NCBI RefSeq assembly: GCF_910596095.1
Contig: NC_056540.1
Location: 15,023,501 to 15,087,500 of the forward strand
Reading direction: 5' to 3'
DNA from: Thunnus maccoyii
Taxonomy: Eukaryota > Chordata > Actinopteri > Scombriformes > Scombridae
DNA length: 64,000 nt
Under the pieces are notes generated by a model. The model saw only the letters and a list, made by a program, of their open reading frames with translations. It ran no database searches and was not told where the DNA came from. This document shows, one piece after another, positions 1 through 64,000 of this stretch (the first letter of the stretch is position 1; the number at the start of each line of letters is the position of its first letter). The translations under genes and the position numbers were made by a program.

Positions 1-1890
1 GGCGCGGCATTGAGCACATGAAAAGAGAAACAGAGGCATACATATGGATACACACATAATCACTTATACACACATACACACGGCTCGGTCTCAGAGCTCT
101 TTGGCAAAAAAAAAACCCTTCCATGCTGCTAATCCCAGGTCCAGATGTGCAATTCAGAGAGGGCCACTTGGGGATAAACCGAACAGAGGCTATGTGGTCA
201 TCATACACCATCCTGTCCCTCAAACACCTGCCAATCAATGTGCTGTGGGTTCAAGCGTTATTCCTGTTATGCCCTTCAGTAGGCCGTGTTATCCTGTGTT
301 AATCACACTGGAATGCCACATGATGCGTTCGCTAAGCTCTCAGTCTGTTATTTGAGCGAAGGGGATCATAGAAACATATCACTTCATTTTCTCTGGACAT
401 ATGGCAGGTGATTCATGCATATCCATAAGCTGCAAATTTCAGGTTTTGAAGATATTATTTTCTTTTGTTGTTTTATTGTCATTAATGTTGTGACAGGGTG
501 ACAGACTGAGACAATTCATACACTTCAAAAAGCAGATACACCTCTTTCACTTTGGTCACTGGCATGGCAATAAGTAAAATTATGTTTTGGGGCAAGCAGG
601 GAAACAATTACTAACTGTGGGGTTTTTTGTTTGTTTGAGAATGCTTAAACTTTTGTAAGCTTTTGTAAAACAGCAATATTTTACAAAACTTTGAGAATTT
701 GACATGATATGATGTTTTGGCCACCTAAACTGGAGGTTGAGGAGTAAGCCAGAAACCCCAGATAAATCTGACTGCACCCCGTCAGGACCAGAGGTACAGC
801 CATACTGACACTTATTTCCTCAATTTGAGACTCTGTATTTTAGGAGGCGTTATAAGGAGACTTGTGTGGTTCTGCTACTTGTTCTTATCCCACATTCTGT
901 CTGTTTTTTTGACCTTTCAACTGCTGCATTCTTTGTGCTTGAAAAAACATTCAAATGTCAAACTGTGCAGCTCATTCAGCAGATGTGTGCTTTAATGTTT
1001 CTGTTTTCTAGCATATTCAAGCAATTTCATATTCATTTTTAAACTTATACATTTAAATTTATAATTACAGTCTATGAGAGAATTTGATCCAATTCATTTG
1101 GAACCTTTGTCATTTTGAAACTCAACTGCTTGGACATCACTTAACCTACAGACCGCATTCAAAACATTCACAAAACTTTGTTTTTCAGAGTTATATTCTG
1201 TGTTGTGATACCTTTTGTACTTTTGGAGCAATTTAAGTCCAAAGTGAGGGCTTTTACAGCAGTTTTCTGAACTCACCAGTGTGTCATGTGACCAGAGTGG
1301 AGATTTTTTAGACCAGAAAAAATATTAAACACATCTCTGGCACACAATTTTAACTCCTCAAGCACATATCATACCTTAAAATGTTCCCACAAGCCTCCTC
1401 TCTCTCAAAATGCAAATATACTTTCCATAGGAGTTATAGTTTTTAAGATCTAAATCTTAATTGATAGAGAGAACGCTGTCACGCTCTCATTGACTGCAAT
1501 GCAATCTGCAGGCTCTCAGTCTCCTCAGTCTCCAATTTCACTTACAGATTCTTTCTTCCTTCAGACACTTTGTGCACACATTGCACTTCCTCACATCCAG
1601 CAAGTCCTGCTGCCACTAATAATGTGAAAATCTCTGAGCTAGAAGCAACAAAATGTGTGGTTAAGTCCTGGTAATGGTCAGCTGTCCCTATTAGATTGCA
1701 AGGTTCTGGGTTTGATACCTGCTCAGGGCAGCACTCCTCATAACTCTGCTCCAATAAACAAAGTTACTTAATGTGTTCATTATGTACCATCAACTCTGGT
1801 GACCTTTGATATGATAAGAATGTCAGAGCAGCAACCCTTATTTTTTATCCAGTTAAAATTTATGGAGATCTGCTCAAATATTAAAGCATG
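1..1890. other. intergenic, no gene seen
   Basis: I see only short chance reading frames here. None has splice support, codon bias or recognisable protein motifs. The stretch is AT-rich and looks like ordinary fish intergenic DNA. Confidence 0.5.
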
Positions 1891-1892
1891 TA

Positions 1893-2475
1893 TTCAATAG
1901 CGCCACCATGTGGTCGGTTAATAAGCATTTTATGTTTTGGCTAATAACTCATGAACCCTTAGGAGAAGAAGCGTTTTTGTGTCGTGGGTTCCTGGGGTGA
2001 AGCTGATTCAACTGACATAGGCCATTTACGCCCATTCACGTCTTAAAAAAATCCCTTCCTTTTCCTCATTTTTTGCCTCTATTGGCACATATTTCATCCA
2101 ATCATCACCTAATTTGGTACATGCTATATTTAGATGACCCCAAACAAAACTTATGAGTTTGTTTTTTGATATCGTTCACTGTTAATCTGTAATTGGTTAC
2201 CAAAATTTTGAGGGCATTGCCCTTATGCGCTTTACTGGGCGTAACTCTTCAATGTAGAATTAAATTGCAACCAACTTTGGGAGTGTTGTTACAGCCACTC
2301 TGCGCATGTCGTGTAATATTTGATACAATTCTATCCAGAGAGGGTGCTACAGTAACAATATAACATGATATTTATACAAGTTTGTTGTCTTTAATAAGAT
2401 GAGACTTTGTTCACAGCTTCTCAATGAGCATGTGCACGACATATTGAAGCATAGCACCAATAGCCCCACCCTGTG
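1893..2475. repeat. dispersed teleost repeat, class unknown
   Basis: The block opens with an 'agcgccaccatgtgg' motif near 1898 and closes with the related 'agccccaccctgtggcc' near 2461, in direct rather than inverted orientation. Internal phrases such as 'taactcatgaaccc' and 'cacctaatttggtacatg' match, from memory, a repeat very common in fish genomes. I cannot assign a transposon class. Boundaries are approximate. Confidence 0.45.
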
Positions 2476-3638
2476 GCCATTAATAAAACACCACCCTATA
2501 TCTTGAACGCACGATTCAATAACCACCAACAGAGGAAGGCAATTAATGATTTGGCGGTATCTTCAGATGTAAATCACCAACACTTCTTGCTGAGACTCTT
2601 TCAGATGCTAGGCTGGTTAGCAGCAGCTGCTGAAATCACACACATTTTAATATTGTATTTTTTTTTTTTTTTAATTGCAAGTTCAATCTACATTTTAAAT
2701 GGAAAAAAAACTGAGCCTCAAATCTTGCTCCACAGAATTTGGTCTTATATTTAAATGTTTTATGTTTTGTTTTAAATATTTTATTCATATTTTACTGTCT
2801 TTTATACTCTGGTGTTGTTCTTTTATCAGTTCTATATGTTATATGTTCTTGCGCTTCTTTTGTGTTTTGGTGTGCTGAAGACAATGTTCCACTCCGATGA
2901 GCAATAAAGTGGTATTCAATTCTATTGTAATTTCATCATTGCACTGGGGCTGCCAAGTAATTAAGAAATAACCCCCTTTGGTGATTATCCAATGATTACA
3001 CTGGGATTCATTCACAGGCTGTCCTTTTCACCAGTGTTTTGTCTTTCTGCTGTAATTGTGGTCTAAATTGCGGTGCCCCTCCAACCTCCATCATCCAACC
3101 TCCATCACTACCTGTGTCAACCCCCTATCTATGGCTCCACAGGAGGAATTCCTAATGCCGTTTTTTTAAAAAGTACTTCTATAATAAAGGGATCTAATTG
3201 ATAGCCTTGACATCAGAGTCTCTATTCCTTCACTTGTGTCTTTTCTGATTGAGGTACCATTGTATGCACACACATTCACAAACATCACAGAAAATGTAAG
3301 ATTTCAGTTTTACAAAATGTTTCACCTCTCACGGCGTTCAAGAAAGTAAAGATGGATTCACTCAGCAGCATCACTTTATTCTCAATTCACATTCAGTTTG
3401 GTATGTATACGACACTCACAGTACAATGAAACAGCGTCATCACGGGTGTCCTTCTGCTTACATGTGAATGTCTCAGTGTGCATGAGTTTGTGTGTGAACA
3501 GTTTGCTTCATCAAATCATAAATTACTTGCTTGCATGTGTTATAACATAGTTTAATATTATTCTCACATTTGTTTCCCTGTGTACATATGTAAATTTTTA
3601 TGTGTTTTTATGATGATCATGTAGCTTGATATCAATTT
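2476..3638. other. intergenic, possible plus-strand poly(A) site
   Basis: No coding exon could be supported. A plus-strand AATAAA at 2903-2908 follows a T-rich stretch and could be the 3' end of an unseen transcript or of an old retroelement. Nothing upstream of it reads as a gene. Confidence 0.3.
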
Positions 3639-3676
3639 TATTGTCCTATTGGTCCTTTTATTTATCACTTTATTTC
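3636..3676 (-). promoter_or_regulatory. poly(A) signals of the 60-aa candidate gene
   Basis: Read on the minus strand, this stretch holds three AATAAA hexamers around and just after the candidate stop codon at 3665-3667. This agrees with the end of a minus-strand transcript. Confidence 0.4.
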
Positions 3677-4249
3677 TTCGTTGGAGGGCGAGGTCGTGTC
3701 AGAGCCATCAAGACACTCCTGCAACACAGAGAGACATAAATTACAGCTCTTACTCAGCTTGGATTTATATATTCTTATGCTTTAATTATAATACAGTAAT
3801 ACTGATTACAGCACTACTTCAGAGGACATAGATACATTACAGCACCTCTTGTTTAAGAATACATCTGCTATATAGAAACTCCAAGAAAATGACACACACA
3901 CGTTCACAGCTCACCTTCACTCTGTCCAAATCTGGTCTGCCTGGGAGTGATTTTTGTGAGGAAAAGGCCTGTAAAGACATAGCAGCCCAATTATATTCCA
4001 TGAGAGAGAGAGAGGGTGAGGGATGAAACGCTAGGAGGTAGGAATGTCACACTCACCTTCTTTGTCTGTTGCATCTCCTCTGTGGATTTGGACCTGTTCT
4101 TCATCTGCTTCTGAGGAGAGGTGGTGGTGGGACACTAGAGAGAAACAGAGAAAGAAAAAAGAAGGGGAAGATTGTATTAGATAAGGCCAGAATGACTCAA
4201 ATATTTTGTTTATCAGGCTTTTACACACCTCATTCGTCTTCTGCTCCAT
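3665..4249 (-). CDS. candidate 60-aa protein, four exons, function unknown
   Basis: Four minus-strand exons join in phase 0: 4249-4229, 4110-4057, 3968-3915 and 3718-3665 (21+54+54+54 bp, stop included). Every junction is AG/GT; donors are gtgtgt, gtgagt and gtgagc, and acceptors are ctcag, tacag and tgcag. The ATG has an in-frame TGA two codons upstream, which fixes the start. The product is 60 residues, hydrophilic, rich in Lys, Glu, Gln and Ser, with no signal peptide, membrane segment or motif I recognise; it starts MEQKTNE and ends SPSNEEIK. Minus-strand AATAAA motifs overlap and follow the stop codon, consistent with a real 3' end. The three equal 54-bp exons are unusual. It may be a genuine small gene, the 3' end of a longer gene, or a spliced noncoding RNA. 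Confidence 0.4.
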
Positions 4250-7200
4250 GGCTCACTTGAGTTGACTCACTTGATTTTTTTTTTTCTCAAGAGAAATTCA
4301 GTGCTGATGGAGGTTCAGGATGGATGAAGTCCTTTGGGAAACTCTGGTGGTTTAACTAAAAAGACAAGAGAGAAAAAGAAGAAACATCACAACTACATGT
4401 ATGGAGCAATAATGGTTGAATACAGTACTTTTGACTACTTAACTTTGTCAAAGAGGAAATACTGACATAACACAGACCAGTTTCATTTGTATTTCTTGCT
4501 ACTCTGGGATGCCTGATGAAAACCAGCCAATGAGAGCTCACCGGCACACTGACAAAGCTGCAGTTATGGCATCTTTTCACTAGATGGCAGCTCAGACTTA
4601 GGGACCCAATGTTGTTACCACTTCCTTGATCTGAGTGCTCTGCTGGGTGGGTGATTTTCCTCAGGCAATATTCCCTTAGGTTTCACTCTAATTGTCACAC
4701 TGAGATGTACATGATGCTCCCATGATTGCCTCTCATTTTGATTTGTGAAACCAGAGAGCAGGGCTTGTTTGTTTGTTGTTCTTGTTTTCATCCTACTGGC
4801 AGAGATGATCACAGACACAGACACTGCTATAAAAATGGCTTTGCTTGAGGATGATGTTTCCTTTCCTGTGTGCTTCAAAAACTATCATGAGAAATATCCA
4901 ATTTGTGTAGCTGAATGTTCTAAAGTAAAGGCCTGTGCGAGTCCTAATAGGAGGGATGCTCCACAGTCTGCCAGCCATCAAAGTCCCCCTTCACTCATAA
5001 ATGTGTTTTTCTTCTTGTTGCTTCACTTGAATGTTTGAGCTTCACTGTGCAGAATGATGTATGAGCAGAGTTTGATACTAGACGGATGTTTTCACAGTCA
5101 CCTGCTGAAGGGGGAAAGTTTCTCTGTGCTCACCTTAAATCTGAGTTTAAGGTGTGTATCTATGAGCATGATTACGTGACATCACAACTAGTTTGGAGCC
5201 AATCATTGTCCAATATGCAACTTACACAAGTGTGATGTGGAAACTTGAAGCCCCCAGTGCACATACACCGAGAATAGTAGGAGACATCTTGAAAATGATT
5301 TGCACATTCATTGATTCTGGATCTCTCAATGAGGGAAAAGGAGTAGACGTAATTTCTCACAAGGTAATTGAATCTATTTGTAGGAAAAAAACATATCAGA
5401 CACACATTATTCAAAGCAGAATATTTTTTATATGTTGTAAAACATCTTTGGAGGTGTTCTTTAAGTTTAAGACTCATCAGAAAAGGATTGAATTTCTAGA
5501 CTTTAACATCTTTTGGAAACTCAAAAAAAAGACACACTTGGAGGCATGCAGGACAAAAACTGGTTCCTGCAGAACTGAAAGGCTACAATAAAAACCAACC
5601 AGCAGTCACAGCCAAATCCACAGCTGGTATCAGGAGCCCTGGTGGACAGGGACAAAACACCTCTGGGTCTGGGTCAATTTGCAGGAGACTGCTTTTTATA
5701 CTTCAATGATCTCAGCGCAGGCTGTCGATGTCTGCTTCTGTCTGACATCTGACCAGATAGATTAGATCAAAACACTTCACAGTGTGTGGGAGGTTTACAG
5801 GTTTCCTGTTCTGAAAAGCCTTTAAATGAGAGACACACAGAGATGAGACTCTGATGACAAGGTAGACCACATTATTGAACCGCATGATGACAAGATGTAA
5901 TTCAATAATGTTGCTCATCATAAAGCAAGTAATATGTGTTAAGTATTCTAAGCAAAAAATATTGAGCTGCAGGGTACATTCTTGACTTCTTGGAAACAGT
6001 TGTTGTAATAATAATGATAGTAATTCACAACTATGGATCCAGTTATGTGGCATTTCTTTTGCCAAATCCCATGGTCTTCTCCAGTGGAAATTTGTGAGTG
6101 AGCCACTCAATCTGCTGAGGAATCCTAATAATGAGTAAAACCAATAGTAATACCAGTACTTATGTACTTATGCATAATCAAATATAGTTATAGGTCAGAT
6201 AGGTCAAATATCAAACACAGTAATACTTTTTGTCAAAAAATTCATCAAACAGGATTTACTTGCTTGGTATTTCTCTCATCTCATGGCCTTCCTCAGTGGA
6301 GAGGCATAACTCCATCTGCTGAGAAAGGCCACAAGATGTAGCTAAAAGCTCTGGGCATCATCAAGTAAGTGGAACTTTTGTTGAGAATTTTTTAACAAAA
6401 AAAGCTTTATTTGATTTTGTCACCTCATAATTCCTGAGACTTGTAAAAAAAAAATATGAGTATTGCTTTTGGCAATAATTATGATTGTGTATTTTTTAGT
6501 ATTACACCTATTGTGATATGGCAAAGTGACATGAAAGCAAGTTAAAGCAAATCAACAGTGAGTTTGGGAATTTCTTCACACTTTATCATTGATGATGAAA
6601 TTATTTCCTCATAGAGTAATGTTGACAAGTTCCCTTGAGGTCTGGCCTGGCAAGACAAGAATGTACACACAGAGCCAAGATAAGATAAAATGTAAAAAGT
6701 CACTTGCTGATCTGACTGAATTGACAGTGTCAATCACGCTGATCTTCGTTCAGCCTGCTGCACCACAGGAAGCATTCAGCCCAGGGCTCATAAAGAATGA
6801 ATGGGGACCGATCGACATGAGCTCACTCACCCACTGTGACGACTGACATCAGCAGTCATGGCAGTGCTACATTTTGGTGCTGCGGAGAACTCCACAGGAA
6901 AGTCCCAGTTGGACTGGAAGATATGTGATATTCAAAAAGGCCAACCTGCAAGCCAGGATTCGCTAACACGACTGAATGATCTGTACCGGGGGAACGACCT
7001 AGTGGAGTTCATCCCAGCTTCTTTCATACATACGGCCTATTATGCACATACATGTTGGTTCAGTTGGCACACCCAGGGGTATACAAGACTGTTGTGCTCT
7101 ATGCACTTACTCTAAAATGTGCGTTATAGCCCTTTGAGGGACTGAGGAGGATAATTTCGGCATGGCAGGCATTCAGTGAGTCCTGAGTGCTCTCTCTGAC

Positions 7201-8465
7201 CAGCTCACTGAGGGAAATGACCCAAATGAGAATGATTTGCCTATTTGCTCTCACCCTGTCTCACCCCCTGCTTTCCTCTGTCACTGTCTGTCCATCTTTG
7301 GGTAGATGAGGAATCCCTCCATTGTTGGTGAGGCAAAGGGATGGAAGATTGCATAGGCTACACTGAGGTGGGTGGAAGTACATGTCCTTTGTAGCCGAGT
7401 CAAAAAAGCCTAGTGGTTTTCAGAAACACTTCTCAATCGATTAATCCACATGAGCAAACCAAAAGGCAGCCAAGGTGACACATCCAAAAACCACTACGCC
7501 TTTTGTGGTATGCATACAAAAACGTGTACACGCACAAATGCACAAAATGCTCATACATTATTACGTGGACATGGGCACACCACACAAAAGCAACGCAGAG
7601 ACCTTCCCTTTAAAAGCTACTCAAACTCTTTCTGCAAGGATGGGCAAATAGAATATTTTGCCTTGCAGTCTTTACAACCCTTTCCTCCTCCCATCATCAC
7701 TTTGACTGAAACACAGCTGGAGGAGAAGGAAGATAAATCTTAGGTAGAAAAGTTTAATAAAAGAGTACTTACCTTTCCAATCCACAATGAAATGCTGATG
7801 TGAACATCTGCATTACATTAGAAGCAAATCTGTTCTGCAGATTTGAATTCATGACACTGGCAGAAACCAAGATTGGCCCAGCTCAAATCTTTGAGTGTTG
7901 GGTCAACACTAATTAACTCCCCATCTGAGAAGTGGAACATGACATGAACTTCTTGAGCTCATTTTCTGTGTGTATGAAAGAGTTTCACCATAACAGAAAA
8001 AAGAACCGAACAGTCAAGTTGCATCTACATCATCACTCCCAGCTGTCTTCTTATATTTCACCACAGACAGGTCTGTCCATCTGCCAAATGACTACCTGCT
8101 ACTGACACAGTCACTTCTGATTGTGTCTCTAACTGGTAGTCATTAATGTGCAACTAATCATAATCATCCAGTCCAGGAGATGAAATTGAAGCCCTGGTCT
8201 GACGTTGCTGCCTTGCTTCATCTGTGCTGCTGAATATGCTAATCATAGCAGCTCATATGCTTAAGATATGTATAATTATATGGACCGTTATATTGACCAT
8301 AGCATGCGCACACATGCACATAGAGGTGGTGAGATCACAAAGGTGAGCATGAGGGCAGAAGATGCACCAGCAATCTGGGAAAGAGAACATGAAGACGGCT
8401 CACAGTGGCAAGGACATCATGTCCTGTAATTGATGGTGATGGGCAGTCTGTTCTGCCACGCTCAG
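4250..8465. other. intergenic, no gene seen
   Basis: No supportable exon was found on either strand. The longest open frames are about 85-132 codons, have no conserved motifs and are not linked by consistent splice sites. An open stretch at 4745-5038 starts hydrophobic but has only a GTG start and was rejected. Confidence 0.4.
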
Positions 8466-8469
8466 GTGT

Positions 8470-8512
<43 letters not shown>
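8470..8512. repeat. (CA)n microsatellite
   Basis: About 21 uninterrupted CA dinucleotides. Confidence 0.95.
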
Positions 8513-10140
8513 CCCAACTCTCCCCAGTTGGATGAATGTAGTCAGTAGTCGACTGACACAGCTCCCCCCATCCTAAATCCACAGCTCGACCATGTGTATC
8601 TCACCTGATAACTGATTCAGTGGTGATGGATCCACTATCGTTTTCATTTTTACTAAATTAAGCACAGACTCCATCCCTCACCAGCAGAGCAGAATCTTTC
8701 AGTGCACATTAACGTGCATGCATTGATCTAATAAATGGGTTTTGTTTTACACCACTTATGCATTCCTCTCTCAAAGGCACAGTAAGTACCATTCAAAGCA
8801 TCAGCAGAGGATTGAGTACAGAAAATAAACACTCCCAGATATTGAAAACAGGTTTGTTATCCATCTCAGCACAAAATTAAACTAAAAACAAACAAAAAGC
8901 AGTAAATATGTGCTTTTCACTAACAAAACAGAGAGAGGAGAAAGCACCGGCACTCCATCTGACTATTAAAAATGTGAGATTTTCACAGTATGAGACATTT
9001 AATCAAGGACAGGAAAGCACTAAGTGACAGACAGGAGGAGAGAATGAATGATGGGGATGAGAGACAGAAAGAGCAGTCAGACGCATCTACAGACTGAACA
9101 AGTGCGGCGATCACCTCCAAAAAAAATTAGATAAGAAAGAAATGCCTGGGAGAAATTCAGACACTCACCTCCTTTTCTCCCTCTTCCTTCTCTTTTCTTC
9201 TCTCAGTACAGACGTGCAGTGGAGTAGATGGCACTCCTCATCTCACTGCTGCTATGGTGTCTGTGAGAGCACACCCCTCTCTGCCCGTTCATAGCTCCGC
9301 CGACGCACCACTCATGCATGGATGGACACACACACACACACACACATATATATAGGCCTACGTATATAACACCAGGTGTACCAATCGTAATTCTGTATGC
9401 TATTGTCACCAGCTTGGGATGTGACAAACAGGTATCACATACTGTTTACTTATACAGCTCTGTTCATTGTCACAGGCTAATTAAACACACCGTAGGGACA
9501 ATTACATCTACAGGGTAATGTTACAGGCAAAGTGGAGGAATGAGATGCTTCCCAAAACCTCATAGTGTCGTAGTCTGAAATATGCATGCTGCTGACATCA
9601 CCCATGTGGATGAATCCATCTATGACTCATCTAAATTGTTTTGTAACCCATACAATAGCCAAATACACCCAATAATCGTCCTCCGAGGAGCCTCAACTGG
9701 AACGCACCTTCTAGCAACAAGTCCGTAGACAGATGAAGCAAGTCATTGGCTACAAACCCACGATGAGGAGCCAATCAGGGCACCTCCATGATCCCCCGTC
9801 ACAGCGCAAACATGACATCATTGCATGACGGCGTTTTTAGAGGGAGTTTTCTCTACCAGGCTACGCCAAACACACAGGATAATGTAATCAAAAGCTAGAT
9901 ACAATTGACACACAAACAGATACAGAACAGACTTGTTTTACACTGCATGAGTCATACAGCTATTCCACTGGGGCAGCAGGGGTCTGGCTGCACTGCATTT
10001 AAAACCAAATCACGTAGCATTTGTCAAGCTTGAACCTGACCTCAGTGATTCATCCAAAAGAAAATCCTCACTGGTGGCTAAAAGATGAAATCTCGAGTCT
10101 TTTCCCGATAACAAATACAGACAGAAAGGATCATATTTCA
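8513..10140. other. intergenic, no gene seen
   Basis: A short (AC)n run with an AT tail lies near 9328-9356. No exon, RNA gene or clear promoter could be supported. Confidence 0.4.
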
Positions 10141-10151
10141 CTATTAAACAC

Positions 10152-10157
10152 TTTAAT
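10152..10157 (-). promoter_or_regulatory. possible rgs14 poly(A) signal (ATTAAA)
   Basis: This is the variant hexamer ATTAAA on the minus strand, about 830 bp past the rgs14 stop. I saw no canonical AATAAA between here and the stop, so the 3'UTR may run this far. Confidence 0.3.
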
Positions 10158-10988
10158 TCTTTTTGATACACCCTGTTAGATATTTTTGAGTATCACAACT
10201 GATTTACTCCCTGTAATATCACATTACTAATTAATGATCAGGACCCTGAGATGTATGAGGTGACAGGAAAACAGGACTTGACCAGGGTTTTTCAAAGTGC
10301 CATCACAACAAACTAAATGCATTTTTAAAGTACCACAAACACACGTTTGAAAATCACAAGCAAGCAAACAAAATGAAAAATGGTCATTTAAAATATTAAA
10401 ACTTATCTTTGTAAAATATTCAATAATCTTAACTGAAATGAAAAAAAAAAAAACAAAACTGGACGAAATTTAACAACACACTTCAAATCCCCTTCTGGAC
10501 AGCCCTGTGCAGAACCATGTTCTAGCTTAGAGTGCAAAGAAAAGCATGACGGCAATGTGAGATTGTGAAAAGTAGAAGCAATGTGAACTGCAAACTGTAC
10601 AGCATTTAAACATCAGGGAAAACTAAAGCAAACACACTGGTTTTTCTGGCTTAACCGCTGAGCTAAAAATTATTTTTAAACATTTTTGGATACATTAAAC
10701 AATTCATAGCAAACATTTTACCCCATATGGATGTTTAGTGTTTTAAAATGACACTATAAATGCTTGCCATGATCTCTCTTCTTTACATTTTGCCTCAAGA
10801 GGTCAATTTCTAGTGGCAAAGATGGGAGCATACTGCTGATTCGGAGCTTATTTGTAAACAATTATAAAAAGTGCTTTTTTTTCACTAAAAATTAGTTTCT
10901 GTCCTTTGACATGATTGGCAACCCGTTGTTGCAAGATTGTAGTTTCTGTTCATGTCTTTGTCCATCCCATACACAATGAAAAAGTCTC

Positions 10989-13900
10989 TCAGAGTGTCGT
11001 TTCCCTCAAGTCTTTGGGTTGAGCTCCAGCTGAACTAGAAGTTGATGACGTCTTGTCTTCTGATTTCTCTTTGGAGTCTTCAGTGGAGGGTTTGGTTGTA
11101 CTGGACCTGTCTGGCTGTGCTTCTTGTCCCTGGTCTGGGGGCAGCTGCAGGAATTGAGGAATCTCCAGCTGTTCTTTGGTTAGAAGACCTCGCTGGTCAT
11201 CGACCCTGCTGCACTGAGCCCTCGACAGCATGTCCAGTAACCCTGACGCAGACAAAATATCATGCTTAGTCTGGCATTCATTCAAATAAACAGATTACCT
11301 TGTCCTATTCTTTAATCTACCTTAAAGTATTTCCTATGAGAAGACAGACGGCCATTAAAAGTACACATTAATGTGATGAAGTTGTCCCCGTGCTTTTACT
11401 TACCCATGACTCGAAATCAGGTTTAATCCAAGTTATAGTTAAAGCTAACATACACCAGCGTTACACTAGGGTTGAGCAATATAGATGGATATTATAATTT
11501 GGTATATTTGGATATAAAATTATATACTTACACTCACTGAGCATTTTATTATGAATACCTGTGCAATCTAATGCAATCCAATAAAACAGCTCTGCCATAA
11601 AATCTACTTTTAAAGCTTATATATTTTCAGTTTTTGTTGACATTGTCAGAAAACTGATAATTCTACTCTATGTTTATTATGCAGGTCATAGTGGGTGGTG
11701 GTGGTGTACTGGAGTGCATTATATTGAAAAGTGTTTCTAATATTTTGTCCACCCCATTAACATACATGAGGGGATTGGATTGCATTAGATTGCACAGGTG
11801 TTCCTAATAAAGTGCTCACTGAGTGTACATCCTCACTGTATAGATAAAATCAAGGTTTTTCACCAAATTGATGAAAAACAAAATCCTTTATCTTAGAGTC
11901 TATATTGCCAAACCCTCCTAGATACTGCTGAGGTGTCCTACCATCTAGGTCGCGGTTCTTACTGGGCTTGGGCTGATGCTTGGCTCTGTCCATCTGCGGC
12001 GACGATCGGGCCTCCAGACCAGTTGCACTCATTGCTCCTGCCTGGAACCAAGATGGATGATAAACATGAATTCCAGCTCATCAGTATACCAAAGACTGTT
12101 TGACAGGTTAGAAATTCCAGTCACAGTGTAGGATACAAATTCTACAAATCACAAGGATTCAATTTTTCATTTGGCAGAGAAACGTTAATGTTTATTAACA
12201 AGAATTTTGACTGTATCCAGAAGCCTTGGTCTTCAAATGATAACCTTGATTATATTATTTATTGTCTAAATAAGAATATAATCAAGGTTATCATTCTTAT
12301 TTTAACATTCGTTGGTTGAGAAATCCCTTTAGTCAAAACTGCTCTTTAAATGTTATTTATTATTCCCAATATGTCAGCCATCATTTAATGAAACACAAGG
12401 GGAGGAAAATGCATGTACTGTAGGGTTTTTTCTCAATATCATACAACTACAATCCAGTTTCCTGTTTGGCAATCTATGAGTGTTGCCTCACCTGTGCGGC
12501 TGCAGCATTACCACTGGCTCTGGAAGTGTTGCTTTGGTCTCTTCCTGCTGAAACCACACAAAGACACAATTCTGTTTCTACTATGGGGAAACAAAAATCC
12601 ACTCCCAGTAGAAGAGTAGTCAGATGATGCTACAAAACTTAACTTCCCTATTGTGTAAAAACACTGACAACAGCCAGATAAAATATTCTTGACAACAATT
12701 AAACTGGTCCTCTTGGGACATAGCCACTCTAAATCGAATCTACTCCTCTCTTGGTGACTGCAGCGAGTAGAACTGAGGCGGGGAGCACTGATCCAAAGTG
12801 AAGTCGGTCCTGTTCTCTCAGCAGTTGGGAAACGAGGTGAGTGAACTCAAAGTGACATAGCACTCAACAAACCAAATGGACTCCGACATCGAAGCCCCAC
12901 AGAAAAGATGAAGAGTGAGAGAGACACACGCACAAAGAAATCAGAGTAGGGGAAAGAGGAATAAGAAGACAGTGACACAGAAAAACCAGGGCAGTAAAGT
13001 GGACATTGAAAGACTTTTTCTTCCCTGCCAGCCAAGAGCAGAAACACTTTGTAGGACCCATTGAAGAAACTATTAAAAGGAATAAGAAGGCACAGCCAGG
13101 GTTCAGGCAGCATTTACAAGAGAATACACAAAGCATAATCGATGTATCGACCACATCATGGACAACTAACATAATGGAGGGATAGTATGTGCCTTTATCT
13201 GATTTGTGCTTTTGGGGAAGTAGTGTAGTTGTGTAACTGATGTAAACACAATAAACTCCCCCCACATTAGAGTTTTTAGAACATTTTAAAAAGGTCAAGT
13301 GTATTAACCTTTGGTTGTGTCAAGCCGTAACTTCTTATTGACCAGTCTGAACACAGTGTCGTTCATGTTCACGGACTCGTCGCTTCCGACCTAAAACGAC
13401 AGAGTTGAAAAAATAATGCAACAAATATCAACACAGAGCATAACACAGAGAAAACCCACATTAATGCATTAGCAAGTCAGTGTGATCACATTACTTATTC
13501 CGTTGACAAAATAGTGATACACATTCAATTTTCAGTAGTCACAGATTTGATATAAATATTAAAATTCATACTGACGCGTCAACTGTTGCCTAGCAACAGC
13601 TGCTAGCAAGAGACACGAGTGCTTGCAGGGCAGATGTACAGAATTTTGAAAACGTAGAGAGGGCTGCTGGTTTGAAAAGTGGCAATAAAGTTGTGTATGT
13701 GAATTTTATTACCTGAAATTTGAGAATATTAGAGATTGAGATGAGTTGAGATGGTGTTAGGTATGTCCAGATCAGAAACACCTCTCAACTACATCATCTT
13801 AGTATCATTTTGTATCCATCCATGATTTTACAGTTTGATAAAAAATTACAGATTTCGGAAATTAACACACACATGTAATTACAAGTATAAACACACTAAA

Positions 13901-14006
13901 AGACTACTGAGGAAAGTAATCCCTTTAAAATGGGGATAAAGTGATTATTAATTGACAACTTATCAGCCCAATTTCTTCAACACTGGCTACATATTAGAGT
14001 CTTTCA

Positions 14007-14043
<37 letters not shown>

Positions 14044-17000
14044 ACACACATACACTCACCAGGGTGACCAGGGCCTCTTGTGGCTTAAGGTGGTGTTTCT
14101 GCAGCACCGCATAGAGCGCATCCTGCAGCGTCTTACTGGACTTTGCCATAATGCCCACTGTCTTACCAGTGAAGGCATTCTCCAGCCTGAAACACACAAA
14201 CACTTCATTACACTCACACACACAGTAATAAGAAACAGTAAATCTAAATCACATGCAGTGGAACAGCGAGAGAACATAATTAAAATCTAGATATGCAAAG
14301 ACATTAGTCATAGAGAAATCTGCCACTTCGTTATGTCTTCACAGGAAATCCTGTAAAGACATAACTCTGGCAACTTATCTGACAACACACTCAATGCAAT
14401 TGATAAGTATAATGATTACAAGCCAGAAAACCAGTCTATGTCTGGTGTTAATACAAGGACTTCCCTCTAATAACACAGTGAGAAGTGGCATGCTGTAGAG
14501 GGGATGTGGGTGTGAAAAGCCTACTAGGGTGACGAAGACAGGAAAAAAAAAGGAAATGAAGGAAGCGGCACAGTTGACTCACATAAACGTCACCCTAAGC
14601 TCTAGAGTGACCTGCTGATCTCTCAGTACGCTGCAATCCTGGTCCAGTGATAAGGGCTGCAAAGAGAACAAGTGTGTATCAGGCAAGAGAGAAATGAACT
14701 CTCAGAGGTGTCACCGTTAAGTGGGACGACTTTAAGGTTTTAAGGTTTAAGTTTGACAGAGTTTCCAAAACAAAAACAGTTAGTGAAATGAGACAGTGAG
14801 AGGTTGAGAGGATGTGTTAGAACAGGAAGAGGGTAGTCATCTTTCTCATACCGCCTGTTGCTAAACAACATTCTTGAACAGCTTCTTAATTTAAAAAGCT
14901 CTTTTTAAATTCATTTTTCCCCCCATCATTTGCAGGAGACAGAGCAGCCAAGTGCTCACCTTGTCCTTGCCCTTAAGGTAGATGATGACATCTTTCAGCG
15001 GGAAGCCTCTCTTCTCACATAGGCTGGCCAGCATGTCTCTGATGGGCAGGCCATTACGTGTGGGGGCCAGAGAGGCACTGCCATCAGGTAAGTAGACACA
15101 GCAGTAGCCCCCGAACCGATTCCCAACTCCACCGCTCACATCTAAGGAGCGGGGACTTGATCGGCCATTCTAAAATCAGAGAGGGAGAGGACAGAAAAGG
15201 ACTAAAGAGTTGAAAATAATTCTCCAAAGTGATAGATACTTTCTGACAGACTATTTCTATGCTGCCTTGTAGGCAATCTTTATTATTCATGTGTGCATAC
15301 TCCTCACGAATTTTAAAATGTCATTTTTCCCATTGGCCAGTACAAATTCTATGTACAAATGCACTGACCTCAATCTGCCTGTAGAGGGTGCCAAGCTCCA
15401 CACTGCTGGTAGACTTGACGGGCATATGGGACTCTTTTGATATCGAAAGAAGAAAAGACCATGAGGAGAGATTGTGAGATAAATTGCAAGGATTTACATC
15501 AAAGCCTAATTTAGAAGCATGAGATCTGCCATGTGACAGGCCACTGTACCTCCCCAGGATCCTCTTTTCTGTCGCTGTTTCTCTGAGGCACTCTTGCCAC
15601 TTTGCAAGCTGTTCTTGTTCTGTTTGAGACATTGATGACACGTCATTACAGCAAAGTCAAAAATCACATTTTAAAACATTTTGTAAACAAGCTCACTGTT
15701 GTTGTTTTTTCCTCTATTTTCTTCCTGTCACTCTACCTTCTTGTCACTTAAGGAGGGGCTTCTGTTGGCCATGTCCTCCAAGGATCCCATGCGGACCGGT
15801 TCTAAAGAGAGCTGAGGTAGAAGCTTGCCTTCTACACTTGCCAGGGTGCAGTTCTGGTAGAGAGGAGAGCGCACAAAGCGCCTGTAGCTGTCCATCTTCA
15901 TCAGCTTAAATATCTGACACACAAGCAGCAACAGAGATACACACAGTCAAGGCACCAACAACACATCACTGCTTTTTTTTTTGAGCCGAACTGGGAGTGT
16001 TGACTCCAAACAGACCTGTGCTTGAGCCTTGTTAAACATCTCAGGTGTGGGCTGTTCCAGGTCCTTCTCCTCTGTCTTGGCTGTGTCATCGATGTTGACC
16101 GAATAGGGAGCACTTTCAGACAGGTATTTGTTGTAGATGAAGCGAGCTGCCGTCTTTAGCTGCAAACACAACAGCTTCATCAGACTGAAAACTCCCTGAA
16201 GGCTAGACCTGACTTCAACTGATTAAATAATCATTGTTTCTAAGAACAGATACAAACTCCAGAAGCAAGTGACAAGCAAGTATTTAGCTAAGTATGTGTT
16301 GATGTGTTTTTTGTGCAGTATTAGCCACTTCCTGTGCCAAGAATCACATCAACCCTTCTCAACCACATTGCAAGCAATGCAATCAATAAGTCGCCGCAAG
16401 GCAATTAATTTCTCGCAGAGCTGAGCAACTTCATACACTCAGTCAACAACCCTGTTGATTTCTGTACTTCCTGTTTTCAGTAAATGTCATTAACTGAACA
16501 ATGTTTCTGCCTGAAAGGCACAAAATAGATTAAAGGTTGATGATACTTTTTACAGCTTCACAGCTGGCTACTTTTATTTGAGAGAACAGTGTAAAATAAG
16601 GCAAACAGCTCAAAAAATTATAGTTGAAAAAAAAGCTTCATCTGTCACGGAGGTCAATCCAGGGACAGAGCAAGACTCTCAGCACAAAGAGGGCAATCTC
16701 AAGGGGCTCTTCTGAGAAAGTGTAAAATGCCTGATATATCCTATCCATAAACACAAATTGTCACTTACTGAGCCGTGCAAGCCTATGTCTAAGAAAACAT
16801 ACAGTGGAGCCACTTTATCAGACAAGTTTGTTCTGAAGGACAAAAAAAGAAAACATGTTGCCAGTTGCATTAAAATTTTTCAGCACTGAGGACAGCACAC
16901 GGCGCTCTATGTGCATCGATTGCCGAACGGTGCAGCACCACCGCCGATAGACAGCAACAGGCCAGGTGCATTGTGTCAGTACCATGTCTTACAGGGGAAT

Positions 17001-20000
17001 AACTTAATATGTTAAATAGACTGATGATTACATCCCACAACACTACGAGACATATTCAAATAAAAAAATAGATAGTCTTTAAGACCACCACCATCATCAT
17101 CATCATCGCGGTTGTGTTGAAAGGACGAGCAAGACGAGAATGCCATTAAACTTTTCTTATTCCCTCCATTTTACCTCCTAGTTGATTAAAAAAAAACAAA
17201 AGAAAAACACATCACCTTGAACATTATCTTGATGCATTCAGGGATACTCAGAATTAGGCTGTAATGAAAAAGTAGGCGTGGGCCCTTGGGTGGTTGCCCC
17301 CTCTGCCCCTGTGGGCCCCCTTTTAATGGGTGTACAGGGTAAATGAATAATTTTTACTGAGTTTGCTTGGTGACTAAATAAAAAAATATATTCCAACATA
17401 GTTGAAGCAACATCAAAGTGAAAAAACAAGCACTCAACAACACTGGGTCAAACTTTGTAGCAACCAAATTGCCTTCATTACTATAAAAATAGGTTTCAGG
17501 GAAACTCACAATGAAGAGTATTTATAAAAAAACACTATAATAGGGAGTTTAAGCAGAGTAAAACACAACAGCACAATGAATCACAAGTTGGGAAGATTAA
17601 AGAGGGGAAAAAAATGCTATCATACCTCTTTCAAGGAGGTGGCTGGAATCATCCTGAACTTTTCACAAGCCTGCCAGAATAAAATGTTCTCCTCACTCAC
17701 CTCAGATTTCAGAAAGGCCTGCAGAGAAAACACACTTACAAACTTTATGAACACACATAGCACACCTAGTGAGAAGCAGCTAGTCAACATTAACACCTAC
17801 TATTTCTGAATTTTACTGAAATTACTTTCAGTACGGCTCTGAAATTACAAGACAACAGAATGCGTACGTGTGCTGAGCGCATCTCACCGTAAAGTAGCTG
17901 ACTCCATAGGGGTCCTCCAACAGCTTTTCAAATGACACAGCCCAGCTCAACACACCGGCTGGGCCACCCTCTCCGCCTGGAGTCCCAGGAAGGCTGGAGC
18001 TACTGCCTCCACAGCCCCGCGCAGACATGTTCAACTCTACACACATACAGGCACAAACACACCCATTTATCAGCACAAAGAAGCATGATCAAGAACGAGA
18101 CTGAATCAGATATTTTCTTATGTCGTGCATGGACATGTTCCGTTCGAAAAAAAATGTGAGATCTACAGGATTGGCAGTGTGCACGTTGACTGTTCACGCT
18201 TACCTCCGTCTGACACTGCCTGGATCTGTGAAGAGAGAGAGAGAGAGAGAGAGAGCAGATAAGGAAGGGAACACACTAAAAAACAAACATAGGAAACATC
18301 TGATAAGATAGAATACACCTGAGCGAGGTTGTCATGGACTAGTGTTAGTATTAAATGATAAATTCCTATGGTGGTAGTTGAGAAATTCAATAAACTTGAA
18401 TCAGAAAATAATGAAAACTGAGAGGAATTGCATTTAACTTATTCCTGGTTGGTACAATTAATGATCAGTAAGTTCCGAAGTAAACCACAAAACTAAAAAT
18501 TCACTGTGTGGTGTTTGATAAAAAATATGGAAACATTCAAATACAGTGAAATATTGCACTATAAGCTTTACAGTCTACTGTACTGTATTACAGAACATAG
18601 GTGACAGTAGCTAGAAACATGTAGTCACAAGCACACATGCATACATTTAGGAAGTGAAATGTGAACACCAGCTGCATGTTTTTTGCCTTTTGTTTTTTTT
18701 TTTCCTGTATGTAACAGTGTAGTGCAATCAGCCAAGGCAGGAAGTGGTTGTGACACTGATGACAATGGCTCTCATTCAACTTTCAGAACTCACAAAATTC
18801 ACATCTTGTCAAAAGGCGCTCATAGTGATCTGCTGCCATTAACTGTTCTAAATGCTGGTGAAATTTTGGCTTTCAAACTTTTTGAAAGCCAAAAGTTGCC
18901 TTTTACAGGTTGTGAAAAACATAACATACTCAAGGAAATCTTGATATTGATCCAAAACCACTGAGGAGATATTTCAATAAAGGAGAGGATCATCATGTTA
19001 CTTGCGTCTGTTTTAACTGAAATTCAGGGGAATCCAGGATGTTCAGTTCCAAGGCCGCTCCACACAAAAGGCTCTTGCTCAAGAATACAGTGATATTGAA
19101 ATATTGCTTAGGGGCGGCACAGTAGCTAACAGCAAAAAGAGTGCTGGGTTTTAGTCCATGAGTATGTCTCTGTAGAGTTTACATGTCCACCTTTCTGTTT
19201 GGGTTTCCTCTGGCTGCTCTAGTTTCCTCTAACAGTTCACAGACATGTGGGTTTCTATTCTAAAATTGCCCAGAGGTGTGAGTGTGAATGTGTTGGTCTG
19301 GCTACATGTGCTAGTCCTGTGAGTAGCACTCTGTCTAGAGTGTATCCTGGGTGTCATGGTACACTCTAGAAACTTTATATAAATAAACTTAAACGTAACA
19401 TCTTCACTATTAACGGTCACTCATGCAAATTAACAGAATCAGAAGGTGTTATTTTCCGTCATAGCGAGGCTGTCGTGCCGTCTATCAAACATAATCTGAG
19501 TGCTTGTACGAACATTTTCTACATCCTACAAAATGACAAATATCTTTCCTAACAAACTGATCATAGTATTTGAAAGTTGATTTTCTTTCCATCAGCTAAT
19601 CACTGCAGTTTTATAGTATATATCAGTAAGCTGCTTTTAATCATTTCCCAACTAACACACTGAAAAAACACACTGAATCATATTGGTTTTGAGTGTGGTG
19701 GTGTCTCTAATTTATTTAGGTTTGTCTTGATTCTTTAAAAAATTGTCTTTAAATATCTTCTTCATTGTGAATTGATCTCCTTGCACATGCTGTTCATTGA
19801 ATTTGACACATTATGTTAGCGCTTGGGTTTGTGAAATGTATTAAATACAAACCAGCGGTTTAGGTTAGCAAATATCAGCCTGTTAACTGTAAACTCAGCT
19901 CATCTAGCCTCCTCTCTCAAATATGCAGCAGGATATTTAAATCAAAAGTAAGTCAGCCAACTGCTGAGTCATACAGACAATTACTAACCAAAATGTGAGA

Positions 20001-21238
20001 AAATATTTTGCTATAATGAGGTTAGGTTTAGGAAGTTAACACAAAAGTCCTGGGAGAGACAGTTCGACAGTTAGCATAAGGCATCTTCTATGTAAAAATA
20101 GACAAACAAAAACTTAAACACAAGCAGAATGTACCCACATTTCCTTAAACAAATTTGCCAGTGAATAGATATACTGTACGTCTGTGAACTTTAGTGCATG
20201 CAAAAAGTGTCCTTGCTCTTGGCAATTAATAATTGATAAACTTGGACCATGTAAGGTTCATATGGCCGGCTGTCTCTGCAGGTATGAGCTTCACTGTGGC
20301 TCTAGACATAAAAATATAACAAATTGACTCCCCAGGCTTGAGCCATGACAGCAAGAATTCAAAAGGAGAAGCTAGACGCGCGGCAACAGTTTTCTACAAA
20401 TTGTGACGAACAATAAATAATTCATCGTCATCATCTTACTAGGTGCAGTTTATGTTCTCATACAGTGCAACCGAGAACAATATCTAAGGATTAGGATTCT
20501 CTGCAAACCTTTGGAAAGAGAGATGAAATTTTCAGACATACTGTGTGCAAGGGAAGGGTCTGCAGCACCAATTATAAGAATCCAATCCCTCAAAATGCAA
20601 AAGCACAGACGGCCCTTTCCTAAACCACAGCAACATCCGGGTCCTCTCGGCCTCTGTTAAATACATATTTAGACACAGTAACACCTTTAGCAGAGCCGTA
20701 CCCGTTCAAGAAAAGCTATGGTCTCGCACAGAGTAGAACGAAGCCAACTCGGCCTACACGCGACAGATTGGTAAACAGGCACAGTTTGGTTTCCGCCTCT
20801 GACTCAGGCAGGCCCGGTCTGTTTTCAGTAGCAACCAACTGTAGCAACACAGCCTGATTGGTTCTGGCAATGCTGAGGAAAGGAGAATGTACAACACAAG
20901 CAGATACAAGAAACCGCTCCACTTTTGACACAAAAGTTATTAATGTGGATGTCAACTTAATAGTGTCAGTAAGGTTAAAAATGTAGACTGAAACGAAACA
21001 AACACAGTCTCAAATAGAAGTTCACACTCTTGAAATTGTACTGTATATTAGCGAATGACACCTCACGATATACTGTATGTTCACCAGCAGTGGCTTCTTC
21101 TCTCTACACATCATATAGGCATAAACAAACTATTATATAAACCAAAAGACATTTAGCAACAAACCAAACCTAGCAAGAGTATTGTTAACTCACCATGTGG
21201 CCAACAGGAATTCCTAAAGCATTACAATTCTTCGCCAT
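10989..21238 (-). CDS. rgs14: regulator of G-protein signalling 14
   Basis: Fifteen coding exons: 21238-21194, 18225-18204, 18036-17888, 17718-17626, 16159-16016, 15913-15737, 15619-15550, 15433-15369, 15169-14960, 14656-14583, 14186-14060, 13390-13309, 12547-12492, 12041-11942, 11242-10989. They total 1668 bp and 555 aa, and all phases agree (human RGS14 is about 566 aa). The RGS domain is at about 54-171 (starts [12 protein letters not shown], ends FVRSPLYQ) and should accelerate GTP hydrolysis by Gi/o alpha subunits. The first Ras-binding domain begins near 277 ([22 protein letters not shown]); the second is at about 350-392. A GoLoco motif at 472-492 carries the D-Q-R triad with Arg489 and should bind GDP-loaded Gi alpha. 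The start in a separate exon ([15 protein letters not shown]) matches the human N-terminus in length and pattern. Exons 7, 8 and 13 are poorly conserved, so their edges are less certain. Teleosts may have more than one rgs14 copy and I cannot tell which this is. Confidence 0.93.
11529..11827. mobile_element. MITE with ~54-bp terminal inverted repeats
   Basis: The left end 11529-11582 and right end 11772-11827 are inverted copies differing at only a few positions (tacactcactgagcattt against its complement). About 190 bp lies between them and no transposase is present. The ends begin with TA. I recall this sequence as a widespread vertebrate and fish MITE. It sits in the last intron of rgs14. 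Confidence 0.8.
12236..12295. repeat. perfect 21-bp inverted repeat (hairpin)
   Basis: Arms 12236-12256 and 12275-12295 are exact reverse complements around an 18-nt spacer, inside rgs14 intron 13. It may be a MITE remnant or a hairpin-forming RNA element. The AT-rich arms give no specific identity. Confidence 0.85.
14009..14050. repeat. (CA)n microsatellite next to an rgs14 splice donor
   Basis: A CA run lies within about 10 bp of the rgs14 exon 11 donor (14058-14059), on its intron side. Length variation here could affect splicing, but that is inference. Confidence 0.9.
19110..19360. repeat. dispersed teleost repeat, copy 1
   Basis: It starts 'ggggcggcacagtagc' and contains phrases on the pattern 'gagtttacatgtcc', 'gtttcctctggctgctc', 'aaaattgccc' and 'gtgtgaatgtg'. 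From memory this is a very common fish repeat whose full copies end in GGATGGATGA-like sequence. It lies in rgs14 intron 1. Class uncertain (SINE-like or DNA). Confidence 0.6.
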
Positions 21239-21341
21239 AATGGCCCAGACACAAGACTAAAAGCTGAAATCTTATGCGATGTGTGCGCAGTGTCAGGGGA
21301 CACAGAGGAGTGCTCCACCCAAACATGATGCACACTCTTCA

Positions 21342-21343
<2 letters not shown>

Positions 21344-21384
<41 letters not shown>
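21344..21384. repeat. (CA)n microsatellite upstream of rgs14
   Basis: About 20 CA repeats lie just upstream of the rgs14 first coding exon, in or near its promoter or 5'UTR. Confidence 0.95.
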
Positions 21385-21392
<8 letters not shown>

Positions 21393-23224
21393 AAACTCAT
21401 CACTTGGGTCTTCCTGTCACTTCCTGCCTGGAAGGGAAGTCTTGCCATAGCAACAAGCCACAAAAGAGGAAGTATGGTTACTATGATCAAACTGTTTTCG
21501 GCCCATGTCTTGAGAAACACTATGATGTGGGAACACAGTCAAGAGAGATGAACACTGTGTGCGTTTGATGGAGAGTCACTGAAACAGTTACTTGACGCAG
21601 CTAACAACTGTTATAAGATCCTGCTGTAGATGCAGTTCTGTATTTAAGAAGGCTTTTTTTTTTTACATTTGAGCACTTTTAAAAGTTTGCCTCCCTTTTT
21701 TGTCACAGTGAAGTTTCATTTTACTTGGAAATCCTTTAGATTAAGGTACAAAAGAAACACAATTCCTCCTCCCTAATATTCTTTCAAGATGGTAATCCAT
21801 ATGGCCATACAGCAGTTTCATGAAAAGTTGAATGGGGTCACATTTATGTTACTCTAAAAACATCACTAAGCTACTACATTTAGGAGTAATTTCAACTTTA
21901 CAACTCTCACACAATTACAGGCTCTTTTTTGAACCAGAATTCAGTATCTCACTCTACACTGTTGAGGATATTAGTTAGAAAACAAAACAACTTGTGAGCA
22001 GATGAGGCCTAATACACAGCACAACAGATTATAATATTATGAAAATTATTGCGTAGATATAGTAATTAAATGAATGCAATTCACAACATATATTTGCAAG
22101 ATGAAGGTTAACAATGTAGGACTAAGTATTTGTCAACTTTGCACCCTCTGTATGGCCAAACATGGTTAAACAGGCATGCACTCTCCAAATTGATTGTGTG
22201 AAAATGATTGTCTTACCTTTTCGTCACCCTTGCTGGTGGTTATGACGCACCATTTGTCATGTTTTCTGAATTGCTTTCGTGCTGCAACTTTTGCCAGGTG
22301 GAAGAAGCTGTGATAAAGTCCTTTGAAAGCTACCATTTTCAGGGAAAACAGACACACTCAGGGCAAGACGAGAGAGGTGACAAAATGTGTGCTGACGGTT
22401 TATAGGTCAGGGTTAATTAACAGCTTTGATCTTACCTGATTGGCTTCAGTGAGTCTTGACATGCACACAAGGTAATGGCCCAGGTGAAGCAGGACATTTT
22501 GATTAATGGTGCACATTTTTTCCTGGAGAAATTTTACATAGTTTACATAGTTAAACATTGTCTGTAAGCTTGACAAAATTTCCCTGTCTATTTTTGCATG
22601 GTTATTAAAGTTGTAAAGGTGTGGCTCTCGGGATTTTAATAGGACATATCCAGCTAGTTGTATTGACAACAGTGTTTCTGAACTCTCAAGTAAAACTTAT
22701 TAAGCCTACAAACAGTCAAAGGCAACAGTATATTTTTGAATAAATCTATTTATTTGGGCCTTGATGCTCTGGAAAAATACTGCAAATGTAACAACAGAAC
22801 ATTTTTTGGATTTTATGTATGCAAAATTGCAAAAACAAATGCTTCACATTAGTAGATGACAGAAACCATGTCATTATTCATATGCTCATTACATGGAAAA
22901 CAAAGTTGCATGAATGAAACTACTGAGATAAAATTAGTGGTGCCAGAAGAAAGATTATGTTGTTATACCCAAATAAACATAACATTTAAGCAGTTTTTTA
23001 TGGCTACAGTATCAGTGGCCCAGAACACTGTAAAATTAAGAGGGACATTTCTTGCATGTAACATGTTAAAAATGTGCTTTGAATTCCCATAATGTGAATC
23101 ATCAGTACCAATAAAAAGTAAAGCCACCAAGACTAAAACTGTTGTCATCATGTTTAGTGTCATTCAGGAGCAGGTGTACCACTTCAGCTATACCTCATAA
23201 TTTAGCTGTAGGCCAGCACATGAG

Positions 23225-23430
23225 CATGTCAACATACAAAGCTAATTTGTTAGCTAATTTGCTAACATTGGCTATTAGATTTAACATGCTAACGAAGAAT
23301 GTCAGCATGCTAACATGTTATTAAGAGTATGAATATGACAAACAGCTCCTGTAAACATATATTAACATGCATACAGTCGCAAGTTACAGTAACTAGCCAC
23401 ACTTTAGCATTTTAGCATGCTAATACTAAT
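23225..23430. repeat. dispersed repeat rich in TTAGC/GCTAAC motifs
   Basis: The motifs 'gctaac', 'catgctaac' and 'tagcatgctaa' recur many times. This matches, from memory, part of an abundant fish repeat. Boundaries are loose. Confidence 0.45.
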
Positions 23431-23748
23431 GTCAGCAAAAAATAAATTAAAAAAAAATTCAAACATTAGCATTAAACAGAGCTGAGGTAAGGAATTTGGT
23501 TGTTAGTTTTAGAGGTAATACAAGTACCTGAGTGAACTGAACAAGGAGACATTTGACCTGCTGGTGGCAGCAGGTCGAGGGGATCAAAAAGCCAATTTAA
23601 TGGAAATTTAGTCAATTATATCAATATGTAAATTCTACACTGAAAAGATCTTGGTTGCCAACATTATCAGAGTCCAGCACTGAAATATACGAGTGAGAAA
23701 GGAGTTTGTTCTCAGTGTACTTTCCATGGATGTATTATAATACTTATA

Positions 23749-23779
23749 ATAAGAGTACATAATACTTATGTACTCTTAT
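23749..23779. repeat. 14-bp perfect palindrome
   Basis: Arms 23749-23762 and 23766-23779 are exact reverse complements with a 3-nt spacer (ataagagtacataa and its complement). Confidence 0.8.
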
Positions 23780-24207
23780 AATATATCCATTGTTCTTTCA
23801 CAGGTAATTTACAACACTCTGTCTCATTGATGAGCACAAAAACCGGATTGCTATTTCTCTAAAACACAGCTTAAATTAATGTAATACTTAAGATATTTTC
23901 AAAACTATTATTTAATTTTAAATTAAAGGTTGTTGAGATCTTAGTGGTTTACCAGACTGACTGCAATTGGGAGGATAGTTTCACATTTGCCAGCACATCA
24001 TCTTCTGAACAATTTGTACATTCCTCTTCAATAGATAACAGACATCAGATAGAGGGTGAAATAATTTTCTTTTTTTTACCGTTGCCCTCTGTGGTGGGGC
24101 TAAAAGCTTAGATAAGGGTCACAGTTTATAGAGTAAGGTTGGATAGTATTTAAGGTGGAAAACAAAAATTGATGAGTTTGTTCCATTTTCATCACAGTTA
24201 TCTTTAA

Positions 24208-24460
24208 GGGGAGGCAATTGGCTCAAAGATGATTTGAATCCTCAAACCAGTTTGGTCATGTGGTTTGCATGTCCTCTTTGTGTCTGTGTGGGTTTTTTCT
24301 GGCGCCCTGCTTTCCTCCCGTCTGTAAGGTGCAAATGGTAGTGTGAATGTGTTCAATCTGTCCAGACATCCATGGAGTGTACCCTGCCGCTTTCCCAATG
24401 CATGCTAGAACAAGCTCTAGCCCCTCATGACCCTGAACAGGATAGAAAAAAGATGGATGA
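24208..24460. repeat. dispersed teleost repeat, copy 2
   Basis: A second, more diverged copy of the family at 19110-19360. It includes 'gtttgcatgtcctctttg', 'tgtgtgggttttttctgg', 'gtgtgaatgtg' and the typical end 'aaaaaagatggatga'. The two copies share phrase order and orientation. Confidence 0.6.
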
Positions 24461-25239
24461 TCAGCAGCACTCTCTACTGGCCACTCTGCAAATAAAAACT
24501 GTATATGAAGGCCCTGCATGACTTCAGTAACAAAAAATATTGTATCCCCGAATATTCAATCACCAATATCTCAAAAATTCTGGTTATTCCTGTATGTGTC
24601 ACATTATATGGTGTGTGACAGCAGTGGATAATTTGCATAAGTAAACACTCTTTTGCTGATAACAGACTGTGCCTCAGCATACCTCTATATTTCTGTTTCT
24701 GTCTGTTTTCTGTTGCTTTCAATTTCAACCTCTGTGTGTAACAAGTGTAAAAATCCCATCCTTTCAGCCTGAATGTCATTCAACAACATAAAGTGGCTGC
24801 AGCGAAGCCATCATCTTTCACCATCACTCCCTCCCACAAACATACAAATAGCAGTATTGTTTGTGCTATTAAGTTCCTGGAATGAATTTATTTGCATTGG
24901 TATCAGTGTTTACGATCACTTCTACTTTGCCTTCACTGATGGAAACACCATTAGGCTAGGCAAAGCAGAGCAGGTCATCATTCAACCCTGTGTATGAGGA
25001 GGCAACACCACTGCAGGTAAACATTTCAGTGTTATAATATTTTTTTTTAGCTCAACAATTATTAATAATATCTCATGTAGAAGGTGTAAAACATGACAGC
25101 GCTATTAAACTTGCTCCTTCTAATTTGTTTAAATGCTGCAACATTAATTCTAACTTAATTAGATATTTTTTGTCTCATTCAACTCTTAAACTTGTTCTAA
25201 ACCAAAAGCAAATTAATGATTAGTCTTTTCTAATAGAGA

Positions 25240-27603
25240 ATGGTTATGCAAGGGATATCCCTATATATTTTGCTCGGCCATCTCTTCATTGGTAAGGAGC
25301 CTCCTTTATTTTTACAGTATATACTGTGTACTTTTCTCTTTCTCTGTATGCTTATTTAGCTCTGTACATCTCCGTTTCATTCTGTTATTATAGCTCATCT
25401 TCCTGTCCAGTGTCTCGAATGTGACACAGGAGAAGCTCTGGCAGGTAAAAAAAAAAAATGAATAAACTAAAACCTCTCGGTCTATTTATAGACATCACAC
25501 AATGCAGCTAACACAGCTAGTGCACCTGAACAATATGTGCCATTAAATAATTGCAAGGCAAGTCACAAAGGAAAAATGTTCTTAATGCTGTTCCTTCTGT
25601 CTCTCTTTTCCCTATAGATTGTCTGCCCTGCAAAGACAATGGTTGCGGTTAGTATCCTCTTTCTTCTCATGTTAAAGATACATCCTGTGGATTTTACATA
25701 CAGAACAGTACAGTAGATACAGTTAATGAAGGTGGGGTGTGGTCATAGAATGAGGTTGACTCAAACATGGCAAACATGGGCAACTTGAAAAATAAATTAA
25801 ATGCCATAAATATGATTATTAGTCTAAGGAAATTTATTAGATGTTTTTACTTAAAGTAATAATCTCAAAGATTTTCATTTAAATCAATGTATGTTAAATC
25901 ACTACCTATCACCAAATAAGGTAACACAATGGTGATTGAGCCTATGGCCCACTAGTGAAAGCCCTGGCATTTTCAGCATTACAAACTCTCTACGTTTGTT
26001 GGTAGCGACATTCCCGGGAAAAATCACAAGCGACACACAGTTAGTGTCGCGTTTTCCATCACCCGCCAGAGAGGGTGATGGAGGGTGATGAGGGTGTTTT
26101 TAACAGAGGTGTTAAATTATGGCTAAAAGAGAAACAACATTGTTCTCACACCTAATACCCCTGTATGGACACACCTGTATTTTTTTATTTATGTACTTGT
26201 GTATGTATTCTTGTTTATCCTCTGATCTTTCTTGTTTTTCTTCTTTACATTTTAACTTTTATATTCTATATATCTATCTGCGGACTCACAGTACTCTACA
26301 CAATACACCCACTTTACTACATGACACATCCACTTGGTTAGGTTTAGGCATGAGGAGTGAGACAGACAGGGTTAGGGTAAGAATATCGGAGTGGGGGCGT
26401 GGGTGTTGTGTAGTGAAGTGGGTGTATCATCTAAGTCTGCAAGACTGCAATTAGACCCTTCTCCATCTTCAAGTACGCCGCTTCAACTTGTGTGTGAAGC
26501 GGCGTACTTTTATCTCTGGTCTCTGCTAGCATTTCTAACTGCCAACGAAACAGAGATCTTCAAGATTGTTACTTGAAGTTCAGTAAGTTCATTCATATTC
26601 ACAGAAAAATGCTCCTACGTTATGAACACCTGTGATGGGTCATGTATGCTCTGTTACAAATTAAATGCTTACTGTAACTCTCTTTACTCTTTTTGCTTGT
26701 ATCTACAGATATTCCTCCAAAATGCAAAAAAGGTAACAATATCTTCTATCTTCTTTTGCAGTGCACTGAAACACATATGGTGATATTTGATTACATAACA
26801 CTTTCACTATTTGCTTCCCCGCCTGCCCATAAAACTTTCAAGTGTCTGTCATCGGCCCTGAATCCAGCGTCGATGAAGGTGAAACCGTCACTCTGATATG
26901 TTTCCATAACTTTACCAATGTGAATCTGACATTTGAGTGGCTAAAGGATGGGAAGCTCATGAAAGACCAAAAAGAAAGCAATCTGACTCTAAAAGAAGTG
27001 CTCACATCAGATGAAGGCTGCTACATCTGCAGAGTGAATAGCTCTCATGGTAGTTACGAGTCTCTGCCACACAGTGTCACTGTAAACAGTAAGTAGACAT
27101 GTCAATGCTTATTTCACACAGCCACACATTACTTCAGTTTTTGCAATGTAGATTGTTTATTGAACTTGTTATCCAGAAACCTGAATGTAGTGCATTTGAT
27201 AATTTATGAATTCAAAATGAAACAGAAGAAAAGCTCAAAAACCTCAGTAACCCTCAACAGCATGTGTCTTCATAGTCTGTCTGCTGTTTCTGCCTTTAAC
27301 TGTCTGTGTGTCTTCATCCAGATGGCAGTGTGGTGATCCTGGTTGTCTGTGGTGTTTCAGCTTTGGTCCTGGTCCTGATAATGGGGATGGCTATGAAGCT
27401 GAAAATGAAAAGAGACAACAGTAAGAGCTCATTTCAGGCTGTCTGTGCCATAAGAGAACACAGAAAGCCAAGTTGAGAACAAGCACCTCTGCCTTCTCAA
27501 ATACAGTACCAGTCAAAAGTTTGGACACACTTTCTCATCGGGGAAGTGTCCAAGCCTTTGACTGGTACTGTATATCTTACTCTCTAAGTGTAACTCACAT
27601 GTG

Positions 27604-27702
<99 letters not shown>

Positions 27703-28523
27703 GTACACACTGTAGGTCTGTGTAGGTCTGTGTTACTCCCAAATGTAACTGTACAAATAATATATTTCAGTAGTTTGACAATAGTTGGACATTTTGGGAG
27801 ATCGCTGTCTTGTGAAAAGTGTGATGAGAAGATTGATACAACTGTTTCATCTTTTTTTATTTTTTGTTTTTTGTACGGATTAAATAAACGAGATATAACA
27901 TGTATCCAGAAGAGTTGAGTCATGGACAACTAGACTAGATTCCTGAAGACGTTTCGACCACTTATCCAAAAGGCCTCCTCAGTTCTGGGGAGTTGTAGGC
28001 ATTTAACCTCTGTAAGGTCGTTTATACCTTGAGAGTGGCTGAGGTCACATGTGGGACGTTTTTACTGCTTGTCTGTCATGTGAGAGTCATGTCAGAGTCT
28101 AGAGTAAAGATATAACGTGATAATAGCGTGATAATCAGCAAGCTTCAGAGGTACTGGTGGGTGGATTTTTTTTCGTTTGAACAGAGCCAGGCTAGCTCTT
28201 TCCACTGTTTTCAGTCTTTCTGCTAAGCTAAATTAACTGGCTGATGGCTCCACATATATATTTATAAAGATGAAAGATATATTGATCCCCTCATCGAAAT
28301 CTCAGCAAGAAAGCGAATGAGCGCATTTCCCAAAATGTCAGACTATTCCATTAATTTTTGCATACCGTTAATTCAAGAATTTTACCTCTTTATGTAGACT
28401 GTATTATCAAGTGTGACCTCTCCCCTCTTTCCCTTTGCAGTTAAGCACAAAGAGAGGAGGAATCGGAGGGTGCAAGCTGGGCAGAGTGGTGGTCCATCTC
28501 CAATCACACCAAGAGAGTCCTAA
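25240..28523 (+). CDS. small single-Ig-domain membrane protein, unnamed
   Basis: Seven exons: 25240-25291, 25394-25444, 25618-25647, 26709-26732, 26843-27088, 27322-27420, 28441-28523. They total 585 bp and 194 aa. Every intron is phase 1, typical of the immunoglobulin superfamily. The N-terminus (MVMQGISLYILLGHLFI) looks like a signal peptide. Three tiny exons follow with five Cys (CLEC, CLPC, NGC, KCKK pattern). One Ig domain at about 53-134 has Cys (LICF), Trp (FEWLKDG) and the DEGCYICRV motif, with an extra Cys before the Tyr and several N-glycosylation sites. The membrane helix (VVILVVCGVSALVLVLIMG) has no charged residue. The short basic tail has no ITIM or ITAM. A surface receptor or adhesion role is likely but not shown. 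An extra exon could be missed in the 1-kb third intron. Confidence 0.75.
26303..26427. mobile_element. small foldback / MITE-like element
   Basis: Ends 26303-26319 and 26411-26427 are inverted repeats matching 16 of 17 bases, with weaker similarity extending inward. No coding capacity. It lies in the third intron of the Ig gene. Confidence 0.55.
26471..26509. repeat. perfect 15-bp GC-rich hairpin
   Basis: Arms 26471-26485 (aagtacgccgcttca) and 26495-26509 are exact reverse complements around a 9-nt loop. It lies just downstream of the foldback element in the same intron. Confidence 0.9.
27502..27572. mobile_element. Tc1-like terminal inverted repeat remnant
   Basis: The sequence begins TACAGTACCAGTCAAAAGTT and ends in its inverted counterpart, with only about a dozen bases between arms. 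The 'cagtaccagtcaaaag' end and TA flanks match, from memory, Tc1/mariner ends. It lies in the intron after the transmembrane exon of the Ig gene. Confidence 0.75.
27605..27702. repeat. (TA)n(CA)n compound microsatellite
   Basis: About 10 TA units run into roughly 37 CA units. Long alternating purine-pyrimidine tracts like this can adopt Z-DNA. It lies in the last intron of the Ig gene. Confidence 0.97.
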
Positions 28524-28604
28524 ATAAGAACCATTACTATCACATACAAAATTCATGAATACTAATATTGTTTAAGATTTTGCTGATGTAATATTTGATT
28601 TAGA

Positions 28605-28614
28605 AATAAAATAA
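28605..28614 (+). promoter_or_regulatory. poly(A) signal of the Ig gene
   Basis: Overlapping AATAAA hexamers begin about 80 bp after the stop codon. Confidence 0.65.
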
Positions 28615-28619
28615 ATTAA

Positions 28620-29618
28620 AAAATTAAACTCTGTCTTTGAATAAGGGTGTGTGATCAGGTGAGGTGGTGGGCTTATGTACGGCCACTTCCAGACCAGGGT
28701 GTATCCATTGTGTAACACAGCATTCATGTTAACCACGCCCTCTGACCAGAAAGCCTGTTCAGTTGAGGAAAAGAGCCTAGAAATGTTTTAATCCAGACGC
28801 AGGACAGGCGTGCTAAAACTAATCCCGCTGAATGCTCTACTCACAGGAATGCACACTAACAGACGACCCACACAGAGGGGCTTTATAGAGGCTGGCATGT
28901 AATGGATATATGGGATGATAATGCTATCCACTCCTCTCCAAGAGAGGAGGAGTGGATGTGGGATTTGAGAGTTGACTTATGAACACAGAAATAAGTTCCC
29001 TGGTTCAACAACATATAATCCTTTGAAGTTTACGTGTTAAGCTCCATGCAAACTGCCAGTCCATGTGCTGCAGAGTGTCTTTGTTTTTCTGCATTAACAC
29101 CATTCCCCCCCCCAGCCATATGGCAAAATTTCTGGAATATTTTCCTTTTTTTCCCTCCTAATAATATCCGCGTGTGAGTGTGTCAGGAAGGACTGTTAAT
29201 TCAGTTTCTTCCTATAGCAGGTGGCTAAGGGATAATCCAGGTAAAGCCACTGCAAAGTGGAGATGGAGGGATGTACAGAGGAAGGGGGAGGGTGGATGGG
29301 GTGGCCTTTGCATGGATGACTAGGGCTAATTCTGGCCTCCTAATCCTGGTCCCATCTACCCTCCCCCTCTTCCTGCTTGCTAACTCCACTGCGGCAGTAA
29401 GGAGCAATTGACGCCCAGGTAGACATAACTATCTCATACACACACACCGCTTAACCCACTCAAGTTTACTGAGGAGGAACAGGGGGAAAAAGATACAGAC
29501 CTGCCGGTACCTTTCTGGATAGCTAACCTGGGCGACCTGGATAGCTAACACACCTGTGTGAGCCTCACTGGAGAATGTAGCTGCGGCCCTTAAGCCAAGC
29601 CACAGGAAACACGCCACC
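28620..29618. other. intergenic / ARL3-like promoter and 5'UTR
   Basis: No exon is seen apart from the probable 5'UTR just upstream of the ARL3-like ATG, which has a good start context (gccaccATGG). A 9-bp inverted repeat (ctcctctcc/ggagaggag) sits near 28931-28952. Confidence 0.4.
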
Positions 29619-32600
29619 ATGGGAGAAGCTCAAAAGGTAAGTGGACTGATCTGGAGCACAGGACTTATAAAAGCAAATGTGAACCTTTGGTATTTATTTG
29701 ACAGAAAGAACTATTCACAGGTTGGTATGACTCCAAAAGTGTCTACCATCAAGTGTTTTACTGTTTTTCTGTACCTGGATGCAACTGTCTGCTCTGATGT
29801 TTGGATTATATAAATTCCTTGGTTTGTCAAACAGTCTTGTTATAAAATAATAACTGTGAATATACATCTAAATTGAACCTCTAATTCACTTTGATCTCTA
29901 GTTAATCACACATACTCGTTAGTGTCTATTACCTAGAATCCTATATTTAAAGCTACAGTACCTCTTTGATCAGCAATGCAACAGTCTGTGTGGTTGCGTA
30001 ACCTTGCCTCAGACTAATCACATTAAACAGCGCACCATTATATGAATGGAGCCCCAATCAACACCGGTGCTTTTGTAAATGAAGCAACATAATGGGGGGT
30101 GGGAGGAATATGGTAGCTCCAGAGTACAGAGGCTGGAGGCTGGTAGGTGGAGCAAGATGTGTGCTCAGCAGTGTTGTATGTAAGGGGAGCTTTGACCTCG
30201 AATCAGAAAGAGGTCAATGGTTTTTCATCAGTTTTCAGATGTAAAGTATGTCTGAGAACTGTGTTTGTCTTCTTATTTATCTCCTGATATAATCTTGGAT
30301 GTTTCAGAGTGTATTATCAAGGAAAATAAAGGAAATAAGATCTTGTTTTTTTTTATATTAAAATTCTGGTCAAATATATAGTCTTTCCCTGTCCCACCCC
30401 GCTCTCTCCCTCCAAGCAGGGCTTACTCTCTGTCATTGAGAAACTGAAGGGATCCACAGAACAGGAGGTCAGGATAGTGCTTCTGGGGTTGGACAATGCC
30501 GGTAAGACCACCCTGCTGAAGAGCCTCGCCTCTGAGGACGTGAACACCATCACACCTACACAGGTGAGGGGAAGTTCAAAGTCAAAACTCACACACACAC
30601 TCACACACATCATGACCTCAAGGAAAGTCACTTACTTAAGGGCATAATTACACAGTACACCGCATCTCTGACTGACATGCTTGCAGATGTGTAAAGCATG
30701 CATATGTCTTTCGTGTCCTTCATTTTGATTTAATTAATCTTACCTAAAACAGCTGAGGAACTTTATAAGATAATTACCTGATGTTCATCATTAAGTGTAT
30801 TTTAGATATACAGGATGCAATCAGCCAGAAATATTTTTTTAACCAACAAGTTACCACCTGTTCTTTAAAGACCAGCACAGTTTGTCTGCCGTCACTGAAT
30901 CATTTTGTAAAAATAGGTGCAACTTTTTTACCAATCATGTTGATCTTGTGTGACTGAAGCTTTTCAAAAGATAGTTTGTATTTTTACAGTACTGTAACGC
31001 AGCATTATAAAACGCAGGGGGATTGTATTTAATCTTGTGAGACCAGCTGGACCAGCGCACGCTCTCACTCAAAGTAATGGGATTCAGATGACCTTTCCTT
31101 TTCTAACACGCTGTGAAATGAAACGATTGGTCTTACAGCGCACACGCTTTAGCCACTAATCAGTAAAATAATGACGTGAGGATGTTAGATCACACTGTAT
31201 GTTAAATAACCGTCATCAGGAGATAAACCACATCCTTATGTGACCTTCCTGATTTGAATGCTCTCAACACATTTTCTGAGAAGATCCTTGTGTTGTCGTG
31301 AGGACTCTTTTTTTTATCACCCTCTTCTGATGTGATTATCTAACCTTTAATATGATTATCTAATAGCCTTGTGTTACTCTCACAAGACAAGACATAAAGC
31401 AGATGTATTGCCAAGTCCTGGACGAGTCTGACAGCTCATCAGACTCACGGCAGAGAGGATGCAGTCCAGTACGACATGGCAATAGTCACCACAAATCCAA
31501 ATCAGACTTGACACATAAACACATAGACTGCAGCTGATCCTTCCAGTCTTATCCTCAGATTTGCTCTTCAGCTTGCCCTCAGGATGAAGTTGTTATACAA
31601 CCTTGCCGACCGAAACAGAAAGGAGCTGCGTTATGAAAAAGGGTGGCGGATTAACACAGTGACCATTTTCTTGTAAACACCTGGAGCACATGTTGCGCTC
31701 CTGCTGATACGTAATGAGGATATAATAGGGAGTGTAAATAATTCAATACATACACCTGTGTTCTGGTACGTTGGCAATTGGCTCCATAACCATTTGCAAA
31801 GCTCTCCAGGTGCTGCATACTAGAACTGTGTTAAACTGAATGCACTGACATGAAGAAGAGTGACTCCAGCTGCAGTATGTGTTGCACTTCAGGGCTTCAA
31901 CATAAAGAGTGTCGCCTCTCATGGTATGAAACTCAATGTCTGGGACATTGGAGGACAGAGGAAGATCAGGCCCTTCTGGAAAAAGTACCTGGAGAACACA
32001 GACCTGTTGGTGAGTGACATTTCAAATTAAAATTTCTCCAGGGAAACATCTGGTTTATTCTTTATTTGGATCCCCATTTGTTGGTGTGGTTGCAAGTCTT
32101 CCTGTGGGTCCACACAGGTCTTCACTGAACAGATATAACAAAAAGCACATGATGTGGAAGCACAAAATCCTAATAAAATACATACATTTTCACAAAGAAT
32201 GTTTAATTACTCAGGACAGGACACCACATATATGCACAGGTTAAGCATTATTATTGTATCTTGATGTAGGGACTTGTTACTCAAATTTTAATGCTTAATG
32301 AGAACTATATTTTCCTTTTTTTTTTTTTAATTCTCAGCAGCTATATGCTAAACCCAAGAGTCACTGACACCTTCAGGAGTTAACATGCAAATAGCCAAAT
32401 GTTGAGAGCAAAAAGAAAACTTTTGACCCATGAATTTTTTGAGTTTTCTTTTAGTAAATGAGAGTTTTATTTTATTGTGTTTTTTCTTCCAGATTTATGT
32501 TATTGACAGTGCAGACAAGAAGCGGTTTGAGGAGACGGGACTGGTGAGTTTGATGCACAGTTCTAATTTCCACATGCAAACACATACTTAAAATAAACCC

Positions 32601-33184
32601 AGTAAAACTACTTAAAAATGAAATTCACCCTTAATGAAATAGAATATATTTGAAGCGTGTTGCTCTGTAAGGGAAAAGAGAAATTAACTAAATGTGTGTG
32701 TGTGTGTGTAGGAGCTGTCCGAGCTGATTGACGAGGAGAATCTAAAGGGCGTTCCGGTGCTCATCTTTGCCAATAAGCAGGATCTGGCCACAGCATCACC
32801 GGCCAGTGAGATTGCCGAGGGACTCAATCTGCATACGTACCGAGATCGTGAGTGGCAGATTCAGGCCTGCTCAGCTGTGTCTGGGGAGGGAGTCCAGGTC
32901 AGACCCAGTCCCAACTTTGATTTATTGATTTCACCGCAAATGGGACCTAATTAACCATATAAAAGTGCTCCCTGCCTCCCCTTTCAGTACAGCAAGTTAC
33001 TGAAAATCAGTCTGAACTGTGTTTAATGGAGGCTTTATTTCTATCAGTAATTTGTAAGTCCTAGTTAGTTGAATGGTTTTGAATATCATCCTCAATTATG
33101 AGAGTGATTTTTTTTTTTTTTCCCCCCTGACAGGATGGCATGAACTGGATTTGCAACAACATTGTGAATAAGAAGAAGAAGTGA
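29619..33184 (+). CDS. arl3l1: ARL3-like small GTPase
   Basis: Six exons: 29619-29636, 30420-30563, 31893-32009, 32493-32543, 32712-32897, 33134-33184. All are phase 0, giving 188 aa. The protein is close to ARL3, an Arf-family GTPase that releases lipidated cargo in cilia. The P-loop GLDNAGKTT is at 29-37, the TPTQGFNIKS switch I region at 51-60, WDIGGQRK with Gln76 in switch II, NKQD at 131-134, and CSAVSGEG near 159. Residues from Gly7 on align with ARL3 from its Gly2, so the N-terminus carries a five-residue extension. The first exon encodes just MGEAQK, with a consensus ATG context. An extended amphipathic N-terminus could change effector or GEF recognition; this is inference. Which teleost ARL3-like paralogue it is cannot be settled here, so the symbol is tentative. 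Confidence 0.9.
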
Positions 33185-33603
33185 ACCAGCATCCCAAACA
33201 ACACCATTATTTTCACACAAGGGATTGAAAAAAATATCTCACCTCATTTAATGTCAACACACCTCACCTATGACTGATCCTTGACCCCCTAACAGATTTG
33301 AATGATAATTTTGTTTTTACAATTTGTGTCATTTTTATGAATATTTTGCAAATGTAGCAAATTTAAAGAAATGTTTGAACTACAATAAGTGAATTAGACA
33401 CTTATTAATCACTGTACTGTCCTCAAAATGTATGTTTTTGATCCCCTTATCCCAAGGATCCTTTGTCTGGTGAATCTGTGTGCTTTCCTGAATACTGAAA
33501 AAAACCAAGATGAGTGTGTAGCCATGTAGAACTGTTGGGGTTTGTCAGTTACACAGACTCCAGTTCAGAGTGAGTGTAAAATATGTGTGTTGAGATTTTT
33601 GAC

Positions 33604-33609
33604 AATAAA
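33604..33609 (+). promoter_or_regulatory. poly(A) signal of the ARL3-like gene
   Basis: AATAAA about 420 bp after the stop codon, with no intervening gene. Confidence 0.6.
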
Positions 33610-33774
33610 ATCCTTAGCCATTTCTGCTATTTTGCTTTTTTTTGTTTGTTTTCAGATCTTATGTAGCCATCACCAACTCTGCACCGCATTGCATGCCGAC
33701 ATGCACAAACAACTCCAACAGGCATATTTAATGGTCAAATAATAGGGTTAAAACTGTCAGTGGATGACAGAAAA

Positions 33775-34020
33775 CATGTGAATGTGGATGCTGGCGTTTC
33801 CCTGAGTGACAAGAAGAACAATAACAAGCTGATCCGCTCCTGCAAGGCTGTCATCTTGCTTTATTTCAACACCACGACGAGCGCTTACGCTGAACAGTGA
33901 GAGAGACAACTGAAGAGCAAAAAAAAGAAGAAGAAGAGTGTTTACAATTATAAACTTGCATGGCAGAACAAGATATCAAATCTTCAAGGCGCAGCAGAAC
34001 AAACAGTGCAGGAGATTACA
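33775..34020. repeat. segment duplicated at 36506-36785, copy 1
   Basis: It shares several blocks in the same order and orientation with 36506-36785, including 'gagtgacaag', 'aacaataacaa', 'gatccgc' and 'cagcagaacaaacagtgcag'. Both carry a minus-strand AATAAA. Copy 2 lies in the probable 3'UTR of gucy1b2. Confidence 0.6.
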
Positions 34021-35480
34021 CACGGAGAGGTTGACTAATTTGCAGCAGGAGACTTTTCCTCAAAGTCTTTGTTTTATGTGTTAATTCTGGGAATATTACA
34101 TAGCATGCAGTCTCTCTTGCAACAATGTGCACATCTGTTAGAGCTTGTCAGGGCGTCTTCTTGCAGTGGTAGTTGGCTACATGACACGTCTCAAGTCCAG
34201 CTGTGAGCTCCATGTGTTCTCCCAGCAGAAATACAGTTTCTGAGAGCAACTATCAGGAAATATCCTTCTTCACCTTCTACTCTGAGATCTACAAAACTAT
34301 TACTGATTCTTATTAGACTTCCTCAGTCTTTACCCACAGATGGTCCATCTCTTCTGGGACAATAGCGGTCAGAAGCCTCTCCAGGCTTGGAGACACACAC
34401 AGCTCTGTTGTCTTTCTTCACTTATTTGTCCTTTAGACTGACCTTGGTGTCGATTAAGTCCTCCATTCAGCCATTTTGGCTCTACTGAGCTGCAGTTAGG
34501 TTTAATGGATCTTTTGTTTCTATTGTCTGGAGCTGTAATTAACCATCTGAAAGCACTCTAAAATCACATCAGCTGGCAGGCTTTGTTCTGTGTCCTCCTC
34601 TACATGAAATTATGCTAATGATTTTTTTTCTCATCTTTTATCTGATATTGAGTGGTTTGAAAAACAGAAAAAACAGCTTTGTGGTTTACTTGCTAAGTGT
34701 TAACAAAATGACTGTATATCTTCACTGTAATTGAGTCATCTCCATGGTGACTAATATTTGGATCAAGTCCCAAAGCATCTTTAGGCATCAACTCCTGTTG
34801 AGGGAGCTCAGCAGGGGGTGTAGGACCAATCACAAGTTGTATTAAAGGATTATTATGGCCGTTTGAAAGAGACCAGACGGTGCAGGAGCTGGGCTGCTGG
34901 CAAGATGAGTTTGCATTTTACAATGTGTTGTTCAGTGATGCTTCCTTAACCAACAGGTGGCAGTGTTAGACAGCCTCATTAATCTCAGGGCCGGTGATGA
35001 GGCTCTGCTCTTAACAAATCAGTGATTTGACATGCACTCATCTCACTAATTTGTTTGCTTTTCTTAAGTCCAGGGTTGATTGGGCAAAAGCCTTTGTTTT
35101 ATACCTGTAAAACCTCAGAAGAACATCATGTTACAACCTGTAAATAATAAACACTTTCCATAGGCTGCAGGTGAGTACTTTAGTGCTGTTATATCCCAAA
35201 TTAATTTCACTATCATCTGTTAAATATCTCCTTATATCTCCATTTAGAGATTTTAAAATGCATTCTTAACATGATATATGATGTCACTCCCATGCTAGTG
35301 GCCCCTCAGCAAGTGTTTCCATGGCAACCCCCCCTGTTATTCTTGATTCACCAGCAACCTATCTGCTCTAGTCCATCCCTCCCTCTCTTGTCCTCCATTT
35401 CTTTCATTTTCCCCAGCTCTGCTCATCAAAAGAAACCCCGAGTCCCTCACAGAGAGACTTGACACAACTGCACCAACACG
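34021..35480. other. intergenic; possible 5'UTR exon ending near 35487
   Basis: No coding exon found. A plausible donor (cag then gtaagaac) at about 35488 could end a 5' noncoding exon that splices to the acceptor near 35764, ahead of the single coding exon of the small membrane protein. Confidence 0.35.
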
Positions 35481-35784
35481 TTCCAGGTAAGAACAAAAGA
35501 CACATCTGTGTTTGATTGTCTGTGAATAAGGGGGGAAATGAACCAGCTGCTTTTAAATGTATAGATGTTTTTGTTACCATGCATTAACATTGGAAAGACA
35601 ATTGTTATGTTAAGAATATGATGTACAAATCTCTAACTTGAAAACTAGTTGGGTAGCTTACTGTTACTATTACATTGTTTGAGTGTGTTGTTCATGTTCA
35701 TCTTTCCATAAACCATTCCAATTATAAAAAAAAATTCTTCAACAAAATATTCCTTAACTACTTAGGGAACACATCCCTCCCATC

Positions 35785-36129
35785 ATGCCGCAAGTTGCCC
35801 ACCTGGCCTCCATGCAGCCAGACCTACCCACAGTGACCCCACGCCCCAGTTTCAACGTCACCCAGACGACCTTCAGCCTCCTGACCACCACCACACTGCT
35901 CCCATGGGAGGAGGTGCACATGCAAGTGCACACAATCCTGATTGTGGTCATTTTTTGTGTGGTCTGCTTCCTGCTCCTGCTGGCCTTCTTCTACGCCTTT
36001 TGCTTCCACTGCTCCATCAATGCAACACCTAAAGACTCACAAACGGCCAATGGATGCAGCCTAGATCGTGAGGACGCCACCTTTAAGCGCAGTTCATCTG
36101 ATGGCCAGTCAGTTGGGAATGTTGTCTGA
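35785..36129 (+). CDS. 114-aa single-pass membrane protein, unnamed
   Basis: A single-exon frame runs from ATG to TGA. The N-terminal half is rich in Thr and Pro with one N-glycosylation site (NVTQ) and no signal peptide. A strongly hydrophobic segment at about 52-78 (HTILIVVIFCVVCFLLLL) is the membrane helix. A Cys-rich boundary (FCFHC) could be palmitoylated. The polar tail (about 36 residues) ends GQSVGNVV. Arrangement suggests a type III protein with N-terminus outside. An acceptor-like tacttag lies 15-20 bp upstream of the ATG and a 5'UTR exon may end near 35487. AATAAA at 36347-36352 fits a 3' end. I cannot place it in a family; the features resemble the many small integral membrane proteins of vertebrates. 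Confidence 0.7.
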   Translation: MPQVAHLASMQPDLPTVTPRPSFNVTQTTFSLLTTTTLLPWEEVHMQVHTILIVVIFCVVCFLLLLAFFYAFCFHCSINATPKDSQTANGCSLDREDATFKRSSSDGQSVGNVV

Positions 36130-36346
36130 CTGGGACCAGGATAGCTAATATTTAACTGTCTATCAATGTATTAATGTTAGGATTACATTATTCTTAGTTT
36201 AGTGGCATGTGTGGATGTGTGTCACAGTACCTGTAAGCAGTGGTAATTACACCTCCCTTAAACTAAAGCATGAAATTTAAGACAATGTATGAGTCATATA
36301 TTGATTTAATATTGATTTTTGCTGGAGCAGGATTTGGCTCTATATA

Positions 36347-36352
36347 AATAAA
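36347..36352 (+). promoter_or_regulatory. poly(A) signal of the small membrane protein gene
   Basis: AATAAA about 220 bp after the stop codon. Confidence 0.6.
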
Positions 36353-36505
36353 ACTGACTTGACTTGACTATGTTTGATACTAAGTTCACTGGAGTTTAGG
36401 CAAGATACACACACACACACACAATAAAAACATACCCATATATCCACAGAGAAATGTGTACAATAAAGAAAAGTGTCAAACGTATGCTAATGTAAATGTG
36501 AGTCT

Positions 36506-36785
36506 GAATGCCAATGCCTTTGAGTGACAAGATAAACAATAACAAACAGATCCGCGCACTGCTCAGCAGTCCTCTCACTTTATTTTCTTCCGAGCTGACA
36601 AGCGTTTACAGTGTGCTGTGGTTGTGTATTCGATGAGACTGATACAGAACAATGATTCAGACATGCGAGATGAAGGGGAGAGCGAGGAAGAGGGATGGAG
36701 GCAAGATTCAGAGTCATTTCTTCACAGGATGAAACAAGATGTCAAAAAAGACAAGGTGCAGCAGAACAAACAGTGCAGGAAATAA
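36506..36785. repeat. segment duplicated at 33775-34020, copy 2
   Basis: It is collinear with copy 1 but has an extra ~90 bp in the middle. It lies downstream of the gucy1b2 stop on that gene's strand and contains its probable poly(A) signal. Confidence 0.6.
36579..36584 (-). promoter_or_regulatory. probable gucy1b2 poly(A) signal
   Basis: AATAAA on the minus strand, about 670 bp past the gucy1b2 stop. It implies a 3'UTR covering roughly 36560-37250. Confidence 0.5.
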
Positions 36786-37250
36786 CTGAGCTTGTGTCCA
36801 GCTGAACCACATGGCAGTGAACACTTTTGGGTACTAAAACAAATTACACATTGAGTACACAGCAAATTTCCCAGTGTTGACTTTTTAGTGGCTTTGAGGT
36901 TACTGGTGTGAGGTATTAATTGGTGAAGGGTCAGCTCACACAAGTGTTAAATTAACACTTGTGGTTGTGCAATGTAACACCACGCAAAGGCCACTGGAAA
37001 CATCAAGTATTACAAACTAGTGTGTGTACAAATAACACATCATTAGAGATTGTCATGGCATCACCATAAGAGCTTTGTCACCTCTAGCATCAATGGTCAA
37101 AAAGACAAATTCCTACAGCATTCCTATCTGGCGTAACATTCAGTGCTTTGAGTGAGTTGTACAAAAAGCGCTTTAGAAACAGTGATATGTATGAATTACT
37201 GGCTATAGCATCAGTTGGCGTCTGATTGTGCACCATTAGTATGTTGCGTT

Positions 37251-39605
37251 TCATGACATGGTGCACATGGCGCTCTTGGAGCAGCGGGAGTCACAGGAGC
37301 TGTCGTGGGACTCCATGATGGATTCTCTACTGTTGGACTCAGGCGAGTCCAGTTCCAGGAGAGGATCCTGGAGGCCGTCCTGCAAAGCGTCCTTATAGTG
37401 GGACTGGGGAAGAAACAGGTCAATTTATCACAAAAAGACACTAGTAGGTAATGACAACATCAAATCAATCAGGGTTTTAAATATATTTGTGTCATTAAAA
37501 GTGTTTATTCACCTACCAAATTACTTGAATTTTGATAGAATCAGTTAGAGGCAGTTCTGGCACCAGATATTCCCTCTCACCTTATGAACAGACATCTCCT
37601 CCACCCGGCACTCCTCCATCGACTCCTCCAGAGAATGGCCTGAAATCTCCATCTTTATACGGTGAGAACGAATGGACTTGACATCATCCTCGTCCTCCCC
37701 TGCAACCAGTGGGAAAACCTAGAGGCAAAAACAGAAGAACTCACAGAATCAGAAATGGCGATGATAGCAATGAAGCAAACAAGAGTGTGTGCCAGCCAAG
37801 CGTGACTGTCTCGGCTATATTCGCACCAGTCCCTCCTCATCCCCTGTGGCCTCAGGTGCTGAGATGGTGGCCTTGCTGATGGCTTTGCTGATGGTCTGGG
37901 TCTCAAACTGAGGACATGCCGCTTGAGCATTCCCATCTTTGTCCCTCTTTCCTTTAAGCCAGTAGGTCTCAATCTCAACGTTCCCCTAAAGGATTGACGG
38001 ATGGAAGAAAGAGGTAAATAAAGGATATAAAGATGACTAACATATGCACAAATATTCAAAGACATGTGCTCATAGGCACAATTTCTTTTATGTGGGGGAG
38101 TAAAAAGGCAGATGGCGAATTTTCAATAGTCAAAAGTCCCTGATGAAAAATGGCTGCTCTCTAAAGATTGGCAACTGTAATCAGCTGCCTCGGAAACCTT
38201 CGGGAGTCACTTTGCTGGCACTATCACTGAATGTACAGGCTCAAAGTCAGACCCGCTGATAAAATAGACTGGCAAATCAACAAGCAAGCTGCAATTACCA
38301 GCTCTGAATACTAAGTGTGCTGGATCCCCAGAGCCAAAACATTGTGAGTTATTATTATTTTATATTTCTTTAAAATCCAGTTGCTGATCCTCCCCTGACA
38401 CCAGTTACACTCTCAGTGTTGGATCCCAGGAAGGTTGTAGCATGCAGAAAACATGTATGTCCTCTTAAGTGATCATCACTGTGTGTTACTCATATGTCCT
38501 CCAACAAGTAATTAGCGCTTTTCTTTGTTTTTATAGTAGCTGAGGAAATGCATTCAATGTGGTGGGTGCTAGTTGCTGTGGTGACAGTCTTGACCCCTGA
38601 CCTTAATAGTAATGATGCCCCTCCTTTCAAAAATGAAATGACTTCCTTTCAGGTGCTCGTAAGTGGCACTGCTGAGCTGGATGTGCATCTCCTGATTGAG
38701 ACAGAGAGTGACCAGTCACAAAATCACAGAAAAAAACTGATGCATTACTTCAAAAGTGATATTTACACATTATAACATGTTTTTAAGCATTATTTTCTTT
38801 CTCAATCTTCCATACCTTTCCGTTGCTCTCCATGGCAGACGCAGTGTGGACTGTGTCCCCATGTAAACCGTAACGCGGCATCTTATGTCCTACCACGCCT
38901 GCGACGACCATCCCAGAGTGGATGCCTGAAACCGGAACAAAAGGTCAGTTCACTCAGTCAAACACTGACATAAACACTCAAACACACACATTCAACCCAC
39001 CAACACGGATTTGTATGTTGTTGCCGTTTGAGGGGTCTTTCAGGTGATCGATGGAGCGCACCATGTCCAAGGCCATGTCACAGATGTTATGAGCGTGATA
39101 CTTGGTCTTCTCTGGAGCCCCGGCTACCACCATATAGGCATCTCCAATGGTCTCAACCTGGAAAGGAGAGAGGCAGCAGTTCTTACACAGCAGCACCTAT
39201 GCTGTATATAAAGTACATTACACAGAGAAAAAAAAAAAACAGATGCAAACCTTGAAGACTCGGTGCTTCTCACTGAGCGTGTCAAACAGAGTGTACATGG
39301 TGTTTAGCATGGAGACCACCTGCATTGGAGTAATGTGGCTGCAAATGCGGGTGAACCCAACCACATCACTGAAAAGAATGGTAACATCTGGGAACACCTG
39401 GGAGAGAGGAAGGAAGTTGATTCACTGCAAACACACACACACACACAGTTGAAGGAAGCATATTTTAGTGTATGCATTGTTGTGCACCATCAGCAGGCTG
39501 CTCCAACTCAAACTGAATTTCACTACAACAAGAAGTTTCCAGTGTGCCTCATATGCTCCAGCATGCCCAGGCAAGCAGTAAGAAATCCAAGGATTTATAT
39601 GAGTA

Positions 39606-39636
<31 letters not shown>

Positions 39637-42600
39637 GTGTGTGTGTGTGTGAAGTAAGCCTCAAGCCTTAATTTGTAAGAGGTGATGGGTGCTGCTTTTT
39701 TAGAGCCAAAAACAAGATAGTGCTTGGGTGTATATGAGTTAAACAGAAGAAAATGTTAAAGCACTGAAGCAGTTGTTTCTATTGTTTTTGACATGAAACA
39801 TGGTTGGTGTTGTCAAGATTGGTGCTTTTCTTTTGTTTAATATTTTTAAGGTATTTTATGCCCATTATATAGATGAAAGTAGAGAAATAACATGAAATGA
39901 GTGAAGAAAGAGATGCAACATGTTCCTGGCAGATTGTTCTACTTTGGATTGTTTTATTGAGACGTACTGTCTTTGGCAAAACACATATTCTTTTCTCTGC
40001 TCTCCAATCCTGACCTCACAAGTGTTTACAGCCGGTTCTCCTTTGCGCAACCTTTTTGCCACCGGCTTGGGAATCATCCTGTACAAAAGGTCATCAGTCT
40101 TCTTCATCTCGTAGTCCAACATTTTCATGCTCTCCTCTAGTTTACTGGACTTCTTTTGCTCCTGCATTCTCAACAAGGAACAGGGACAGAAAAACACTGT
40201 AAGTTTGAATTTGTTTCTTTCATCTCAGGCGGTAGGTGTTCTGGGGCTGCTAGACTGAAAGAAGGGCTTCAGAGCGATTTTGCATAATGCAGAGTGACAA
40301 GTGAGCTGATCACACATATAGAATTAAGCAGCACGTTGGTGCAGTGAACCTGTATGAGAGCTCTCTTCAGCTCCTCTGACTGCTGCGTGCCTGCCAGCAC
40401 CAGGTCTCTGCTGGAGTCGTGCATGCTCAGGTCATTGATGTACAGGCCGGTCTTAAACATAGCACTCAGACTCTCCATCCTACACACACACACACACACA
40501 CACACAGAGTTAAAGAGAGAGCAAGGAGAGGACAGAGACAATGATAACATTAATAATATGTACTAAAATAATTACAGATTCATTTTAGTAACAAGAGCAG
40601 TGTCTATAAAACTGGGGAACAAAAATATATTTTTACTATTCTACAGTATAAACAATGTAAGAGGCGTGATATGGCATTTACATTTCAGTAATTTTGTCAA
40701 TACAGACATAAGGGCTTCAGCTTGCAAATCAAAATGTTTTAGAAGAGGAGGGAGATGTTTTGGTAATGTACTCTGTGGAAAACACTCTCAGTTGCAAATG
40801 GGTTCCCATTAGGCTCACAAGAGCTGCACTGTCTGATTACAAGCTAATTAGCAGCTCATTTCATGCATGGTAAGTGCTGTTAGAATGGGCCCCTGATTTG
40901 ATTCACTGCCCAGGCTTTTATTTCCAGCCTCGTAATTCAGTTTAGCGCTAGTTGCTTTTTTCAATGTTTTACTTTTCAACTGCAGCTTTTTCATAAAGAT
41001 CTTTGTCTAAGTGTGTATATGTGTGTGTGTGTGTGAGTGTGTGTAGGTCTTACACAGGGGTTCCCAGGAAAATGATGGACTCCCACTCTGGCATGTATCT
41101 CATTTGTCCTTTTAGTTTCAGGCAGCGGCTCCCATCGCCCCAGCTCTCCATGGCATTAGCGCTGTTACCGTCTAAAAGAGGAGCACAATCAAACCAAACC
41201 AACGAGACAAACATTTTAGAGATGAGTTTCAGGTTGAATTTCAGCTTTAGATAATAACTCCACTGTGTTAACAATGTCATCCTAATGAATTTCTTTTGTA
41301 GTTTAATATATCTGTGTCTTTAGTAGGTTTTTTTTGTCAGCCTGACTGGTTTAGTGTCTGTATGCTCAGGTTTTATATATGTCTTTTTAGATAATAACAG
41401 AGAGGTCATGACCTTTGTAATCATCTCCAATGATGGACTGGAAAGCCATGAGCTCCACATCTACGTCAGCAGAGCGATTGGCATTTTCATAGTCAGAATC
41501 TGTGGGAAACAGGGTAAACTATCAGAGCCATAAACACACATATTCACACCCTCCACCCATGACAACCGACAGTTGGGATCAGCTCCACTGAATTCAATCA
41601 ATTTAAGTTGAATTAAGGCATCAAACAATTCAATTTCAGCAACTGTGGCACCTCCTAAACTCTCTTCTTCAATTTAACACCACTTTCAAGGTTAAATGTT
41701 CATGTTCAAGCTCTCACATAACAACGGACACCCATTTTGCTGCGCACCTGCTCTGTTCCTTATCTAATGAAACTGAAATTGAGCGTGTCTCTTGCAAGTG
41801 ACTGCAGTGAAATTGATCTGACCACAAGCCAGCGAGTCCTCGCCCACAAGACACACACCCCTGAGAGTGTTTACATGGCTCCCACTCTTACTCTGGACTC
41901 GGTTGTGGAGGTTCCTCTCTCTCTTCACAGGCTCCTTGGACATGATCTCAAACAGGTTGTTGGGGTGGGAGATAATCTGTGAATTTTGTTCCACAAATCT
42001 TAATAGCTGATCTTTTACATTAGATTAATTGTTGTTTATTGCAAATTACTGAGGCCTTAATTGCACTGAAGCCTGGTGTGAAATGAGTACATGTGAAGTC
42101 TCACCATGTTCCAGGTGAACTCCACTAGGGGGCGAGCCAGCAAGAAGGCATCGTTGATCTTCTTTCCATCCAGATCAGGGAAGACTGTGGCTAGGCCTGA
42201 GCCTACATTGTGCACCACCATGTCCTAAAGAATCAGAGAATCACCAGGATTGTTCTTTTACTTAATTTATTGACTGCCCATGATGAATTTACGAACGCAA
42301 CTCAGAACTATTACCTGTCTGAAGACGATGTTAAAGGGGAACACCTCAAAGAAGAAGTCTGAGGTAATTGGCAGAATCTCCTGCTCTTCCTCATCCTCCT
42401 TCATGATGTAGCGGTAAGCCGAGTTGTCAAAGTTCAGCCTGCACGGACGCACAGATAAATTCGTTTTCTAAAGTTTAAAGTCGAGTATAAAGGAACTGTG
42501 CCCACCTGTGTGTGTGTGTGTGTTTGTCTACCTCATGGTGACATGAGAGTAGTCTCCCACCATCTGCTCAGACAGCACCTCCACATGGATGTCTGTGTCG

Positions 42601-44307
42601 TAGAACTGCTTCCCCATCTGCCTCAGCTGACCCATGGCGTAGTGCAGGTAGCCCTTGCGTTTACTCCTGCAGGTCACGGAGATTAATTGCACACCTTTCA
42701 GTCTCCCACTACTTTTATGTTTGATGCCTGATAGTCTATCAACAAACTCTCAGACCTGTAGTGGAGGGTGACTCCAGTGGCAGACTCCTCCTGGCAGAAG
42801 AAGGTTGGGGGCTGCACTTTGGGGTAGCTGAAGCGCAGGTATTCATGAAGGTTGTCCAGGCCATTGACAAAGTCACGTACATGACGGCCCAGCACCTGAA
42901 TTCAGAGACAGAAGGTGGCAGTTCATGTCTTCCCTACTTGTAATAAGTTTTATATTATAATATTCTTAAAGTGACGCTCCAACGTGACACAAAAAGGTAC
43001 ATTTACTCATCATGGGATGTAAGTTGTCAAAACTGTTGTAAAATGTCTCCTGTGACACAGGAAGTTAACTCTGTGAAAATAATCTCAGTGTGGGTTTGGA
43101 GACTTTAAATTCAACACGTCTATGATCCACAATTTAGGGAGCTTAACAAACACTAGAGAATAAAAATCTGAATGTCTTGCCCTCTGCTTGACTGTTCTTT
43201 TTGTAATCTGTCCTTTGTGAGTTCCCCGAACTGCACCCAAATGGTGCAATACTAAATCACTGGACTCTCCCTTTAAAAATATTTTTACATCTATTTTGCC
43301 AGAAAATCACTGACTGCATTATGTTACTCAAATTCTCAATTCATAATTCCCCAAAACAGCTCTGCAGAAACATTCAAAATAGCTATTTTTCTATCAATAA
43401 GGGCCGGACAGAAATTACCCCAAAACCAGGGTTAATAATACACCAAACTACAATGTGTGCATGGATTATTATGTTGGATTATTGCATCCTGTATTCTATT
43501 GATAACCCCTGATTTTAGAAAATGTGCAAAATCTTAATGGTTGTAATTTTGTGTGACATAATTTTCTACTGACTTTAATAGAATTCAATTGAATCAGTTA
43601 CAATTATTTCTTCATTTGTGTAAGGACTACATAAAAACCCTTTAATCACAATAATCCTTTTAGACTACAACGACAAGGATAAAAGATTTAGTTTTGAACA
43701 GTATAGAGTATATAAGATACTCTGTCAAACATTACCATAGCACTGTGGTAGTATTTAAGATACATAGTTCTGTGAGCGTTAAGTTATTCTCTCACATATC
43801 TTGTACAAGACAGCAGAGTTTTGACAGTTTCGAGTCTGAGATTTTTTCTCACCTTGAGGATCCTGTCATAGCCATATTTCCCTACAAATCCCAGGAAGTA
43901 GACACCCCAGGAGTTCATCAGTTCATTGTAGGGTGTGCCTGTCACTCCACTGGCTGCCTTTGCAATACGGGGAATCACACTCTCACTATACACCTGCAGG
44001 TGCACATATACAGACTTTAGTGCCTCTAGAAAAACACATTTTTTGATTGAAAAGTTCTCGACAAAAGCAGACACAGTGACAGAGAAAACTTGACTGCAGT
44101 TGACATGAATGATCAAAAACAGGACACATTTATTACTATTCTACTCGTGTGTACAGTATCATGTAGAATTATTTGTTTCAGAAATACCTGGTGGGTGACA
44201 AAGGAGTGTAACCTGACATCAGCTCTCTCTCTGACCAGCTTCCACACATCGTCTCCATACGACTCCTTGATGAAGTCATGAAGACTCTCACACAGCAGTC
44301 CATACAT
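37251..44307 (-). CDS. gucy1b2: soluble guanylate cyclase beta-2, atypical
   Basis: Eighteen exons, all phases agreeing, 2301 bp, 766 aa: 44307-44188, 43993-43853, 42895-42756, 42666-42532, 42438-42315, 42224-42105, 41976-41892, 41499-41413, 41171-41054, 40479-40350, 40161-40015, 39397-39251, 39157-39001, 38925-38816, 38691-38602, 37985-37827, 37718-37581, 37403-37251. The start MYGLLCES matches the family N-terminus; an upstream in-frame ATG at 44349 is less likely. The haem (H-NOX) domain fills about 1-185 with ligand His104 and the Y133-S135-R137 haem-propionate motif. Then come a PAS-like region, a helical linker (near 410-440) and the cyclase domain from about 450. Metal ligands Asp460 and Asp504 and Glu500 are present. 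The usual guanine Cys is Gly570, and the catalytic Asn and Arg are His577 and Ala581. The tail of about 150 residues ends Cys-Thr-Met-Ser, a CaaX-type prenylation box. Beta-2 is linked to low-oxygen sensing in mouse olfactory cells. Confidence 0.93.
39606..39650. repeat. (GT)n microsatellite in gucy1b2 intron 11
   Basis: About 22 GT units with one interruption, between the exons at 40161-40015 and 39397-39251. Confidence 0.95.
40481..40505. repeat. (CA)n tract at a gucy1b2 acceptor
   Basis: On the coding strand this GT tract directly forms the polypyrimidine region of the exon 10 acceptor (40479), so the acceptor is built from a microsatellite. Confidence 0.9.
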
Positions 44308-46592
44308 AATGTCTCTCTCAGGATTGAAGCTCAAACTGAGCGCTGGCAAGACAGCTCCCCAACTGATTGACTTCCAACAGTCCTCCCAAAAGCACCTGCA
44401 AGCAAATAAGAAAAGTTCAGAATGATGACTTTTTCAGCACTGCAAGCTGAATTTTAATGCTTTTAGCTCTCAGCACGAAGTTATAAAAAACATAGTGATA
44501 CTTTTGCTTTCTCCTGCCCTCAAGTACACCTGTGGAGCTTTGAATTTCCTCAGACAAACCAGCCAAATAAGGTTTGGGAAACAGTTTTAAAGGTGCTCTA
44601 ATTACACAAGCCCTTGTGTTTGAATGGGCATCTATTGTTCCTGTGTCAGCTGTCAGCTCCTGGTGGCTGTTCACCTCTCCCCATTGTGACATGAACACAC
44701 CATGGAGGCCACCTTTCAAATGCAGATGACACCTGTCACTGGAATTTGTCCTTTATTCTTGCTATTGTTCTTGCAAGAAAAACACTTCAAATTGCTGAAT
44801 TATTAATAGACACTGAAAATTATTTATAATTGTATTTATAATTATAAGCTTAGTCTGAATAAACCGGCAGTACATAGATTGATTCTAATTACTAAAGCTC
44901 TGTGTGATACAGAGACAACAAAAGTGTTAAAAGGAAGCTACTCACCTACTCTGGTTTCTCTTTATAAATATTGCTTTTTGTACTCAACAACTGTTAAACT
45001 TATATAGTGTGTCTGCAGATGATTTTCTGTGACTCAGAATGACTCCACATTTTCTTTCTGAGGCTGGGAGGCTCCCCACTAGGGGATAGGGGTATTGTGG
45101 AGCAGGGCAGGTGCAAAATCGATATCCAATCTCAACAGGGATAAAGAAAATGTTTTTTTTCCTCCGGGCTTCCGCTGAGCTCAATGAATCAATTTGTGGG
45201 GGGAAAAAAGCTGCTCGATAAAGACTAACTTGAGTCCAAAAAGGGCAACCAAATATAAAGTTAAAGGGCATCACATCTAGTGTGACACAAAGTGTTGGTT
45301 TATGAAATCACAACTGGAGTTTCTCAGCAGTTGGTAAGCTGGTGGATGAAAAAATTCAACAATGGCAAAAAGATTTTTATTGTTATTTATGACAATCTGT
45401 CTGACAAGTGTGTAATAAGAGACATGTAGAATGCCCATAACTCACAGCAGTGTGAAAGAAAAGGACATTAAAGGTCCAAAATGGAAGAGCAAACTGCCAA
45501 AGAGTTTAACCTTTGACCCTAAACTGGAAAACGGAATCACAACCTCTGATCGCAGTGACCCCATCAATTTACAGCTGCTCCTGTAAAACTGTCTGTACGT
45601 GGGAAACACGTTGTATTTGTAAGCAAGTAAATGAGCGTGTATATCACAGTAGTTGTGTAGTGTTCTACAGAAGACAGAAAAGAGAAAATAGAAGTTGAAA
45701 TTGTGTTTGTGTGTATTTTTGCAGAAGAGAGGTTGAATGCTTAGCCTCTCTGGGAGCTCAGTGTCACTGTCTAGTCAGCAGCTGTTATTATGCATACACA
45801 CACACACACGCACACGCACTCACAGGGTATCAGATTTTTATTATCAAAGAGGCTTGAGGTCAAGATGTAAATCTTTATACTTGCCCCTTCCCCCTAATCA
45901 CCATTTCATTACCCCCCCTCCTCCCTCAACACTCCCCCCGTCCATCCTCACTCTCTTTACCCCCCTGCTAAAATAACCCAGTGAGGTAAGTACTCAAGGA
46001 ATCCTGGGATGAGTTTTATACAGACTGTTCCTTCTCTGCTAAGGAGTGTGGAAGCATCCCAGCTCCAGTGCAGGATAAACCACACAGCCATCCGGACCGG
46101 CTCCGACACCGGACATACAGACAGACAGGCAGCACACACAGGTGAGGACTGAGGTGAGGTGAGTAGTGACACAGGATTACTATTGCAACAACACATCATC
46201 AGCAGGGGGGAAATAACCTGTCTCATGATGGTTTAAACCTAAAGGAGAACAAGATAAATGTAGAAGATCTTTTAAACAAATGGTGGAGATGGAACAGATG
46301 AAATCATACATTTCTATGATGATCTGTGATGCTGCTTTAATTCATCATTATGCACTATGGATTGCCTGCAATGTGAAACTTTTGATCTTCTAATACGTGA
46401 AGTTATTGACAATAAGAGGATTAACAACATAAGAAGCATTTTAATTTTAGGAACATAATTAAAATATAAGTAAGGAGATTGCTAGAAGTTTTTTTTCTTA
46501 CTTTTACCACAAGATCATAAGTCATTTAGAAGCAATTTGCAGTAATAGATTATATGTTGTATGAAAATGTCTGTGTCTATCAGAGGACAAAG
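44308..46592. other. shared upstream region of gucy1b2 and myoz3
   Basis: The two genes are divergent here. No coding exon is seen. A possible myoz3 5' noncoding exon ends near 46140, where 'acacag' precedes gtgagg. A (CA/CG) tract lies at about 45797-45822. Confidence 0.35.
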
Positions 46593-49500
46593 ATGATGAT
46601 GATGCAATCTGGCCTGGATGACACGGCTAAGCTGAGGATGTTGCAGGCTAAGGCTCTGTCTAAGGAGGTCAGAGGAGGTGAGTCTGGATGTATTGAACTG
46701 ACACACATACACAATACTTGGAAGTAAAATTACACACATATTGGTTTATATATTACGTCAGCAACTTGTGTGTGTTTACACCCATGTTCAGACTGTTACA
46801 GTGTGTGATTACATCCGTGTCTGTCAGATGTAATTGAGACAAACATTAAAGTGTGTTAGTCCACATGCAGTATGGCACACCCAAATCCCAGGAGTGCTTG
46901 TGTGTTGATGAAATTCTCCAAATGTTCCAGCAGGGACCATCCCATTTGCACTGTTTGTTTTCCAGCGCTGCCCGCCAGCTAGGCTTTGAAACCGAGTCCC
47001 CTAAACTCAGCAAAATGTGACTCCCACCAGTGAATTTAACACAGGCCGATCAAAGGCAGCTCCTCGAGGGTGGCACATGCACAGATTCCTCCAAACACTT
47101 ATCGTGTGTGAGAAAGAGGGCCATCCGCTTTCACATGAGTCTTTCATCCAAAGATCCTATTTATATGCCCAGTTACCCATGCAACCCTGGACCACAACAA
47201 ACATTACACACCCTTTGACATCATCAAGAGACTATTTCAGGCCTTCCACTGTGCCGTGATATAACATGAGCAGAGACCCTGAGCAAAAAGCTGTGTGGAT
47301 TCCAACTTAGTGATGCTCCACAGTTTTGCTTTTTTAAATCGGTGCCCCTCAGCTGTTTGAGTCGACAGAAACAAGAAGATCAGAGGAGACATTATGATTT
47401 GCCAAAGGTCCTTATTAGTCTGTGTTACTTTCTTCTCTTTCCAAATGTCTGGAAGTTGCTGCTATCATTGCCTTTCCTCTCACGATTAAATGTCATGATG
47501 TATTTATGCAGGGTTAGAGTCAGCTCATGTCGTGCCACACAACACGAATAGTCAATGAACAAACCGGGGGCAAATAGATTTCACTATTCAAATGCTGCAA
47601 TTTGGAACATGCATAGCAATATTCAGTGGAATCACTTATTAAAGCACCTTCATTTCTATGTCATGTTGTGCCAGAGGGTCTGAACCTGGGGAAGAAGATG
47701 AGCGTTCCAAAAGACGTGATGATGGAGGAGCTCAATCTTCCATCTAATCGAGGCTCTCGCATGTTTCAGGAGAGACAGAAGAGGGTGGAAAGGTTCACAC
47801 TGGAGAATGCTGCCAATGGTGCTTACAACACCATCAATGTAAGGCACCGACAGGGACGGCGCATAGCACACGGTGACTCATATGCAAAGCACTTAACTGC
47901 AACTTGAACAGACAAAATTATCAACGCGTGGTCCTGACATGTAGTTTATGCCTAATAGCTGCTTGCTAGTGTACTGGATTTATCAAAGAACTATAATTAA
48001 TGGGCAACGAAGTTTGTCTGCTGTCTCATTTCTTAAACATCTTGCATGCTTTCTCTCACCTTAATGAATGAGTGACACATTAAGAAAAACAAAACAACCC
48101 TTGTAAGAGGAGATGTTACAGGGTTACTTTGGTAATTTTTAGTATTGCCTCTTCATAAGGTTGGACCCATAAGAGACATACTTTTTCAACCCCTTTCTGC
48201 AGACCCCTTGGTGTGTTGATGCCGGCATCCAAACTTAGTTTATATGTGAAACAAGTCACTCATTAACCAGAACAAAGTATCATTCAAATGTGTGTCTAAG
48301 AATTATTAGCAACTCTTAAGCTGTGAATATGTGAAATTAGAAGTTTGTAAGTGTTGCTTTGTAATTAATAGAAGTATCTTCCAACCCCCTTCTCTTTTCA
48401 TTACAACTGAGTGCACCATGCCTAAATGGAGAGGATATTTAAAGGCATTTAAAAAACTCTATGATGGTTTTCTTTCACTACTAAACAAACATTTGCTATT
48501 ATAGCAACAAGAAAAAGTGGTTACACCCTGAATATATGCCAATAGAGTTTTTGAAATGCCTGCTAACTCATAAGGAGATAACCAGAAGATATTTTCAGCA
48601 GAAGAGGCCTGGATATTCTCCCATTTAGTTTCTAGCATGACTCAAGCCTCAGACACACTGGATCTTATGCTTCCCGTAATGCAATTCAATAGCATCTTTT
48701 ATTAGACCTCTCCCTGCCTCCTAAATGCTGCCCACCTCTTGCAAACCCTCAATTTATAATGCAGACTCTCTGTTAAAAAGTCTCAAGGTCAAGCTGAGAT
48801 AACTCTGATTCCTCCCTCCAGAGCCACAGAGGACATTATGCAGCTGTTTTCACAAGCTGAGCAGTACTCCGTGATGAGTCAAGTGAAGTGAACTTCGTGT
48901 CTAAAATCTGTGGAGTAAAGTATTTAGGGAGTAAATACATTCGCACGAATCTAACTGGGTTCACTTTCCCAGGCCCATCCAGAGGCCGTTCCTCCTCCGC
49001 AGATCATCCAAGAGCCACAGGGAGGAAAGGAGAACCAGGCTTTCTCCATCCCTGGTAAGCATAGCCTGGTCATGAACCTTCAGAAGACTGTAGCAAAGAA
49101 AGGCAGTCCTGATGTCCTCGCTCCAGGTAAATGTTAACACACAAGGATGTAGAAAGGATTGCCACAGACTGCCACAAGTCATAGGACTAGTTCACTGCAA
49201 TGACAAACGCTTGAGCAACGCCAGTGCCTGGACAAAGCCGACGCTTGGGCAATGCATGGACACTGTGATCTGCTAGTATTCACCTTTTATATGGAAATGT
49301 GTGAGCAAATGAATTTGTGATATTGGGACCAGTGCCAGGGGAGTTGGCATTATGCAGAAAGCAATTATCTTTGCTTTTTGTGAGCATCTCTACTGAATGC
49401 TGTTGTGTGCTCGGCCTGACAGAAGGCACTGCTTACAGTGTGACTGACAGTGTGCTAAGCTCTGTTTATTATCTGGGATTCACACTGAGATCTAATTACT

Positions 49501-50992
49501 GTAGTTCCTATTGTTGATAGGAGTGACATCAAAGAGATTTATTTGCATTAGATTCTGTTTGTGCTTTGTTGGGGATTGCTTTTTTTTGAGTTAATAGGTT
49601 TTGTAATTAGTTTCAAAAGCACAAGGATTATTCATTTTTCTCAACACAGGGGACTGAGTATTGCTTAGTTGGGATTTAATGCATGAAATTAAAGTAACAC
49701 TGCTTTCACCTTGCCAAGAGAGGTATAACCTTAGATTGAACCTTTTCTCTGTTAGGATATTCTGGCCCTCTGAAGGAAATTCCTCATGAGAAGTTCAACA
49801 CAACAGTAATCCCCAAATCCTACTCTTCCCCTTGGAGGGAAGCTTTGGGAGACAGGGAAGAGCTCCTGGCTGTCCTCAGTAGCCAGCTGCCCCAGCTCCC
49901 ACACAGACAACAGCCTGCCAACTACAGGTGCTTCAACAGGTAAAATCCTACCTTCATATCTGCACTTCCAGTTGAGGTTCAGTTCAACTAAATGAACTAG
50001 ACGTGACTAGAGAGCTTGGGGAAGATAGGATCAGTTTGTAGTTAGAGAAAATGACATGTTCACCTCAACTAAAATGATTCAATCCTGTTCTGTGGAAGCA
50101 CATGTTTTCAGACCCACCCATCTTCAAATAGACCCCCAGATGACCTAACCATGTTATCCATCACAATCATCTCTTCCCTCGGCTCCACTCCATGTTTCCA
50201 CAGTTTGAAAAATAATCCAGTCTCTGGCTTGCACCTCCTTGGACTGTAGCTGCGTGATGGCTATTTTGAACCCTGGTTCTTGAAAGATGATCCACCGGGT
50301 TTGCGAGCTTTTAATGCCCCAACACAAGACAGATTACGCACGAAAGGGAATCACCTTTCTCATGGCACACAAGGAAGTGCATCACACCGGCGAGGCAGAA
50401 CAAAGGTTAAACTCGGGCAGATGGAGAAATAGAGAATATATGAAAGCCAAACTCAGACTGTACTCATTTAGTCAGTCACTCGCTCTGCCAGCCAGTCTGG
50501 AACTTTACCCTCTGTGGAGGGATCTGTTTACACCCCAAAGATTATTATGAAATTATGAAGCCTTAATTAAATCTGAACTCAACTAATAGTTAGAGCAGCT
50601 ATGCAAGTAGAAGAGGTTGAGTTCACTACACAGTCATCCTGAATCCCCCAGTGGGCGTAGAGTTAAATGAGAGATGACCAGATATCATGTACCATCTGAA
50701 GGTTTTCCCCCTTTATGGGAAGGAGTGTGAGCCATGTGATACTTCTGCCAGGAACATGAAACACAATGCTTCCACCCTGCTTAGTAAGGACTTTTCTTTG
50801 TCTCTCAGATCTGCCATGCCATTCGGGGGCGGTATGGCCAGCAAGAGGGTGATCCCAGTGATTGGCTTTGAGGCAGTGGAAGCCCAAAACCTGCCCAGCA
50901 TCGCTCTGGAAAACATGTGTCGACGGCCCAATTTCAACAGAGCACCCCGGGGATGGGGAGCTGATTACTCCCCAGAATCTAATGAACTATGA
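46593..50992 (+). CDS. myoz3: myozenin-3 (calsarcin-3)
   Basis: Five coding exons: 46593-46677, 47675-47838, 48973-49126, 49756-49939, 50809-50992. They total 771 bp and 256 aa with consistent phases (human MYOZ3 is 251 aa). The product is a Z-disc scaffold that binds alpha-actinin, filamin C, telethonin and calcineurin in striated muscle. Family signatures are LNLGKKMSVPKDVMMEEL (31-48), NRGSRMFQERQKRV (53-66), APGYSGPLKEIPHEKFN (133-149), YRCFNRSAMPFGG (192-204) and RPNFNRAPRGW near 236. The C-terminus ESNEL resembles the class III PDZ ligand of myozenins (E-S/T-D/E-D/E-L) with Asn in the middle. MYOZ3 rather than MYOZ1 or MYOZ2 is chosen for the short central region and for the neighbouring rbm22. 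The acceptor before the ATG lies 9 bp upstream, so 5'UTR exons precede it. Four consecutive ATGs make the exact start ambiguous. Confidence 0.92.
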
Positions 50993-51487
50993 AAAAAAAA
51001 AAAGCTGATAAGCTAAAGACTGATATATGCTTGCTCCTCTCCTCCTACAAATGAAAGATCCATGTTTATCAGTAGATACTGCAGGGGAGAGGGAAAAGAA
51101 AAAAAACACTCCTGCATGATATAGCAAGTGCTTTGCTACTGCTGAGTGGTTTGACCAGCTGAGGCTAACTCGGGATAATGGAATCAACAGTTCATTACCA
51201 GTCGAGTCCAGGCAGGACAATGCCGCCACAGGCCGCTCAGTCCTACCTATCCTTCCTTTGCTCTTAGCAGTATCTTATCCAATCGATGACCAGACTTCTT
51301 GTTGTGTTTTTCCAACCCCCCCCCCCCCCAGTCTCCATCTGATTCTGTTCACACTATGGCTCTACATCTTTATCTCCCCTCATCAAGGTGCATGAATATT
51401 GATGAATAATGTACACTCTGAGATGATGAATGACAAAATTGAGTCACTTTAATGACAAGTGAAAACAACGTTCAAAGAAAGCCTTAC

Positions 51488-51535
51488 AATAAACTAAGTC
51501 ATTATGCTGTGGAATATTAAGATTGTGTCAATAAA
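51488..51535 (+). promoter_or_regulatory. myoz3 poly(A) signals
   Basis: AATAAA at 51488-51493 and again at 51530-51535, about 500 bp after the stop codon. Confidence 0.6.
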
Positions 51536-51768
51536 AAATAAAAAAAAAAGAATGAACAGTTTTAAAAATCCCTCAGATTTCCCCTCCAAATGATACTTAA
51601 ACAATGTGACAAATGCAAATTTCACCTTAAGTATACATTTTCATATGTACAATGGCTCCAGTTATAGGAACCCTTTATAACCATATGGCTCTGATCACAT
51701 TGGCCAGTACTCATGTTTCAGGTCATTTACTATGTTAACGTCCGCTGTTTAGATGCTGTTCTAGCACT

Positions 51769-51774
51769 TTTATT
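51769..51774 (-). promoter_or_regulatory. rbm22 poly(A) signal
   Basis: AATAAA on the minus strand about 250 bp after the rbm22 stop. It faces the myoz3 signals, so the two genes converge with roughly 240 bp between signals. Confidence 0.6.
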
Positions 51775-52022
51775 ACTGCAAGTGGTGACAAAGTCATCAT
51801 GTAAGATCCTGGTTGTCGTCGTTCCAGACACAGATGGTGCTCGTTCAGTTCATTCGCTGCGCTGCAGGTGGCACAATAAATCTGATGTTATCCTGTATTT
51901 TCTACCAGAAGTGGTCTGCAGGTTTCAGGCTCACGAACAGCATCTCAAGTGAAAGCACCGGACCAGGTCTGATGTAAGGAAAAGAATGACACCTAATCAT
52001 AATAATGATTTCACTCTGGCAG

Positions 52023-55000
52023 CTAATCGCCATGGCGTGAGCCGTGTGCAGCATGAGCACCCATGCGCTGAGGATCCTGGGAGGGGTAGTGGATTTGACC
52101 TGGAGGTCTCATGCTCATGGGAGGGGGCATAGGTGGAGCCATAGGGCCCATGGGGTGGAACATCGGTGGGCCGAAACCTGGGGGAGCAAAAAAGGACAAA
52201 GACGATACAGCGTTATGTATCCTACACACCTTACTGCTACATGATAAATAAATTAGTCTCAGCAGCTCTGAATAAATTGGGCAGACATAAAACCAGATTG
52301 TAGTTTCAATTTCCAAAATTAATCCAAGAATAAACTAATTAGAATTACATTTTACTTCATATTTGATCACCGTACACGTCATACACATGTAAGCTGCATT
52401 TATTTGATTATGGTTGTGATTTTACCTGGAGGAGGCGGGTTGATGCCTGGAGGTGGAGGCAGAGCAATGTTCATGACAGCAGGAGAGGTGCTAGGGTCCA
52501 GGTTGAAGTAGTTTGCAGGAGCCTCTTCATCAAGCGCTGGTGGTGGTGGTAGAGCTACAATACAAACAGAAACAGGATTGAATACAAACAAATAAATGTC
52601 CGCAATAATTCCAATTTTGGTTTCCACTATCAATCCCAATAGGAATGACCAAAAAAAAGATGTGAAAGAGTCGACACTTACTGATAGAATTTAGACATTT
52701 TTTTGATTTAATGACTAAATAATTACCTTTGCAAGACGAACGTTAAGTATATTGTGAACTTTCTACGCTGTCACTCAGAGACTAACGTTAGCGGAGCAGC
52801 AAACTCAAGCAGTAACAAACCAGACCAACTGACCAACCAACACTGCAGCTTTAAACAACTTAAACCAACTCTGAGGTGAAGAGAATAACTCAGTGCTCAG
52901 TCTGTTTCACCTCAGACACCCTTTGCCCGCTCAGCATGTTGGACAGAGATGTCTTTCCCCGGAGCTGACGGTGCAGCAGAGAGGCTGCTCTCCTCTGCTG
53001 GAGACATGACGTTAATAACAACACAGAGGAGCACTCCGCCTCCCCCTTAGTTTGTTATTCTCATACAGGCAGGAGACTGTAAGATGCTTTTAAATGAATT
53101 AGTTCATTAATTAAAGCAGCGCCAGTGAACGGTTTGGCACACAGTATAGTGGAGCAAGAGACTGAAAACGGTGCCCCCCTTTTCTTTTCATTCAATCAAG
53201 CATCAGTTTTGAATAGAGAGTTGATTCTGAATCGAATCTGCCCCCAAGTATCGTCATAGTATTAAATCAGGAGATAAGCATGTCGTCCCAGGCCTACAAG
53301 CTTTATTTATTTTTCATATTTTTGTGTCATGTTGGTATAAAATTTCAATACCTATGGACACTTTTTTTCTGTCAAATCATTTTTTTCCACTTAAGTACAC
53401 AACACTAAAAAAGGTGCGTGCACAAACAGTGGTCACTGCACCACGCATGTTCTCCAACCTTTGCCACCTTTGTCTCAAAAAACCCAGCGAAAACTGTGTT
53501 TAGTAGAGATGCACCGATACTGATATCAGATATCAGTCCAATACTGACTCAAATAGCTGGATCGGGTATCAGGTGACAATGGACCAATGTGGTATCAGGT
53601 ACCATTATTTTAATAAATAACAATTCAATAAAATTATATCTATGTATTTATTTGTTACATTTTGTTTTAGAAAGTTAGGAAAGCAAAGTTTAAGTCAAGC
53701 CTGATGTTGCTTTACACATAAAAGAATGATCCCAGTCTCTTCCACACAGCGAGGCTGACAGCTTATTAAACAAACTCAGTATCTGCTGATACCCAAAGAC
53801 CAGGTATCAATATTGGGACTGAAAAAGTTGAGCGGTGCATCCCTATAATTAGACAAAATAAGACTCACATGGCTATATCATTCTGCACACACACACGTTT
53901 CAACTCTTTGTGTGTTTGCAGACTTACCTCCAGGCAGCCCAGGTACAGGATCCAGTCTGGTACCCATCTCACTGACACCATCTTTTATGCCCTCCTTTCC
54001 TCTTGCTGCCTGAGACCTAAAAAGACAAACCATATTAGTTATATACAGTATATTAAACTACATCGCTTACTTTGTCAAATATAACTGGATTGTGTACAGC
54101 AGCAGAATTGTGTCCAGGATAGAAAATTTCAAGTGTCCTGCTGTTCTCAATTTCTGTAAAGTAAAACTCTTACTGTGTCGGTAATAATCATATTTCAAAA
54201 GCACAGCAATCAGTATTATAATTTGTGACTGTGACAGTAGCATTATTCCAGGTTATTACTTTCTGACACCACCTGGCATTTAATGAGAAAATTACTATAA
54301 ATATTTCTATCTCCTCCTCACGGGCTCCACTTACTGCAGATATATGGAAGCTGACAATTTTCATCAGATGGCCAGAATGAGATTTTTTGGGTTGCATCCA
54401 CATACTGAATGACTGCATGAGCTACTCATATGGATTCGGTGTTCGAAGGGGTCAGAGTGGGAACAGACACCCTAATGCTCAACTTACATCTTCTTGATCA
54501 GCTTCTTACCTTCCCCACTTGACAGTGAGCCTCCGTCCATTGATGATAAGCTTGTTGAAGGACTTCTCGGCAGCCATTTCAGCCGACTGACGCGTAGCAA
54601 ACTGGATGAAGGCGCACTGCTGCCTCTGGACTATGGTAATGGTACGAATCTCACCAAACTGGTAGAAGTGACTCCTGCGATAACAGAAATACGAGCTCAG
54701 ATAACCTAAAACACTTGACTCAAAGTTTCAAAATCGTAACAATGGCCACAGGTTATACGAGAGCTTGTGATGAAACACAAATCCTTACTTGAGATCTCCA
54801 TCTGTGACAGTATCTCCCAGACCCCCTATGTAGAGGGTGGTGATGGACTTGTCCTCTGGTGGGTCCAGTCGGGGCATGGTCGAGGCCCGCTTCAGCAGCT
54901 TGTCAGCTACTGGATCATTGATACCATAATAACGGTCCTTTATGTTCTGGTCAGCAAGTGGATCATCGGGATCTGTGGGCTTCTCGTGTCTGTGAAACCA

Positions 55001-58000
55001 CAAAGACAAATGTTCACACAGAGCTGTAACATACAATTCAGATAATAAGCAGTAAGTATTTTGATATCACAGCACCAGGTTTGAGCCCTGATACACTGCA
55101 ACAGTTGGCTGTTGTGTGAAGTACCGCTCACCTATAGGGACACTCCTCCCCTCTCTTACACTCTCCCTTCACCCAGAAAGAGCAGATGTGCGGCCGGTTC
55201 CTCTTGTAGTACGGTGTTGTCCGAGCCAGTTTCAGCAACATATCGCTAGAGCTGGTAGCTTTACCTAGCTGGCCCACTGCCCGTGTGCCGTCAGAATTGG
55301 CTATCTGAGAACACAGAGGTCCAAACAGACATGAAGGACTGACGACAGGAAAATCAGAATCTTAACAAGGATTATTATCAACTAGTTAGGGAGGTCCTGA
55401 TTTGACTCAACGAGATGTTACAGGTCAACCAAAACTCTAAAGTGCTGCTGATGGTTGAAATCTGCATTAAACGCCAATACTTCTGTTCATTGCAGAGATG
55501 AAGACAGTCTGACCAAATCATGTCCAATCCTACGACACTACACAAAAATATTGTGAGAAATTCTTAAAGGAAAGTTGGAATACATGTTTTATTTTCTTAA
55601 TAGAAGATTATTCAGCTATAAAATATATCTTAATGGCTTAACCAGTGTAAATGTAGGCACATTGTAGAGTAATGAGCACTGTCAGATCTATTATACAGCT
55701 AAAAGGAAGGTATAGTATAAATTAAGATAGTAAAATAACTGACTCACACTCTGTATCAACAAATATTCAATATTAAAAAACTCAGATAAGGGATGAAGAA
55801 ACATGATCAGGACTTTCCAATAACTAGTGTAATGATCTGCATGCATCAATAAAAACAAATATACCTCTCTCTCCATGTTCTGTGTGTAGTACTCTTTGTT
55901 CACATCTGACTTAGGAACTTCGTCTTTAATAGCAAGACCAGTGTCTCGGACCTGGATGGGCAAACCTGTTAAACACAATATGTGACAGGGGGTTAAACTC
56001 AGATATATACTATATGCTGTGAGACATAAAACATGTACACAGGCCAAATCAGAAGTAAACAGTTGCAGACTCACCGTACTCCAGGTCTAGCAAACATGTC
56101 TGACAAACATTCTTCATTTTACTGCACGTCTGACAGACCTCCGTCTTCTTGAAACGCATCCGTGTTCCCGGACACCAACGGAACACGGTAAAGGGTCGAG
56201 CACAGATCTAATGGGCAAAGAATGAAAAAAAAAAAAAAGTATTCTTACTTTAAACTGTGTTTCGTACGATCAAACTATGTTGTATGTTGCATGATTATGA
56301 TTTTAGGTATTTTACAAAACATACCTTGCATTCTTTCCCATATTTCTCCTTGGTCTGTAAAACAAAACATAGATAAATTAAATTAGAACCCACACACCAA
56401 ATTATGTCAACTCAAATTCACAAAGACACTAATGCTCACTCACCATACGGATGTACGGGTTTTCTCCTAAACATGTCTGACACAGAATTGGAAAATCCTG
56501 TAAGACAAAGAGATGCTCATTTAGTAAAAACAAACAAAAAAAAAAGCACCATATCTGTCCATCATCTAACAGCACTCAGATATAAGTGTCTGAAGCTGTA
56601 ACTTGACCTACAATCTCTGTTTTACTTTCTACTCTGGGCACCTTGATGAAGTTACAAGTGTGAATACACAGAATGTTATTGGACTTACTTTGCCATCTGT
56701 TGAAGGATGCTGTTTCAGTCCAAGTGCTAGCTGCTTAAAAATGACCCCACATTATCCCTCTGCGGTCTGAGACATTTTTTTTCTATTACTGGTGCCTTGA
56801 CTCTCTTAATAGATGAACATTTGTATAAATTCGGTGCTGTAAGTTACAAGCAAATAATTGATATCTTTTTCAGCATAAATTGGGCTATGTGAATGTGTGT
56901 GCCGCAGTGATATCACATGACATATTATAAGAACAAGTGACGGCTCGTTGTAACGGCTGAACGATGCGCTGCAGGACAGTTTTTAAAGTAAGTTGCTACA
57001 TACATCCATTACAGAGATATTATTAAAAGTACCAACTGAGTGCTTTTGCAATGGTAGATGAATGATAAGACCCAAGGGGATGAATTCATCCTCCCCACAG
57101 CATCAGCCAAGCATCTAAATATAAGCGGCTTGTATGACACAAATGTCAACTACATAGTCTAGGGTTGCCAAGTTTGTATTCTGGTGTCTTGATAAAACCA
57201 ACATTGGCTAAAGGCCCGCTTGTGTCATAGCTCAAGAGAGGAAACTGATTTGTTGCCTTTTATAGTAGGGCCACAAAAATACAGTTGCTTCACGTGAAAA
57301 TATTAAACTAAAGAGTAAGAATTGGTAAATATGTGAAAACTTCAATTTACCTAAAATACCGTTTGGATAAATAAATACATTCCCCACAACAATGACCAAG
57401 ATGACTATCATGACAATTAGCACAGCTCAAGTAATTATCAGTAACACAAGGTGCGTCTACTGGGAATTATAAGGTGCCCTTTCGTAAATCCTCACTTGGA
57501 CAGACGGCTTTTTGGATCAACATGTGGAACTCTTTACCTACAGAACTCAAAATAGACCATGATGGGATGAATTAAAACTCAAACTGAAACAGCTTCTAAA
57601 GAGGGATGAGTCATGTAGTCATGAGTCATCTGGTGCTTGTTATTTTATGAAACTTTTATAATATATTTGTTTATGTTTTGTGTTGCTTTGTATTTTAAAT
57701 GCCCATCTAGGAACAGGCATTGCAAACTACCTTAGGCTATAAATGCTGTTCATGATATATTCTTGTCCCTATACAAATAAATATTAAATATAATAAGACA
57801 TGTCTCCTGAACTGAGAGATGTTAATAATACACACACACCACTTTTCAAACACTTCATGAGTCAGAATATAAGCTAAAGACAATTGGACCTGTGCGGTTA
57901 GCCACCTTTTTTTTCCTAGGATGGTGAAGTCATGACCCACCCGACTCTGTCTCTGATTGGTTAGTACTTGTTGCCTTTGTTGGTTGGGTTCACATGTCTA

Positions 58001-59329
58001 TGGTTGGGTTGGTTAGGTTTAGGCGTGAGGAGTGAGATTGGTTAGCACAGACACAGACGCTGCAATTGGCCTGTTGCTATGATACATCTGTGAGCTGTGG
58101 TCTGACCTGGAGCACAAGGAAAGCTAAAATGATGGGGACAAAGACATAAAGGGCCATTTACAAAATGTAAAAACTTTCTGCACATTTCATGTACATTAAA
58201 TTATATTGTTTAAGGATGTCTCCACAAGTATTAACCAAGGAAAATAGGCCAAATCCATGTTTGACAAACGTGAATTTATGAATTTTTTATGACAATGAAT
58301 TATTCTCAACCATGGAAGTAATTCAGTTCATGTACTATAAGCCTAACGTTGATACACACTCCTCTCATGGGCATCTAGCAGCTCTTACAGCCCAACTATC
58401 GTGATTCTAAGTAACTGGAGACATTTTTTTCACTCCACGTAGATCTTAAACCCTTGAATATAAAAAAGAGTCATTAAAATCGGTAGAGAAATGTAAACGT
58501 AACAGTGCTTTTTATACAGAAAACCGCAGCTCCCAGGTTTACTTGTATTTGTTTACAGAGTCTTGCCCGGTCCAATATGGCGGCGGCGACGTTGACGTAC
58601 GATCCAGCGGCCAATGCGGCGTCTACGTATATGTGTCTATGGGTAAGAATATGAGGGTGAGCCAATCAGAGGCAGAGTAAAGAGGGTCATGACTTCGCCA
58701 TCCTAGGAAAAAAATATGGCGTCCGGTTAGCGGGCTCAGGTCTTTGCGTTTAGCTCCTAACTCAACTTTTAATACAAAACTCCGTCCAACACTGAAAAAA
58801 TAACGAACTCAATAGTATGACAGAGCGGCTCGATTCTGTGTTTCCCAACTGTGACTTGAATTTGGTCGCTAGTCACTTCACATCATTGTTGATGGCATTC
58901 TAGCGCTAGCATCATTAGCTTAGATAGCTAACACAACAATAACTACACGTTTAACCGCTAGATTTAAATAAGCCATGATTGTGAGAAAAATCTTGGATGT
59001 TTATCGCCCCTCGTTTGAAGCCCACTGACGACACTGCAAAGAAAAATTGTGATGTTATACGTACTAACACTGTAGTTAACGCGGATATGCGGAGACATGC
59101 TAAACAAGGTAGCAGCCATGCTTTAGCTGGGGGCTAACTAGCTATCTAGCAAACTGGCCCGGTTGGTGGCACTAAGCAGATTTTGTGATCATATTAACTC
59201 CTGGAATGTAACTGGAAATAAATGTGTTATAGTGAAAATCTCTACGGTATGAACAATTATGCCGATTAAACGTACCGCGTCTTCCCAGTTCTGTCTGTTG
59301 TAGGTGTTGGAGCCGAGTGACGTCGCCAT
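52023..59329 (-). CDS. rbm22: pre-mRNA-splicing factor RBM22
   Basis: Eleven exons: 59329-59276, 56497-56444, 56354-56325, 56207-56075, 55965-55865, 55304-55132, 54989-54789, 54674-54510, 54016-53928, 52554-52426, 52177-52023. They total 1284 bp and 427 aa, all phases agreeing (human 420 aa). RBM22 (yeast Cwc2/Ecm2-like) contacts U6 snRNA and the intron at the spliceosome active centre. The N-terminal region carries CxxC zinc-binding pairs (CQTC at 24-27, CKIC across the exon 3-4 junction, [14 protein letters not shown] at 70-83). A CCCH finger uses Cys165, Cys173, Cys179 and His183. An RRM at about 231-304 has RNP2 LYIGGL and an RNP1-like QQCAFIQF. The C-terminal third is Pro, Met and Gly rich. 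The start is unambiguous ([18 protein letters not shown]). The 2.8-kb first intron holds a foldback transposon. Confidence 0.97.
53504..53845. mobile_element. hAT-like MITE in rbm22 intron 9
   Basis: Ends tagagatgcaccgat (53504-53518) and agcggtgcatcccta (53831-53845) are inverted repeats with about 13 of 15 matches. The 'TAGGGATGCACCG' end type matches, from memory, a common hAT-derived MITE family. The interior repeats 'gatatcag/gtatcag'. No 8-bp target duplication was clear. Confidence 0.65.
57478..57630 (+). pseudogene. LINE-like C-terminal fragment, broken
   Basis: One frame reads ...[11 protein letters not shown] and, after a frameshift, ...[14 protein letters not shown]. This pattern (WNSLP, then FKxxLKxxL) is typical of the C-terminus of fish non-LTR retroelement ORFs. 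It is interrupted by stops and a frameshift and lies in rbm22 intron 1. Confidence 0.45.
57903..58723. mobile_element. 821-bp foldback element with 8-bp target duplication
   Basis: Long imperfect inverted ends share 'tttttcctaggatgg', 'gaagtcatgaccc' and 'ctctgattgg' at matching distances (57908-57960 and 58663-58718). The same 8 bases, CGGTTAGC, flank it at 57895-57902 and 58724-58731, consistent with an 8-bp target-site duplication. The interior has no recognisable transposase. It carries CG-rich 'aatatggcggcggcg' near 58574. It sits in rbm22 intron 1. Confidence 0.7.
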
Positions 59330-59333
59330 TTTG
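59317..59333 (-). promoter_or_regulatory. YY1-type and CRE-like motif at the rbm22 start
   Basis: On the minus strand the start codon is embedded in AAAATGGCGACGTCACT. This holds a YY1-type AAnATGGCG site overlapping the ATG and a GACGTCAC CRE-like site. Downstream YY1 motifs at the ATG are known in many TATA-less housekeeping promoters; function here is inferred. Confidence 0.5.
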
Positions 59334-59399
59334 CAGAGTGCGAGCCAAACGGGCCAAACAACCGGAGGTGTCAGACCACAATGCAACGCGCCAGAGAGC

Positions 59400-61800
<2,401 letters not shown>

Positions 61801-61809
61801 TGAGGAGTT

Positions 61810-62088
61810 GTGTATGTACTATGCATGTATGCGCATATCAGAGACAAAAATGCACTGCTCTGGCGCCTCCTGTCGACAGTTATGGGCCACTGCCGGTGCA
61901 CCGAGCTGCAGAAAGAGAGGGGCATTCTCAGATTTCCCGATTTCTCCCAGCCGCTGTGCCGCTTCCACATCACGGCCGACAGCAAACCGAGACGACGACG
62001 ACGACGACGACATGAACCCAGCGTGCTTCAACCCCGCAGTCACTGCAGCCGGCCCGCGTCGTCCCAGATTCACCTAGACTCAGACAAG
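61810..62088 (+). other. possible first exon of a gene beyond the window
   Basis: The stretch is clearly richer in GC and CpG than its surroundings and ends with the good donor aag|gtgagt at 62089. An open frame continues from 61810 through the donor to 62250 but shows no known motif, so the exon may be 5'UTR or N-terminal coding. It contains a (GAC) trinucleotide run at about 61990-62011. The start given is only the first in-frame ATG. No downstream exon was found in the remaining 1.9 kb. Confidence 0.35.
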
Positions 62089-64000
62089 GTGAGTATATAC
62101 ATCGACACAACACAAAGTCCCGTCGTCTCCGTGTTTTCGCACATGTTTGCAGAGACGACCGAGAGACCCCGCCGCTCGCTCGCTCTCCCAGGCCAGGCTA
62201 GTGAACGCTGTCTGGCGCAGACGGAGAATGAGGCCAGTTTTTCGGCCTGACTATCCCTCCGGCTGGAAACAGAAAGCCCCGGCGGTATAGTGGAGTCTCG
62301 GTACAGCTTTCAGCCCGTCCATACGGCAGCTAAAAGAGAGACAAGGCTAGCGTTATTTGTTCGAAGTTTGTGCTCAGGATAGAGCAGTGCCCGGCTGCTC
62401 TGGTCTGTGATTTAATATCGGAATTCCTTTATCCAGCCAGTATCCCGTAATGCAGCCCGGTACCAGCGACAACTTGTTTTTGTAACTTTGTAGCAGCCGC
62501 GACGTAGCCTATAGAGTATCACCAAATACTCGCTTTAAATTAGCTTTAACGGTCCAGCAACAATGTAGCAATTTACCTCCAAATGTTACAGTCTAATAAC
62601 GTGTCCCTTTGCAATGAAGGACTTGAAAAGGCCAAACGATTTTGTGTGCCAATTATAATTAAAGGTCGATACGGCTGTCTGCCACCTAATCTAGTAGCAC
62701 TGCACATGACAGAGGTGGACAAAAGAGCACCACGGGAATGCAACGATTGCTTCAACTCAGTTTGTCCATATTATTATATGAGGAAGTCGGGTTAATTATT
62801 AGCAATGATGACAGGGATTTTTGTGTTATGAGAAATGGTGCATCAGGCTGTTGTGTAGCTTACCTGTAGGAATCACCTGCAGGCTGTTTGTTACTTCTAA
62901 GATTTTAAAATAGTTTTGCATTAATTAAACATAAACTCTGTTTATGTGTGGAGGGGCAACAAAAAAGATACTGCTGACTTTGCATCATTTTCCAAATTAA
63001 GTTTGTGAGAAAGTAGGGCAGTTTGTTGTGCACTAAAACATATACATGCACCCAGGTGTTTTTTTTTTCTTTTAAAGATGTGGCTGTTGTACAATGCACC
63101 AGTGATGCAGTGTGTTTTTTTTTCCCAAATATGATCAGTCTTTTAACCGCATCAGCCTGCTTTGTTACTTTAAGGTGGAGCAAATGTCTTTCTCCACCAA
63201 AATAGCTGCGTCTATTAAGTACTATAAACATTTGACTCTGCTCTGTAGCAAAAGGGGCAGTCCAGACCTGCCTGAAATCTGTTGCCTTGGGGTTTTCAAG
63301 CGCGTGCGAGCGTGCACCTATGTGAGTAAGAGATTACTAAAGGAGAATGACTCACGATCAGAATGTATTTGCCAAAGTCATAAGGACTTTCCCTGCATTC
63401 CGCCTCAGCTGCAGAAGACATTCTTGAAAAGTGCTGTCCTTCTGGTTTTATGTATCAGGAGATTTATTTGACCAGTGCTTCACATTTTTCCTCCCATTCC
63501 CTAGCCATGTGTTGTTTATCACATATTCCACCCAGCATTTGTATAAAAAAAAAGAAAGAGAGAGCTTATTCCATTTGCAGATTAGATTAAAAAAGACTGT
63601 GGTTTCTGTCATTTGTTTGTCAAATTTGTGGAGAGCTGAATCTTAAGTTGCTTTCTATTTATCCATGCCAACTGTTTGTCTGGTTGTTCTAACCCTCCAT
63701 CTGACTGCTCCCACTGGCTGCCAAACATGCTGTGATCTAGCGCTTTCAGCTGATGAAGGCTGCCACAGCCATTTGATCGTATATCAGCATCTCTTCTCTT
63801 AGATATGCCTCAGAAACGCTGCAGCTCGGCTACAATGCCTACACATAGAGGTTGATAAAATACTGTAGGCTTGACAGTATTTGACGGATCATGTCACCAA
63901 ACAGTGTTTGGGCGTTTATCAGAATGAGACATGATCACAGACCGTTTGTCATTTTAGATTTTAGGCTTGAGCTGGAATCAGTAAGGAAAACGTTGTTTGT
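62089..64000. other. probable first intron or intergenic, no exon seen
   Basis: CpG content falls off after about 62550 and the rest is AT-rich. The open frames present (for example 63112-63471) have no supporting motif or splice sites. Confidence 0.35.

Follow-up and report, generated by a model that had tools for sequence, protein, structure and literature searches.

Soluble guanylyl cyclases (sGCs) of an "atypical", O2-sensing class are described from invertebrates, among them Gyc-88E and Gyc-89Da/Db of Drosophila, MsGC-beta3 of Manduca and GCY-31/GCY-33 of C. elegans. Gyc-88E is active alone, Gyc-89Da/Db enhance its activity, likely as heterodimers, and low O2 activates, according to the available parts of PMC11344882, PMC9075734 and PMC2990333; section 10 of PMC1435932 reports both Gyc-88E and MsGC-beta3 as active alone. 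Other class III cyclases divide the labor between two protein halves. In sGC alpha-1/beta-1, and likewise in C1/C2 of adenylyl cyclase, the metal Asp and the Arg lie in one half, the base, Asn, Arg and Lys residues in the other, and together they form one working site. Excerpts of PMC2576301 and PMC3591389 state that Asn orients the ribose, Arg stabilises the transition state, and Glu and Cys read the guanine. Do vertebrates keep a cyclase of the atypical class, and could it be built in such halves? The 88E name already exists in fish annotation: the pikeperch gene LOC116049087, "soluble guanylate cyclase 88E-like", is highly transcribed in brain in a 2025 study (excerpts of PMC12673963), and we set it beside the gene described here by annotation name only. 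Among the matches listed in a search of titles and abstract starts, with subscription journals mostly outside its scope, no description of a vertebrate atypical cyclase or of a loss of the Cys, Asn and Arg discussed below was found.

We analysed a stretch of 64,000 nucleotides from the genome of Thunnus maccoyii (C8:15023501-15087500 in our numbering; the window). Its minus strand carries a cyclase gene of 18 open coding exons, running from 44307 down to 37251 and encoding 766 amino acids. Exons were placed by hand from their splice sites. All 17 introns are of the GT-AG type, some having weak donors (gtcatg and gttcac, for example), and an open frame extends across the 766 codons. The whole protein matches the Pfam families HNOB (173 bits), HNOBA (247 bits) and Guanylate_cyc; for the latter (PF00211), the whole protein scores 214 bits and the isolated domain 218 bits, compared to a cut-off of 21.9. 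The features, in window coordinates, are as follows.

37251..44307, minus strand: whole cyclase gene, from exon model, GT-AG introns, open frame and Pfam matches
44188..44307, minus strand: exon 1, start codon, residues 1-40
43853..43993, minus strand: exon 2, residues 41-87; Val77 at the position of beta-1 Cys78
42756..42895, minus strand: exon 3, residues 88-134; proximal haem His104 (42847..42845) and Tyr133 of YxSxR
42532..42666, minus strand: exon 4, residues 134-179; Ser135 and Arg137 of YxSxR, Tyr143
42639..42641, minus strand: Tyr143 codon; O2-type residue of the distal haem pocket, aligned with beta-1 Ile145
42315..42438, minus strand: exon 5, residues 179-220; Phe209, aligned with beta-1 Cys214
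42105..42224, minus strand: exon 6, HNOBA region, residues 221-260
41892..41976, minus strand: exon 7, HNOBA region, residues 261-289
41413..41499, minus strand: exon 8, HNOBA region, residues 289-318, weak donor gtcatg
41054..41171, minus strand: exon 9, HNOBA region, residues 318-357
40350..40479, minus strand: exon 10, HNOBA region, residues 357-400, weak donor gttcac
40015..40161, minus strand: exon 11, last part of HNOBA plus the linker leading into the cyclase domain, residues 401-449
39251..39397, minus strand: exon 12, first metal Asp460 (39367..39365), SDVVGFT intact
39001..39157, minus strand: exon 13; Glu500, Gly503, second metal Asp504 and Arg549 all intact
38816..38925, minus strand: exon 14 (feature under study), residues 551-587
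38825..38872, minus strand: degenerate B-side motif, residues 569-584 (Gly570, His572, His577, Ala581)
38602..38691, minus strand: exon 15, residues 588-617; Lys617 kept (triphosphate Lys column)
37827..37985, minus strand: exon 16, end of the cyclase domain and start of the C-terminal extension
37581..37718, minus strand: exon 17, C-terminal extension
37251..37403, minus strand: exon 18, C-terminal extension, ending Cys763-Thr-Met-Ser-stop, CaaX-like

Several other genes and open frames lie in the window. On the minus strand, open reading frames at 14894-16222 carry an RGS domain (15950-16222) and a Raf-like Ras-binding domain (14894-15169) and belong to an RGS14-like gene. The plus strand holds an open frame with an immunoglobulin domain (26833-27093), Arf-family exons at 30339-30644 and 31890-32010 (within 30339-32010; by eye, an Arl3-like gene extending to about 33184), and a single open frame at 35785-36129, whose small product has one hydrophobic stretch and matches no Pfam family. 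A calsarcin/myozenin gene (plus strand, 46593-50992, ends placed by eye; Pfam matches at 47617-47904 and 50678-50989) stands head-to-head with the cyclase gene, and a zinc-finger exon of RBM22 (zf-CCCH_RBM22) lies on the minus strand at 55131-55361, with further pieces by eye down to 52026. Myozenin beside RBM22 resembles the MYOZ3-RBM22 arrangement of human 5q33 rather than the surroundings of GUCY1B2 at 13q14.

Within the exon 14 motif, the guanine-recognition Cys is replaced by Gly570 (GGT), the catalytic Asn by His577 (CAC) and the Arg by Ala581 (GCC). The initial annotation had reported these three replacements, and both its coordinates and its residue numbers are exact in our hand-built exon model, as they are for the metal-binding Asp460 and Asp504 and for Glu500, all of which remain. 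It had not listed a fourth change, the loss of the motif Phe to His572 (CAT). Also retained are Arg549 and Lys617; Val620, beside the triphosphate Lys, is another change. Over the 16 residues of the motif, 12 are identical to human NPR1; all three functional positions are among the four substitutions, for which the chance is 0.7% (a post-hoc figure). Human beta-1, Manduca beta-1 and NPR1 agree at 78 domain columns; the window protein carries another residue at 18 of these, 4 of them in the motif. A sequencing error at these codons, named in the initial annotation as a possible refutation, is ruled out as a single event and was rejected: six or more base changes, in frame, would be needed. An alternative, canonical exon 14 was likewise sought in the window and none was found, the best other ungapped score being 20 versus 167.

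Cys, Asn and Arg being replaced, the window protein does not hold the complete one-subunit set of a cyclase of the homodimer type. What it holds is a half of the alpha/C1 type: the metal Asp pair and the triphosphate Arg are kept, Asn and Arg are lost. Written as residue sets, its A-side reads DDR and its B-side EGHAK; human and Manduca beta-1 read GDT and ECNRK; alpha-1 has DDR on the A-side and carries Thr and Lys in place of Asn and Arg. The proposal that this is the complement kept by alpha-type subunits therefore stands for Asn and Arg, which alpha-1 lacks too, but not for Cys, which alpha-1 keeps, unlike the window subunit. A further difference from sGC is that the changes sit here in two sister genes of another class, as set out below. 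The expectation that a homodimer should be inactive and that a heterodimer could work holds on paper, with the B-side half lost and the A-side half kept.

Which gene is this? It had been named gucy1b2, and it does share with GUCY1B2 the HNOB-HNOBA-cyclase order and the MYG start. We searched the window's own genome (782 Mb) for H-NOX domains. A first scan of genome contigs found no relative; the later genome search, followed by tblastn on fetched stretches, yielded at least eight matches in at least four genes, on C2, C6, C8 and C10, counts that are lower bounds. The C2 gene is beta-1, with a cyclase domain 91.8% identical to that of human beta-1. The C6 gene is of the beta-2 type, with MYGFINTCLK, NQLKEGK and YCLFGDTVNTASRMES intact and a complete cyclase motif, YCLFGDTVNTASRMESHG; we take it to resemble mammalian beta-2. 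C8 is the window gene, and tblastn shows C10 to be a second gene resembling it. In a tree of seven rows, some partial and none of them an invertebrate sequence of the 88E class, the window gene and C10 form a branch of their own as sisters (support 100/100, branch lengths 0.30 and 0.31); the link of this pair to the C6 gene has a support of only 86/87.

The haem pocket leads to the same answer. The window gene has the haem His104 and the YxSxR residues Tyr133, Ser135 and Arg137, which are also common to the NO-type beta subunits. In the distal pocket it carries Tyr143 at the position of beta-1 Ile145, where beta-1 and beta-2 have the non-polar Ile; the C6 gene has Ile here, and section 9 of PMC1435932 gives the distal-pocket Tyr as the criterion for the atypical O2-sensing class. 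At beta-1 positions 78 and 214, human beta-1 has Cys at both and the window gene Val77 and Phe209. We take these to be the two cysteines of NO sensitivity; the C6 gene, in a fragmentary row, keeps both. Sections 8 and 10 of PMC1435932 describe the two cysteines as absent from MsGC-beta3 and the C. elegans proteins. Judged by these residues, the window gene has the features that the literature gives for the "atypical" O2-sensing sGCs of invertebrates: the H-NOX haem His with YxSxR, the distal-pocket Tyr and the missing equivalents of Cys78 and Cys214, with more than one member per genome in both. The likeness is one of residues, and the window gene differs from Gyc-88E and MsGC-beta3, reported as active alone, in that it has lost Cys, Asn and Arg and occurs in a fish. 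We reject the name gucy1b2 and, with it, a beta-2 identity: the genome's beta-2-type gene is a separate one on C6, with the pocket Ile, both cysteines and a complete motif, and the window gene is sister to C10 and has an O2-type pocket. It is not the genome's beta-2 ortholog. The zebrafish gucy1b2 primers given in an excerpt of PMC4480006 encode WMESLN and NQLKEG in one pair of frames. Another frame gives TSLKRA, which matches EELKRA, and WMESLN matches VMESLS, both of these matches lying in exon 10, so the primers cannot tell which gene zebrafish gucy1b2 corresponds to.

The C10 paralog has its start codon at 5095939 on the minus strand, and no stop interrupts the 13 coding pieces that were checked, for each of which the best stop-free frame was taken; two regions, part of the linker and the tail, were located but not connected in frame, which leaves the model incomplete. 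Its haem domain scores 176 bits (HNOB), its cyclase domain 222 bits, and 339 of 574 aligned residues are identical to the window protein. Within the cyclase domain, identity to the window protein is 72% for C10 and 43% for beta-1. The B-side motif of C10, YCLFGDTVNTASRMESNG, is intact, with Cys, Asn and Arg kept and all 16 residues identical to NPR1. Changes are found on the A-side, where VETIRDAY places Arg at Gly503 and SDVVKFN places Lys at Gly463, both metal Asp and Arg549 being kept. At the O2 position C10 has Phe, as opposed to Tyr143 of the window gene, and lacks the atypical-class Tyr. Its last open frame ends ...STACSIL-stop, CaaX-like as is the ...SAMCTMS-stop of the window protein, which may be prenylated there. 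None of 14 pieces of the window's neighbours matched within 100 kb around C10 (E up to 1e-3), so local synteny lends no support to a block duplication. By eye, open reading frames near C10 (G000:C10, about 5.053 and 5.071 Mb) resemble tropomodulin and TNFAIP8-family genes.

How unusual are these residues? Bacterial class III cyclases served as a comparison, using the best 80 of 242 found. Among these 80, the Asn column holds its usual residue in 79 rows and the Arg column in 77, and both columns lay outside the patterns used to fetch the bacterial loci. One such pattern contained Asp460 and Gly463, so that the bacterial counts of 80/80 for these two residues are uninformative; Glu500, Gly503 and Asp504 were part of the second pattern. 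The bacterial count for Gly503 (Gly in all of the best 80 of 242) stands, because 79 of the 80 rows have Lys at 500 and were not fetched via the Glu500 pattern. Among 11 non-bacterial rows, Gly503 is Gly in 10, C10 being the exception, and Gly463 is Gly in 8, with Lys in C10, Thr in the C6 gene and Asn in AC5-C2. Since Gly463 is replaced in other cyclases as well, only Gly503Arg is a clean A-side change in C10. Of the 46 columns with a conservation of 95% or more among the bacterial rows, 11 are changed in the window protein and 11 in C10, compared to 9 each in the C6 gene and NPR1; many of these departures are differences between guanylyl and bacterial cyclases and are shared among the guanylyl rows. 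One bacterial cyclase domain, L035 from Polyangia, has Cys at the base position and Ala/Lys at the Asn/Arg columns, a guanylyl-type domain that resembles an alpha-type half.

Is the window gene simply decaying? Compared to C10, it has a dN of 0.196 and a dS of 2.04 over the 178 codons of the cyclase domain, dN being about a tenth of dS, and a dN of 0.33 and a dS of 1.88 over 574 codons, with dS near saturation in both. Relative-rate counts with four outgroups (changes unique to the window gene : unique to C10) are 15:9, 12:7, 4:9 and 8:8, with a chi2 of at most 1.92, and none of the four shows a significant asymmetry. The window cyclase domain scores 218 bits; in four solved proteins (human beta-1, Manduca beta-1, human alpha-1 and NPR1) the cyclase segments score 206-242. 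Constraint is therefore acting on the window gene, which is not clearly the faster-evolving of the two sisters. With a low dN/dS and no detectably faster copy, decay is unlikely, and the argument first drawn from the intact frame of 18 exons gains from these figures; decay of the whole gene was rejected on the open exons, GT-AG introns, Pfam scores, near-equal branch lengths and low dN/dS.

One half-site is lost in the window gene and its sister gene keeps that half; the two therefore probably work only as a pair. We put at about one in two the probability that the window protein is one of the two halves of an obligate guanylyl cyclase heterodimer belonging to the atypical O2-sensing class, with C10 as its most likely partner on sequence grounds. 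The window subunit would supply the metal/triphosphate half (Asp460, Asp504, Arg549) and an O2-type haem pocket (His104, YxSxR, Tyr143), having lost the base/ribose/transition-state half of Cys, Asn and Arg. C10 would supply Glu, Cys, Asn, Arg and Lys, its own metal half appearing damaged by the changes of Gly503 to Arg and Gly463 to Lys. The complete site would thus join D, D and R with E, C, N, R and K, and the reverse site would be without Cys, Asn and Arg, leaving the pair with a single functional site beside a dead one, the arrangement of sGC alpha/beta and of adenylyl cyclase C1/C2. If the atypical cyclases of the fly are a guide, falling O2 might raise cGMP through a single O2-type haem, in the window subunit, and both subunits may sit at membranes by their CaaX-like ends. 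For these two proteins, pairing, activity, O2 binding, direction of regulation and prenylation are what we infer. More tentative is the wider proposition that vertebrates keep an invertebrate-type O2-sensing cyclase and that two sister genes of this fish lineage, by reciprocal degeneration, came to form an obligate heterodimer that has one active site and a single O2-type haem, so that the alpha/beta split would have been re-invented independently.

Several points speak against the pair. The window subunit still has the B-side residues Glu500 and Lys617, C10 has Phe at the O2 position, its gene model has gaps, and the pair was seen in a single genome. A C10 homodimer, with the metal Asp pair and Arg549 present, might be active without the window subunit. 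This bears on the suggestion, in our view unlikely, that the window protein is a pseudoenzyme, a haem-bearing regulatory subunit that modulates or blocks C10 or others without lending catalytic residues: three active-site residues are gone from a domain that scores normally, and C10, keeping both Asp, Arg549 and the full B-side, could be catalytic alone. A pure scaffold, however, would have no need of the intact A-side of the window protein, Arg549 and Gly503 included, and C10 carries Arg at Gly503. It is also quite unlikely, but conceivable, that the window subunit acts as an alpha-like partner of beta-1 or of some other complete subunit, either replacing C10 or in addition to it. Beta-1, whose gene is present on C2, has the missing Cys, Asn and Arg, and has Gly for the first metal Asp that the window subunit carries; on paper it complements the window subunit equally well, whereas alpha-1, without Asn and Arg, would not. 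Such a dimer would hold an O2-type and an NO-type haem together. C10, though, is far closer to the window protein (by the cyclase-domain identities above and as its sister in the tree), and the heterodimers reported for the atypical class in the available parts of PMC9075734 and PMC11344882 are within the class only.

The remaining explanations are less compatible with the data. A relaxed or decaying allele, or one specific to this individual fish, would fit a single genome with four substitutions among 16 otherwise conserved codons; we consider it improbable given 18 open exons, GT-AG introns, normal Pfam scores, the low dN/dS since the split from C10, the lack of a significant excess rate and the near-equal branch lengths. 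Least of all do we expect the window homodimer to retain cyclase activity through substitutes such as His577, perhaps with an altered nucleotide preference. His577 could hydrogen-bond, and Glu500 and Lys617 are kept; residue 581, however, is neither Arg nor Lys, and even the single change Cys541Ser in beta-1 is reported as detrimental in an excerpt of PMC3591389. We hence continue to favor the heterodimer of the window subunit with C10.

Correcting the name of the gene matters in itself, for gucy1b2 would direct readers to the NO and olfactory beta-2 literature. How fish detect an acute fall in oxygen has long been a question. If the pairing proposed here is true, a vertebrate cyclase of the O2-sensing class, built in complementary halves, would be a concrete candidate for a low-O2 sensor and would give fish a direct sensor from O2 to cGMP. 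It would also be a clean case of an enzyme homodimer turned into an obligate heterodimer.
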